This document shows, in pieces, positions 1 to 55,165 of a stretch of DNA of 55,165 nt. The stretch covers positions 1-55,165 of the forward strand of contig JABXIQ010000041.1 of assembly GCA_013373015.1 (NCBI GenBank), given 5' to 3'. Each line of letters begins with the position of its first letter. Within the stretch, counting starts at the first letter, position 1. Origin of the DNA: Kangiellaceae bacterium. GTDB taxonomy: Bacteria; Pseudomonadota; Gammaproteobacteria; Enterobacterales; Kangiellaceae. Position numbers and translations under genes: made by a program. The notes beneath the pieces are model-generated. The model searched no databases. It was given only the letters and a program-made list of their open reading frames with translations, and was not told the origin of the DNA.

Positions 1-69
1 ACGATAGAAAAAGTACGTTCGATAGCCATTTCGGACTCCGTTTAATCATTACATATATGGGAAAATAAA

Positions 70-89
70 GGGTTAGCCATAGCTAACCC
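70..89 (-). terminator. Hairpin, possible terminator (minus-strand reading)
   Basis: An 8-bp perfect stem (GGGTTAGC / GCTAACCC) encloses a 4-nt loop. Read on the minus strand it is followed by TTTATTTT, as in an intrinsic terminator. On the plus strand it is followed by no T-tract. No minus-strand gene obviously ends here, so its client is unknown. It also lies just upstream of the S41 peptidase gene. Confidence 0.35.
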
Positions 90-157
90 CTAAATTGCGC
101 GATATTATACGTAAAGGATATAAATTGAGCAATCAAATAAACAGAGATAATAATCAT

Positions 158-1387
158 ATGAAACTCAAACAATTACTTATAATTATCGCCCTACTACCAC
201 TACAAGTTATTGCTTTTGCAGGCTTAACTCCTGAGCAGTCCACAAAATTCAAAGAAGATCTCACTTATTACTTAGATACTATTAAACATAACTATGCTTA
301 CTTCGAACAAAAAGAAACCGATTGGCAGCAAGTTTCCAGCTTTGCTTGGCTGCACTTCAACAAAGTTAAGAATCGAACTGATTTCTTAACCCTCATCGAG
401 CGACTACAAATTGAGCTTTATGATAACCATATGCAACTACTAAACAGCTTCCCTTTTTCACCTAAAGTATTACCATCCTCAGCAGATATTTATGCTGAAT
501 ATAAAGATGGCAAGGCACTCGTAGTCAATTTAATGGCAGACTCAGCTGCCCATAAAGCACTAGAAATTGGCGATGAGATTCTAAAAATCAATGATCAACC
601 TGTATTCAAAGCACTTAGTCGATATGTGGGCAACAGCTTTGCTGAGGTTAATGATGATATTTATAGCTGGGCATTAAATGTCGTTCTTGCTGGCGACAGA
701 GGTAAAGAGCGCTTCTTAACTATTAAGCGCAATCAGAAAACAATTAATATCCCTCTTGCTGAAACACAATTTCTATCTTTTTCGACACCTATAACCAGCA
801 AACGAATCGATGACTTTGTCTATATTCGATTTAATAACTCTTTAGGCAATAACGATATTTTGCAGCTTTTTCCTCAAGTCATTGAAGAGGCGCAAGATAC
901 CAATGGTTTAATTATCGACTTACGTACAACGCCAGGCGGCGGCAACAGCTTAATAGCAAGAGCTATTTTGGGACACTTTATTGAACAAGATCACTTCTAT
1001 CAAATGCATGAATCTCCATATGATCAAAAAAACTTTGGAGTGAAGCGTAGCTGGGTAGAAATTGCTAGTCCATTAAAGCCTTATTACTCTAAACCAGTCA
1101 TGGTACTCGTCAATCAATGGACAGGAAGTATGGGAGAAGGTATAGCTCTTGGCTTCGATACTATGCAAAATGCAACCGTAATTGGCACTAAAATGGCTCA
1201 ATTACTTGGTTCAATGCAAGACTATCGTATGCCTAACACCAATATAGGTTTCAAAGTATCAACCGAAAAAATGTTTCATGTAAATGGCATACCTAGGGAA
1301 AATTATCGCCCTAAAGTATTAGTCACTATTAGCACTAAAAACGTGGATGAAGTTTTAGAAAAGGCATTAGAGCTATTAAGTCAATAA
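158..1387 (+). CDS. Exported S41-family (C-terminal processing) peptidase with PDZ-like domain
   Basis: A 409-residue protein from the ATG at 158. An in-frame upstream start at 95 would put 21 residues before the signal peptide, so I prefer 158. The N-terminus (MKLKQ, then a run of I/L/A ending VIAFA) is a Sec signal peptide, so the mature enzyme should be periplasmic or lipoprotein-like in location. The middle has a PDZ-like stretch (ALEIGDEILKIND). The C-terminal half is the S41 fold, with IIDLRTTPGGG followed by TGSMGEG, in which Ser324 is the expected nucleophile. Lys345 in GTK is the likely general base of the Ser-Lys dyad. Family members cut protein C-termini, but the substrate cannot be read from sequence. 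It ends 3 nt from the convergent queC stop, with no terminator between. Confidence 0.8.
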   Translation: MKLKQLLIIIALLPLQVIAFAGLTPEQSTKFKEDLTYYLDTIKHNYAYFEQKETDWQQVSSFAWLHFNKVKNRTDFLTLIERLQIELYDNHMQLLNSFPFSPKVLPSSADIYAEYKDGKALVVNLMADSAAHKALEIGDEILKINDQPVFKALSRYVGNSFAEVNDDIYSWALNVVLAGDRGKERFLTIKRNQKTINIPLAETQFLSFSTPITSKRIDDFVYIRFNNSLGNNDILQLFPQVIEEAQDTNGLIIDLRTTPGGGNSLIARAILGHFIEQDHFYQMHESPYDQKNFGVKRSWVEIASPLKPYYSKPVMVLVNQWTGSMGEGIALGFDTMQNATVIGTKMAQLLGSMQDYRMPNTNIGFKVSTEKMFHVNGIPRENYRPKVLVTISTKNVDEVLEKALELLSQ

Positions 1388-1390
1388 TGA

Positions 1391-2074
1391 CTATTGATAA
1401 AGAGTAGGATCATTAAAACCCTGCTCTTTAAAACCTTGTGCTCTTAAAATACAAGAATCACATTCACCACAAGCTAAGCCTTCTTCAGTAGCTTTGTAAC
1501 AAGATACGGTTTGGCTGTAATCCACTCCTAAGCGTATTCCTTCCGCAATAATTTGTTCTTTGGTCATATTCATAAGCGGAACAGCAATGGTCAGTGCCTG
1601 TCCTTCAACTCCTGCCTTAGTTGCTAAATTTGCCATATTTTCAAAGGCTTGTACGAATTCAGGGCGGCAATCAGGGTAGCCAGAATAATCCACTGCATTG
1701 ACTCCAACAAAAATATGACTCGCTTGTAGCACCTCAGCCCAACCCAAAGCAATCGACAAAAAAACCGTATTGCGGGCTGGAACGTAAGTGACTGGGATAG
1801 CATCTTGCTGAGCAATTTCTTCGTTAACGGGCACTTCGATAGAATGGTCGGTTAAAGCTGAGCCGCCAATTTCAGTCATATCAAGATTAACTTCAATATG
1901 TTTAATAGCGTTGAAAGCGTTAGAGATTTTTTTTGCTGCATTTAACTCTGCCAAACTTCGTTGACCATAGTTAAAGCTCATCGTGTAGCATTCAAATCCT
2001 TGCTCTTTAGCTATTGCTAAAGCAGTCGTCGAATCTAAACCACCAGATAATAAAACCACCGCTTTTTTACGCAT
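1391..2074 (-). CDS. queC: 7-cyano-7-deazaguanine (preQ0) synthase QueC
   Basis: A 227-residue ATP-dependent enzyme that converts 7-carboxy-7-deazaguanine and ammonia to preQ0, the precursor of queuosine in tRNA. The PP-loop ATP motif SGGLDS is at residues 10-15. A C-terminal zinc site is formed by Cys192, Cys202, Cys205 and Cys208, the last three in the pattern CGECDSC. Length and motifs are normal for the family. It lies downstream of queE, which makes its substrate, in the same orientation. The 157-bp gap between them holds a long hairpin repeat that may affect read-through from queE. Confidence 0.97.
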
Positions 2075-2125
2075 CGTCGTTACCTATTAGTCGTCACCCA
2101 TAATAAAAACAGAGTATAAAGCAGG

Positions 2126-2226
2126 AAAAAGTTTCTTAGACGAGGCTTTCAAGAAAATAGAACCGCAGTTTACTGTAGTAAATGAGGACGCTATTTTCTT
2201 GTATAAAGAAGGATAAGAAGCTTTTA
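2126..2226. repeat. Long imperfect hairpin repeat, copy 1 (downstream of queE)
   Basis: Three nested complementary blocks are visible. The outermost is AAAAGTTTCTTA (2127-2138) with TAAGAAGCTTTT (2214-2225). The middle is AAGAAAATAG (2151-2160) with CTATTTTCTT (2191-2200). The core is TTTACT/AGTAAA (2169-2182), flanked by cgcag and tgag. The core recurs almost exactly at 51885-51906, where the outer arms have a different sequence but still pair with each other. Copy 1 ends 6 nt from the queE stop. Function is unknown; an RNA structure or a REP-like mobile repeat are both possible. Confidence 0.75.
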
Positions 2227-2231
2227 ACAAT

Positions 2232-2906
2232 TTATACCCCTGTTTTTTCGCCCCAAATAATTTTATGCAGCTGCACCTGCATTCTGACCTTCAGCTTATC
2301 TTTTAAGATCCATTCAGCTAAGTCTTGATACTCTACTTGCCCATAGCTTGGAGAAAATAGAACTTCACATTTATCCGTCAAGCTATATTGCTCAATGGTC
2401 ATTTTCGCCCAATCGAAATCCTTGCGACTACAAATAACGAACTTAACTTGGTCGCCTGATTTTAGATGTTTTATGTTGGAATAAAGGTTCTTAGACATTT
2501 CTGCTGAGTCGGGCGTTTTCAAATCCATCACCACCATAACCCTATTATCAACAGGTTCGATATCATTAGCACCGCCCGTTTCAGTAGATACCTGATAGCC
2601 TTTATCACACAGCAAGGTAAAGAACTCAAACACTCGCTTCTGTGCCAATGGCTCACCACCAGTGACACACACATTGGCACAGTTATATTGCGCTATATCA
2701 TCAAGGATTTGCTCATAGGCCATCCACTTGCCACCACCAAATGCATAGTCAGTATCGCAATACACACAACGCAAAGGACAACCTGTTAGGCGTACAAAAA
2801 CGGTCGGTAAACCGACTGTCAGGCTTTCACCTTGTAGGGAGTGAAATATTTCTGTGATTCGTAATTTGCTCAAAATCGATAGCCAAAACAGCTGGTTTGA
2901 AGACAT
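2232..2906 (-). CDS. queE: 7-carboxy-7-deazaguanine synthase QueE (radical SAM)
   Basis: A 224-residue radical SAM enzyme that contracts the ring of 6-carboxy-tetrahydropterin to 7-carboxy-7-deazaguanine. The [4Fe-4S] ligands are Cys43, Cys47 and Cys50 in CPLRCVYC. The substrate-recognition start of the family, RITEIFHSLQGE, is at residues 16-27. The first 15 residues are extra and hydrophobic. An in-frame TTG at 2873 would start the protein right at LSKLRITEIF, but no clear Shine-Dalgarno site precedes it. A TATAAT hexamer (minus strand, 2916-2921) sits only about 10 bp before the ATG, so an ATG start would imply a nearly leaderless message. It is separated from the tol operon by a terminator. 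Confidence 0.95.
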   Translation of the reverse strand: MSSNQLFWLSILSKLRITEIFHSLQGESLTVGLPTVFVRLTGCPLRCVYCDTDYAFGGGKWMAYEQILDDIAQYNCANVCVTGGEPLAQKRVFEFFTLLCDKGYQVSTETGGANDIEPVDNRVMVVMDLKTPDSAEMSKNLYSNIKHLKSGDQVKFVICSRKDFDWAKMTIEQYSLTDKCEVLFSPSYGQVEYQDLAEWILKDKLKVRMQVQLHKIIWGEKTGV

Positions 2907-2968
2907 AGTGCGCGAATTATAGTCTATTGAACCAACAAAGAGAACCTAGAGACATTCAGCGGTTATGA

Positions 2969-2992
2969 GAAAAAGCCGTCACAAGGACGGCT
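2969..2992 (-). terminator. Intrinsic terminator of the tol-pal-cpoB operon
   Basis: On the minus strand a 7-bp stem AGCCGTC / GACGGCT with a 5-nt loop is followed directly by TTTTTC. It lies about 40 bp after the cpoB stop and before queE, so it should end the Tol-Pal transcript. Confidence 0.7.
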
Positions 2993-3033
2993 CTTAGTAA
3001 ATAAAACTGGCTAGATAAAAATGAGCTAGACTG

Positions 3034-3873
3034 CTAAAGCGTTCCTAACTTAGCTTTGGCTAACTTACCTGCTGTGCTATTTGGAAACATTTCAGCGATC
3101 TTTTGGTAAGTAGCTTTAGCAGCTTCTTTGTTGCCACGTTTTTCGTGAATTTGGCCAATTTTTAACATAGCCGCATCCATTTTGTTAGCTTGAGGAAAGT
3201 TAACGTACACCAGCTTAAACTGCTGTTCGGCTTGCTCATATTGTTTATCGTTATAGTACAACTGCCCTAACCAATAATGAGCGTTGGAGGTCAAAGGTTC
3301 ACTCGGATAGCGCTCAACAAAAGCCACGAAAGCATCTTTTGCTGCCACAAAGTTTTTATCTTTGAGCTGTGAAAATGCTTGGTTATAGTCAGACTGAGCG
3401 TCACTGAGCTGCTGCAAACCATTAACATTATTGGCACGCTCTTGAGAAGCAGAATTAACAGTTGAGTCAGCAGCAGAGTTATCCTGAGTTTGAGTAGCAG
3501 TGTCATTTACCACACCATTTTCATCAACCTCACCTGATAAACCATCTAATTGTTCATCGTCACTCTGCGCTTCAGATACCACAGAGCCTGACTGCAAACG
3601 GCGATCAATATCCAAATACAGTTGCTTTTGCTGTTTCGACATCTGTTTTAAGCGATAATCTTGCTCTTCAACCTGACCACGCAACTCACGCACTTCTTGT
3701 TGTAATTGATTAATTTGCATCACCAACTCAGCTATCAACTGATTTTGCTGGTTAGTTTCTTGTGCTTGAATGGCTCGAATATCTTTACCATCAACAATTG
3801 GTGCAGCAGCATTTGTTGAGGCGCTGGCAGCCAATAAGGATAGATAAATAATGCTTAAAACAGATTTCTTCAC
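3034..3873 (-). CDS. cpoB: Cell division coordinator CpoB (YbgF), periplasmic TPR protein
   Basis: A 279-residue periplasmic protein that in E. coli links peptidoglycan synthesis with Tol-driven outer-membrane constriction. It starts with GTG at 3873 and has a signal peptide (VLSIIYLSLLAASASTNA). A Gln/Glu-rich coiled coil covers about residues 38-85 and is the trimerisation region of the family. An acidic, low-complexity linker follows (about 95-150). The TPR domain is at about residues 155-279, with the repeats YNQAFSQLKDKNFVAAKDAF, HYWLGQLYYNDKQYEQAEQQF and LKIGQIHEKRGNKEAAKATY. It is the last gene of the tol operon, 33 bp after pal. Confidence 0.95.
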   Translation of the reverse strand: MKKSVLSIIYLSLLAASASTNAAAPIVDGKDIRAIQAQETNQQNQLIAELVMQINQLQQEVRELRGQVEEQDYRLKQMSKQQKQLYLDIDRRLQSGSVVSEAQSDDEQLDGLSGEVDENGVVNDTATQTQDNSAADSTVNSASQERANNVNGLQQLSDAQSDYNQAFSQLKDKNFVAAKDAFVAFVERYPSEPLTSNAHYWLGQLYYNDKQYEQAEQQFKLVYVNFPQANKMDAAMLKIGQIHEKRGNKEAAKATYQKIAEMFPNSTAGKLAKAKLGTL

Positions 3874-3906
3874 AGCTTTTCTCGATTTTATAATTTACTG
3901 AATATC

Positions 3907-4422
3907 TTACTGATACTTCAATTCAACACGGCGGTTTAATTGGAAGTCTTCTTCACTATGACCAAGACTTGCTGGTGACTCTTCACCAAAACTGATCACT
4001 TCAGTTTGCTCCACCGATACACCATAAGTTCTAAGCATTTGCTCAACAGCCTTAGCACGACGCTCGCCTAGCGCCAAATTGTACTCTGGAGTGCCACGCT
4101 CATCCGCATGACCTTCTAAAACCACTTGCTTACCCGTAGCTTGCATATGTTTAGCGTGAACTTCTAACATTTCAACAAACTCACCACGAATGGTATCTTG
4201 ATCATAATCAAAATAAATTGTGGTACTGTTTAAAAGGTTAGCAATACGTTGTCTTTCCGCTTCGGCAGCAGCACGTTGACGCGCTAATGCCTCAGCTTCA
4301 GTATCAGAAGAAGAGCTATTTACGCTACTATCTGTTGAGGTATCAGCTGGTTTGGTAGTGCTACAAGCCGCCAATGTCAAGGCTGCAGCTACCGCTAACA
4401 AAAATTGAATTGAACGTTTCAT
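3907..4422 (-). CDS. pal: Peptidoglycan-associated lipoprotein Pal
   Basis: A 171-residue outer-membrane lipoprotein that tethers the outer membrane to peptidoglycan and is moved by Tol. The signal peptide ends in the lipobox LAAC with Cys20 as lipidation site. A Ser/Asp-rich linker (about 25-50) leads to an OmpA-like peptidoglycan-binding domain. That domain carries IYFDYDQDTI, the diaminopimelate-binding motif GHADERGTPEYN, and LNRRVELKYQ at the C-terminus. Length is normal. The start is set by a strong GGAGG site 7 nt upstream of the ATG. Confidence 0.98.
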   Translation of the reverse strand: MKRSIQFLLAVAAALTLAACSTTKPADTSTDSSVNSSSSDTEAEALARQRAAAEAERQRIANLLNSTTIYFDYDQDTIRGEFVEMLEVHAKHMQATGKQVVLEGHADERGTPEYNLALGERRAKAVEQMLRTYGVSVEQTEVISFGEESPASLGHSEEDFQLNRRVELKYQ

Positions 4423-4553
4423 TGTTATCCTCCTAAGGATATATAAATCTCAATAAACTATTGATAATTAAATTATTATTTATAAAGTATTCTATTCACA
4501 AAATAGTGCCAATGGCAAATCTACTACTCGATATTTCACGACACTATATTTCG

Positions 4554-5915
4554 TTACAAAATATAAGGCGACCAAGCAGGCGCTTTCACTTCACCGGTGG
4601 TGCTTGATATTGGCATACCGAAGCGCCCATCCATAGAAATTGTGCTAAGTACTTTTTGGCGACCTTGCACTGTCGAATAAATTACCATACTACTATTAGG
4701 CGCGATAGAAATCGACTCATCTAAACGAGACTTAGTTAACACGTTTATATTACCCGTCTTTAAGTCTTGCGATGCAATATGATAATTACCATTGACCTGA
4801 TGTACCATGACAATTGCGTTACCATCTGGGGTAAATTCAGCCCCTGCATTATAACGACCTTCAAAGGTCACTCGCTCCGCTTCACCGCCATTAACTGACA
4901 CGCGATATATTTGTGGTTTACCGCCTCGATCAGAAGTAAACACTAAACTTTGCCCATTTGGATGCCACGAAGGTTCTGTGTCTATAGAATAATGACGGGT
5001 TAAACGATTAAGGCTTTTACTGGCTAAATCCATCACATAAATTTCAGGATTACCATCTTTCGACAACACCATAGCCATCTTACGACCATCTGGCGACCAA
5101 GCTGGAGCACTATTGAAACCTTTGTAGCTGGCGATCACATCTCGGGTGCCCGTTGCAATATTCTGAATCACAATTTCAGAGCGACCATTTTCAAAACTTA
5201 CATATGCCAATTTTTCTGAGTCTGGTGACCAAGCTGGAGACATGATTGGACGACGAGAAGCAAACACCCGCTTTTGATTGAAACCATCACTGTCAGCCAC
5301 GAACAGTTGATAAGGTCGCGCATCACTGCGATTCACTTCTACATAAGCGATTTGTGTAGCAAAGGCGCCTTTCTCCCCAGTAAGTGCTTCATAAATTTCA
5401 TCAGCTGCAATATGTGCCGCCCAGCGGAAGTTATCGTTGTTCGCCACTTTAGTTTTTAAAAGCATTAAGTGTGAAGCTTGCGGAATGATTGGATAGGTTC
5501 CAGATTCGATGTCAGCCTCAAAAATCGCTTTATCGTTATAAGGGTCAATTAAGTCATAAGCGACAAGGTAAGTGCCAGGAGAGGTTTCTTTAACCGAACC
5601 ATAAACCACCGCATCAACGCCCAGAGTTTTCCAATCATCTAACTTGATATCATTCAAGGTGTTGGGCTTACTTGGCAACTTCGATAGTTCTGTTGGGTTG
5701 AACTTACCGCTACGCGCTAAATCATCAGCGATGATTTTAGCAAAATCGTGTGGCGGCTGAAGCACCACAGAACTTGACTCAAACTTGAATGGCACTACCG
5801 CAATAGGACGTGCGTCATCACGACCTTCGGTGATAAAAATTTGAATTTCAGCTTTTGCAACGCTAAAAGCAAACAAAAATCCTATAAACAATAAACTTTT
5901 TATAAAGTTATACAT
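4554..5915 (-). CDS. tolB: Tol-Pal system beta-propeller protein TolB
   Basis: A 453-residue periplasmic protein that cycles between Pal and TolA. I chose the ATG at 5915, which gives a good signal peptide (MYNFIKSLLFIGFLFAFSVAKA). An upstream in-frame start at 5960 would overlap tolA and prepend 15 residues. An N-terminal alpha/beta domain (about 25-160) is followed by a beta-propeller of WD40-like PD40 repeats. The repeats are visible as SPAWSPDSEKLAYVSFENG, APAWSPDGRKMAMVLSKDG, EPSWHPNGQSLVFTSDRGG and a last APAWSPYIL. It starts 7 bp after tolA. The 131-bp gap to pal shows no clear terminator. Confidence 0.97.
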   Translation of the reverse strand: MYNFIKSLLFIGFLFAFSVAKAEIQIFITEGRDDARPIAVVPFKFESSSVVLQPPHDFAKIIADDLARSGKFNPTELSKLPSKPNTLNDIKLDDWKTLGVDAVVYGSVKETSPGTYLVAYDLIDPYNDKAIFEADIESGTYPIIPQASHLMLLKTKVANNDNFRWAAHIAADEIYEALTGEKGAFATQIAYVEVNRSDARPYQLFVADSDGFNQKRVFASRRPIMSPAWSPDSEKLAYVSFENGRSEIVIQNIATGTRDVIASYKGFNSAPAWSPDGRKMAMVLSKDGNPEIYVMDLASKSLNRLTRHYSIDTEPSWHPNGQSLVFTSDRGGKPQIYRVSVNGGEAERVTFEGRYNAGAEFTPDGNAIVMVHQVNGNYHIASQDLKTGNINVLTKSRLDESISIAPNSSMVIYSTVQGRQKVLSTISMDGRFGMPISSTTGEVKAPAWSPYIL

Positions 5916-5922
5916 ACTCAAC

Positions 5923-6825
5923 CTATCTGTTCTTTTTACTTGGATCAAAAGTGAATTCAATTTCTCTTAACTCATCAGCCACTTTAGGGTTATCTGAAGA
6001 AGGCAAAGGATCTGCTCTATTAATGGCAATCTCACCTGTTCTACAATATTCAGAATCACCACTAATAGCTTGGGTATCCAAAACAACTCCTCCTGGAGCG
6101 GTTTTAATCTTAATCACACATCGGCCTTCATGCGCTGGCAAGTCCCAATTCCTTATAATTTTTGCTGCAATTAATATTTTAATTTTCTCCACTTCCGATA
6201 GTATCTGACCTTGCCTAACGCTATCGAGTTCCGCTTCAAAAAACTCATCTTCCTGCGCAGCCATTTCTTGCTCAAGACGTTTAATTTCTTGTTGTCGTTT
6301 GCGCTCAGCTTCTTCGCGCTCCTTACGCTTGCGATCTTCTTCAGCTTTGCGCTTTTTTTCTGCTTCTTCTTGTTTACGCTTTTCTTCAGCTAAACGTTCT
6401 TTTTCTTGTTTTTCTTTCTCAAGTTGTTCTTTTTTCTGCTGTTCCTGTTTTTGTTTTTCTAACTCAAGTCGCTTTTGCTCTTGTTGCTTAAGTTTTTCAG
6501 CTTCTTGCTGCTTTTCAATTTCTTTTTCCCGAGCAATTTCTTGCTCACGCTCCAATTGTTTTTGTTGCTCAGCTTCTTTATTTGGCTCTTCTTTCGGCTG
6601 CTCTTTTGGTTGTTCTTTTGGCGGCTGAGGTCTAGGTTTTGGCTTGTTAGCATCAGGTTTAGGCCTCACAGGAGCAGTCACCAGCTTTGCCTGTACCGGA
6701 GCATCAACATACTGAGTGCTTTGTTGCTCACTATCAAACCAATTAAAGTTCCACACCAATATGCCGATGATCGCCACATGGATAATCACAGAAATAATAA
6801 TCGGTGTTAGGTTTTTATTGGCCAC
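5923..6825 (-). CDS. tolA: Tol-Pal protein TolA
   Basis: A 300-residue inner-membrane protein that carries proton-motive energy from TolQR to the outer membrane. It starts with GTG at 6825. A single transmembrane segment (IISVIIHVAIIGILVWNF) is at about residues 9-27. A Pro/Lys region (about 55-85) leads into a long Lys/Glu/Gln-rich coiled coil (about 85-195), low-complexity but open throughout. The C-terminal TolA domain III (about 212-300) includes RNWDLPAHEGRCVIKIK, with the two conserved cysteines of the family (GRC and EYC). Length is shorter than E. coli TolA because the helical domain is shorter. Confidence 0.95.
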   Translation of the reverse strand: MANKNLTPIIISVIIHVAIIGILVWNFNWFDSEQQSTQYVDAPVQAKLVTAPVRPKPDANKPKPRPQPPKEQPKEQPKEEPNKEAEQQKQLEREQEIAREKEIEKQQEAEKLKQQEQKRLELEKQKQEQQKKEQLEKEKQEKERLAEEKRKQEEAEKKRKAEEDRKRKEREEAERKRQQEIKRLEQEMAAQEDEFFEAELDSVRQGQILSEVEKIKILIAAKIIRNWDLPAHEGRCVIKIKTAPGGVVLDTQAISGDSEYCRTGEIAINRADPLPSSDNPKVADELREIEFTFDPSKKNR

Positions 6826-6852
6826 AGTAATAAATCTTCAACTTACTTTTTG

Positions 6853-7269
6853 TTAAGGGGTTGTCATTAAGCTGACTTTATCCACACCAGCCACTTTGTT
6901 CATAGTGCCCAGCAATTCAACCACTTTTCCATAATCTGAACTTTTATCACCACCCACCAACACCAATAGTTCTGGCTTTTGCTCAAGCCGCGTTTTAACG
7001 TAACTCACCACTTCATCTAAGCTATAATAAATTTCATCTTCCGCCAGCTTGTATTCACCTGCGGGACTGACTTCAATAATAATCGAATTCTCCGCGGTAG
7101 CTTGCGACGGAGGGGCTTCCGCATTGGGCAAATCCACATCAACACCAGCAGTAATGGCGGTTGCCGTGATCATCAAGATAACCATCAAAACCAGCATCAC
7201 ATCAATGTAAGGTACGACATTAATCTCTGCTTTTGGCCTACGCCTTGTGCGACGAACGAGTTGCGGCAT
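6853..7269 (-). CDS. tolR: Tol-Pal inner-membrane protein TolR
   Basis: A 138-residue ExbD/TolR-family protein forming the proton-driven stator with TolQ. One transmembrane segment lies at about residues 17-40 and starts INVVPYIDVMLVLMVILM. The Asp in YIDVMLV (about residue 23) is the conserved proton-carrying residue. A periplasmic domain follows. It lies 27 bp before tolA and 18 bp after tolQ, in one transcript. Confidence 0.97.
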   Translation of the reverse strand: MPQLVRRTRRRPKAEINVVPYIDVMLVLMVILMITATAITAGVDVDLPNAEAPPSQATAENSIIIEVSPAGEYKLAEDEIYYSLDEVVSYVKTRLEQKPELLVLVGGDKSSDYGKVVELLGTMNKVAGVDKVSLMTTP

Positions 7270-7287
7270 ACTTGCTATCCTTAACCT

Positions 7288-7965
7288 TTAGCTATGTGCT
7301 TTACGGTGCAATACACCAGAAAACTCTTCTAAGAAATTCTCATATTGAGTTTCGATGCGCTGCAAACGGTTGGTGAAACGGTTATAAGCAATAACCGCAG
7401 GAATAGCGGCAAACAAGCCCATAGCAGTTGCAATCAAAGCCTCCGCGATGCCTGGAGCAACCATGGCTAAGGTTGCCTGCTTTACCGAGCCAAGAGCAAT
7501 AAATGACGTCATAATGCCCCATACCGTACCTAATAAGCCGATATAAGGAGTTACTGAGCCGACGGTCGCCAAGAATGATAAGTGTTGTTCAAGTTTTTCC
7601 ACTTCTCGGCTGTGTGCCACTCGCATCGCACGATGAGCACCGTCCATTACCGCTTCAGGACTAGTGCCTTTCTGCGCACGCAAACGCACAAACTCACGAT
7701 AGCCTGCTAAAAACAAGGACTCTAAGCCGCGAGGTGCTTGTTGGCGTTGAGAGAGATCGTCAGATAATTTACTTAAATCAATACCCGACCAAAACTTGTC
7801 TTCAAACTCACGACTTTTCTTTGCTGCACTTTTGAGCACTGCTGAGCGCTGAAAAATCAAAGCCCAAGACACTACCGAAATCAAAAGCAATAACAGCATA
7901 ATGCCTTTAACAAATAAGCTGGCTTCTAGAAATAAGCTAGCAATCGACATTTCAGCACCAGGCAC
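7288..7965 (-). CDS. tolQ: Tol-Pal inner-membrane protein TolQ
   Basis: A protein of about 225 residues of the MotA/TolQ/ExbB family, with three membrane spans (about 15-35, 130-155, 165-190). It contains the family signature VGSVTPYIGLLGTVWGIMTSF. The start is uncertain. A GTG at 7965 has a well-placed AGGAG site 7 nt upstream and overlaps ybgC by 14 bp. An ATG at 7950 follows the ybgC stop by 1 nt. A TTG at 7971 is less likely. The overlap with ybgC implies translational coupling. Confidence 0.95.
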   Translation of the reverse strand: MPGAEMSIASLFLEASLFVKGIMLLLLLISVVSWALIFQRSAVLKSAAKKSREFEDKFWSGIDLSKLSDDLSQRQQAPRGLESLFLAGYREFVRLRAQKGTSPEAVMDGAHRAMRVAHSREVEKLEQHLSFLATVGSVTPYIGLLGTVWGIMTSFIALGSVKQATLAMVAPGIAEALIATAMGLFAAIPAVIAYNRFTNRLQRIETQYENFLEEFSGVLHRKAHS

Positions 7966-8371
7966 TGGCAATCTCCTCTTGTAGATATTCTGGCATGGCC
8001 GCTGGCGTCATTGTCGCCATATCAACACATGCTACTTTTATTATTGCTGTATTTAATACAGTCTGTTGTTCATCATCTTTGACTAGCTGCTGCTCAAAAA
8101 CCACACTGGCACGACGTACTTTTGTGATTGTTGTTTTGACCAGCAACTTGTCATTAAAACGTGCGGGTAAGCGATAATTCGCTTCAACCTTTGCTACGGC
8201 AAAAGCCAGCCCTTTTTCAATTAAAATATCCTGTTCCCAACCTAAAGAACGCAGCCATTCTGTGCGTGCGCGCTCATAAAACTTGAGATAATTAGCATAA
8301 TACACCACGCCCGCTACATCGGTATCTTCGTAGTAGACTCGGATTGGTAAGATAAATTCACGCTCGGCCAT
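7952..8371 (-). CDS. ybgC: Tol-Pal associated acyl-CoA thioesterase YbgC
   Basis: A 139-residue hot-dog-fold thioesterase, first gene of the tol operon as in most gammaproteobacteria. The active-site motif YYEDTDVAGVVYYANYLKF is at about residues 13-31, with the catalytic Asp in TDVAGVVY. The family hydrolyses acyl-CoA or acyl-ACP thioesters at the inner membrane. The link to Tol function is by co-occurrence rather than a known step. Length is normal. Confidence 0.96.
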   Translation of the reverse strand: MAEREFILPIRVYYEDTDVAGVVYYANYLKFYERARTEWLRSLGWEQDILIEKGLAFAVAKVEANYRLPARFNDKLLVKTTITKVRRASVVFEQQLVKDDEQQTVLNTAIIKVACVDMATMTPAAMPEYLQEEIASAWC

Positions 8372-8443
8372 TAGTTTAACGTTTCAAAATGTAAATAGTG
8401 TTAAGTTATTCAAAAATTTGATGTTTTAGTTTGTGCACTGGTT

Positions 8444-9493
8444 CTAATCAAACAGATCTTTATTGGTTTTGCCATCAGTATCGCCATCGGACTGTTTATA
8501 ATTTAAGCCAAAGTGCTGATACGCGTGTTGCGTAGCAACTCGTCCTCTTGGCGTGCGCTGAATAAAACCTTGCTGGATTAGATAGGGTTCAAGCACATCA
8601 TCAATCGTATCTCGTTCTTCGCCAATCGCGGCCGCCAAGGTATCTAAACCCACAGGTCCGCCAGCAAATTTTTCAATAATGGTTAACAATAATTTGCGAT
8701 CCATCATATCGAAACCTTTATCATCAACGTCCAGCATATCGAGCGCACGATCCGCCACTTGCTGAGAAATCAAACCATCAGATTTGATTTCGGCATAATC
8801 ACGTACACGACGTAATAACCTATTTGCTATTCGCGGCGTTCCGCGCGAACGTTTTGCCACTTCACGCGCGCCAGCCTCTTGAATATCTAACTGTAGGATA
8901 TTGGCTGAACGCATAACAATTGTAGTCAAATCTTCTAAACCATAAAACTCAAGGCGTTGCACAATACCAAAGCGATCGCGCAATGGGGATGTCAAAGAGC
9001 CTGCTCGAGTGGTCGCCCCCACTAAAGTAAATGGCGGTAAATCAAGCTTGATCGAACGTGCTGCAGGGCCTTCACCAATCATAATATCCAGCTGATAGTC
9101 TTCCATCGCTGGATACAAAACTTCTTCCACATGCGGGCTAAGTCTATGAATTTCATCGATAAACAATACATCATTGGGTTCAAGATTGGTCAGCATAGCC
9201 GCTAAATCGCCTGCTTTTTCCAATACGGGACCCGAAGTATGTTTGATATTCACCCCCATTTCATTGGCGATGATATTGGACAGAGTTGTCTTGCCCAATC
9301 CTGGAGGGCCAAAAATCAATACGTGATCAAGCGCCTCTTTGCGTAATTTGGCCGCTTGAAGGAAAATTTCCATCTGCTCTTTGACTTTTTGTTGCCCAAC
9401 ATACTCATCAAGGCTGGTAGGACGTATCGCGCGATCAAACTGATCTTCATCAGCAATTTCGGCAGGATTTATTATTCTATCGTGCTCAATCAT
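8444..9493 (-). CDS. ruvB: Holliday junction branch migration ATPase RuvB
   Basis: A 349-residue AAA+ motor that drives branch migration with RuvA. Walker [10 protein letters not shown] is at residues 62-70, Walker B is LFIDEIHR, and sensor and arginine-finger regions follow ([18 protein letters not shown]). The C-terminal winged helix ends [15 protein letters not shown]. It lies 72 bp upstream of ybgC, as is common. Its usual partner ruvA is 8.4 kb away at 17903, with unrelated genes between. Confidence 0.98.
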
Positions 9494-9638
9494 TAACGTT
9501 TATCGAATAACCTAGTTAAATTACGGGTAAAAATTGATAACTTATTGATATCATTATTTATTGGCACCTAGTCTAACAAGTGTTTTGACGATAGGGAACT
9601 GGCAAACAGCGGATTTCCATAATTGGTCATAATTCTTT

Positions 9639-9668
9639 GTGGATACCGCGGTCAAGCCGCGGTATGAC
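9639..9668 (+). repeat. Palindromic repeat, copy A
   Basis: A 30-bp unit starting TGTGGATACCGCGG. Its core is a self-complementary 9-bp stem ATACCGCGG / CCGCGGTAT around TCAAG. An inverted copy lies about 90 bp away at 9757-9787. The two can each fold alone or pair with each other. The spacer between them looks otherwise empty. Confidence 0.85.
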
Positions 9669-9756
9669 GGGAGTAAATTTTGTAATCGTAACCAGTTTCG
9701 GCTAATTATCTATCAACTCAAAATTAATATAACTGTACCACTTTTGCATAAATTCT

Positions 9757-9787
9757 GTCATACCGCGGCTTGACCGCGGTATCCACA
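9757..9787 (-). repeat. Palindromic repeat, copy B (inverted)
   Basis: Reverse-complement copy of the unit at 9639-9668, starting GTCATACCGCGG. The 338-bp gap between ruvB and yheS (9494-9831) holds only these two repeats. I see no gene or clear promoter in it. The high-G+C cores stand out from their AT-rich surroundings. Confidence 0.85.
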
Positions 9788-9831
9788 GTACAGATCTGTA
9801 CTTTTTTGTGCTCCGGAGTACAACAGTTGAT

Positions 9832-11751
9832 TTAGCTTAAACCTTCCAACTCTTCATTAAGCATCAACCAGTCTTCTTCAAGCTGCTCAATCTGTTGATT
9901 GACCTGATTATATTCAGAAGTCAGTTCCAACATTTTTCCTTTATTAGCTTCTTCATACAAACTGGGATCAGCCATCAATTCATCCAACTCAAGTTTGCGT
10001 TGTTGTAAGGCTTCTAATTGCTGTTCTAGTTTTTTTAGTTTGTTTCTAAGTGGTTGTAATTGCTTACGTTTTTCAGCATCCAACTTGCGCTGTTCTTTGC
10101 GAGAAACACTATTTTCAAGTTCATTAGTAATATTTTCTGCAACCGCCTTAGCGCTATTCTTTTGCTCAAGCGCATCTTCAAGCGACCATTTTGCATAATC
10201 GTCCAAATCACCCGTAAAGGACTCAACACGACCATTGGCCACCAAATACAAATCATCACAAACCGTTCTGATCATATGTCTATCGTGAGAAACCAATAGC
10301 ATCGCACCTTGAAATGCTTGAAACGCCATAGTCATAGCATGACGCATTTCTAAATCCAAATGGTTGGTAGGTTCATCGAGCAACAATAGATTGGGTTTAG
10401 AATAGACCAACATAGCCAACACCAAACGCGCCTTTTCTCCACCTGAAAATGGCGCAACAGGCTCCAATGCCTTATCGCCATTAAAATCAAAACCACCTAA
10501 GAAATTACGCAACTCTTGCTCAGTAGCATCAGGGTAATCACGCTGTAAATGCTGCAGTGGCGACATTTCGGGGTGCAACTGCTCTAATTGATGCTGGGCA
10601 AAATAACCGATCTTGATATTTTTGGCGGCAACTTTTTCGCCAGCCGCAATCACCAATTCATCCGCTAACACCTTGATTAACGTAGACTTACCCGCACCAT
10701 TTTTGCCAAGCAATCCAATTCTATCGCCCGGCATCAAAGAAAAACCAACGCTATTTAATATTGGATTAAAGCCTTGTTCAGTGTCATAACCTGCTTGTAC
10801 ACCTTTAAGTTGCAATAATGGGCTTGGCACATGTCCCAACTCAGGGAAACTAAAATCAAATGGTGAGTCCACATGCGCTGGCGCAATCAACTGCATACGC
10901 TCCAAAGCCTTAACTCGACTTTGCGCCTGCTTGGCCTTACTGGCTTTGGCTTTAAAGCGGGTGACAAAAGATTGCATATGAGCGATTTCTTTCTGCTGAC
11001 GCTCAAACTGCGATTGTTGCTGCGAGAGATGTTCTGCACGCTGAATTTCAAAATCTGAGTAATTACCGCTGTATAATTTAATGGCTTGTTGTTCAATATG
11101 TGCCACGCGATTGACGATACGATCAAGAAAATCCCGATCGTGTGAAATTAACATGATCGCGCCCTGATAAGCTCGCAGCCACTTTTCAAGCCATACCACA
11201 GCTTCTAAATCCAAGTGGTTAGTCGGCTCATCAAGCAACAACAAATCCGAACGACACATTAAAGCTTGTGCCAAATTCAAGCGCATACGCCAACCACCCG
11301 AAAAACTCGAAACAGGCAATTGCTCCTGCGCAGCACTAAAACCTAAACCATGCATTAAAGCTCCAGCACGTGAACGTGCTGAATAACCATCAATCGTGTC
11401 CAATTTTTGATGCAGTTCCGCAACTTTAAGTCCATCTTCCTTTAGTTCAGCCTGCTCAAGCTGCTGCTCAATAGCGCATAATTCCTCATCGCCCTGTAGT
11501 ACATATTCCAAAGCAGCAATATCAACCGATGGCGTTTCCTGACGTACGCTCGCAGTGGTAATGCCATTAGACATGGCAAAATTACCCTCATCTTCCTCAA
11601 GCTCACCGCGCACTAAAGCAAACAACGACGACTTGCCTGTACCATTAGCCCCTGTCACCCCCACCTTATCTTGAGGATTAACAATAAAACTGGCTTGCTC
11701 GAACAGCACCTTTTTACCGCGACGCAGCGACGTATTTTCGAAGAAAAGCAT
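9832..11751 (-). CDS. yheS: ABC-F family ATPase YheS
   Basis: A 639-residue soluble protein with two ABC nucleotide-binding domains and no membrane spans. Walker A sites are GANGTGKSS (about 34-42) and GKNGAGKST. The ABC signatures are SSFSGGWRMRL and APFSGGEKARL, and both Walker B sites read LLLLDEPTNHLDLE. The C-terminal tail (about 540-639) is a Lys/Glu/Leu coiled coil. Length, domain linker (AHVDSPFDFSF) and tail match E. coli YheS rather than Uup or EttA. ABC-F proteins bind the ribosomal E site and regulate or rescue translation. It is divergent from the GHKL gene. Confidence 0.9.
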   Translation of the reverse strand: MLFFENTSLRRGKKVLFEQASFIVNPQDKVGVTGANGTGKSSLFALVRGELEEDEGNFAMSNGITTASVRQETPSVDIAALEYVLQGDEELCAIEQQLEQAELKEDGLKVAELHQKLDTIDGYSARSRAGALMHGLGFSAAQEQLPVSSFSGGWRMRLNLAQALMCRSDLLLLDEPTNHLDLEAVVWLEKWLRAYQGAIMLISHDRDFLDRIVNRVAHIEQQAIKLYSGNYSDFEIQRAEHLSQQQSQFERQQKEIAHMQSFVTRFKAKASKAKQAQSRVKALERMQLIAPAHVDSPFDFSFPELGHVPSPLLQLKGVQAGYDTEQGFNPILNSVGFSLMPGDRIGLLGKNGAGKSTLIKVLADELVIAAGEKVAAKNIKIGYFAQHQLEQLHPEMSPLQHLQRDYPDATEQELRNFLGGFDFNGDKALEPVAPFSGGEKARLVLAMLVYSKPNLLLLDEPTNHLDLEMRHAMTMAFQAFQGAMLLVSHDRHMIRTVCDDLYLVANGRVESFTGDLDDYAKWSLEDALEQKNSAKAVAENITNELENSVSRKEQRKLDAEKRKQLQPLRNKLKKLEQQLEALQQRKLELDELMADPSLYEEANKGKMLELTSEYNQVNQQIEQLEEDWLMLNEELEGLS

Positions 11752-11965
11752 GGATTAGCTTAGAAATCTCAAGGATAAATAATTAGTGCAGGCATTATAT
11801 AAGGCAGTGCTTTTTGTACAAGAATTTCCGTTAGGTTGCTTAATAATTTGATTATTCACCAGTATTTGCATAAATCATTGTTTTTGTTAGTATCATCTAA
11901 GTATTAAGGAGTTCCCCACATCTACACTGTTATGCGTAATAATTAATAAGTCAAAGGATTAGATA

Positions 11966-13732
11966 GTGAAAGAAATAACATTTCAAGTTGATACTAGACT
12001 AGCAAAGCTTCTCTCACAAAATTATAGGTCAACTGAAAGAGCTTTAAAGGAATTAGTGGATAATGCATGGGATGCTGATGCAGAATCAGTAAATATTTTA
12101 CTTCCAGAACCTATGTCAAAAACTCCAATTGTAGTTCATGATACGGGTTCAGGCATGACGGAAGAGGAACTTTTACGAGAGTATTTATTCATAGCTAGTG
12201 ATCGCAGAAAAAGAAGAGGTGAACTAACCGCTGAGAAAAAGAGAAAGGTCAAAGGGAAAAAAGGTATAGGCAAGTTTGCTGGGTTAATGATCGCAAAAGT
12301 GATGAAGCTCGAAACTTGGTCACGAGGTAAAAAGTGTGAGTTTTCGATTAAAACGACTGACTTTGAAAACGCAACAGATATTGAAGATTTGCCCATTGAT
12401 TTGACTGTTGAGGATTGTGACAGAGAGATAAAAGGAACCAAGGTTACGCTATCAGAGCTTATTCAAGGATTATCGTTTCCAAACCCAGAAAAATTCAGAC
12501 AACTTTTACTTCAGGAATATGGTCGCGAAGAAGGATTCAAGGTTGAGGTTAATCAAAAAGCTTTAGGGATTGACGATATACAAGGAAACTACACTAAACA
12601 TCAAGCTGATTTGCCGTCTGCTGGCGCTATAAAACTAGAATTTACCGTCTCTAATCAAAAAGGGAAGCTCAAACAACCAGGTATATCTATTCGCGTAGGC
12701 GGTAAAATAGTAGGAAGCCCAGACTTTTTTGGGCTAGATAAAGAGGAAGATTTTCCGCCCAAACTGCTTGAAAAAATCTATGGTGAAGTAGAAGTAGATG
12801 GTTTATTCGACCACGTAACTGCTGACTGGGGTGCCCTAGTTGAAAATAGTGAACTATACCAAGAAGTGTCTGAGTATATTCGCCCAATAATTAAGAAAAA
12901 AGTGAAAGAAGAATATGGGCGTGAGATGAATCTTGCTCAGGCCAGATTAAAGAAGCGGATAAACGAAAGACTTTCCCAACTGCCAGAATATAAGAGGCAG
13001 TACGCCGATAAGGCCATTAAATCAATTCTAGGTAGATATTATGGCGAACCTGAAACAAAAGTAGAGCCCATTGTTGGAGTGTTGTTGGATGCTCTTGAAA
13101 GAACAGACTATAGAGCGGTTCTAGACTATATTCACGAGGCGGAACATTCAGATATTGCAAAACTGGCGGAAGCTTTAGCAGAATTTGGTTTGGCTGAGAT
13201 AGCTATAGTCGGTGAACAGGCGAAAAGCAGACTAGAGTTTCTCGATAGATTTGAAGAATTATGTAAAAACTCAGATACAGAAGAAAGTGTTGTTCACTCA
13301 GCACTTGAAAAGAGTTTGTGGGTCTTTGGCGTTAAATATTCTATGTTCAGCAGCAACAAGACATTAAAGCGACAGGTAGAGGGATATCTTGGCAAAAAGT
13401 TTACGGGTGAAAGAGCAAACAAAAGGCCAGATCTATTATTAAGTGTAAATTATGCAAATGAGTATCTTCTTCTTGAATTCAAGCGACCGAGCCATAACTT
13501 GAGATATAAAGATTATCAGCAAGCAACAGCATATAGGAATGACTTTGTACCCTACACTGAAGCCGCGGAAATGAAAATTATCTTAGTAGGCGGAAAAAGA
13601 GGGCAAGATCTTCCACCTCACTACAATAAAGAGCCTAACACCGAAGTTTTTATATTCGATGAAATAATCTCTAGTGCTAGGAATCAATTAAATTGGCTTT
13701 TAACCGAGCTTGGTGGAGAAGCTCATGCGTAG
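11966..13732 (+). CDS. GHKL-type ATPase fused to a PD-(D/E)xK-like nuclease domain; candidate defence protein
   Basis: A 588-residue protein with no close match that I can name. The N-terminus is a GHKL (Hsp90/MutL/MORC) ATPase: N-box ELVDNAWDA (29-37), then HDTGSGM (58-64, the DxGxG lid-binding motif), and KGKKGIGKFAG (96-106). A middle region (about 200-300) resembles the transducer domain of such ATPases. A helical charged segment follows (about 300-390). The C-terminal 120 residues contain RPD (487-489), then EFKRP (504-508), spaced like the PD...ExK metal site of restriction-like nucleases. MORC/MutL-like ATPases joined to nucleases are known from bacterial conflict systems, so defence is a reasonable inference, not shown. 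It stands alone on the plus strand among minus-strand genes. Confidence 0.7.
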   Translation: MKEITFQVDTRLAKLLSQNYRSTERALKELVDNAWDADAESVNILLPEPMSKTPIVVHDTGSGMTEEELLREYLFIASDRRKRRGELTAEKKRKVKGKKGIGKFAGLMIAKVMKLETWSRGKKCEFSIKTTDFENATDIEDLPIDLTVEDCDREIKGTKVTLSELIQGLSFPNPEKFRQLLLQEYGREEGFKVEVNQKALGIDDIQGNYTKHQADLPSAGAIKLEFTVSNQKGKLKQPGISIRVGGKIVGSPDFFGLDKEEDFPPKLLEKIYGEVEVDGLFDHVTADWGALVENSELYQEVSEYIRPIIKKKVKEEYGREMNLAQARLKKRINERLSQLPEYKRQYADKAIKSILGRYYGEPETKVEPIVGVLLDALERTDYRAVLDYIHEAEHSDIAKLAEALAEFGLAEIAIVGEQAKSRLEFLDRFEELCKNSDTEESVVHSALEKSLWVFGVKYSMFSSNKTLKRQVEGYLGKKFTGERANKRPDLLLSVNYANEYLLLEFKRPSHNLRYKDYQQATAYRNDFVPYTEAAEMKIILVGGKRGQDLPPHYNKEPNTEVFIFDEIISSARNQLNWLLTELGGEAHA

Positions 13733-13773
13733 AAACATATAACGAGTCAAAGCACACAAACGTAGCCCACACC

Positions 13774-14022
13774 CTAATGCTGCAATGCTGACTTTAGCTG
13801 CTCAGGATTATTGGTGGTTATCACGAGTTGACGTGTTTCACCTTTGATATCTAAAACAATTGCCTCTTTAGCGCGGCCAACAAAACCTGTTTGCTTCAAA
13901 CCAAAACGATAGCCAAATCCTAAAAAATCAGTCGCTGGGTTGCCTACATAATCGGTAACTTGCTCAATATCAGTTAACTTAATATTCTTTTTCCCAACCC
14001 ACGAGCCTAAATTTACTAATAA
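13774..14022 (-). pseudogene. 5'-truncated duplicate of the membrane/PH-like protein gene at 15864
   Basis: Positions 13783-14022 match 15870-16109 over about 240 bp with about 11 mismatches by eye (near 95%). The match covers the last ~80 codons of the intact gene, in the same orientation. The reading frame stays open to a TAG at 13774-13776 (the last residues become LKSALQH instead of LKSALR), but both membrane helices and the start codon are missing. It ends abruptly after ACTAATAA, where a copy of the GGTCRGAGAC repeat begins. This accounts for most of the gap between the GHKL gene and the beta-helix gene. Confidence 0.85.
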
Positions 14023-14023
14023 C

Positions 14024-14083
14024 TAAAAGGGTCGGAGACAAAACATAGTGATTCTCATTAATAAGTGGCTCTGCTCCTTTTGA
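14024..14083 (+). repeat. GGTCRGAGAC repeat, left copy
   Basis: A segment of about 60 bp beginning CTAAAAGGGTCGGAGACAAA and ending in CTCCTTTT. It aligns over its whole length with 15809-15867, at roughly three-quarters identity by eye, in the same orientation. The ends are partly complementary (AAAGGG near the start, CCTTTT at the end). The two copies flank the beta-helix gene as direct repeats. Confidence 0.7.
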
Positions 14084-14091
14084 GCATTGTT

Positions 14092-15603
14092 TTATGGGAT
14101 CGGATTTCTAAATTTAAATTCATAAGCACCGATATCGCAAAGACTGTCACGACTTATATATCGTTGGTCATATCTCAAATCACACTCAATTACTCCAGCA
14201 TTATGTGCCGAGCTTCCTGCGCCGATAGGATGAGTTTTGGTGTTCCCGCCGTAATAACCAAAGCTTTGCAGCCCAGGATCGGCGAAGATTAGATTACTTG
14301 GGTAATACCAAACTTGAATAATATTGCAATAAGAAGTGTTAGTAATAATGTTATCACCTCTTATGATAACCCCTGCGGAACAGTCGCTAGGATTATTGTT
14401 GGCTAAAATAGTATTCAATAGTGTGAAATTAGCTGAACTTGAATTACCGACTAAAGCACCGCCAGAATTCGAGTTATTATTAGCTAATGTCACATGATTT
14501 AATAATATTCTAGGATTAGTATCATTGGGTACATATATGGCGGCCCCTCTCACAGCAGAATTGCCAGAAATAGTTGTATTCTCGATAGTCATATCGACAG
14601 AATCACCATATACATCAATAGCTCCTCCCACATAATCTGACCGATTGTTTCCAAAGGACGAGTGAGCAATTTTTATTTTCCCAACAGAGTACGATATCAG
14701 AGCTCCACCTACTCTATCAGCATAGTTATCATCAAATTCTGTTGTTTTAATGTCTACATCAATTTCATTACCTAAATAAATAGCTCCCGCCTGTAGAGAG
14801 GCGCGATTGCCTATAAATTTACTATTACTAATCGCTAACTCTTTATTTATTGCCATCATTGCTCCACCAACAGAGGCAAAGTTATTTCTGAACTGGACAG
14901 AAGAGAAACTCGCATAGTCGACATTTGGCGGTATATAAACAGCACCACCAGTACCGGCACTATTACCAATAAAATTAGAATTTTTAATAGTCACTCTCGA
15001 CGCAAGATTAGAATTATCTAAGGCGTCAGCATGTATAGCAGCACCTGTACCATCTATTGCTTGATTAAAATAAAAATCACTATCAGAAACATCAAGCGAG
15101 AAACTACTAGTAATAGCACCGCCCATAGGAGTCGCCTCGTAGTTATAGCGTTCTGCTATGTTGTTAATAAATTGGCAATTTTCTATACTTAGCAAGCTGG
15201 TTTTATCGGAATTAAATGATCTCGCTAAAATAGCGGCTCCCGCATCAGCATGCGATGCTTTGACCTTTCCATTAACGAAGCTAAGATTCTTGAGTGTTAT
15301 TTTTTTATAGCTAGTGGTCCTAAAATAAAAAATTCGACTATTTCCGTTGGCATCAATAATCACCGCATCAGGAGATAAAGCTCGAATGATTAGGCTTTTA
15401 TTGGAGATATAGATTTGTCCAAGCGTAAGCGTTATCCTGCCACTACCTTTGATGATAATCTCATCTCCAGAACTCGCTTGAGATATTGCGCCTCGTAACG
15501 ATTTAGAAGAATAATTATCAGAAAAATCAGTAACATAGTGTGTTGCGGCTACCGACATCTGAGAAAAAAGAATTAATAGAAGCGAAAAAAATAGTTTTTT
15601 CAT
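14092..15603 (-). CDS. Exported right-handed beta-helix protein (choice-of-anchor Q-like)
   Basis: A 503-residue secreted protein of unknown target. I chose the ATG at 15603 (MKKLFFSLLLILFSQMSVAA, a clear signal peptide) with GGGG upstream, over a TTG at 15624. The start of the mature part (TDFSDNYSSKSLRGAISQAS, then DEIIIKGSGRITL) is typical of polymorphic beta-helix proteins. The body has many short repeats of the form N-S-x-F-x-G-N-x-A-x-x-G-G-A, for example FIGNSAGTGGAVYIP and TISGNSAVRGAAIYVP. The C-terminus DIGAYEF is a common end of this class. No transmembrane anchor or sorting tail follows. It lies between two copies of a short repeat and two copies of a neighbouring gene, which suggests insertion. 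Confidence 0.8.
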   Translation of the reverse strand: MKKLFFSLLLILFSQMSVAATHYVTDFSDNYSSKSLRGAISQASSGDEIIIKGSGRITLTLGQIYISNKSLIIRALSPDAVIIDANGNSRIFYFRTTSYKKITLKNLSFVNGKVKASHADAGAAILARSFNSDKTSLLSIENCQFINNIAERYNYEATPMGGAITSSFSLDVSDSDFYFNQAIDGTGAAIHADALDNSNLASRVTIKNSNFIGNSAGTGGAVYIPPNVDYASFSSVQFRNNFASVGGAMMAINKELAISNSKFIGNRASLQAGAIYLGNEIDVDIKTTEFDDNYADRVGGALISYSVGKIKIAHSSFGNNRSDYVGGAIDVYGDSVDMTIENTTISGNSAVRGAAIYVPNDTNPRILLNHVTLANNNSNSGGALVGNSSSANFTLLNTILANNNPSDCSAGVIIRGDNIITNTSYCNIIQVWYYPSNLIFADPGLQSFGYYGGNTKTHPIGAGSSAHNAGVIECDLRYDQRYISRDSLCDIGAYEFKFRNPIP

Positions 15604-15784
15604 ACATACCCCAAATTTAAGCAACCCTGCAACTCATCCATGGCAGGTTTTACAGTAAACTAGTAACATTTTACCCCATAATATATAAGCAGACTCATAA
15701 GCACATTACCAGAACATACATCCTTTAAGCAATTCCTAGCACTAAATTAGAATAAGCTAAAAACTAAAGGGGAAAAGCTCAAGG

Positions 15785-15820
15785 AAAAGCTAAAGGGGTC
15801 AGAAAAGCTAAAGGGGTCAG
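15785..15820 (+). repeat. 18-bp tandem duplication
   Basis: Two exact, adjacent copies of AAAAGCTAAAGGGGTCAG (15785-15802, 15803-15820). A degenerate third unit precedes them (about 15770-15784). The second copy runs into the right GGTCRGAGAC repeat. This suggests slippage or stepwise accretion at the repeat edge. Confidence 0.85.
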
Positions 15821-15867
15821 AGACAAAATATAACAAGTCTCATTAACCAGTGACTTTGCCCTTTTAC
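15809..15867 (+). repeat. GGTCRGAGAC repeat, right copy
   Basis: Partner of 14024-14083. It contains a small stem GAGAC / GTCTC around AAAATATAACAA and wider complementary ends (GGGTCA with TGAC, AAAGGG with CCCTTTT). It overlaps the stop codon of the following minus-strand gene (15864-15866), so in that gene's transcript it is the 3' end. Confidence 0.7.
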
Positions 15868-16355
15868 CTCAATGCTGACTTTAGCTTCTCAGGATTATTG
15901 GTGGTTATCACGAGTTGACGTGTTTGACCTTTGATATCTAAAACAATTGCCTCTTTAGGGCGGCCAACAAAGCCTGTTTGCTTTAAACCAAAACGATAGC
16001 CAAAGCCTAAAAAGTCAGCCGCTGGATTGCCTACATAATCGGTAACTTGCTCAATATCAGTTAACTTAATATTCTTTTTCCCAACCCACGAACCTAAGTT
16101 TACTAATAATTCCTGGTCAGTAACCTTAATACGAATTCTCAAACGATAAACAAAATAGATAATCAAACCCACCAAAAGACACAACAGCAAGGCCATCTCA
16201 CTCGATATTGGTTTTTCACCAAAAGGCTTCTCTAAAACTGTTTGTGAATAGAAAATATAAGCAAATAAAAGAAACAATCCAACGTTGATCGCCACCACAG
16301 CCAGCAAAACCCACTGCGGCATAACTTGTTGAGATTCATGATATTTAATAGTCAT
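15864..16355 (-). CDS. Small membrane protein, two helices plus PH-like cytoplasmic domain
   Basis: A 163-residue protein of unknown function. Two membrane helices are visible (about 16-38, WVLLAVVAINVGLFLLFAYI; about 53-70, LLCLLVGLIIYFVYRLRI). The C-terminal ~90 residues look like a bacterial PH-type beta domain (VTDQELLVNLGSWVGKKNIKL, ending TTNNPEKLKSALR). The C-terminal part is duplicated in the truncated copy at 13774. The stop codon lies inside a repeat. No catalytic motif is visible. Confidence 0.7.
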   Translation of the reverse strand: MTIKYHESQQVMPQWVLLAVVAINVGLFLLFAYIFYSQTVLEKPFGEKPISSEMALLLCLLVGLIIYFVYRLRIRIKVTDQELLVNLGSWVGKKNIKLTDIEQVTDYVGNPAADFLGFGYRFGLKQTGFVGRPKEAIVLDIKGQTRQLVITTNNPEKLKSALR

Positions 16356-16429
16356 TTGAAGTTTGTTTAATGGTTTCTATAGTTTATTAACGCTAACGAT
16401 TAATATTTATTCCTTTAATTGATATTAGA

Positions 16430-17899
16430 TCATTCATCAGAACTTTTCCGCTCGGCTTCGCTTTGCTCTAATTTTTCTAGTTCTTTTGTCGCTTCCTGTT
16501 CACCATTGTTAGAAGCTCTAGTAAGCCAATGCTTATACTCTTGCATGTTTTTCTCGGTTCCTGCACCTATTTGGTACATTCGTGCCAATTTATATTGAGA
16601 ATCAACATCGTCAAGCTTTGCAGCTTTGAAATACCATTGAAACGCTTGCGAAAAATCCTTTTTGACACCATAACCTGTCTCAAATAACTTACCTAAATAA
16701 TACATAGAATAAGCATGCTCTTTTTCTGCGGCCTCCTGCCATAGTTTATAAGCTCTTTTAACATCAACTTTTGATGTTTCTTCATAGGCTAGGATCCTTG
16801 CAAGGTTACCTAAAGCATCTAGGTTTTCTTGCTCAACGGCTTTTTCATACCACTCTATCGCTTTTTCAAAGTTTTTTTCCACGCTTAGCTCTGATTCATA
16901 ATAATAACCAAGCTTAAATTGAGCATCTGAATAATTTTTTTGCGCAGACTTCTCAAAGTATTCAAAGGCCTTTTGGTAACTTTGCTCAACACCGCGTCCT
17001 TTTTCATACATCCAGCCAACATTATACAACGCATAATTTAGACCAGACTCTGCTGACTTACTAAACCACTTAAATGCCAAGTCATCATTTGCAGCAACAC
17101 CTTTTCCATTTAAGTAGCCTATTGCCAAGCTATTCATTGCTTCGGGATGCTCTTGCTGAGCTGCGCGTAAAAACCAACTCATTGCAGAAAAGTCGTCTTT
17201 CTCAAAACCATCGCCTTCTTCATAAGACAAGCCTAAATAATATTGTGCATCACCATGTCCTTGGGCTGCCGCCATTTTATATAACTCCATGGCTTTAAAA
17301 TTATCTTCCTCTACGCCATAACCAAGATCGTATATTTGACCTAAATTATACTGAGCCAACGCATTACCAGCTAACGCAGCTTCATTAAACCAATAAATAG
17401 CTTCCTGAATATTTTTTTCTACGCCTTGTCCATCACGATAGAGCACTGCTAGATTGTTCTGCGAGTAAATACTTTCTTCTGCAGACATGGTGTAGTATTG
17501 AAAGGCTTTTTTATAGTCAACTTGTCGACCTAAGCCTGCGTCATGCATATAACCTAAATAAAAGGCTGCGTACAATTCTTCTTTCTGAACCAGTTGCTCA
17601 AACAAAGCATAGGAATCATCATATTTTTCAGCATCATAAAGATCGTAAGCTCTGTCAAAAAGCTCTTCGTTGGTTTCTTCTTTTCTCTCAATTGGTAAAA
17701 AATTCTTGAGTATTTCTCCAACTGTTACATCACTGTTAGCTTCTATTTGCTCTTTTGTTATTACAGTAACAGGCTCAACTAATTTTTGCTGTTCTTCTTC
17801 TGTTAAGCGTGTGCCTGTAATGGTTATACCATCTTTCTCAAAAGCATTTGCTGATGAGAATAACGACAGCATAATGGCTAACAATAAAGTTTTATCCAT
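16430..17899 (-). CDS. Exported Sel1-repeat protein with TonB-receptor plug-like N-terminus
   Basis: A 489-residue protein. A signal peptide (MDKTLLLAIMLSLFSSANAF) is followed at residues 25-69 by a segment that reads like the start of a TonB-dependent receptor plug: ITITGTRL, then EPVTVITKEQIEANSDVTVG and EILKNFLP. No beta-barrel follows. From about residue 100 there are about ten Sel1-type repeats of 36 residues, for example QYNLGQIYDLGYGVEEDNFK and QYYLGLSYEEGDGFEKDDFS. Sel1 repeats bind partner proteins, often around peptidoglycan or signalling. The plug-like head looks borrowed; whether it works is unknown. The gene stops 3 bp before the ruvA stop side of the block and may be co-transcribed after ruvA. 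Confidence 0.75.
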   Translation of the reverse strand: MDKTLLLAIMLSLFSSANAFEKDGITITGTRLTEEEQQKLVEPVTVITKEQIEANSDVTVGEILKNFLPIERKEETNEELFDRAYDLYDAEKYDDSYALFEQLVQKEELYAAFYLGYMHDAGLGRQVDYKKAFQYYTMSAEESIYSQNNLAVLYRDGQGVEKNIQEAIYWFNEAALAGNALAQYNLGQIYDLGYGVEEDNFKAMELYKMAAAQGHGDAQYYLGLSYEEGDGFEKDDFSAMSWFLRAAQQEHPEAMNSLAIGYLNGKGVAANDDLAFKWFSKSAESGLNYALYNVGWMYEKGRGVEQSYQKAFEYFEKSAQKNYSDAQFKLGYYYESELSVEKNFEKAIEWYEKAVEQENLDALGNLARILAYEETSKVDVKRAYKLWQEAAEKEHAYSMYYLGKLFETGYGVKKDFSQAFQWYFKAAKLDDVDSQYKLARMYQIGAGTEKNMQEYKHWLTRASNNGEQEATKELEKLEQSEAERKSSDE

Positions 17900-17902
17900 A
17901 AC

Positions 17903-18520
17903 TCACCCCGCTAACTGCCTCAACGCCAAACGAATCAGCTCTTCGCTTTTTAGACCCTCTTGCGCTACTTGAGAAATCGCTTTGCTGGCAACTTGCGGTT
18001 TATAACCTAATGCAACTAACGCACTTTCTGCTTCTGCAACTTGGTCATTGCTGGAATTAACTGGTTTGCTTGATGTATGAGTATTATCAGAGCTTGGTAA
18101 ACTGGCAACCGACCAATCTTTAAGGCGATCAGACATTTCGACCAATAATCGCTCGGCAGTCTTCTTGCCAACGCCAGGTAATTTAACCAGTCGATCTACA
18201 TTGCCATCATGTACCGTCATCACAAATTCGTCAGCTTCCATACCCGATAGAATGGCCAACGCCAGCTTGGGCCCTACGCCATTTACTTTAATCAACTCTC
18301 GAAATAAGACGCGATCTTTGCTACTGATAAAGCCGTAAAGCGCATGTAAGTTTTCAGAAATCGACATATGAGTTGATAAAATCGCCTCAGCGCCCTCTTC
18401 AGGTAGTTGATAGAAGGTTGTCATCGGCACTTGTATTTCGTAACCAACGCCTGCGCTGGTTTCGATAATAACAAAGGGTGGGATTTTTTCGATTAAGGTT
18501 CCGCGTATTCTTCCGATCAA
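17903..18520 (-). CDS. ruvA: Holliday junction DNA helicase subunit RuvA
   Basis: A 205-residue protein that binds four-way junctions and loads RuvB. The OB-fold start is [20 protein letters not shown]. Two helix-hairpin-helix motifs are visible ([20 protein letters not shown] and [20 protein letters not shown]). The C-terminal domain III that regulates RuvB ends [12 protein letters not shown]. It starts at TTG 18520, overlapping the ruvC stop as TTGA, so translation is probably coupled. ruvB does not follow. Confidence 0.97.
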
Positions 18521-19047
18521 CGTAATCGTCCTCTTGCTATTGTGGTTGCGCCCTGTAAATGAATAAGACCTTGGCTGGTGTTAGCATGGCATAAAGCCAC
18601 GGCCAATGCATCTGCGGCATCCGCTTGTGGGTTAATTTTTAACCCCAACATCATTTTAACCATATGCTGCACTTGGCTTTTATCTGCTGCACCCGTGCCA
18701 ACCACTGATTGTTTTACTTTGCGGGCAGGATATTCTGAAACAGGCAATGCATAATGACTAGCTGCGACAATTGCCGCTCCTCGTGCTTGACCGAGTTTCA
18801 ATGCAGAATCAGCATTTTTTGATAAAAATACAGACTCAATCGCAAATTCATCAGGCTTAAATTCAAGAATTAACTCACCAACACTATCAAAAATTTGTTT
18901 GAGCTTTAGATCAAGTGAGTCTTGTTTGATGCGAATACAGCCGCTCGTTATATACTTAGGCTTATTGGCAGGAAGACCATTGCCCACCTGAATTATTCCA
19001 AATCCAGTAACGCGTGAGCCAGGGTCTATTCCGAGAATAATGGGCAT
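18517..19047 (-). CDS. ruvC: Crossover junction endodeoxyribonuclease RuvC
   Basis: A 176-residue resolvase that nicks Holliday junctions symmetrically. The RNase H-like fold begins [14 protein letters not shown], where Asp7 is the first catalytic acid. Further acids are in [16 protein letters not shown] and [12 protein letters not shown] near the C-terminus. Length is normal. Upstream is aspS, 122 bp away; yebC, often found between them, is not here. Confidence 0.98.
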
Positions 19048-19114
19048 TAATGCTCCATAAATGATTAATATTAACTTATTGTTAGAAGTATCTTATATCA
19101 TAGCTGACAAACTC

Positions 19115-19136
19115 AAGGCCAGCCGAAGCTAGCCTT
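19115..19136 (-). terminator. Likely terminator after aspS
   Basis: A 9-bp stem with one G-T pair encloses TTCG on the minus strand, a very stable tetraloop (AAGGCTAGC-TTCG-GCTGGCCTT). The following minus-strand sequence GAGTTTGT is only weakly T-rich. The plus-strand side has GTTTTG. It lies in the gap between aspS and ruvC. Confidence 0.5.
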
Positions 19137-19169
19137 GTTTTGTATGGTTTTGCGGTTAATTCTGCGAAA

Positions 19170-20966
19170 TTATTGGCTATCTGTCGATTTAACTTTTTCT
19201 TTCACAGCAATGCCCAGCTCGTCCAACTGAGCTATTTCGATTTTGCTTGGCGCTTGAGTTAATGGGCATGATGCTGTGGTAGTTTTCGGGAATGCAATAA
19301 CATCGCGAATGGAGTCTGCACCAACCATCAACATGACTAAACGATCTAAACCAAAAGCTAAACCACCGTGTGGTGGGCAACCGAATTTCAAGGCATCCAG
19401 CAAGAAACCGAATTTTTCTTGCTGTTCGTTTTCATCAATACCCAGAATAGCAAACACCGCTTCTTGCATATCTTGTTGATGAATACGAACCGAACCGCCA
19501 CCAACTTCGGAGCCATTTAACACCATATCGTAGGCTTTCGATAGAGTTTCCGTCGGGTTTGCACGAACAGCATCAACGTCTAACTCTTTAGGCGCAGTAA
19601 ACGGATGGTGCAACGCATGAACATGGCCATCAATTTCTTCAAACATTGGGAAATCAACAACCCACAAAGGTTTCCATTCATCTTGAACTAAACCTAAGTC
19701 TGCGGCTGTTTTCAAACGTAATGCGCCCATCGCATCAGCAACAACTCGCTTTGTATCTGAGCCAAAGAAAATTATATCGCCAACTTGTGCAGCAACAGTT
19801 TCAACGATTTTAGCCGCTACATCATCACCAATAAACTTGATGATTGGGCTTTGTAAGCCATCATCATTAACCTTAATCCAAGCCAAACCTTTTGCGCCAT
19901 AAACGCCAACAAACTTCGTATATTCGTCGATTTGCTTACGGCTCAACTCAGCGCCGCCCGGTACGCGCAAAGCTGCGACACGAGAATTATCATCATTGGC
20001 AGGGCCTGCAAACACCTTAAACTCAACATCTTTTAATAATTCATCAACAGTAACAAGTTCGGTATCCAAGCGTAAATCAGGCTTATCAGAACCATAACGC
20101 TCCATCGCTTCAGCATAGCTCATACGTGGAAATTCTGGTAACTCAATACCTTTAAGTTCACTGAACAAATGACGGATCATACCTTCCATCAAGTTCATGA
20201 TCTCTTCTTGATCAAGGAATGAAGTTTCAATATCCAACTGGGTAAATTCTGGCTGGCGATCAGCTCGTAAATCTTCATCACGGAAACATTTAACAATTTG
20301 GTAATAACGATCAAATCCCGCCATCATCAACAATTGTTTAAACAACTGTGGCGATTGCGGCAAAGCGTAAAAAGAACCTTTATTGACACGGCTCGGCACT
20401 AAATAATCACGCGCGCCTTCTGGAGTGGCTTTGGTCAAAATTGGCGTTTCTACGTCCACAAATCCATGCTCATCCATATAGCGACGCATTGCGCTAGTCA
20501 CTTTATGGCGGAACAATAATTTCTGCTGCATCTCAGGACGACGCAGATCCAAATAGCGATATTTCAAGCGCATCTCTTCCGATGCTTCTAGGTTTTCGTC
20601 AATAGGGATCGCTGGCGGTTGAGCTTTATTTAAGATAGTAATTTCTTGCGCAAACACCTCAATATCACCCGAAGCCATGTTTTTATTGACCATATCTTCT
20701 GGTCGAGCACGCACCGTACCTTTCACCTGGATAACAAATTCAGCTCGCAGTTGCTCAGCGACTTCAAACAACTCTTTGAAATCTGGATCCACCACCACCT
20801 GGATAACACCGCTACGGTCACGTAACTGAAGGAAGATTAGACCGCCCAAGTCACGACGACGATGCACCCAACCTGATAGGGTAACCGATTGATTTTCATT
20901 ATTTTTTGATAGTTCGCCACAATAGTGGCTGCGCATTGCTGTGCTCATAGAGGAACCTGTACTCAT
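19170..20966 (-). CDS. aspS: Aspartyl-tRNA synthetase
   Basis: A class II synthetase of up to 598 residues, bacterial type. It has an N-terminal anticodon-binding OB fold ([20 protein letters not shown]). Class II motif 2 is [20 protein letters not shown], and the bacterial GAD insertion is near 300-400. Motif 3 is [15 protein letters not shown]. Three in-frame starts are possible: 20966, 20948 (with AGG upstream) and 20936, where MRSHYCGEL aligns with the usual family start. The first ten residues are therefore doubtful. Confidence 0.97.
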
Positions 20967-21130
20967 GGAATAGTCTGTCCGAAATTCTTTTTGAATTTAG
21001 CTTACGGGCAAGGACCCAGAAAAACGCCATATGGTACGCCACGCGGCCTTTCTAGGCAAGCCGAAAGCCCTGTAATTACAGGTTTTATCATTTCCGAATG
21101 ATGATACTTGGTCATAATTCTTTCGCTAAT

Positions 21131-21174
21131 TTGACATAAAGTTGTCACCCGTCCGTCATAGCAGGGTCACATAA
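21131..21174 (+). promoter_or_regulatory. Double Pho box upstream of the OlsF-like gene
   Basis: Four direct repeats at exact 11-bp spacing: TTGACAT at 21131, TTGTCAC at 21142, CCGTCAT at 21153, GGGTCAC at 21164. Each resembles the PhoB half-site CTGTCAY. An AATAAT hexamer (21181-21186) lies about 10 bp downstream, where the -10 element of PhoB-activated promoters normally sits. The gene starts at 21229. The pattern strongly suggests induction by phosphate starvation. Confidence 0.75.
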
Positions 21175-21228
21175 GAAGAAAATAATGCTAGCCATAGTAA
21201 ATCTATCAACCGATTACATTGGATATCT

Positions 21229-22929
21229 ATGATCAACAGTGAAGAAGTCGTTTCTCAGTTTTTACCCAGCTTGGCTCGCTCACCACGCCTAAAATCTGGC
21301 GCGAGCAGCCTATTGGCTAAATTATTCCACCAACAAGAAATTAACGATTTCATTGCCCAATACCAACACCTTTCCCATGTGGATTTTTTGGAAAGGGTTA
21401 ATGAGCACTTGGGGCTGAGTTACAGTGTAAGCAATAAAAGTCGTGAAAATGTACCTGTTTCAGGGCGCGTGGTTTTGATTGCCAACCACCCGCTTGGCTC
21501 TCTCGATGGTTTGGCCTTGTTGGCGATGGTGCAATCGATACGTCCTGATGTAAAAATTGTGGTTAACGAATTATTAGGGTCATTGTCGCCTTTGCGCCCT
21601 TTCTTCTTAGGCGTCAACAATATAACCGGACGTAACAGTCGCGAAAAACTGCAGCAAATTCATCAAGCGCTAGAGCAGGAACAGGCGGTTATCTTTTTTC
21701 CTGCTGGAGAAGTCTCGCGCTTAAGCATTACAGGTATTCGTGATAGCAAGTGGCGTTCTGGTTTTTTACGTATTGCAAAACAAACTAAATCGCCTATTGT
21801 TCCTATGCATGTGGGCGGGAAAAATTCTAAGTTTTTCTATGGGTTATCATTGCTCGCGAAGCCTTTGAGTGCTTTATTTTTAGTCAATGAAATGTTCAAA
21901 AATGTCTCATTAACCTTGCCGATCAAGGTTGGCGAACTTATTCCTTACTCGTCTTTTGCAGGCATGAATCCGGCTAGCAAAGACAGTATTTATCGTTTTA
22001 AGCAACATGTGTACCGTCTTAAACATGATAAACAGCAACTCTTTGAAACCGAGCAAGCCATTGCCCACCCCGAAAGCCGTAAAATATTAAGGCAAGAACT
22101 TATTGACTGTCGCTTGATTGGCGAAACTCAAGATGGAAAATCCATCTATTTACTAGAACAACCACAAGACTCCGCATTACTGCGAGAAATCGGTAGGTTA
22201 CGTGAAGCGGCTTTTAGGGCGGTTGGCGAAGGTACCGGAAATCGTCGTGATTTGGATCGATTCGATTATTATTACAAGCATATTATTTTATGGGACGAAA
22301 AAGATATGGAAATTGTAGGCAGCTATCGAATCGCCGATATAGCCAGTCTAAATAGCGAGCAAAGCCTTTATTCTGAAACACTATTTAGCTATGAGCATTC
22401 TTTGCGCAAGTTGTTTCCACTGGCATTAGAACTTGGTCGTAGTTTTGTACAACCACAATACTGGGGTAAACGTAGTCTTGATTATTTATGGCAAGGTATT
22501 GGCGCTTATGTACGCGAAAATCCCCATGTGCGTTATTTATTTGGCCCCGTGAGCTTGAGCAACGAATTCCCAGCCATTGCCAAAGATATGATGATTTTTT
22601 ATTTCTCAAAGTATTTTGGTGCACAATTGCCATTAGCCCGCTCATTTAATAGCTATCGCATCAAACCCGTTCAAAAAGCAAAACTGGAAAAATTATTTAA
22701 TCATTTGGATCAAAAAGAAGCTTTCAAAGAGCTCAAACAGCAAATGTCGCAGCTTAATTGCAGTATACCAACGTTGTTTAAGCAATACAGCGAGCTGTGC
22801 GAGGAGCAAGGTGTTCAATTTTTTGACTTTGGTATTGACCCCGATTTTGGTGATTGCATTGATTCCATCGTGTGGATTGATTTATTAAAACTCAAAGCGA
22901 AAAAACGTAAGCGCTATATTGACGGTTAA
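21229..22929 (+). CDS. olsF: OlsF-like bifunctional acyltransferase (ornithine lipid synthesis)
   Basis: A 566-residue two-domain protein. The N-terminal half is a PlsC/OlsA-like acyltransferase: IANHPLGSLDG (84-94; His87 and Asp93 with five residues between), then FPAGEVSR and SPIVPMHVGG. The C-terminal half (about 305-510) is an OlsB-like GNAT-type N-acyltransferase, with LREAAFRAVGEGTGNRRDLD and the core EIVGSYRIAD. This order of domains matches OlsF, which acylates ornithine and then the resulting lyso-lipid to make ornithine lipid. The Pho box upstream fits, because ornithine lipids replace phospholipids when phosphate is low. The amino acid substrate is inferred. Confidence 0.75.
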   Translation: MINSEEVVSQFLPSLARSPRLKSGASSLLAKLFHQQEINDFIAQYQHLSHVDFLERVNEHLGLSYSVSNKSRENVPVSGRVVLIANHPLGSLDGLALLAMVQSIRPDVKIVVNELLGSLSPLRPFFLGVNNITGRNSREKLQQIHQALEQEQAVIFFPAGEVSRLSITGIRDSKWRSGFLRIAKQTKSPIVPMHVGGKNSKFFYGLSLLAKPLSALFLVNEMFKNVSLTLPIKVGELIPYSSFAGMNPASKDSIYRFKQHVYRLKHDKQQLFETEQAIAHPESRKILRQELIDCRLIGETQDGKSIYLLEQPQDSALLREIGRLREAAFRAVGEGTGNRRDLDRFDYYYKHIILWDEKDMEIVGSYRIADIASLNSEQSLYSETLFSYEHSLRKLFPLALELGRSFVQPQYWGKRSLDYLWQGIGAYVRENPHVRYLFGPVSLSNEFPAIAKDMMIFYFSKYFGAQLPLARSFNSYRIKPVQKAKLEKLFNHLDQKEAFKELKQQMSQLNCSIPTLFKQYSELCEEQGVQFFDFGIDPDFGDCIDSIVWIDLLKLKAKKRKRYIDG

Positions 22930-22942
22930 CGATAATCCCCAA

Positions 22943-22976
22943 TTCTATTATCATTACCATGTAAATGATAATAGAA
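22943..22976. terminator. AT-rich hairpin between convergent genes
   Basis: A 13-bp perfect stem TTCTATTATCATT / AATGATAATAGAA with an 8-nt loop. It lies between the convergent olsF-like and dapE stops. It may end transcription from one or both sides, but T-runs are short (plus strand continues AGGGAAAT). The half-sites recall Fur sites, but in the wrong order. Confidence 0.4.
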
Positions 22977-23044
22977 AGGGAAATGAGCGATTACAATTAC
23001 AGTTTTTTTCAGAAAGTCGTTAACTTTTGAAACTCAGCAAATAT

Positions 23045-24259
23045 TCATTTGTTAAGCACCAACTCAGTCAAAATCTTCTGATATAAAGAGCTTAATTGAT
23101 TCAATTCCTCAATATTGACGCGCTCGTTGGCTTGATGAATGGTTTTGTTGCTCGGCCCAAGTTCAACCACTTCGCTAGCAATATTTTTAATGAAACGGCC
23201 ATCGGAAATACCGCCAGCAGTATTTAGCTTAGGTTTTATACCTGTTTCTTGATGTATCACTTTTTGCAAAGTTTTGCGTAGCTTGCCGCGTTTGGTCAAA
23301 TAAGGCTCAGCTTCATGCTGCCACTCAATATCGGCATCAATAGCATACTTACTGATCTTTTTATTGACGTAACTTTTGATATGCTCAAAGTCATTACGCG
23401 GTGAATAACGAAAATTAAACCATAAGTCCAAACTCGCAGGAGTCACGTTAAGCACTCCACTTTCCGAATGCACTTTCACCAACTGGCAACTGGTCGATGG
23501 GAAATATCGGCTCGGCATATCCCAACGTTTATGAGATAACTTGTTGATTAACTTAGCCGTCTTATGAATAGGATTAATTAAATTATCAGGATATCCTACA
23601 TGCCCCTGTTGACCATGAACCTTGATTTTGCAATTAATAGAGCCTCGACGACCAATGCGGATTGAATCACCCAACGTTTTATCCGTAGTTGGTTCGCCAA
23701 CAATCGCATAGTCAATCTTTTGATTTCTAGAACGTAAGATATCAACTATGTGCTTTGTTCCATGTTGTGCTTCGCCTTCTTCGTCACTGGTAACCAAAAA
23801 GCCAAGATCGTGTTGATGCTCAGGATGTTCAGATACAAACTGTTCAATTGCTACAATCATCGCTGCCAAACTGCCTTTCATATCCGCCGCACCACGACCG
23901 TATAAGAAGCCACCCTTGATAACAGGTATAAAAGCTGGAGTCATCCACTTGGCATTCTGCCCTGGGGGCACCACATCCGTATGCCCTGCAAAAATCAACA
24001 TTTTACGTTTTACACTATTGGCATGACCTTTTTTAATAGCAAAAAAATTCAAAACCGAACCTTGGTTCATAAACTCTATTTCAAAACCAATCTTTTCTAA
24101 CCGCTCAGCCAATAAGTCACAACAACCTTGATCAGATGGAGAAATTGACGACTTACGAATTAAATGTTGAGCTAACTGCAAAATTTGTTTTTTTTGGGTA
24201 ATTTCTTGTGTTGGAACGGCAAATCCCAACTCGGGTAACGTACTGATTCGCTTTAACAT
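23045..24259 (-). CDS. dapE: Succinyl-diaminopimelate desuccinylase-like M20 peptidase
   Basis: A 404-residue M20 zinc hydrolase. Known DapE removes succinate from N-succinyl-LL-diaminopimelate in lysine and cell-wall synthesis. Metal and catalytic motifs are in order: GHTDVVPPG, GRGAADMKGSLAAM, TSDEEGEA, GEPTTDKTLGD, HGQQGHVGYPD, and the C-terminal ELGPSNKTIHQANERV. About 28 residues precede the normal family start. Two usual motifs are altered: AGGISDGRF in place of SGGTSDGRF, and SNKTIH in place of the commoner VNATIH. DapE is the best call, though a diverged second copy with another substrate is possible. Confidence 0.85.
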   Translation of the reverse strand: MLKRISTLPELGFAVPTQEITQKKQILQLAQHLIRKSSISPSDQGCCDLLAERLEKIGFEIEFMNQGSVLNFFAIKKGHANSVKRKMLIFAGHTDVVPPGQNAKWMTPAFIPVIKGGFLYGRGAADMKGSLAAMIVAIEQFVSEHPEHQHDLGFLVTSDEEGEAQHGTKHIVDILRSRNQKIDYAIVGEPTTDKTLGDSIRIGRRGSINCKIKVHGQQGHVGYPDNLINPIHKTAKLINKLSHKRWDMPSRYFPSTSCQLVKVHSESGVLNVTPASLDLWFNFRYSPRNDFEHIKSYVNKKISKYAIDADIEWQHEAEPYLTKRGKLRKTLQKVIHQETGIKPKLNTAGGISDGRFIKNIASEVVELGPSNKTIHQANERVNIEELNQLSSLYQKILTELVLNK

Positions 24260-24466
24260 TATTCACCTCATTTTTGAAGATATTTATAACGTTTTATGAT
24301 TTCAGGCTGATGACATCAAGGTGTCAATTCAGTGAAATATCATCTGCCTTTTACCTGTCAGTTTGCAAAATTTGGCTAAGTTTTGGAGATACAGGCTTTA
24401 TATTCGGTTTTGAGTGTATTAGAGTGCTGATTACCGTCCTAGGAAAATATAATAGTGGTTATAACC

Positions 24467-26107
24467 ATGAAAAAGGTATTGTTTTTATTAGCTTTACAAC
24501 TATTTAGCCTGTCAACTTTCGCTTTGCCAACCCTCATTCACAACGTGAACGGCTATACCTTTGAAGGCAATGAATTAAAACGTTTCGATAGCTTATTATT
24601 CGAAGATGATACCGTCATTGCCGCTGGCTCAAAAGAAGACTTGGCTAAACTGGTCAGCTTTAGCGTCCAAATTGATGGTCAAGGCAAAACCCTACTTCCA
24701 GGACTTGCTGACGCACATGGCCATTTAGTCAACTTGGGACTTAGTTTGATGCGCGTTGATGTACGCGATATAGAATCACAATCTGAAACCATTGCTAAAG
24801 TTGTAGAATATGCCCAAAACAACCCTGAACTTCGTTGGATCCAAGGACGAGGCTGGAATCAGGTACTATGGCTTAATCAAGAATTTCCTGACAAGTACTC
24901 TCTGGATGTCGCGATTGAAGATCGCCCAGTATGGTTGGTACGCATTGATGGTCATGCAGGATGGGCTAACTCAAAAGCGTTAGAGCTTGCTGGCATCGAT
25001 AAAAACACACGCGATCCTGACGGCGGAAAAATCATTCGCAATGCTGAAGGCGAGCCCACAGGTATTTTAGTGGATCGAGCCATGGAGTTGTTAACCGCAA
25101 AAATCCCCACCATCAACAAAATGGAACGACAAACAGCATTGGAATTGGCTTTTGATCATTTATTAGCGCTCGGCATTACCTCCGTACACGATGCTGGAGT
25201 AGATTATGAAACCTACCGCCAACTGATGGATATGACCAATAAAAAGCAAATTCCGTTGCGCGTTTATGCCATGTTAAGTGCTGATGATGCTAATTTAGAA
25301 GGCATGTTACGTTTTGGCAAAGTTGACGAACCATTCCTCAAAATTCAGTCGGTAAAAGTCTATTCTGATGGCGCGCTTGGCAGTCGCGGCGCGGCATTAC
25401 TAGAACCTTATAGCGATGAACCCGATAGCAAAGGCTTGCTCCTTACTGATAATAAAAAGCTGGCTAACCTGCTCAAAACGATTACCAAATATGACTTTCA
25501 AGCCAATGTGCATGCCATTGGCGATGCAGCTAATAGGCTAGTGCTCGATAGTTTCGAAAAGCTGCCGAAAAACAAATCAACAAAAGTGCTTCGTCATCGT
25601 ATCGAGCACGCCCAAGTCCTTGATGTTGAAGACCTTTCGCGACTTGCGGAATTAAGTGTAATTGCTTCAATGCAACCCATTCACGCAACCAGCGATATGA
25701 ACATGGCTGGAGATCGTGTAGGCAACGAACGTCTCGCAGGAGCTTACGCGTGGCGAACTTTGCTTGACCATGGAGCCATAATAGCCGCTGGCTCTGACTT
25801 TCCGGTAGAGCTCGCTAATCCTTTTTTAGGAATACATGCAGCGGTAACTCGCCAAAATACAAACAATGAACCACCCGAAGGTTGGATAGCTGACCAAGCA
25901 TTAACCAATAAAGAAGCACTAAAAGCCTTTACTATTGATGCAGCATTCGCTGCGTTTTGGGAAAGCAAGATTGGTAGTCTAGAAGCAGGCAAAAAAGCGG
26001 ATTTTATTATTGTTGACCAAGATATTTTTGAAATAGAAGCAACAAAAATCCACCAAACCCAAGTATTAGAGACTTGGGTTAATGGAAGATTATTATTTAA
26101 TAAATAA
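24467..26107 (+). CDS. Exported amidohydrolase (YtcJ-like)
   Basis: A 546-residue metal-dependent amidohydrolase. I start it at the ATG at 24467 (MKKVLFLLALQLFSLSTFA, a signal peptide); an ATG-like start at 24455 adds four residues. Metal-binding motifs of the family are present: DAHGHLVNLG (HxH), a SDGALGSRGA segment, RIEHAQV, HAIGDAANR, and GSDFPVELANP (catalytic Asp). The YtcJ-like group hydrolyses amides or imides of unknown identity, and many members are exported. It is divergent from dapE, with a 207-bp gap. Confidence 0.85.
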   Translation: MKKVLFLLALQLFSLSTFALPTLIHNVNGYTFEGNELKRFDSLLFEDDTVIAAGSKEDLAKLVSFSVQIDGQGKTLLPGLADAHGHLVNLGLSLMRVDVRDIESQSETIAKVVEYAQNNPELRWIQGRGWNQVLWLNQEFPDKYSLDVAIEDRPVWLVRIDGHAGWANSKALELAGIDKNTRDPDGGKIIRNAEGEPTGILVDRAMELLTAKIPTINKMERQTALELAFDHLLALGITSVHDAGVDYETYRQLMDMTNKKQIPLRVYAMLSADDANLEGMLRFGKVDEPFLKIQSVKVYSDGALGSRGAALLEPYSDEPDSKGLLLTDNKKLANLLKTITKYDFQANVHAIGDAANRLVLDSFEKLPKNKSTKVLRHRIEHAQVLDVEDLSRLAELSVIASMQPIHATSDMNMAGDRVGNERLAGAYAWRTLLDHGAIIAAGSDFPVELANPFLGIHAAVTRQNTNNEPPEGWIADQALTNKEALKAFTIDAAFAAFWESKIGSLEAGKKADFIIVDQDIFEIEATKIHQTQVLETWVNGRLLFNK

Positions 26108-26112
26108 TTAAA

Positions 26113-26355
26113 TTAATTATCCTTTGCTTTCACTCTTTTAAGAGGAGGATTAATCCATACAGTCTGCACATTTTGACTAGAAGTTCTGTTTGCTCTTTCT
26201 ATAGCAACCATATGCTTTTTATCCAGTTCATATTTGTATTTCTCACTTTCAAACTTCTGTCCATCATGGCTCATTTGGTGTGTAGTTGTAGTACAAGCTG
26301 CCAAGCAAATAGCACTAAAACTTAGTACGAGAGTAGTTTTTGCAACATTTTTCAT
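26113..26355 (-). CDS. Small putative lipoprotein
   Basis: An 80-residue protein with a signal peptide and lipobox CLAAC (Cys21), followed by Thr-rich TTTTHQMSHDG. The mature part is short, charged and rich in Lys, with no domain I recognise. It ends 5 bp from the convergent amidohydrolase stop. Confidence 0.65.
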   Translation of the reverse strand: MKNVAKTTLVLSFSAICLAACTTTTHQMSHDGQKFESEKYKYELDKKHMVAIERANRTSSQNVQTVWINPPLKRVKAKDN

Positions 26356-26432
26356 AAAGTACTCCTAATATATATTCAATATTTAGACAGCTTTTCGTGT
26401 TCAATAGTGACAAATTTATAGAAAAAAGGTGC

Positions 26433-26461
26433 TTTAGAGCTTGCAATAACCTTGTTACAAT
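26433..26461 (+). promoter_or_regulatory. Candidate sigma-70 promoter for proS
   Basis: TTTAGA (26433-26438), a 17-bp spacer, then TACAAT (26456-26461), about 40 bp upstream of the proS ATG. The -35 is weak, the -10 is good. Confidence 0.4.
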
Positions 26462-26502
26462 AGCCCCAATATATTAATAACTTCAAAAACATAGAGTTTA
26501 CA

Positions 26503-28218
26503 ATGCGTAGCAGCCACTATTTATTATCCACTTTGCGCGAAGATCCAAGCGATGCAGAGCTAATTAGCCATAAATTAATGCTTAGAGCAGGCATGATCCG
26601 AAAAATTGCTTCGGGAATGTACACATGGCTCCCATCAGGCTTGCGTGTTTTACGGAAAGTGGAAGCCATTGTTCGAGAAGAGATGAACAAAGCAGGCGCT
26701 ATTGAAATGTTAATGCCTGGTGTACAACCAGCTGAGTTATGGGAAGAATCAGGCCGCTGGGAACAATTTGGGCCTGAATTGCTTCGTTTCCAAGACCGTC
26801 ATAATCGTGATTTTTGTCTTGGCCCGACCCACGAAGAAATCATTACGGCGTTAATGCGTGATGAATTGAACAGCTATAAACAACTACCAGCCAATTTCTA
26901 CCAGATACAAACCAAATTTCGTGACGAAGTTCGTCCACGCTTTGGGGTCATGCGCGCACGCGAATTTTTAATGAAAGACGCCTACTCTTTCCACGCTGAT
27001 CAACAGTCTCTAGAAGACACTTATCAAGTCATGCATCAAGCTTATTGTAATATTTTCGACCGTATAGGCTTAGAGTATCGTCCAGTGCTTGCAGACACTG
27101 GCGCTATCGGTGGTAGTAATTCGCATGAATTCCATGTATTAGCAGAATCTGGTGAAGACGCCATCGCATTCAGCACTGAAAGCGACTATGCAGCAAATGT
27201 TGAAAAAGCAGAAAGCCTAGCACTAACTTCAGCACGTCCTGAGCCACAGGTAACGTTAGAAAAAGTTTCTACGCCAAACTGTAAAACGATTGCTCAAGTT
27301 TCAGAATTTTTACAAGTAGCAGAATCTAGCACTGTTAAAACATTACTAGTCAAAGGCGAAGATGAGAGAAACCCCGTTATTTGTTTATGTTTGCGTGGTG
27401 ATCATAACTTAAATGACATTAAAGCTGAAAAACATCCGTTGATTGCTTCACCACTTGAATTTGTTAGTGATGAAACCGTTAAACAAATAGCACAAGCAAA
27501 CCCTGGTTCTGTAGGTCCTGTTGATTTAGACATTCCTGTGATTGTAGATCGTGATGCAGCAATATTGGCCGATTTCGTTTGTGGCGCAAATCAAGACGAC
27601 TTTCACTTCACAGGCGTTAACTGGGAGCGTGATGCAAAACTTGATGATGTCTTTGACTTGCGTGAAGTTGTTGCTGGAGATCAAAGTCCAGATGGGAAAG
27701 GCATTCTTGAGATTAAACGTGGCATTGAAGTTGGCCACATATTCCAATTAGGCACCAAATATTCTGAAGCGATGAACTGCACCGTGCTTGATCAAAACGG
27801 AAAATCTCAGGTGTTATCCATGGGCTGCTACGGTATCGGTGTTTCTCGAATTGTAGCCGCCGCTATTGAGCAAAATCACGATGAAAATGGCATTATTTGG
27901 CCACAACATATAGCACCGTTCCAAGTAGCGATTATCCCAATGAATATGCACCGTTCAGAACAAGTTCAGCAAGTAGCTGAAAAACTATATACGGATTTAC
28001 AAAACCTCGGTGTCGAGGTTATATTCGATGATCGTAAAGAGCGTCCAGGGGTTATGTTTGCAGACATGGAACTGATTGGTGTTCCTCATCGGTTAGTCGT
28101 CAGCGAACGTGGACTTGCTAATGGAACCATTGAATACAAAGATCGTAAAAACTCCCTAAAAGATGATATTGCCCTTGAAAATGTTGTCGGTTATCTACAA
28201 GGTTTATTGAGTCAATAA
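26503..28218 (+). CDS. proS: Prolyl-tRNA synthetase (bacterial type, with editing domain)
   Basis: A 571-residue class II synthetase charging tRNA-Pro. It begins [20 protein letters not shown], as the family does. Motif 1 and 2 regions are [17 protein letters not shown] and [20 protein letters not shown]. The INS editing domain (about 225-400) that clears Ala-tRNA-Pro includes [19 protein letters not shown]. Motif 3 is [14 protein letters not shown]. The anticodon domain is C-terminal. It heads a plus-strand run with the lytic transglycosylase 19 bp downstream. Confidence 0.98.
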
Positions 28219-28237
28219 AGCTGGTTTATTTAGAGTA

Positions 28238-28816
28238 ATGATAGTTAAAGCATTAATCCTATCTATTGTTATCGCGAGTAGCTCGCTTTACTCGACGCTT
28301 GCTTATGCACAGGAAAAACCCGACCAATCATTCAAGCAAGAACTTAAAAGCTTGATGGAGTCAGAGCATTACTTTGTTGATAAATACGAAGCAGAAGTAT
28401 GGCTAAAAGACATGTCAGGTCGTTTAGCCAAACGCGCCAAACATATTTCTGAAAAAGAACGCTTGACCATATTAAAGCTGGTGCATAAATACGCGAACGC
28501 AGCCGACATCAACCCTCAGTTGGTTTTAGCCGTTATGGAAGTGGAAAGTAATTTTGATAGGTTTGCAATTTCAGTCGCCGATGCTCGCGGATTGATGCAA
28601 ATCATGCCTTTTTGGAAAAAAGAAATTGGTCATCCTGAAGATTCTCTTTTCGACATGGAAACCAATATCAAATACGGTTGTTATATTCTTAAACTTTATC
28701 TGGAAAAAGAAAAATACAACCTAACTTACGCTCTTGGGCGCTATAACGGCTCACGTGGGCGCGCTAAATATCCAATGAAAGTCTATGCTGCGCTACGTAA
28801 GCGCTGGGCGCTATAA
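28238..28816 (+). CDS. Periplasmic lytic transglycosylase (SLT domain)
   Basis: A 192-residue exported enzyme. The signal peptide ends near LAYAQ. The SLT/lysozyme-like domain covers about residues 80-190. VMEVESNFDRFAIS holds the catalytic Glu103 of the ES motif, followed by GLMQIMP and ALGRYNGSRGRAKYPMKV. It cleaves the glycan strands of peptidoglycan. It is small and carries no extra binding domain. Confidence 0.88.
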   Translation: MIVKALILSIVIASSSLYSTLAYAQEKPDQSFKQELKSLMESEHYFVDKYEAEVWLKDMSGRLAKRAKHISEKERLTILKLVHKYANAADINPQLVLAVMEVESNFDRFAISVADARGLMQIMPFWKKEIGHPEDSLFDMETNIKYGCYILKLYLEKEKYNLTYALGRYNGSRGRAKYPMKVYAALRKRWAL

Positions 28817-28828
28817 GAGTCGTTGCCG

Positions 28829-29998
28829 ATGATAGGTTTTCACTCCACATCGGAACAAAAAAAATCCCATAATCAAACTGCAGGACTGGTGTTAAGTGGC
28901 GGTGGAGCTCGTGCGGCTTATCAAATTGGCGTACTACAAGCCGTTAGTGAAATTATTGGCAAGCCACAGCACTCTCCTTTCCAAATTATTACCGGAACCT
29001 CTGCTGGCGCTATTAACGCCTGTGCTCTAGCCAGTAACAATCATGATTTCGCTACTGGTTTAGACCGTTTGCAGTCGATCTGGCATAATTTCAGCCCAAA
29101 TCAGGTATATCGTACAGACTTAAAGTGCTTGCTGAGAAATACTTTCCGCTGGGGTTGGAACATCATAAGGCCTACAGAACAAACGAATAAGCCTTTATCA
29201 TTACTAGATAATAGTCCGCTGCGCCAGCTATTAGAGCAAGCGATACGCTTTGACGACATCAAAAACAATATTGATAAACAAAACCTAACCGCAGTTTGCG
29301 CTACCGCCTATAATTACAACACAGGTGATTCCGTTAGCTTTTTTCAAGGCAATAACGAACTTGGTCAATGGCAACGCTTTAGACGTTTTGGTAAAAAGAC
29401 TAGCCTATCAGTTTCGCATCTTTTAGCATCTGCCGCGATTCCAATGATATTTCCTTCAGAGCCAATTGATGGCACCCATTATGGTGATGGTGCTATGCGT
29501 TTTTTAACACCGCTAAGCCCAGCATTACATTTAGGTGCAAATAAGGTTTTTGTCATAACAGTAGAGCCGCTAAGAGGTGAAATAGATCATAATATTGAAG
29601 TTCCCTCAATAGGCGATATCAGTGGCCATCTCTTAGACAGTATTTTTATTGATAGTCTCGAAAGCGATATCGAACGTTTGATGAGAGTTAATGAGTTACT
29701 CGCTCATATACCCGTTAATGATATTGTTCGTGAGCAGTTGACCTTAAAACCGGTTGATAGCTTCATCATATCACCAAGCGTTGATCCAGCTGAACTAGCG
29801 GGACAATACTTTAAGGTGCTACCGAAAGGTTTACGTTTCTTCTTTAAGCGAATTGGAGTAGATGATGAAAATGGTGAAAGTATTTTGAGCTATCTTTTAT
29901 TTGATAAACATTTCACCCGACAGCTAATAGATCTCGGTTATCAAGATGCTGTAAAACAAACCGCCAATATCAAAAGTTTCTTTTTATACGATGAATAA
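28829..29998 (+). CDS. Patatin-like phospholipase
   Basis: A 389-residue protein with the full patatin catalytic set: oxyanion loop SGGGARAAYQIGVL (23-36), nucleophile motif GTSAG (56-60, Ser58), and DGAMR with the dyad Asp. The family hydrolyses acyl chains from lipids. I prefer the ATG at 28829 over a TTG 6 bp upstream. There is no signal peptide. It overlaps the next gene by 8 bp and so is probably translationally coupled with it. Confidence 0.87.
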   Translation: MIGFHSTSEQKKSHNQTAGLVLSGGGARAAYQIGVLQAVSEIIGKPQHSPFQIITGTSAGAINACALASNNHDFATGLDRLQSIWHNFSPNQVYRTDLKCLLRNTFRWGWNIIRPTEQTNKPLSLLDNSPLRQLLEQAIRFDDIKNNIDKQNLTAVCATAYNYNTGDSVSFFQGNNELGQWQRFRRFGKKTSLSVSHLLASAAIPMIFPSEPIDGTHYGDGAMRFLTPLSPALHLGANKVFVITVEPLRGEIDHNIEVPSIGDISGHLLDSIFIDSLESDIERLMRVNELLAHIPVNDIVREQLTLKPVDSFIISPSVDPAELAGQYFKVLPKGLRFFFKRIGVDDENGESILSYLLFDKHFTRQLIDLGYQDAVKQTANIKSFFLYDE

Positions 29999-31043
29999 GC
30001 CGCATATTTTTAATCAATACCCGCAAACAACAGCCCCTTTTATGCACCTAATGTTTGAGCAAGCTACTGAGCTATTACCATTAAAAGGATTATCTATTGC
30101 TCATAATGTTCCTTTAACTCAAACAACCTTACTTAAGATTGCGTGTTTACAAGCAAGCGGCGCCGAGCTAACAGTAACTAATCCCAGCTTTATGCAGCAT
30201 GATCAAACAACACTTAATTGGCTGGAACAACACTCAATTCCTTTTAAAAGCATTAATTCAATTCAGGGTGAGTTTGACTTTTTACTCGATTGTGGCGCCG
30301 AGTTAGACGAAAACTGTACTGCGCGTAAAGGCATTGTGGAGTTAACTCGAACAGGTGCTATTCGCTACCAACAACACAGTCGCAATCAAGTCCCTATAGT
30401 TTCAGTAGATGATAGCCGCCTAAAATGTTTAGAAACCTGCCTCGGAACTGGCGAAGGCGTTTATCGTGCAATAACTGAACTATCTCAATATGCTCTTAGT
30501 CAAAAAAATATTCTAATTTTTGGCTATGGTAAAGTTGGTGTAGGAATTGCTTATTATTTTTCCAAAATAAGCTCATCCGTTATCATCGTCGAGCCTTGCA
30601 TCAAGAAACATGACATTATCAATGAGCGAGGATTCACCGCCATTGATGGTGCAATTAGATCGCAAGTCGAACAAGCGGCTCTTGAAGCCGATGTCATTAT
30701 CACAGCAACTGGGTTAAAAAATATTATTAGCGATAATTATAATCACCAATGTTTTAGCAATGCCATATTAGCCAATGCTGGTGCAGAGGATGAGTTTGGT
30801 TATGCCTTCGAACCCAATCAAGTATTGGCGAATAAGATGCCAGTAAACTTTTCACTTGTAGAGCCAACCTTGATGGCTTTTCTCGATCCAATATTTTACG
30901 CGCATAATTTAGCTTGTTTAGATATCCTACAAAATTCCACGCATGGCTTTCGCCCTTTTAATTCTCAATGGGATAAAGACATTGTTGAACAATGGGCGCG
31001 TCACCATGACTGGGCTTCATCAGAGCTTGATGCTATCTTTTAA
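29991..31043 (+). CDS. S-adenosylhomocysteinase-like NAD-binding protein
   Basis: A 350-residue protein related to, but shorter than, true adenosylhomocysteinase (about 430-470 residues). The Rossmann glycine motif is FGYGKVG (about 177-183). It is followed by the acid at the end of strand 2 (VIIVEPC) and DVIITATGLKNIIS, which parallels the NAD-domain of SAHH. The N-terminal part keeps a reduced substrate domain (ISIAHNVPLTQTTLLK-like region). I would not assume it hydrolyses adenosylhomocysteine. It overlaps the patatin gene by 8 bp and converges on tilS with an 10-bp gap. Confidence 0.7.
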   Translation: MNKPHIFNQYPQTTAPFMHLMFEQATELLPLKGLSIAHNVPLTQTTLLKIACLQASGAELTVTNPSFMQHDQTTLNWLEQHSIPFKSINSIQGEFDFLLDCGAELDENCTARKGIVELTRTGAIRYQQHSRNQVPIVSVDDSRLKCLETCLGTGEGVYRAITELSQYALSQKNILIFGYGKVGVGIAYYFSKISSSVIIVEPCIKKHDIINERGFTAIDGAIRSQVEQAALEADVIITATGLKNIISDNYNHQCFSNAILANAGAEDEFGYAFEPNQVLANKMPVNFSLVEPTLMAFLDPIFYAHNLACLDILQNSTHGFRPFNSQWDKDIVEQWARHHDWASSELDAIF

Positions 31044-31053
31044 TGCTGATACC

Positions 31054-32349
31054 TTAATCAATAATGTAAATTGCTTTAATCACACCTTCAAAACAAATCA
31101 CTAAAACGCGATCGCGAAGCCAAGGTGCAATTTTCTCTTGTTGGAAATAATTTTTTAAGCTTATTCCATGCTTGCGATTTCCAATATAAATTTTATCACC
31201 TGACTGCTTTAAACGAACAGTCAGCAGCAAATCAGTTAACTCTGGATGATTATCGGATAGCCATGATTTAGGAATAATTAGTTGACCGTTGATTATTAAA
31301 TCTTTTTTACTATCCCAGTTCAAAATATCTTCTTGAGTAATTTTTACCTTTACCGCCTGTGGCTTATAACAATAAATATGGTTCTGATAGCGTCTGATAC
31401 GAAAACCATCAAGCTCTATCATAGGCTGAGCATCTTGTACGGCTGTTATCATCTGTATTCTTATTTGCTCTAACACCCTTCGACTAGGCATGTCACAACC
31501 TTGTTGCTCCAACCAATACCGCAATAGGTTATTTTGTCTCTCTAAAGATAACTGTTGCAAAACTTCTAGCTTGATAGTCTGATCGAACGCACGTACGCCT
31601 TTTTTATAATCAATCAAAGCCAACTCATCTAATAAAAATTGGACATCAGCTTGATGACTTGCAGCTTGGCTAATTTTTTCTACAGCACTTGACCAACGCT
31701 TCTCAATCATAGGTAAAACTTGATTACGGATAAAATTACGCCGAATAGAATCATCAAAATTAGTTTGATCGGTAACATAATCAAGTTTATTAAGCTGAGC
31801 ATATTTTTCAATCTCTGCTTTGGCCACCATTAACAACGGTCGAGCATGATAGCCACTAGCAAAATTTGTAAGGTAAGGCATTGAGGACAAACCTTTAACG
31901 CCTGCACCTCTGAACAATTGCAATAAAAAAGTTTCCGCCTGGTCATTCTGATGTTGTGCTGTCAGCAAACAACTATCATTATCATTAATAAGCGTTTGCA
32001 ATGCTCGATAACGGGCTTTTCTCGCTTCATTTTCAGTGCTGGCAACGGTTGTATCTACAGTCACCTTAATACAATGATATTCAACATCTAACGAGTGGCA
32101 GAACGATTGATTCTGAACAGTCCACTCAGCTGAAGCCGGCTGCAATTGATGATCTATATACACCGCTAAAATTTTCGTTTTATCGACTTGTTGCGATAGC
32201 GCATGCAGTAGAACCATCGAATCTACGCCGCCACTTAAAGCAACAATATATTTTTGAAAAGGTAACGTAAGAGAATTTTCTGGATACTTTTTTGAACTAA
32301 GAGCCAGAAATTCTGCAATTGCATGATTTACTGGCTCAATTTTTGACAT
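31054..32349 (-). CDS. tilS: tRNA(Ile)-lysidine synthase TilS
   Basis: A 431-residue enzyme that attaches lysine to C34 of tRNA-Ile(CAU), switching it to AUA decoding. The PP-loop ATP motif SGGVDS is at residues 39-44. The family segment LLTAQHQNDQAETFLLQLFR and the region ARPLLMVAKAEIEKYA follow. The C-terminal domain ends near IAPWLRDRVLVICFEGVIKAI. It lies 19 bp downstream of accA, in the common accA-tilS order. Confidence 0.95.
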   Translation of the reverse strand: MSKIEPVNHAIAEFLALSSKKYPENSLTLPFQKYIVALSGGVDSMVLLHALSQQVDKTKILAVYIDHQLQPASAEWTVQNQSFCHSLDVEYHCIKVTVDTTVASTENEARKARYRALQTLINDNDSCLLTAQHQNDQAETFLLQLFRGAGVKGLSSMPYLTNFASGYHARPLLMVAKAEIEKYAQLNKLDYVTDQTNFDDSIRRNFIRNQVLPMIEKRWSSAVEKISQAASHQADVQFLLDELALIDYKKGVRAFDQTIKLEVLQQLSLERQNNLLRYWLEQQGCDMPSRRVLEQIRIQMITAVQDAQPMIELDGFRIRRYQNHIYCYKPQAVKVKITQEDILNWDSKKDLIINGQLIIPKSWLSDNHPELTDLLLTVRLKQSGDKIYIGNRKHGISLKNYFQQEKIAPWLRDRVLVICFEGVIKAIYIID

Positions 32350-32368
32350 ACTAAGGGAAGCCTAAAAA

Positions 32369-33328
32369 TTACTCTTCGCTTACTGTGCCGAAAGACATTA
32401 ATTTATTGTAACGCTGCGCGAGTAATTGCTCTGTACTCAACTGCTGCACATCGTTTAGATCTTGCATCAAACGCGCTTTCAAATTTTTGGCCATTTCTTG
32501 ATAGTTACGGTGTGCACCACCTAAAGGTTCAGCAACGATGTTATCAATCAAACCTAATTCTTTGATACGATTTGCGGTAATACCCATTGCTTCAGCAGCC
32601 TCTTCGGCTTTTTCAGCACTTTTCCATAAAATAGATGCGCAACCTTCTGGTGAAATAACAGAATAGGTCGAATACTGCAACATATTCACTCTATCACCAA
32701 CACCAATTGCCAAGGCACCACCAGATCCACCTTCACCAATAACGGTAGCTACTAAGGGTACTTTCAAATCAGCCATGATTTTTAAGTTACGGGCAATGGC
32801 CTCACTTTGACCACGCTCCTCTGCGCCCACTCCAGGGAATGCTCCAGGAGTATCGATAAAAGTAAACACAGGTAAGTGGAAATGCTCTGCCATTTCCATC
32901 AATCTTTTGGCTTTACGATATCCTTCAGGGCGCGACATGCCAAAGTTGTGTTTGATCTTTTCTTTGGTATCACGACCTTTCTGATGACCAATAACCATCA
33001 CAGATTGATTATCCAAACGAGCAATACCGCCTACAATTGACGCATCATCTGAAAAAGCACGATCACCAGCCAATTCATCAAAGTCAGTAAAAATATGTTC
33101 GATATAGTCGCGGGTATAAGGGCGCTGAGGATGACGAGCCAATTGTGCTACTTGCCACGCGCTCAAATCAGAAAAGATTTGCTTGGTTAAGTCTTTAGAC
33201 TTCTTTTTTAACCGTTCAATCTCTTCACTAATGTTAATTTCGCTGTCTTCGCCCATCAAGCGCAACTCATCAATCTGCGCTTCTAATTCTGCAATGGGTC
33301 GTTCAAACTCTAAAAAATTTAAGCTCAT
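32369..33328 (-). CDS. accA: Acetyl-CoA carboxylase carboxyltransferase subunit alpha
   Basis: A 319-residue subunit that with AccD transfers carboxyl from biotin to acetyl-CoA, the first step of fatty acid synthesis. It starts [20 protein letters not shown], as in E. coli. Key family stretches are [40 protein letters not shown] and [17 protein letters not shown]. Length is normal. Its usual upstream neighbour dnaE is displaced by 3.5 kb. Confidence 0.98.
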
Positions 33329-33449
33329 ATTCTTGTCTTAGTTTCGACTAGGTTTAGTTATTCGCGTAAAGGTCGCTATTCTACCCGTATTTTACTGATA
33401 TATGAATGGTAACCTTACTGGTCTAAACTGTCACCCATTTGATCTTATA

Positions 33450-34070
33450 TCACTGCGATGACACTTTTAACTCTGGGAAAAAACGAAAATGCCCAGAAAT
33501 AGGGAACTCAAACAAAATATCATCTTCTTTTGGCCCTGCACCAATATTATGAATAATTAGGTAATTATCGCTAATATCAGACTTTTCATCACTAACTATA
33601 CCGATATGCGGTAAGTTACCAGGTAAGCGCCAACTCACCAAATCACCAGGTTTATAATCATCGGCACTATCAGCAATGGGCAATTGTTTTCCGTAACGCT
33701 GTAAAAAAACCTCAAGGTTTGGTACCCGTCGATGATCAATATTGCTATCAGGACGCTTTAATCCCCATATTTTAGGATATTGCTCAAAATTTTCACGCAT
33801 ATCCTCATGTACCAATTGCTGTAGATCTATTCCTAACTGACGGTAACTTCGGATCACAACATCGGTGCATACACCAAGATGTTCTGGTACATCACCCATA
33901 GGATAATCAATACTGAGATAACGCCCATCATAAGTTATCTCAGCCTCTAGCCGCAGTTTCGCCGCCTGCACCAATTGCTCAGCTGTTATCAATTCCGCTT
34001 TTATATACCAACTGTTCAGCGTAATCAAAAAGGTGAAACAGCACATCATCAGCTTACGAATTAAATTCAT
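33450..34070 (-). CDS. Exported DUF1287 protein (NlpC/P60-like)
   Basis: A 206-residue protein with an N-terminal signal peptide or anchor (MNLIRKLMMCCFTFLITLNS). The DUF1287 core has EHLGVCTDVVIRSYRQLGID with Cys68, DHRRVPNLEVFLQRYG, and PGDLVSWRLPGNLPHIGIVS with His155. A Cys/His pair arranged this way suggests a papain-like NlpC/P60 fold, possibly acting on cell-wall peptides; this is inference, as the family is uncharacterised. Confidence 0.8.
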   Translation of the reverse strand: MNLIRKLMMCCFTFLITLNSWYIKAELITAEQLVQAAKLRLEAEITYDGRYLSIDYPMGDVPEHLGVCTDVVIRSYRQLGIDLQQLVHEDMRENFEQYPKIWGLKRPDSNIDHRRVPNLEVFLQRYGKQLPIADSADDYKPGDLVSWRLPGNLPHIGIVSDEKSDISDNYLIIHNIGAGPKEDDILFEFPISGHFRFFPELKVSSQ

Positions 34071-34259
34071 TTCCTACCAATCCATTGTATTTCTTACTAA
34101 AGTTCTATTCTATATGACTACAGTATTTGTTTGGAGTTCAAGCAAAGCTTGACTCAACATTCAGTTCCGAAAATGGCTGGCTAAGCTCAAATTAATTGTT
34201 ATGATTGTGCTAAATCAACTTACTGAGTATTGCTGTTCAACAGCGCTATAAATCAATAA

Positions 34260-35642
34260 GTGAAACATTATCAAACAGCGCGAAAAGCAAGAGATGTCCG
34301 CTATGACGGCAAATTTTTTGTAGCGGTAAAAACCACTAAAATATATTGCCGTCCAGTTTGCCCCGCACCCAGCCCCAAGGAAAGCAATGTCAGTTACTAT
34401 TCCTCGGCGATACAAGCCGAACGCGCTGGTTATCGGCCTTGTTTGCGTTGTCGCCCTGAATCAGCTCCCTATTCCGCTGCTTGGCTAGGTAACCAAGCCT
34501 TATTGCGAAAAGCCATGAATAAGATTGAAGCAGGAGAATTAAACCAAAGAAAATTACCGCAACTTGCTGAATCGATGGGAATCAGCGACCGTTATTTGCG
34601 TAAACTTTTTCAGCAACACTTAGGTGTGTCACCTATTCATTACGCTAATCATGTCCGTTTGATGTTTGCTAAGCAGTTGTTACATGAGAGCGAACTATCC
34701 ATAACACAAGTTGCTTTTAGTTCAGGCTTCAATAGTTTACGTCGCTTTAATGATGCCTTTAAGCAAACCATGCGCATGTCTCCAAGTGCATTAAGACACA
34801 AGTTAAACAATTTGGCGGTAGATAAAGATAATAAAATTGCGCAACACAATGCTATCAGGTTGAAGCTTAATTACCGGCCTCCATATAATTGGCCAATGAT
34901 GCAAAATTTTTTGCAGCAAAGGGAAATAAACTGCATTGAGAATATCACTCGCGATAGCTATCAAAGAACATTTCGCTATAAACAAGCAACGGGGCAATTC
35001 AAAGCAACTCATATCCCAACGAAGCATCAATTTCAAATAGAGCTAGAAATTGATAACCTCATACACCTGATGGCTGTTACCAATAAGATACGGCAAGTCT
35101 TAGACTTAAACTCTGATCTTAATGTCATCGAGAAACACCTCACAAAAGATATCAAACTGAAGCCTCTGATTAAGCAAGGTTTACGTTTACCTGCCTGCTG
35201 GGATGCCTTTGAAGCAGGAGTTAAAGCTATTTTGGGTCAGCAAGTTTCAGTCAAAGCTGCTTATGGACATACCAGTCAATTAATAGAAGAGCTTGGCAGC
35301 ACACTTAACGATAACTTCAAACTATTCCCAACCGCACAACAGGTTATGGCTTCTGAACTTGACTTTTTGCGTATGCCGCAAAGTCGTAAACAAACCTTAA
35401 AAAACTTTGCCCAATGGTATATCAACAACCAAGGTGAGAATCTAGAAAGCATTCTGAATTTAAAAGGCATCGGCCCCTGGACATACGAATATATAAAACT
35501 GCGATCTGGTACTGATAGCGACGCTTATCCCGAAAAAGATCTTGGAGTAATCAAAGCGCTGGAAAAATATCAATTATCCGATCCACAGCAATGGTCACCT
35601 TGGAGGAGCTACGCAACTTTACATTTGTGGAATAGCATTTAA
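34260..35642 (+). CDS. Ada N-terminal domain / AraC HTH / AlkA glycosylase fusion
   Basis: A 460-residue three-part repair protein starting with GTG at 34260. Residues 1-75 are the Ada zinc domain that takes methyl groups from phosphotriesters (Cys30, Cys34, Cys61, Cys64). Residues 80-185 are an AraC-type DNA-binding domain (LAESMGISDRYLRKLFQQHL and a second helix-turn-helix ending FNDAFKQTMRMSPSALR). The rest is an AlkA-type 3-methyladenine glycosylase, with the helix-hairpin-helix LKGIGPWTYEYIKLR followed by YPEKDLGV, where Asp is the catalytic residue. It likely senses methylation damage and activates itself and ogt. The O6-methylguanine transferase domain of classical Ada is missing here and is supplied by the next gene. 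Confidence 0.9.
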   Translation: MKHYQTARKARDVRYDGKFFVAVKTTKIYCRPVCPAPSPKESNVSYYSSAIQAERAGYRPCLRCRPESAPYSAAWLGNQALLRKAMNKIEAGELNQRKLPQLAESMGISDRYLRKLFQQHLGVSPIHYANHVRLMFAKQLLHESELSITQVAFSSGFNSLRRFNDAFKQTMRMSPSALRHKLNNLAVDKDNKIAQHNAIRLKLNYRPPYNWPMMQNFLQQREINCIENITRDSYQRTFRYKQATGQFKATHIPTKHQFQIELEIDNLIHLMAVTNKIRQVLDLNSDLNVIEKHLTKDIKLKPLIKQGLRLPACWDAFEAGVKAILGQQVSVKAAYGHTSQLIEELGSTLNDNFKLFPTAQQVMASELDFLRMPQSRKQTLKNFAQWYINNQGENLESILNLKGIGPWTYEYIKLRSGTDSDAYPEKDLGVIKALEKYQLSDPQQWSPWRSYATLHLWNSI

Positions 35643-35651
35643 GGAACAGTT

Positions 35652-36134
35652 ATGACGATTAATACTCTTTATTTTCAAAAACAATCATGCCCATTTGGCA
35701 AAGTTTATATTTATGCTGATCAGCATTCACTTAAAGCCCTATTGTTTAAGCCTTGGCAAGCAACAGAAGCAACCAATGTAATGAACCAAGCTAATCCCAT
35801 TATTGATAAAACTTTAACTCAACTTGAAGAGTATTTTGCAGGCAGCAGAACTCAGTTTTCCATTCCAATTGCAGCACAAGGCACGAGGTTTCAACAAACG
35901 GTCTGGCAAACCCTACAAAGCATCCCTTATGGAAAAACATGGAGTTACGGCCAGCTTGCTTGCGCGATAGGTAATAAAAACGCTAGCCGTGCCGTAGGTG
36001 CTGCTAACGGAAAAAACCCCATCTCGATCATAATTCCTTGCCATAGAGTTATTGGTGCTAATGGAACGTTAACCGGTTATGCAGGTGGATTAAGTGCTAA
36101 AGAATGGTTACTTAGGCATGAAGGTGCTTTGTAA
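35652..36134 (+). CDS. ogt: Methylated-DNA-protein cysteine methyltransferase
   Basis: A 160-residue suicide repair enzyme removing alkyl groups from O6-guanine. The active site IPCHRVIG has Cys130. The family segments QTVWQTLQSIPYGKTWSYGQ and GYAGGLSAKEWLLRHE flank it. It starts 9 bp after the Ada-AlkA fusion, so the pair forms an alkylation-repair operon. There is no DNA-binding Ada domain of its own. Confidence 0.93.
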   Translation: MTINTLYFQKQSCPFGKVYIYADQHSLKALLFKPWQATEATNVMNQANPIIDKTLTQLEEYFAGSRTQFSIPIAAQGTRFQQTVWQTLQSIPYGKTWSYGQLACAIGNKNASRAVGAANGKNPISIIIPCHRVIGANGTLTGYAGGLSAKEWLLRHEGAL

Positions 36135-36284
36135 AAGCAGCCAATTCACCTTTATAACTTATTGATTTTAAATACATGTCGGGTAAATGCCGTTATTAAG
36201 TCGGCTGAAATCCGCAGACATGCCGTGGTACAATAAGTTTACTCATTCAAAATAATTTCTCCATAAACAAGCAGCAGTAAACAT

Positions 36285-36821
36285 ATGATTGTTCGAAAAT
36301 TAAGATTAAAACGTGGTTGGTCGCAAGAGCATTTAGCCCAATTAACAGGATTGAATGTCCGCACCATCCAACGTATTGAAAGAGGTCAAACACCTAGTCT
36401 TGAATCTAGAAAGTCATTAGCTGCTATATTCGAAGTCGATATTGCTACTTTTGCGCCTGAATCAGCTCAGAAAATTGAGTTTAAGCAGACAAACCAAAGA
36501 GCGGTATCTCTATCAGCAGGAGATGCAAAAATGAATGAGCAAGAAAATACTACAACTGAAACCATAAGCACAGAAGAAAAGCATGCCATTGAATATGCTA
36601 AAGGAGTTAAAGAGTTCTTAACTCACCTTCTAATGTTCTTAATCTTTGTTCCATTTATTCTATTTAAAAATGGAACTGATGATTTTAACCTTTGGTTAGT
36701 TATCCTCTGCTGGGCAGCAGCATTGATAGTCCACGGTTTAAACGCCTTTGAAAAAATCAACTTTTTCAAAGTGGATTGGGAGCGCAAAATTGCCGAAAAG
36801 AAACTAGGACGCAAACTCTAA
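36285..36821 (+). CDS. Membrane-anchored XRE-family regulator (2TM)
   Basis: A 178-residue protein. Residues 1-55 are an XRE helix-turn-helix (WSQEHLAQLTGLNVRTIQRI, then ERGQTPSLESRKSLAAIF). A polar linker (about 60-100) leads to two membrane helices at 111-127 and 134-155, then a Lys/Arg-rich tail. The layout is that of XRE-2TM proteins. A paralogue lies at 53827. It converges on dnaE with a 27-bp gap. Targets are unknown. Confidence 0.8.
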   Translation: MIVRKLRLKRGWSQEHLAQLTGLNVRTIQRIERGQTPSLESRKSLAAIFEVDIATFAPESAQKIEFKQTNQRAVSLSAGDAKMNEQENTTTETISTEEKHAIEYAKGVKEFLTHLLMFLIFVPFILFKNGTDDFNLWLVILCWAAALIVHGLNAFEKINFFKVDWERKIAEKKLGRKL

Positions 36822-36848
36822 TACGACTGTCTTATTTGAGTTAATAGA

Positions 36849-39800
36849 TTAATAAACCACTCGATAGTCAACACAGCCTGGAAGATGTTTTAACGTAAAT
36901 ACCAAAGCATCAACAGGCTGCACTTTCCACTCTTCAGAAAGCATAAAATCGCCAGCAATCTGTTTTTGTTGATACTGTAACTTAATAATTATCGGGCAAA
37001 TACCATCTTTATGATGCGATAGCTTTTCAGTAAGCTCTTCAATAGTATCAGGACCAATAATTGAATCAGATAGCGTTAACTCGATTTTTTTACAGTATTT
37101 TTCACGAGCTTGCTCAAATGACATCACATCTCTTGCACTAACACTTGTGCCGCCTGAATAGTCATCATGGCGGGCCTCACCCTCAACTACTACCACATTA
37201 TCTTTGCTCAATAAATCACGATATCGCTCAAAAGTTTCTGCATACACAGTAACATCACAGCGTCCAGATTTATCATCCAGTGTTAGAATAGCCATCTTGT
37301 CACCACGCTTGGTATTCATTACCCGCATCGCAACAATCAAACCTGAGACTCTTGCAACCCTATCGCGTCCCGTTGGTTGCAGATCACGTAAACGCACAAT
37401 ATTCATCTGCTTGATTTCAGGAATATAACGCTCTATCGGATGGCCAGTTAGATATAAACCAAGCGTTTCTTTCTCACCTTGTAACACCTGCTCGTCGGTC
37501 CAAGGCTTAACTCGTATGTACTGATGTTGCTGGGTTGCGGTTTCGGTGACTACTGAACCAAACAAATCATCCTGCCCCGCCGCTTGACTTTTGTTAAACT
37601 GCTCCGCCGCCTTAATCGCTTCATCAAGAGAAGCCATCAAGGTTGCTCTATTTGGGGCAATTCTATCTAGCGCACCCGCTTTAATTAACGATTCGAGGAC
37701 ACGTCGATTGGCTTTTTTCAGATCTATACGACTACAAAAATCGAATAAATCTTGATAGGCGCCCTCTTGCTCACGATTATGAACAATACTTTCTATCGCC
37801 GCTTCGCCGACTCCTTTAATAGCACCAATCCCATACACTATTTGTCCTTCATCATCGACAGTAAAACGATATTGGCCCTCATTCACATCAGGTGGACGAA
37901 CGGTTAAACCCATATTGTCGCAATCTTCTTTATAGGTAACCACTTTATCCGTATTATCCATATCCGAAGACATAACCGCAGCCATAAAAGCCGCAGGGTG
38001 ATGCGCTTTCAACCAAGCGGTTTGATATGCAACTAACGCGTAGGCCGCAGAGTGAGATTTGTTAAAACCATAACCTGCAAATTTCTCCACCAAATCAAAA
38101 ATTTTCATGGATAAATCACCATCAACGCCATTATTGATAGCGCCTTCTTTGAAAATGGCTCTTTGTTTTTCCATCTCTTCAAGTTTCTTTTTACCCATTG
38201 CGCGACGCAAAATATCTGCGCCGCCCAAAGTGTAACCCGACAAAACTTGCGCAATCTGCATCACCTGTTCTTGATATAAAATAATACCGTAGGTTGGCTC
38301 AAGAATTTCTTTTAATGATTCGTGCTGATAGTTAACATCTGGATAGGATATTTCTTCACGTCCATGCTTACGATTAATAAAGTTATCCACCATACCTGAC
38401 TGCAACGGGCCAGGACGGAATAAAGCCACCAATGCGACAATATCTTCAAAGCGGCTTGGTTGTAAGCGCTTAATCAAATCCTTCATGCCACGCGATTCTA
38501 GCTGAAAAACCGCTGTAGTATCAGCACGTTGCAGCAACTTGAACACTTCGGGGTCTTCAGTATCAATCTTACTGATATCAATAATGTCCTTGCCTTGCTT
38601 GTGCTGGATCTTATTGGCAGTTTCTAATGCCCAATCAATAATGGTCAAGGTTCTCAAACCTAAGAAGTCAAACTTAACCAAGCCTGCTTTTTCAACATCG
38701 TCCTTATCAAACTGGGTAACGATATTATGACCAGTTTCATCACAATACAGCGGAGCAAATTCTTCTAAGTCATTAGGAGCAATGACCACACCACCAGCGT
38801 GCTTACCAGCGTTTCGTGTGATCCCTTCTAGTTTTCGTGCTAAATCCCACATTTCACGCACATCATCGTCTTCATCATAAAGACGAGGCAATTCTGGTTC
38901 TTGTTCGAACGCTTTTTCTAAAGTCATGCCAACTTCAAACGGGATAAGCTTTGCCAAACGATCGACAAAGCCATAAGGATGACCTAGAACACGTCCTACA
39001 TCACGGATTACAGCTTTAGCAGCCATGGTTCCAAACGTGATGATCTGAGAAACACTGTTTCTGCCATATGTTCGTGCGACATAATCAATCACTCGATCAC
39101 GCCCTTCCATACAGAAGTCAACGTCAAAATCGGGCATTGACACACGTTCAGGATTTAAGAAACGCTCAAAAAGTAAATCATATTCTAGCGGATCGAGATC
39201 AGTAATTTTTAATGCATAAGCAATTAATGAACCGGCACCAGAACCACGACCAGGGCCAACAGGAACTCCATTATTTTTAGACCATTGGATGAAGTCAGCA
39301 ACGATTAAGAAATAGCCTGGGAAGCCCATCTTATTAATAACGTCGAGCTCAATTTGCAAACGCTCGTCATAAGCCTTTCTAGTTTCTGCGAAACTCTCAG
39401 CAGTACGATCAAATAAGTGATCCAGCCTTTCTTCTAAGCCTTCTTTGGATACCTGTTCAAAATACTGCTCAATGGTCATCCCTTCTGGAATAGGGAAGTC
39501 GGGTAAAAAATATTTACCCAATAACAGATCAAGATTGCAACGTTTGGCAATTTCAACGCTATTTTCAAGCGCTTCTGGAATATCCTCGAACAAGTCACAC
39601 ATTTCTTGTTCAGTACGGAAATATTGCTGCTCACTATAAGTACGAGGGCGTCTAGGATCAGCCAAAACACGGCCTTGATTGATACACACACGAGCTTCAT
39701 GTGCGCCAAAATCCTCTTTATTAATAAAACGTACATCATTGGTAGCCACCACTGGAGTGTTTGAACCTTGTGCCAAACCAACCACTTGATGAATATATTC

Positions 39801-40334
39801 GTTTTCTTGCGGGCGCCCCGTTCTTTGCAACTCAAGATAGTAGCGATTATTAAAATGATGAGTCCAAAAACCCAAGGCCTCGGCCGCTTGTTGCATATTG
39901 CCCGCTAAAATCGCCTTGCCAACGTCGCCCTCTCGAGCACCCGAAAGCACTATAATTCCAGCACTGAATTCAGGAATCCAATGCTTTTTGACCAGAGGCA
40001 AACCACGCTGCTGATTTTTCAGATAAGCTTTTGATATTAAGCGTTTTAGATTCAGATACCCCTGCTCATTCATACACAGGGCTGTTACGCGGAAATACTC
40101 ATCTCCATCATCTGGATTTTGCACCAGTAAATCAGCGCCAACAATAGGCTTAATACCTGCTCCAATTGCTCCACTGTAAAACTTCACCAGACCGCACATG
40201 TTCATTTGATCGGTCATGGCAACGGCAACCATTTGTTGCTCTTTACACTCAGCAATCAAAGGTTTCACACGAACGATTCCATCCACCATCGAATATTCGG
40301 TGTGTACTTTAAGGTGGACAAAACGTGGATTCAT
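36849..40334 (-). CDS. dnaE: DNA polymerase III subunit alpha
   Basis: The 1161-residue replicative polymerase. It has an N-terminal PHP domain ([20 protein letters not shown]). The palm contains [16 protein letters not shown] and the catalytic acids PDFDVDFC. Fingers and helix-hairpin-helix regions follow, and the C-terminal OB fold starts near [20 protein letters not shown]. Length is normal for DnaE1. It is downstream of rnhB by 114 bp, as in many gammaproteobacteria. The gap shows no strong terminator. Confidence 0.99.
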
Positions 40335-40448
40335 GGGCTTCTAATACTTATATGGTGAACGGTTATTGTAATTTTATAAAACACTTCAGATTATTATAAG
40401 TGTCGCTTAATTTGTTTCCAGCACTTTCTGCAAACTTACTCGCAATGC

Positions 40449-41030
40449 CTATAACGCTAACTGTTTTTGCACTGGAGCGTATGAACGGCGGTGAATTGGC
40501 GTAATCCCTAATTGTAATATAGCTTCACGGTGCTGCTTGGTAGGATAACCTTTATTCTTCGCAAAACCGTAACCAGGATATTGATTGTCCATTTCCACCA
40601 TTTCATTGTCTCTGGCGACTTTCGCTAAAATCGAAGCGGCGCTGATCGCAGGCTCTTTACTGTCACCTTTAATAATAGCTTGCATATCGCAATCGAGGTT
40701 AGGGCAATGGTTACCATCAATTAACGCCAAAGTTGGCTGTTTTTGCAAAGATTCAACTGCGCGCTTCATGGCTAACAAACTGGCTTGTAGAATATTGATT
40801 TCATCAATTTCTTCAACTTCCGCACGTGATATAGCCCAAAAAAGTGCTTTTTGTTTGATTTCTTCTGATAATAGATTACGCTTTTTTTCCGTGAGTTTCT
40901 TAGAGTCGGCCAATCCTTCTATTGGATTATTGGGGTCTAAAATTACTGCCGCAGCCACCACAGGGCCAGCTAAAGGACCTCGCCCAACTTCATCAACGCC
41001 TGCAACTAGCTGTGGTTTATCTAAAGACAT
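40449..41030 (-). CDS. rnhB: Ribonuclease HII
   Basis: A 193-residue enzyme that cuts RNA and single ribonucleotides in DNA. I start it at the ATG at 41030 ([18 protein letters not shown]), which has GGAAAG upstream; the frame is open further but would extend 47 residues into lpxB. The acids Asp13 and Glu14 in [12 protein letters not shown] are catalytic, followed by [10 protein letters not shown] and a later Asp in [11 protein letters not shown]. It overlaps the lpxB end by 14 bp, so the two are coupled. Confidence 0.96.
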
Positions 41031-42183
41031 TTTCTTTCCACCAATGCGCAATAGAGTTTGCTGCATATACGTCCGCATCTTTGCGTAATTTTTTATGCCA
41101 ATCCATAAACTCAACTTCCGTTGCTGACCATTTGCCTTGATTATCATCAAGCAATAAACGAGCTTCAGCAAACAAGTTATCAGGCGTACAATCTTCTTGC
41201 ATCAATTCAGGCATTAGATTTTTTCCAGACAACAAGTTTGGTATAGCAAAAGTATCAATCACTAGCAGTTTCTTAAACAGCCAATGACTAAAAGCACCAA
41301 CTTTATAAGCAACTACAGTCGGCCTTTTGATCAGCATCGCTTCTAAGGTTGCGGTACCTGAAGCCATTAGCACTAAGTCGCTTGCAGCCATACAGTCACG
41401 AGATTGACCGTCAAACAAAGTTATTTGAGGCGCATTTTTGACTTGCAGGATCTGAGCGGCAAATTGTTGACGACGCTTATCATTCGCCATTGGAGCAATA
41501 AAGCTCACGTCTGGGTAAAACTCTTGTATTAACTTTGCAGCCTCAATAAAGTCTTTTCCTAAAAACTTCACTTCACTACCGCGACTCCCAGGCATCAAAC
41601 AAATTACTCGGTTACGACTGGTAATTGATAATTTTTCTCGTGCTTTCTCTTGGTCGCTTTGCAAAGGAATTTGATCCGCTAACGGATGCCCCACACAAAA
41701 GTTATCAATCGCTTGTCTTTGATAAATGTTTTGCTCAAACGGAAACAAGCATAGCATTAAATCGGTTGCTTGCTTAATTTTATGTATACGCTTGGGACGC
41801 CAAGCCCAAACTGATGGACTGACATAATGAACTGTTCGAATGCCCTTTGACTTAAGTTTTTTTTCTAGTCCAATATTAAACTCAGGAGCATCTATACCTA
41901 TAAACAAGTCAGGCGGAGACTGTATCCAGCGTTTGGCTAAATCTTTACGCATTTTCAACAATTCGGGCAAACGCTTTAGGATTGGCACGATACCCATCAC
42001 CGCCAATCGCTCCATTGAAAACAACGAGCCACACCCCTCTGCTTGCATCAAATTGCCTGCTATCCCTTCAAACTCTGCATCAGGGTAATGTTTTTTTAAC
42101 TCTCTAATTAATCCGGCACCTAAAATATCGCCGGATGATTCTCCGGCGATAATAGCGATTTTATTTATAGGTTTTTCTGTCAT
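41017..42183 (-). CDS. lpxB: Lipid-A-disaccharide synthase
   Basis: A 388-residue GT19 glycosyltransferase that joins UDP-2,3-diacylglucosamine to lipid X in lipid A synthesis. It begins with the donor-side motif [20 protein letters not shown]. The middle has [19 protein letters not shown]. The C-terminal half has [22 protein letters not shown], the acceptor and UDP site. It lies 12 bp after lpxA and overlaps rnhB. Confidence 0.97.
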
Positions 42184-42195
42184 GATTGCTTTCGT

Positions 42196-42954
42196 TTATC
42201 TCAAAATGCCTCGGTTAGCTTGCTGCAAAAACTCTATCATCTGTTTGACATAAGGGTCTTGGCTTTGCGAGAGTTCTTCAATAGCTTCATCAAGTTTCAA
42301 TGATTTACGGTAAACAGAGCGATAAGCTTTTTTCAACTCGCTAATATTCTCTGCACTAAAGCCACGTCTTTTTAAGCCTTCTGAATTTAAGCCATAAGGA
42401 GAGTTCTCAGCTACCAATACAAATGGAGGAATATCTTTACTGATCGCACAATCCATACCTACAAATGCGTGAGCACCTATTTTGCAAAACTGATGAATTT
42501 TAGCGAAACCAGAAAGAATCACATGGTCTCCTACCACCACATGACCTGCTAAAGTTGCATTGTTAGACATGATAATATTATCGCCCAATACACAATCATG
42601 TGCGATGTGAGTATAAGCCATAAACCAACCATTGTTACCAATCCGTGTTTCTGACTTATCTTGAATCGTTCCTCGATGCACAGTACAGCATTCGCGAAAA
42701 ACATTACCATTGCCAATGATAGTTTTAGTAGCTTCACCAGCGTATTTTTTATCCTGATTTTCTTCGCCGATTGATGAGAATTGAAAAAATCGATTATCTT
42801 TCCCAATTTCCGTGTAATCACCAATAACAACATGAGGACCTATATTAGTCCCTGATCCAATTTTTACCTGTTTACCTATAATCGAGTAAGGCCCGATGGA
42901 TACTCCATCTTCAATTTCAGCGGTCTCATCAATGATTGCGGTTGGGTGGATCAT
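42196..42954 (-). CDS. lpxA: UDP-N-acetylglucosamine O-acyltransferase
   Basis: A 252-residue left-handed beta-helix enzyme that adds the first acyl chain in lipid A synthesis. I start it at ATG 42954 (MIHPTAIIDETAEI), with AAGGGG 5 nt upstream; the open frame reaches 42999 but would overlap fabZ. Hexapeptide repeats run through the first 190 residues. The catalytic His is in AYTHIAHDC. The C-terminal helical domain includes NSEGLKRRGFSAENISELKK. Confidence 0.97.
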   Translation of the reverse strand: MIHPTAIIDETAEIEDGVSIGPYSIIGKQVKIGSGTNIGPHVVIGDYTEIGKDNRFFQFSSIGEENQDKKYAGEATKTIIGNGNVFRECCTVHRGTIQDKSETRIGNNGWFMAYTHIAHDCVLGDNIIMSNNATLAGHVVVGDHVILSGFAKIHQFCKIGAHAFVGMDCAISKDIPPFVLVAENSPYGLNSEGLKRRGFSAENISELKKAYRSVYRKSLKLDEAIEELSQSQDPYVKQMIEFLQQANRGILR

Positions 42955-42979
42955 AACGCCCCTTATTTGGTAATTAGAG

Positions 42980-43447
42980 TTAAACTTCTGATTTAGCACA
43001 CATTAATTCTGCCGAACAAACCACTTTGCCGTCAACTCTTGCTTCAGCTTGAAAGCGCCACAAGTTACGTTTACGTTTTAACAAAGTAACTTTCATCACC
43101 AACTGATCACCCGGCTCAACGGGTTTTTTGAATCGCGCATTGTCAATGCCAGCAAAATAATACAAAGAGTTTTCATCTGGCAGTTCTTCGGTAGTCTTAA
43201 ACGACAAAATTCCAGTTGCTTGAGCTAAAGCCTCTAGCATTAGCACACCAGGAAAAACAGGTCTATGAGGGAAGTGCCCCGGAAAAAACGGCTCATTAAC
43301 AGTGACATTCTTAATAGCGGTTAATGTCTCGCCAGGAACATAATCGATCACACGATCAATTAATAGAAAAGGATACCTATGCGGTAAATGTTGCATTACT
43401 TCATAAATATCCATTGAATTCATTGCTGCATTTGATTCTGTTGTCAT
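42980..43447 (-). CDS. fabZ: 3-hydroxyacyl-ACP dehydratase FabZ
   Basis: A hot-dog-fold dehydratase of fatty acid elongation, about 155 residues from the ATG at 43447. A GTG at 43456 would add three residues. The family start is [17 protein letters not shown]. The active-site helix has [20 protein letters not shown], with the catalytic His and Glu. It is placed between lpxD and lpxA as usual, balancing fatty acids between membrane phospholipid and lipid A. Confidence 0.97.
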
Positions 43448-43462
43448 GTCATTCACTCATCA

Positions 43463-44506
43463 TTATCTTTGTGAGTCTTGCAACTCTTTAAGTTCTGCTA
43501 ATTCTTTTTCTAACTGTTTCATTTTACGCCACATATCATCCAACTGGCGGAAACGAACTGCACTTTTGTGCCAATCTTTATTGCTTTGGAAAGTAGTTCC
43601 AGAGGAGTAGGCTCCAGGTTCTTTAATAGACTTATTTACAAAAGTACAAGCGGTGATATGAGCCTTATCGCATATTTCTAAATGTCCAATGATACTAACT
43701 CTACCAGCAATCGTACAATATTTACCAATTTTTGTACTACCAGCAATAGCGCTGCAACCCGCAATAGCCGTATAGTCACCAATTTGGACATTATGGGCAA
43801 TGTGAATATGGTTATCCAAAATAACCCCTTTACCAATCACTGTATTTTCTAATGCACCCCTATCGATTGCCGTATGGGCTCCGATTTCAACATCATCACC
43901 AATAGTAACACTTCCCACTTGTGGAATTTTTACCCAAGCCCCTTTTTCATTAGCATAGCCAAAACCATCAGAGCCAATTACCGAATTCGCATGAATAATA
44001 CAGCTTTTGCCAATTTCAACCGAGTGATAAATGACCGTATTAGAATAAACGCGAGTGCCTTGTCCAATAGTTACTTTTTTTCCAATAAAAACGCCCGACT
44101 CGATAATCGCGTTATCTCCTATTACCGCCCCATCTTCAATAACGGCATTAGCGCAAATAGAGACATTTTGCCCGATAGTCGCAGCTTTAGAAATTACAGC
44201 AGTAGCATGAATACCAGGATCGGGTTTTGGAGTGCTATCAAACAATTGCGCCACTTTGGCATAGCCTAAATAAGGATCATCAACAATTAGTAAATTGCCG
44301 CCGATACTCTCAGCCATTCTCGTATTCACAATCAAAGCCGAAGCATGACTATGCTCTACATGCTCTAAATACTTAGAGTCGCTAATGAAACTCAATTCTC
44401 CTTTTTGAGCCTTATTTAACGGCGAAACCGCAGTAATAGATAACTGCGGTTCACCTCTAAGTTCAGCTTGTAAATAATCAGCTATTTCTTGAAGTGTTTT
44501 TTGCAA
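43463..44506 (-). CDS. lpxD: UDP-3-O-acylglucosamine N-acyltransferase
   Basis: A 347-residue beta-helix acyltransferase that adds the N-linked chain in lipid A synthesis. The start is an unusual TTG at 44506, with AAGGAG 7 nt upstream and no ATG for the next 60 codons, so TTG is well supported. The N-terminal uridine-binding domain precedes hexapeptide repeats (about 100-310). The catalytic His is in ILDNHIHIAHNVQIG. The C-terminal helix is Lys/Glu-rich. Confidence 0.96.
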   Translation of the reverse strand: MQKTLQEIADYLQAELRGEPQLSITAVSPLNKAQKGELSFISDSKYLEHVEHSHASALIVNTRMAESIGGNLLIVDDPYLGYAKVAQLFDSTPKPDPGIHATAVISKAATIGQNVSICANAVIEDGAVIGDNAIIESGVFIGKKVTIGQGTRVYSNTVIYHSVEIGKSCIIHANSVIGSDGFGYANEKGAWVKIPQVGSVTIGDDVEIGAHTAIDRGALENTVIGKGVILDNHIHIAHNVQIGDYTAIAGCSAIAGSTKIGKYCTIAGRVSIIGHLEICDKAHITACTFVNKSIKEPGAYSSGTTFQSNKDWHKSAVRFRQLDDMWRKMKQLEKELAELKELQDSQR

Positions 44507-44525
44507 AACGACTCCTTAATCAACA

Positions 44526-45026
44526 TTATTTAGCTAATTCAGCCATCACTTGCTGCGTCAAATCTGGAACAGTAGCATCAATATATGGAGCCGCTTGACG
44601 GTCAATCAACATATTATAACCACCACGTTTTGCAACAGCATCAACAGCTTGCTTAACTACTTTTCCTAATTTCTGTTGCTCTTCACGGCTACGACGAGCA
44701 ACGTCTTCTTGGAACGCCTTTTGTTTTAATTGAAAATCAGAAACCTTCTTCTGAAGGTCTCTTTTTTTAGTCGTTGCTTGAGATTCAGACATTGTAGCAA
44801 CATTGTTAATGTACGAGGTTCTTTCTTTTTCGATTGTTTCGCCTAATCTTTTAAGCTCAGATTCCCGCCCCGAAAACTCATTTTTAAGCCTGTTAGATGT
44901 TGCCTCTTTTTGCGGTGCTTTTGCTAAGATGTAAACAGTATCAATAACTCCAATTTTGCTGTTTGCAAAAACTGAAATCGGTAAAAATAATGCTAAAAAT
45001 ACTAACCACTGTAACTTGTTTTTCAA
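44526..45026 (-). CDS. skp: Periplasmic chaperone Skp/OmpH
   Basis: A 166-residue chaperone that holds unfolded outer-membrane proteins. The signal peptide is MKNKLQWLVFLALFLPISVFA. The conserved start of the mature part is SKIGVIDTVYILAKAPQ. Long charged helices (about 40-125) form the tentacles. The C-terminus ends DATVPDLTQQVMAELAK. It sits between bamA and lpxD, the normal place. Confidence 0.95.
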   Translation of the reverse strand: MKNKLQWLVFLALFLPISVFANSKIGVIDTVYILAKAPQKEATSNRLKNEFSGRESELKRLGETIEKERTSYINNVATMSESQATTKKRDLQKKVSDFQLKQKAFQEDVARRSREEQQKLGKVVKQAVDAVAKRGGYNMLIDRQAAPYIDATVPDLTQQVMAELAK

Positions 45027-45040
45027 AATAATATCTCCAA

Positions 45041-47515
45041 TTAAAATGTTCTACCTATAGTAAAAGAAAACGTTTCAGTTTGATCATACGATTCGCTCTT
45101 AATAGGTCTTGATAAACTAAACTGTAATGGGCCAAATGCTGACAACCACTGTAACGAAATGCCATAAGAGGCTCGATAATTCTTATAGTCAGAAAAGTCA
45201 GGTACTTCTAATAATACACTCGTTGGATGAATGCCCAATGAACTAAACTCATCTACATTAAATTTTGTATCCCAGACATTACCCATATCAACAAAAAAAC
45301 TGGTTCTGACATTTGCAGAATCCTCTACAAACGGAGTTGGGAAAATCAACTCAAAAGAGTTTAAAAACCTAGCATTACCACCAATTGAATAATTCCTGAC
45401 TGATATTAAATCATACTCAGCTGGCAAAACTACTGTACCATTACCTTGTCCTGGTAACGGACTCGAAATTGTTTGAGTGGTTCTTATACGCTGTATATCT
45501 CTGGGGCCTATAGTATTAGTTTCAAAACCACGCATTGTGCCACTACCACCGGCATAAAAATTAGAAAAGTAAGGCAACTGAGAGGTTTTCCCAAAGCCTT
45601 CCCCATAAGCTAATCCGCCTCTAACAGAGAATATCCAATCATTTCCCTTCGACAAAGGAAAGTAATAATTATAGTCATAGGTAGCTTTATAATATTCTAA
45701 ATCACCGATTTCGGTTGCTACTTCCAAACCTAAATTGTGACTAAAACCATTTGTTGGGAATATTGCTCTATTAAGAGTATTATAGCCATAACCTAAGTTT
45801 AGTGAAAACTGATCAAAGTCAACCTCATCATCTACTGATGAATCAGCGCCAAGCAATTCAAAGAAGTCGATGACCCTTTGCGAACTAGTTGCTGGCGAAG
45901 TTAATTTGTTAGTTGAGGCCATAAAACCGGCAGAAAAGTTTGAGAATTCCGACAATGGGAAATACAAAACAGCTCCCACACCTAGCGTATCCAAACTTTG
46001 AGAGATAAGGTTTAATTTCCCATAGTCTGTTTCTGTATAATTTAAGTTGGTGCTTAATCCTATACCTGAATCGGTAAAATAATTGTCTGTATAGTTTACT
46101 CTGAGCGTTTTTACGGCTTTATTAGTATTGATGTTTATTGCAACTGAATTACCTGTTCCCATGAAATTACTATGCGATAACTCTCCATTAATAGATGTAC
46201 CATAAAAATCGTTATAACCAATTCCCCCACCGATTTGCGCAGCGCTTCTTTCCTTTACCGTAAAATTTAAATTAGCTTTACTTGGCTCGTTTTCAACTCT
46301 AGGAGTATCAATAGTTACTTCTTCAATAAATGGTAATCTTTGCAATCTTAATTTTGAACGTTCAATTAATGATGAGGATAGCGCACTCCCTTCATTAATT
46401 CTTAATTCTCGACGTAGCACATTTTCGTCAGTAGTAACATTACCTTCAAACGTTATATTATTAACATATTGGCGCTCACCGGGATCCACAGCAACAATCA
46501 GTTTAGCTTCGTTAGTGTCCTCTATAATTTCTGTAACTGTACGAATAGAGGGGAAAGCGTAACCATAAATACCCAACACATTTTTTATTTGTTCTTCTCC
46601 AAATGAAATAGCGGCGGCCGAATAGCTATCACCTTCTGAAATTGGTATTACCTTTCGTATAAGCTCTTCATCTACTTTGGAATTACCTAAAACATTAATT
46701 TCACTTATTTTATATATTTCACCTTCATTCAAAGCAATTGTCACATAAACAAGCTCTGCGTTATCAGAAAGTGAAATGTCAGTATTTGATATTTCAAATT
46801 TCAAATACCCTCTATCTTTATAATATGAAGTTAATGTCTCTAAATCTTTTTCCAAAACAACACTAGAATATTTGTTATCATCGGTCAAAAAAGAAAAAAG
46901 ACCGCCTACACTTAATTCAAATTGAGCTAATAATTCTTCATCACTAAAAACATTATTTCCTATGATATTAAACTCTTTTATTTTTGCCTTACCACCTTCT
47001 TTAATATCTATTTTTAATTGTATTCGGTTTCTAGAAAGCTCTATAATCTGTTTATCTACTTCAATATGGTAATGTCCATTTGAGAAGTACTGATCTGTAA
47101 TTCCTTGCTCTATTTTTTCCAAAACAAATGAATTTAAAACTTCACCTTTTACAACACCAGCATTTCTCATGCCATCTTGTAGTTGCTCTGTTTTCAATAC
47201 TCTATTACCAGTAATGATAATATTAGAGATTACAGGTCTCTCAGCAACAATAACCTTCAACGTATTACCTTCTTTTTCTAACTTTACAAAGTCAAAATTT
47301 CCAGTTTTGTATACAGAGCGGATAATTGAGGGTACACGGGCATCATCAAGGGTTTCGCCCACACGAATTGGAAGAGCTGTAAAGAAGGTTCCAAGCTCCA
47401 CCCGTTGCAGACCTTCCACTTGAATGTCTTCGACCACAAATGACTCAATGGCATTTGCCTTGGCAAAAAGTGCCGATAATACTAATGCTGTTACAGTTTT
47501 TGTTATAAAGCGCAT
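45041..47515 (-). CDS. bamA: Outer-membrane protein assembly factor BamA
   Basis: An 824-residue Omp85 protein that inserts beta-barrels into the outer membrane. It has a signal peptide (about 1-22), five POTRA domains (about 23-420; the first begins FVVEDIQVEGLQRVELGTFF), then a C-terminal 16-strand barrel. YAGGSGTMRGFETNTIGPRD carries the conserved loop 6 RGF motif (VRGF/Y type, here MRGF). The last residue is Phe, in FTIGRTF, as the insertion signal requires. Confidence 0.98.
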   Translation of the reverse strand: MRFITKTVTALVLSALFAKANAIESFVVEDIQVEGLQRVELGTFFTALPIRVGETLDDARVPSIIRSVYKTGNFDFVKLEKEGNTLKVIVAERPVISNIIITGNRVLKTEQLQDGMRNAGVVKGEVLNSFVLEKIEQGITDQYFSNGHYHIEVDKQIIELSRNRIQLKIDIKEGGKAKIKEFNIIGNNVFSDEELLAQFELSVGGLFSFLTDDNKYSSVVLEKDLETLTSYYKDRGYLKFEISNTDISLSDNAELVYVTIALNEGEIYKISEINVLGNSKVDEELIRKVIPISEGDSYSAAAISFGEEQIKNVLGIYGYAFPSIRTVTEIIEDTNEAKLIVAVDPGERQYVNNITFEGNVTTDENVLRRELRINEGSALSSSLIERSKLRLQRLPFIEEVTIDTPRVENEPSKANLNFTVKERSAAQIGGGIGYNDFYGTSINGELSHSNFMGTGNSVAININTNKAVKTLRVNYTDNYFTDSGIGLSTNLNYTETDYGKLNLISQSLDTLGVGAVLYFPLSEFSNFSAGFMASTNKLTSPATSSQRVIDFFELLGADSSVDDEVDFDQFSLNLGYGYNTLNRAIFPTNGFSHNLGLEVATEIGDLEYYKATYDYNYYFPLSKGNDWIFSVRGGLAYGEGFGKTSQLPYFSNFYAGGSGTMRGFETNTIGPRDIQRIRTTQTISSPLPGQGNGTVVLPAEYDLISVRNYSIGGNARFLNSFELIFPTPFVEDSANVRTSFFVDMGNVWDTKFNVDEFSSLGIHPTSVLLEVPDFSDYKNYRASYGISLQWLSAFGPLQFSLSRPIKSESYDQTETFSFTIGRTF

Positions 47516-47534
47516 TGATTGTGTCTCTATAAGT

Positions 47535-48866
47535 TTATATTCGGTTTATATCGTTAAATAGCGCAATTGCCATCATCGTTAGCACTAATATGATGCCAAC
47601 TCTCATGCCAAGTTCCATTATTTTTTCAGAAACTGGCTTGCCGCGCACTAGCTCGGCTAAATAGTACATTAAATGACCACCATCGAGCATAGGAATAGGC
47701 AGGAGGTTTGCGAACCCTAAATTGACGCTTATCATAGCGAGATAAAGCAAGAATGCAACCATTCCTGCCTGTACAGTTTGCCCAGCTCCTTGAGCGATGC
47801 CCACAGGTCCTCCAAGATTCTTAATCGACAGTTTACCTGTTATTAATTTACCAAGGAAGCTGGTAATGCGTTCAATCATCAGCCAAGTTTGCTCTGTCCC
47901 TTTACTAATTGCTTCAAAAAGGCCGTAATCAATCACATTGTAGCCAATAAAAACAGGGCTCACTCCAAGATAACCAATCTCTTGTTCACCTCTTTTACTG
48001 CTCTCAGGAGTGATTGTTAGCGGGAATTGTAGACCATTACGTTCAATTAAAGCGTTGATAGGCTTATTCGGGTTATCGACAATAACTTGAGTAAATTCGC
48101 TCCATAAATTAATGGCCTTGCCATTCAACCGAACAATACGATCATTAGCTTGCAATCCCGAGCGTTGTGCAGCCGAATCTTGAGTCACTACACCAATGCT
48201 TGGCTCACCATCCATGCGCCCAAATTCAAGCCCTAAACTAGTGAAAGCATCACCTTCTTCCGGCTCTTGCCATTTACTGACATCAATTAAAACCGCCTTT
48301 TGAGGTTGGCCAATCGGTTTTACTTGAACCCCAATGATTTTGTCATCACCAATATGATCGACTAGTGAAAACACCAAATCTTCAAAACTTTTTACAGTGA
48401 CGCCATCAACTGACAACACTTCACTGTTCGCTGGGAAGCCCGCTTGAGCCGCAACAGAACCCTCTTTAACATCACTGATAAAGGGTTTAGGTACCGCGAT
48501 GCCCATCATGTATACCGCCGCGTAAACGATGATTGCCAACAGGAAGTTCGCCATTGGCCCTGCTAATACAATTAAAATACGCTTCCAAACTGGTTGACGG
48601 TTAAAGGCATAATGCAAGTCTTCAGGCGCAACATCACCTTCTTGTTCATCGACAAATTTGACATAACCGCCTAATGGAATGGGTGCAATAGCAAATTCAG
48701 TGCCTTCTTTGTTGAAACGACTCCAAATCGGCTTACCAAAGCCTACGGAAAATCTTTTAGCTTTTACGCCAAGCTTTTTAGCCACCCAATAGTGCCCCCA
48801 TTCATGGAAAGTCACCAAAATGCCTAATAAAACTAATAAACCGAAAATGCTATAAAAGAAGCTCAC
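47535..48866 (-). CDS. rseP: Site-2 zinc metalloprotease RseP
   Basis: A 443-residue inner-membrane protease that cuts RseA to release sigma-E during envelope stress. It starts with GTG at 48866. HEWGH (21-25) is the HExxH zinc site in the first membrane helix. Two PDZ domains lie at about 120-280. The second catalytic motif LPIPMLDGGH is near residue 395. Three or four membrane spans are visible. The location upstream of bamA fits its role in monitoring outer-membrane protein folding. Confidence 0.97.
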   Translation of the reverse strand: MSFFYSIFGLLVLLGILVTFHEWGHYWVAKKLGVKAKRFSVGFGKPIWSRFNKEGTEFAIAPIPLGGYVKFVDEQEGDVAPEDLHYAFNRQPVWKRILIVLAGPMANFLLAIIVYAAVYMMGIAVPKPFISDVKEGSVAAQAGFPANSEVLSVDGVTVKSFEDLVFSLVDHIGDDKIIGVQVKPIGQPQKAVLIDVSKWQEPEEGDAFTSLGLEFGRMDGEPSIGVVTQDSAAQRSGLQANDRIVRLNGKAINLWSEFTQVIVDNPNKPINALIERNGLQFPLTITPESSKRGEQEIGYLGVSPVFIGYNVIDYGLFEAISKGTEQTWLMIERITSFLGKLITGKLSIKNLGGPVGIAQGAGQTVQAGMVAFLLYLAMISVNLGFANLLPIPMLDGGHLMYYLAELVRGKPVSEKIMELGMRVGIILVLTMMAIALFNDINRI

Positions 48867-48874
48867 GCAATACC

Positions 48875-50086
48875 TTAACTGTTTAATTCTTGTATTATTG
48901 TTTCTGCCACTTGCCTTGCTTGGCGATCAGCTTCAAGCACAGACGCTAATGTCTCAGCCTTATCATAAGCGGTTTGGCTTAATGTTTGCTGAATTACCAA
49001 GGCAATATCTGTAAATCTAATCTGTTCATCTAAAAAGGCTTGTACTGCAATTTCATTGGCTGCATTCAAACGCGCTGGAGCATTGCCGCCTTGCTGCATA
49101 GCTTGTGCAGCCAACTTGAGGCACGGATAACGCTCATAGCATGGTTTATCAAAGGTTAGCTGTGAAATCGCCATAAAATCCAAAGCATCCACACCGGCTT
49201 CAATGCGCTCAGGAAAAGCCAGCGCATGCGCTATTGGCGTGCGCATATCCGGATTACCCATTTGTGCCAACACAGAGCCATCCTGATAACGTACCATCGA
49301 ATGAATAATACTCTGCGGGTGCAACACCACATCAATATCACTTGGCATCACATCAAACAACCAGCAAGCTTCAATCAACTCAAGCCCTTTATTCATCATA
49401 GTTGCCGAATCAACCGAAATCTTACGTCCCATATCCCAATTGGGGTGGGCGCAAGCCTGCTCAGGAGTAATAGCGCTAAATTCATCAAGCGGCTTTGTCA
49501 AAAATGGGCCACCAGAGCCAGTCAGTACAATGTTTTTAATGCCGCAAGACTGAATACCCTGCTCTACAAAATGCTCAGGCAAACACTGAAAAATCGCATT
49601 ATGCTCGCTATCAATCGGCAATAAAGTTGCACCATGCTCTTTAACGGCTTGCATAAATATGGCGCCCGACATGACTAAGGCTTCTTTGTTTGCCAACAAG
49701 ACTTTTTTTCCTGCTTTGACCGCAGCCAAGGTTGGTAGTAAACCTGCCGCACCAACAATAGCAGCCATCACGGTATCAACTTGTTGATGGCTCGCCACAA
49801 ACTCGAGCTGGTCTTGCCCCCATAATACTTGAGTATCAATCCCTTTTGCTGCAAGGGATTGCTGTAATTCTTGAGCTAATGCTTGTTCAGGTAGCACTGC
49901 ATATTGTGGTTTGAATTGCTGGCACTGCTCAATCAATAACTCAATATTACGATTGGCAGTTAATGCAAATACTTGATATTTATCCGGGTGTCGCGCTAAC
50001 ACATCTAAGGTGCTAGTGCCAATTGAGCCAGTAGCACCCAAAATAGTGATATGTTGCAAGCTGTTATGCGGTAACGATTGACTCAC
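48875..50086 (-). CDS. dxr: 1-deoxy-D-xylulose 5-phosphate reductoisomerase
   Basis: A 403-residue enzyme of the MEP isoprenoid pathway, making methylerythritol phosphate. It starts with GTG at 50086. NADPH-binding motif [14 protein letters not shown] is followed by [32 protein letters not shown] and [18 protein letters not shown], which hold the metal and substrate sites. It feeds the isoprenoid supply used by the neighbouring uppS. Confidence 0.98.
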
Positions 50087-50097
50087 AAATAAACCGC

Positions 50098-50976
50098 CTA
50101 AAGAGTGCCGTTAAGCCATAACAAAGCAACTAAGAAAAAAGGTGCTACCGATAAGGTGCTGTCTAAACGATCCAGCAAACCGCCATGTCCAGGCAGAATA
50201 TTGCTGGTATCTTTAACACCCGATTTACGCTTGAGCATTGATACAAACAAGTCGCCTATAATTGAAACTAATACTAGAATCAGAACAACTGGAATAAAGT
50301 ATTTCAATTCAAGTGGTAAGCCAATGTAAAAACCTAGTGCGCTGGCCGCGATAACCGAGAATAGCACTCCTCCAATCACACCTTCCCAAGTTTTATTAGG
50401 GCTAACCACTGGCGCTAACTTGGTTTTACCAAAGTTTTTGCCAGCAAAATAAGCACCAACATCGGCGCCCCAGATGATGAAAAACATCAATAGCAACAAC
50501 CAGCCGCCATAAAAAGGGTGTTCGATAATTTGTGCGCTACGAATAAAGACTACAGCAAGCCAAGCCACCGACAGCATAACAAGGCCAAAGGCGATTCTCA
50601 GCCACGGGCCAGTCGTCCAGACTTTAGTATTTTTAGGGTATAAAATGACAAAGACAGCTGCCAGTCCCCAGCTCATCAAGCCAACCAGCAGTCCCTTAAA
50701 TGGATATTTATTGAACCAATCAGCTGGGATGTGTGGTGCTGTGAAAAAGCCTTTCGTTTCAAGCAGATAAAAGAAGTAACCCAACACGCTCAGTACAATT
50801 AGAATAAACACACTGCGGATGGCGGTATTGGTTTCTAATAATTTAGACCATTCCCAAGCCATCAGACCAAAAATAGGAATTAGGATTGCAGCAAACCATT
50901 GCAAAGGCGGGTAAAACAACAAAGCAATTGCCAATGGCAATAACAACAATGCAGTTATAATTCTTTGTTTTAGCAT
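50098..50976 (-). CDS. cdsA: Phosphatidate cytidylyltransferase
   Basis: A 292-residue integral membrane enzyme making CDP-diacylglycerol, the precursor of all phospholipids. About eight hydrophobic spans are visible. The C-terminal family signature is present as [17 protein letters not shown] and [21 protein letters not shown], then LDRLDSTL. It is 11 bp upstream of dxr. Length is normal. Confidence 0.97.
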
Positions 50977-51014
50977 AAAATTCTCTTTATTATCAGAGGG
51001 TTAGTTAGGATTCA

Positions 51015-51752
51015 CTAACTCACCTGCTCCCCTGTTTGACCAAAACGACGCTGGCGACGGTTAAAATCATCAATGGCTTGCTTGAGCGCTTGCGCATCAA
51101 AGTCAGGCCATAACAAGTCACTGAAATACAATTCTGAATAGGCCGCTTGCCACAATAAGAAGTTACTAATTCGCTGCTCACCACCTGTCCGAATCAACAG
51201 ATCCGCTTCTGGACCATCAGCTGTGATCAACTGCTGACCTAACAAGTCTTCTGTAATCTCAGTTACGCCTTGCTGTGCCAGTTTGCTAGCAGCTTGGGCA
51301 ATATCCCAACGACCACCATAATTTGCCGCAATCTGTAAGTTTAACCCATCATTATCACGGGTCAATTGCTCTGCATTGTCAATCGCCTTTTGTAAGCGCT
51401 TATCAAAACCCAGTTTATCGCCAATTACGGTCAATTTAACATTGTTCTTGTGCAGCTTTTTAGATTCATTTTTCAAGCTAGTAGCGAACAAATCCATCAA
51501 AAAACTCACTTCTTCTTGTGGACGTTTCCAGTTTTCGCTGCTAAAAGCAAATAAAGTCAAATACTTAACACCCAGCTCACCGCAAGTTTCCGCCATTTCA
51601 CGGGCACGCTCCATGCCAGCTTTATGACCAAACACGCGCTTTTTGCCACGCTTTTGTGCCCAACGGCCATTTCCATCCATAATAATGGCGATATGGGGTG
51701 GTATTTTAGCTGTGTGTTGCATTGCTTGTTCTGTTACTTGCTGATCTGGCAC
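51015..51752 (-). CDS. uppS: Undecaprenyl diphosphate synthase
   Basis: A 245-residue cis-prenyltransferase that makes the C55 carrier for cell-wall and O-antigen synthesis. It starts at GTG 51752, with AAAGG upstream; a later ATG at residue 11 is possible. Motifs: [14 protein letters not shown] (Asp for Mg2+), [21 protein letters not shown], and the C-terminal [18 protein letters not shown] and [13 protein letters not shown]. It is the first gene of the block uppS-cdsA-dxr-rseP-bamA. Confidence 0.98.
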
Positions 51753-51795
51753 TGATAAAACCTTTTTACTTATTTTTCAATATCTTATAAATACA

Positions 51796-51818
51796 ACAAA
51801 GCCGCATTTATCTGCGGC
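51796..51818 (-). terminator. Intrinsic terminator between frr and uppS
   Basis: On the minus strand a 6-bp stem GCCGCA / TGCGGC with a 6-nt loop is followed by TTTGTTGTATTT. It lies after the long hairpin repeat and before the uppS start, so it should end the frr transcript. Confidence 0.65.
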
Positions 51819-51838
51819 ATCTTTCAGTTAAGGCTTTA

Positions 51839-51954
51839 AGCAAATTTAGCAAATTATGGCAAGGCAAAGCTTTTATCGAGAAGGCGCAGTTTACTGCAGT
51901 AAATGAGCATTCGAGCAAAAGCTTTAACGAAGCCATAATGCACAAAATTTGTTT
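51839..51954. repeat. Long imperfect hairpin repeat, copy 2 (downstream of frr)
   Basis: Nested complementary blocks: CAAATTT near 51841 with AAATTTG near 51951; ATTATGGC (51853-51860) with GCCATAAT (51932-51939); AAAGCTTTT (51866-51874) with AAAAGCTTT (51917-51925); TCGA with TCGA; and the core TTTACTGCAGTAAA (51890-51903). The core and its flanks (cgcag and tgag) match the copy at 2126-2226, but the outer arms do not. It ends 4 nt from the frr stop codon. Confidence 0.8.
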
Positions 51955-51958
51955 AAAA

Positions 51959-52516
51959 TTAAATCTCCATCAATTCCTTTTCTTTCTCGCCCAAAACCTC
52001 TTCAATCTTAGCGACTTTTGAATCGGTCAACTTTTGGATATCGTCTTCAGCACGACGTAATTCATCTTCCGTAATTTCTTTTTCTTTTTCTAAATCTTTC
52101 AAAGTACTGTTGGCATCACGGCGAATATTTCGAATCGCCACACGAGCATTCTCCGCCTCACCTTTAACCACTTTGATTAACTCTTTACGACGCTCTTCGG
52201 TTAACGGCGGTAAATTAATACGCATGACTTGACCGGCTACACTCGGTGTTAAGCCAAGATCTGACATTAGAATTGCTTTTTCAGTCGCTTGGATCGCACC
52301 TTTATCAAAAACTTGTAAAAGCAAGGTACGACCTTCTTGTACACTGATGCTCGCCACTTGGTTGATTGGAGTATCGACGCCATAATATGGAACCATAATA
52401 TGCTCAAGCAAACTAGGATGAGCGCGGCCAGTACGAACCTTAGCTAAGTCATGTCTAAACGACTCAATGGTCTTGTCCATACGTTGATCGGCATCTTGAT
52501 GAATTTCTTTAATCAC
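51959..52516 (-). CDS. frr: Ribosome recycling factor
   Basis: A 185-residue factor that with EF-G splits the ribosome after termination. It starts at GTG 52516 with AGGAGA upstream. The family pattern is [20 protein letters not shown] near the N-terminus, [20 protein letters not shown] in the middle, and the three-helix C-terminus with RREDLE-like charged stretch ([20 protein letters not shown]). It is followed at once by the long hairpin repeat. Confidence 0.98.
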
Positions 52517-52748
52517 GTCAGGTATCTCCTGTTTTGCTTAAATCTTACTATACTTTATTAAGGCCATAATACGGTTGTTGTTCAATATTATAATAGCTTA
52601 ATGGCCTAAAACTTGGGCTATTATGCCGATTTTACCTCGACTAGCAATAGTCTATCCAGTCTTGCGACCAACTACTGCCGCATAATAATGGGGGTATTAT
52701 CAATAATTACAACTAGTTAGTTACTAATAAACTACTGTATTAGTTAAA

Positions 52749-53465
52749 TTAAGGATGAATCAAAGTTCCTTCTGAACGACCATTAACCACACTATCTAAT
52801 GCACCAGCTTTGGTCATATTAAACACACGAATAAACTTACCATGATCACGCGCCAAGCAGAAAGCCGTCAAATCCATCACCGCCAACTCTTTATCCAGCG
52901 CTTCTTTATAACTCAATTGGTCATATTTCACGGCATTCGGATCTTTGGCTGGATCCGCAGAATAAACTCCATCAACCTTAGTCGCTTTTAAGATTAAATC
53001 AGCTTCAATCTCAATACCGCGCAAGCAGGCCGCCGTATCCGTGGTAAAGAAAGGATTACCTGTACCAGCGCAAAAAATGACAACCTTACCCTTTTCCAGC
53101 GCATTAATAGCACCACGGCGCGAAAAACCTTCACACACGCCATCAATCGGCATAGCCGACAAAACCTTAGCAGGAACATTATTGCGCTCAAGAGAGTCCT
53201 GTAACGCCAAAGAATTCATCACAGTCGCCAACATTCCCATATGATCGCCTGTTACGCGGTTCATGCCCGCCTCAGACAACGCCTGACCGCGATAGATATT
53301 GCCGCCACCAATAACCACACCAACTTCAACGCCTTTTTCGCTAATGCTTTTAATATCATCCGCCATTTGCTGCAAAATCGTCGGATCGATACCAAACGCC
53401 TGCTCACCTTGTAGGGCTTCACCGCTTAATTTTAAAAGAATTCGTTGATAGGCAAGTTCAGACAT
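52749..53465 (-). CDS. pyrH: UMP kinase
   Basis: A 238-residue hexameric kinase phosphorylating UMP to UDP. The start [20 protein letters not shown] is typical. [56 protein letters not shown] and [10 protein letters not shown] follow, covering the ATP and UMP sites. The ATG at 53465 has a strong AAGGAGG site. It has its own promoter, because the XRE gene separates it from tsf. Confidence 0.98.
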
Positions 53466-53493
53466 GATGCCTCCTTATAATTTGGTTGACGGA

Positions 53494-53522
53494 ATTATAG
53501 TGGCCTATGCTGTTACTCGCAA
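53494..53522 (-). promoter_or_regulatory. Sigma-70 promoter of pyrH
   Basis: On the minus strand TTGCGA (53517-53522), an exact 17-bp spacer, then TATAAT (53494-53499). It is 28 bp upstream of the pyrH ATG. This fits the break of the usual tsf-pyrH link by the intervening gene. Confidence 0.7.
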
Positions 53523-53544
53523 TCACTATAAATAGTTTAACGTT

Positions 53545-53564
53545 ATCCCCGCGAAAGCAGGGAT
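53545..53564. repeat. Single REP-like palindrome
   Basis: A 20-bp unit ATCCCCGCGAAAGCAGGGAT, imperfectly self-complementary and locally G+C-rich. It resembles the common intergenic repeats of gammaproteobacteria. I see no second copy in the window. The surrounding gap (53466-53826) also holds the pyrH promoter and one TTATCCACA (53655-53663); I see no gene in it. Confidence 0.55.
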
Positions 53565-53826
53565 CTATCTTTTTACTGTAAAACTACCTGAGCTAATCGG
53601 TATTAAGTGCTGCTCAATAAACTTTGAGCTATTTTACTGGTTCATTTTATTTGCTTATCCACAGAAAATGAATCAAAAGAAAAGATACACGCAAATTAGG
53701 TGCTAAAACGCCTTGAAAATCAACACTGTCGCCCGATTGTCAGGTCATTTTCGTCACCGTCAATGCTATAATCGAGGCAATATTCTTTCACAGAGAAGCC
53801 TCACAGAGTGTTGAGACTTTATTACA

Positions 53827-54246
53827 ATGATAGTTAAGCGATTAAGACAAAAGAACAATTGGTCACAAGAGCAACTAGCAACCATGTGTGGATTAAGTAT
53901 TAGAACCATTCAGCGGGTTGAAAATGGCCAAAGTGCAAGTTTAGAAACTTTGAAAAGTCTTGCCTCTGTATTTGAAACTGATGTATCAAAACTAACAGAG
54001 GAAATAACCGTGATCGATAAAACATCTGAGAAGTGGCAAGAGCAACCGGCCTGGCTAAAATTCTTTTTCTTTGGAGTTCGCTCAAGAAAAGTAGCGCTAA
54101 TGATTGAATTTTCATTTTTTGTTATTGCTGCAATTCTGATATTTGTAAAAGCCCCAAGTTACTTTATTACTGTAACCGTATTAACAGCTTACATTCATTG
54201 CGCGTTGGTGAGGTATGCTGATAACAAAGGGATTTGGGATATATAA
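53827..54246 (+). CDS. Membrane-anchored XRE-family regulator, paralogue
   Basis: A 139-residue protein with an XRE helix-turn-helix (residues 1-55, WSQEQLATMCGLSIRTIQRV). A short linker follows, and two membrane helices at about 89-108 and 111-128. Its HTH is close to that of the protein at 36285 (both start MIV, with the same RTIQR core), while the membrane parts differ. It lies on the opposite strand between pyrH and tsf, which are normally adjacent. A TATAAT lies about 45 bp upstream of the start. Confidence 0.8.
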   Translation: MIVKRLRQKNNWSQEQLATMCGLSIRTIQRVENGQSASLETLKSLASVFETDVSKLTEEITVIDKTSEKWQEQPAWLKFFFFGVRSRKVALMIEFSFFVIAAILIFVKAPSYFITVTVLTAYIHCALVRYADNKGIWDI

Positions 54247-54254
54247 CTAGACAC

Positions 54255-54293
54255 AAAAAAGCCGCTGGTCTTTATAAGAGAAGCGGCTTTTCT
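54255..54293. terminator. Bidirectional terminator between XRE gene and tsf
   Basis: A 9-bp stem AAAGCCGCT / AGCGGCTTT, loop about 15 nt, with an A-run before and TTTTCTATTT after. It therefore works as an intrinsic terminator on either strand, ending the XRE gene (plus) and tsf (minus). Confidence 0.85.
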
Positions 54294-54326
54294 ATTTCTC
54301 GAAAGAAAAGTTCAAGTGTTGCTTAA

Positions 54327-55165
54327 TTAAGCACCTTTTTGAGCTGCAGCAACTTCAGCAGCAAAATCTTCAACTTTCTTCTCGATACCTTCACCCACTT
54401 CAAAACGAGTGAAAGATACAACGTCAGCACCAGCAGCTTTTACTAACTTACCAACTGTTGTTGAAGGATCTTTAACGAAGTTTTGACCTTCTAGCGTGAT
54501 CTCGCCGATGAATTTGTTGATACGGCCACCAATCATTTTTTCAACGATTTCTTCTGGTTTACCCGCCATATCTGGCAATTCACGAATGATTGATTTTTCT
54601 TTTTCAATCACGTCTGGATCTACGTCAGCCGCTTTGTTGAATTGCGGGTTAGAAGCAGCAACGTGCATCGCTACGTCTTTCGCCAATTCTTCTGAACCGC
54701 CAGTCATGTTAACGATAACACCGATACGACCGCCGTGGATATAACCACCTAAGTTGTCGCCTTCGATTTTAGTAACACGACGTACAGTGATGTTTTCACC
54801 GATTTTTGCAACTAAGTTTTCACGAGCTGTTTCAACTGATTCACCTGATGGTAATTCAGCTGCTTTAAGCTCGTCGATGTCGCCAATTGCTTTTTCTAAC
54901 GCTAAGTCAGCAACTGAGTCAGCGAAAGCTTTGAAACTTTCGTCACGAGCTACGAAGTCAGTTTCTGAGTTGATTTCTACCAACACACCAACACCGTTAG
55001 CTGTACGAGACAAGATCACACCTTCAGCAGCGATACGACCAGCTTTCTTAGCAGCTTTAGCAGCGCCAGATTTACGCATATTGTCGATTGCAACTTCGAT
55101 GTCACCATTCGTTTCAGTTAGAGCTTTTTTACACTCCATCATGCCAGCGCCAGTGCGCTCGCGTA
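54327..55165 (-). CDS. tsf: Elongation factor Ts, 5' end beyond the window
   Basis: The exchange factor for EF-Tu. The visible part starts at the window edge with [20 protein letters not shown], so only about the first dozen codons are missing. [14 protein letters not shown] and [12 protein letters not shown] are family stretches, and the C-terminus ends near [12 protein letters not shown]. rpsB should lie just outside the window upstream. Confidence 0.98.

Follow-up and report, generated by a model that had tools for sequence, protein, structure and literature searches.

A solitary GHKL ATPase-Shedu nuclease gene in a Kangiellaceae bacterium: a probable anti-phage enzyme of a compact, mobile subfamily

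We propose, with a probability of roughly 0.8, that one gene in the window (the whole stretch of 55,165 nucleotides that was analysed) encodes an anti-phage nuclease of the GHKL-Shedu kind (Shedu type I-D/paraMORC3) that stands alone, was acquired horizontally and belongs to a compact subfamily apart from that of VcSduA. The proposal is based on what was observed here, namely the domains, the motifs, the fold, the family, the mobility of the gene and the lack of host DNA methylases of three families. By analogy with the characterised enzyme, the ATPase and the nuclease would both be needed, and the protein would restrict DNA directly rather than cause cell suicide. An earlier note had suggested that one gene makes up the whole anti-phage system, with DNA cleavage gated by ATP-driven clamp closure; this, with a dimer doing the closing, is the most likely reading. 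The features of the locus are listed in Table 1.

Table 1. Features of the nuclease gene and its surroundings in the window.
Feature	Position	Strand	Basis
GHKL ATPase-Shedu-type nuclease gene	11966..13732	+	ORF, GTG start, 588 aa, stop ending at 13732
GHKL ATPase domain, ~residues 20-205	12023..12580	+	Pfam, structure match, invariant motif residues
Motif I, E29-N33	12050-12064	+	
DxGxG	12140-12154	+	
GxxGxG	12254-12271	+	
T158	12437-12439	+	
MORC/S5-like transducer region, ~residues 206-320	12581..12925	+	Invariant G246-K247
Helical linker, ~residues 321-435	12926..13270	+	AlphaFold2 model, partly low confidence
Shedu-type PD-(D/E)xK nuclease, ~residues 436-588	13271..13729	+	
E440	13283-13285	+	
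D489	13430-13432	+	
E504-x-K506	13475-13483	+	
Q519	13520-13522	+	
Truncated copy of 3' part of flanking gene 15864-16355	13777..14022	-	Rearrangement scar

The ORF and the ATPase motifs (E29...N33, D59xG61xG63 and G97xxG100xG102) lie where the earlier note had placed them, as does the RPD...EFKRP stretch (R487-P488-D489 ... E504-F505-K506-R507-P508), and domain matches, fold and invariant motifs all agree with its reading of the protein as a fusion of a GHKL ATPase with a PD-(D/E)xK nuclease. The N-terminal part matched Pfam HATPase_c_3 over residues 22-158 (E = 9.1e-28), and structure comparison, with fold similarity compared over residues 7-321, matched it to MORC2, HSP90 and GyrB. The C-terminal part matched Pfam SduA_C over residues 438-519 with an E-value of 5.8e-4 and a score of 20.5 bits, under the curated cut-off of 27. 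This domain folds as a PD-(D/E)xK nuclease, as had been predicted, with Shedu as the top structure match and the repair nuclease EndoMS tied with it by Z (11.1 and 10.8, respectively); the Shedu matches covered 142-158 residues of the domain, more than EndoMS did. Foldseek E-values for the nuclease domain were weak (best 0.012). The whole-protein Foldseek matches shown were filled by the GHKL part at a TM of ~0.26, so no similarity over the whole chain is claimed. In PADLOC, REase_II models matched the N-terminus and SduA models the C-terminus.

Conservation was assessed in an alignment of the window protein and 11 full-length relatives that are 43-79% identical to it (n = 12; pairwise identity minimum 40%, median 46%); some members are near-identical to each other, and the rhizobial-type relatives L032, L037 and L038 lie close together. 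All 12 members carry the ATPase residues E29, N33, D59, G61, G63, G97, G100, G102 and T158 and the nuclease residues E440, D489, E504, K506, Q519 and G542. With this invariance and the HATPase_c_3 match, the motifs are not a chance occurrence. Across the alignment, the GHKL domain had 55 invariant positions out of 186 and the nuclease 30 out of 110, and the C-terminal 43 residues were nearly unconstrained, with a single invariant position (1/43).

The earlier note had put the protein forward as its best candidate for an undescribed system, and this was not supported. The architecture was described in 2008 as paraMORC3 (PMC2292703), and an anti-phage GHKL-Shedu nuclease, VcSduA, was reported in 2025 (PMC12137116), as far as the available parts of both papers go. 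In the accessible text, paraMORC3 is made up of GHKL, S5 and, at the C-terminus, a domain of RE fold that bears E-D-ExK; some of its proteobacterial and bacteroidete members are solitary (Iyer, Abhiman and Aravind, 2008, PMC2292703). The window protein has this layout, with an S5-like region and all of the E-D-ExK residues, and likewise stands alone; the paraMORC families in that partial text are mainly linked to restriction-modification (R-M) operons, whereas the clade described below is free of C5 methylases in 16 of 16 loci. VcSduA, from the Vibrio cholerae WASA lineage, is presented in the part of its paper available to us as a GHKL plus DUF4263 protein of Shedu type I-D that protects against Drexlerviridae in E. 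coli and against vibriophage X29 in V. cholerae; either E27A or K557A abolished protection, indicating that both activities are needed, and the growth curves fit host survival (PMC12137116). From the same portion, it resembles the window protein in being a single, partner-free chain with an N-terminal GHKL domain, a middle clamp region and a C-terminal DUF4263 PD-(D/E)xK nuclease. The window protein has the DUF4263/SduA_C PD-(D/E)xK domain that defines Shedu membership, and an enzymatic domain (HATPase_c_3, with all motif residues) precedes it, which is the defining feature of type I-D. Shedu proteins, in the sections of the literature seen, are nucleases with variable N-terminal domains, some of which sense DNA ends (PMC12904381, PMC12409362). 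The classical members (B. cereus SduA, 8ti8/8ti9; E. coli SduA, 8ps4/8ps5) share the nuclease fold. Invariant Shedu residues are matched in the alignment by E440, E504-x-K506 and Q519, and D489 lies one column away from the Shedu Asp. The classical members differ in that no GHKL ATPase was matched, their N-terminal part being unlike that of the window protein.

What is new is thus the subfamily and not the kind: a deep, compact, prophage-borne branch without an adjacent C5 methylase. A maximum-likelihood tree was built from 35 N-terminal domains, 32 of them different (long branches flagged). In it, the clade of the window protein comprised 15 rows on a long stem with 100/100 support, apart from 20 other GHKL proteins. 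Its rows are the window protein, the Aliidiomarina copy, the viral-contig proteins L090, L091 and L093-L095, plasmid copies and two genome copies; duplicates and proteins failing the motif filter, including L092 and the distant group L033/L043-L047, were left out of the tree. The distance from the motif-I Glu to the ExK Lys was 477-480 residues in 12 of 12 clade members, whereas that of VcSduA is 530 by the residue numbers (E27, K557) in the available part of PMC12137116; none of the clade members had a spacing of ~530. Candidate Glu-Lys sites in other GHKL proteins were 498 to 536 residues apart. To judge from the spacing, the clade is a compact subfamily distinct from VcSduA. We found no description of a compact prophage-borne GHKL-Shedu branch in the literature searched, which lay mostly outside subscription papers.

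In its chromosome the gene sits among housekeeping genes, outside any defence island, and, as the earlier note had observed, no methylase or helicase adjoins it in the window. One flank carries an ABC ATPase gene, which we take to be of the ABC-F type, and ruvB; the other carries a PMP-repeat gene, a gene without a Pfam match, a Sel1-repeat gene and ruvA-ruvC. The ABC-F-ruvB pair is conserved in all 19 other genomes of the genus, and no copy of the nuclease gene was seen in their ruvB-flanking stretches (5.8-16 kb, two cut by contig ends). Among the 20 genus genomes the gene was found only in the window's own, two of the other 19 being 55% and 86% complete; 12 of the 19 gave weak matches limited to residues ~25-208, in ORFs of 449-653 aa that we take for common GHKL proteins. 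The interval from the ABC-F gene to the gene at 15864 measured 2.9-7.7 kb, with differing contents, wherever a genus stretch held both markers (11 of the 19), and many of its ORFs are common to several genomes; an integration hotspot was considered. The gene has a G+C content of 38.9%, within one s.d. of the window genes (41.2 +/- 2.7%), so composition gives no sign of transfer. The scar fragment, which separates the nuclease gene from the PMP-type gene, encodes 82 aa; 81 of these align with residues 83-163 encoded by the intact gene, at 93.8% identity. At the DNA level, the 3' half of the gene at 15864 recurs as a 240 bp direct repeat (13783-14022 and 15870-16109, 95.4%) that brackets the PMP-type gene (14092-15624). 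The latter had no tblastn match in the 19 ruvB-flanking stretches and probably entered together with the partial duplication of the gene at 15864. In the genus stretches that reach ruvA (10/19, among L053-L071), a gene-rich interval whose contents vary by genome separates ruvA from ruvB.

Relatives were sparse and patchy. At E<=1e-12, matches occurred in 6 of the 369 class genomes sampled and in 6 of the 398 phylum genomes, own genome included in both; beyond it, these samples gave two full-length relatives (56% and 47%), one match to residues 22-497 at 23%, and otherwise N-terminal matches only. A collection of contigs from 84,980 species was thinly sampled, given that the single-protein scan of it gave one relative. 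Plasmids gave 19 matches among 72,556 records, six of them 46-53% identical over nearly the full length and in alpha- and betaproteobacterial hosts; one of these six (L039) is interrupted, the annotated gene ending early and the match falling into two pieces. The window protein alone had no match in a scan of viral contigs, and a search of these with the alignment found 20 loci: five full-length (79, 71, 56, 53 and 43%), one partial (64%) and 14 with N-terminal matches only, outside the clade. Against 50,697 INPHARED phage records at 1e-5 the window protein had no relative, and the L093 protein matched 4 records, all N-terminally and over at most 33% of the query; blastn found no match in E. 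coli genomes.

The nearest copy, in Aliidiomarina haloalkalitolerans (L002), shows 82% identity over residues 1-255 and 91% identity over 241-588 and is split by a transposase-bearing insertion of ~1.2 kb (L002:8769-10006), presumably of the IS3 type. DNA similarity between the window and 21 kb of that locus was confined to 11952-13736, i.e. the gene. Directly upstream of the Aliidiomarina copy lie an AriA-like ATPase gene and a PDC-M29B-like partner, and further upstream hsdM and hsdS of a type I R-M system. The S. meliloti plasmid copy (L037) stands opposite a PDC-S28 candidate defence helicase, and the A. pusense copy (L038) has in the same place an ORF of the same length annotated as a DEAD/DEAH helicase. 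At L050, phage tail genes occupy one side, and the other holds an ORF of 924 aa that had no match in PADLOC, together with genes for a type III-type methylase and a UvrD-type helicase and a TmtA-like gene. On the viral contigs, the neighbours were major capsid, portal, protease and terminase genes within the same 10 kb (L092), tail tape measure and tail fibre (L091), integrase and a ThsA-like gene (L093), integrase, exonuclease and DNA polymerase (L094), and terminase pieces ~7 kb away (L090); the phage or prophage status of L090-L094 depends on the source collection and these genes, L090 and L094 being the weakest cases. Ten of 20 neighbour proteins matched PADLOC at 1e-5 (L002 5/6, L037 1/1, L050 3/4, L093 1/1; none at L036 0/4, L040 0/2, L092 0/1 and L094 0/1); the neighbours were picked by hand, and these counts are examples rather than an enrichment statistic. 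On the link to defence that the earlier note had asked about, its reading stood: the relatives are accessory rather than core genes, and several have defence or phage genes close by.

Methylases near the loci were surveyed by tblastn with four C5 methylases. None of the 16 clade loci had one nearby. Among 29 loci of other GHKL proteins 21 had one; the queries came from four of these, and several viral loci among them are near-identical to one another. Two of the eight loci without one (L003 and L029) had short flanks. C5 methylases were also missing in the distant GHKL group (L043-L047 and L052, 10-19 kb examined), so that a C5-methylase-free state is not unique to the clade; SduA_C had no match in the three distant-group proteins tested (L033, L043 and L047). 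Other methylases do occur near clade members, hsdM in L002 and the type III-type gene in L050. In five other GHKL proteins, the C-terminal domain matched both the clade nuclease, at prob 97.6 (E 3.6e-12), and Shedu, at prob 96.6 (E 5.5e-10). A C5 methylase lies beside four of them (L120, L121, L122 and L025, the same gene as L085), and the fifth, L029, is the one with short flanks; the two-domain design is therefore common to R-M-like pairs and solitary enzymes. In the host genome, PF00145 (C5 methylase) and PF01555 (N6_N4_Mtase) had no match, while the controls matched 10 of 14 and 11 of 14 genomes, respectively. PF02384 (N6_Mtase) gave two weak matches, one just over the cut-off, which were discarded as DNA methylases, NCBIfam naming them RlmKL and ribosomal protein L3 glutamine methyltransferase. 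The absence of a DNA methylase by these three families makes classical self-protection by a partner methylase unlikely, and with a genome 95% complete it is not absolute.

BbrUII and HgiDII restriction enzymes work with a cognate methylase, and the window protein might be such a type II enzyme whose methylase is unlinked or lost. The GHKL domains are related, the NCBIfam BbrUII/HgiDII model matches with an E-value of 7e-46 in two stretches, better at residues 20-205, and the C5-linked relatives also have a Shedu-like C-terminal domain; yet the score is 157 bits against a cut-off of 550, and no cognate methylase was found for the window protein or its clade, by the host and locus surveys above. 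We consider this improbable. A modification-dependent, type IV-like restriction enzyme, in which the clamp recognises modified phage DNA, would suit a solitary nuclease in a host with no methylase detected, but the Pfam matches include no modified-base reader domain, and VcSduA acts on T1-like Drexlerviridae with no modified-base requirement stated in the part of the paper available (PMC12137116); its chance is about equally small. Least probable of all is a MutL/EndoMS-like nuclease for DNA repair or anti-recombination, outside defence. EndoMS ties with Shedu by Z, but Shedu matches span more of the nuclease domain, the best MutL model covers only residues 26-69 at 30.8 bits against a cut-off of 180, and the distribution is patchy, mobile and prophage- and plasmid-borne.

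GHKL proteins such as gyrase, MutL, HSP90 and MORC undergo an ATP-dependent N-terminal dimerisation that closes a clamp. As a solitary GHKL-Shedu defence nuclease, the protein would dimerise via its GHKL domain, and ATP binding would close the clamp formed by GHKL domain and transducer, with incoming DNA probably enclosed by it or held against it. This closure would release or align the C-terminal Shedu-type nuclease, which would cut DNA by means of E440, D489, E504 and K506 with a divalent metal, and ATP hydrolysis would reset the protein. Self DNA would be spared by something other than a partner methylase, such as DNA ends, topology or an unmodified or replicating state; the foreign-DNA cue would foremost be topology or open ends, the latter being what E. 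coli Shedu senses. Both this order of events and the sensing cue we purely infer.

A wider reading, which we hold to be possible though doubtful, takes in the whole prophage- and plasmid-borne GHKL-Shedu clade as one that works without a methylase partner: having split from its C5-linked kin, it would use an ATP-driven topological clamp in place of methylation, and resident prophages would turn it against rival phages. If true, this would be an R-M enzyme without the M, the clamp telling invader from self. In the literature searched, as far as its accessible text goes, VcSduA is the one experimentally tested GHKL-Shedu nuclease. The clade is a second, deeply separate branch, smaller and located on prophage-type contigs, and so offers an independent compact enzyme in which to study ATP gating of a Shedu nuclease. 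Since the C5-linked GHKL proteins share both domains, the sparing of host DNA with and without methylation can be tested directly.

A second GHKL group of 645-674 aa (L096-L109) was seen on viral contigs, with a C5 methylase adjacent in 14 of 14 loci, several near-identical; these are probable phage-borne restriction-modification pairs. In Escherichia phage PhiR44_1, whose record uses P2-style gene names, a gene annotated paraMORC3 faces a Dcm methylase gene, with portal and terminase genes not far off (L120:5941-8989). On a Rhizobium sp. B21/90 plasmid (L046:4911-8316), the gene for a GHKL ATP-binding protein of a distant group has immediately after it a second, distinct gene whose annotation reads Shedu immune nuclease family protein.
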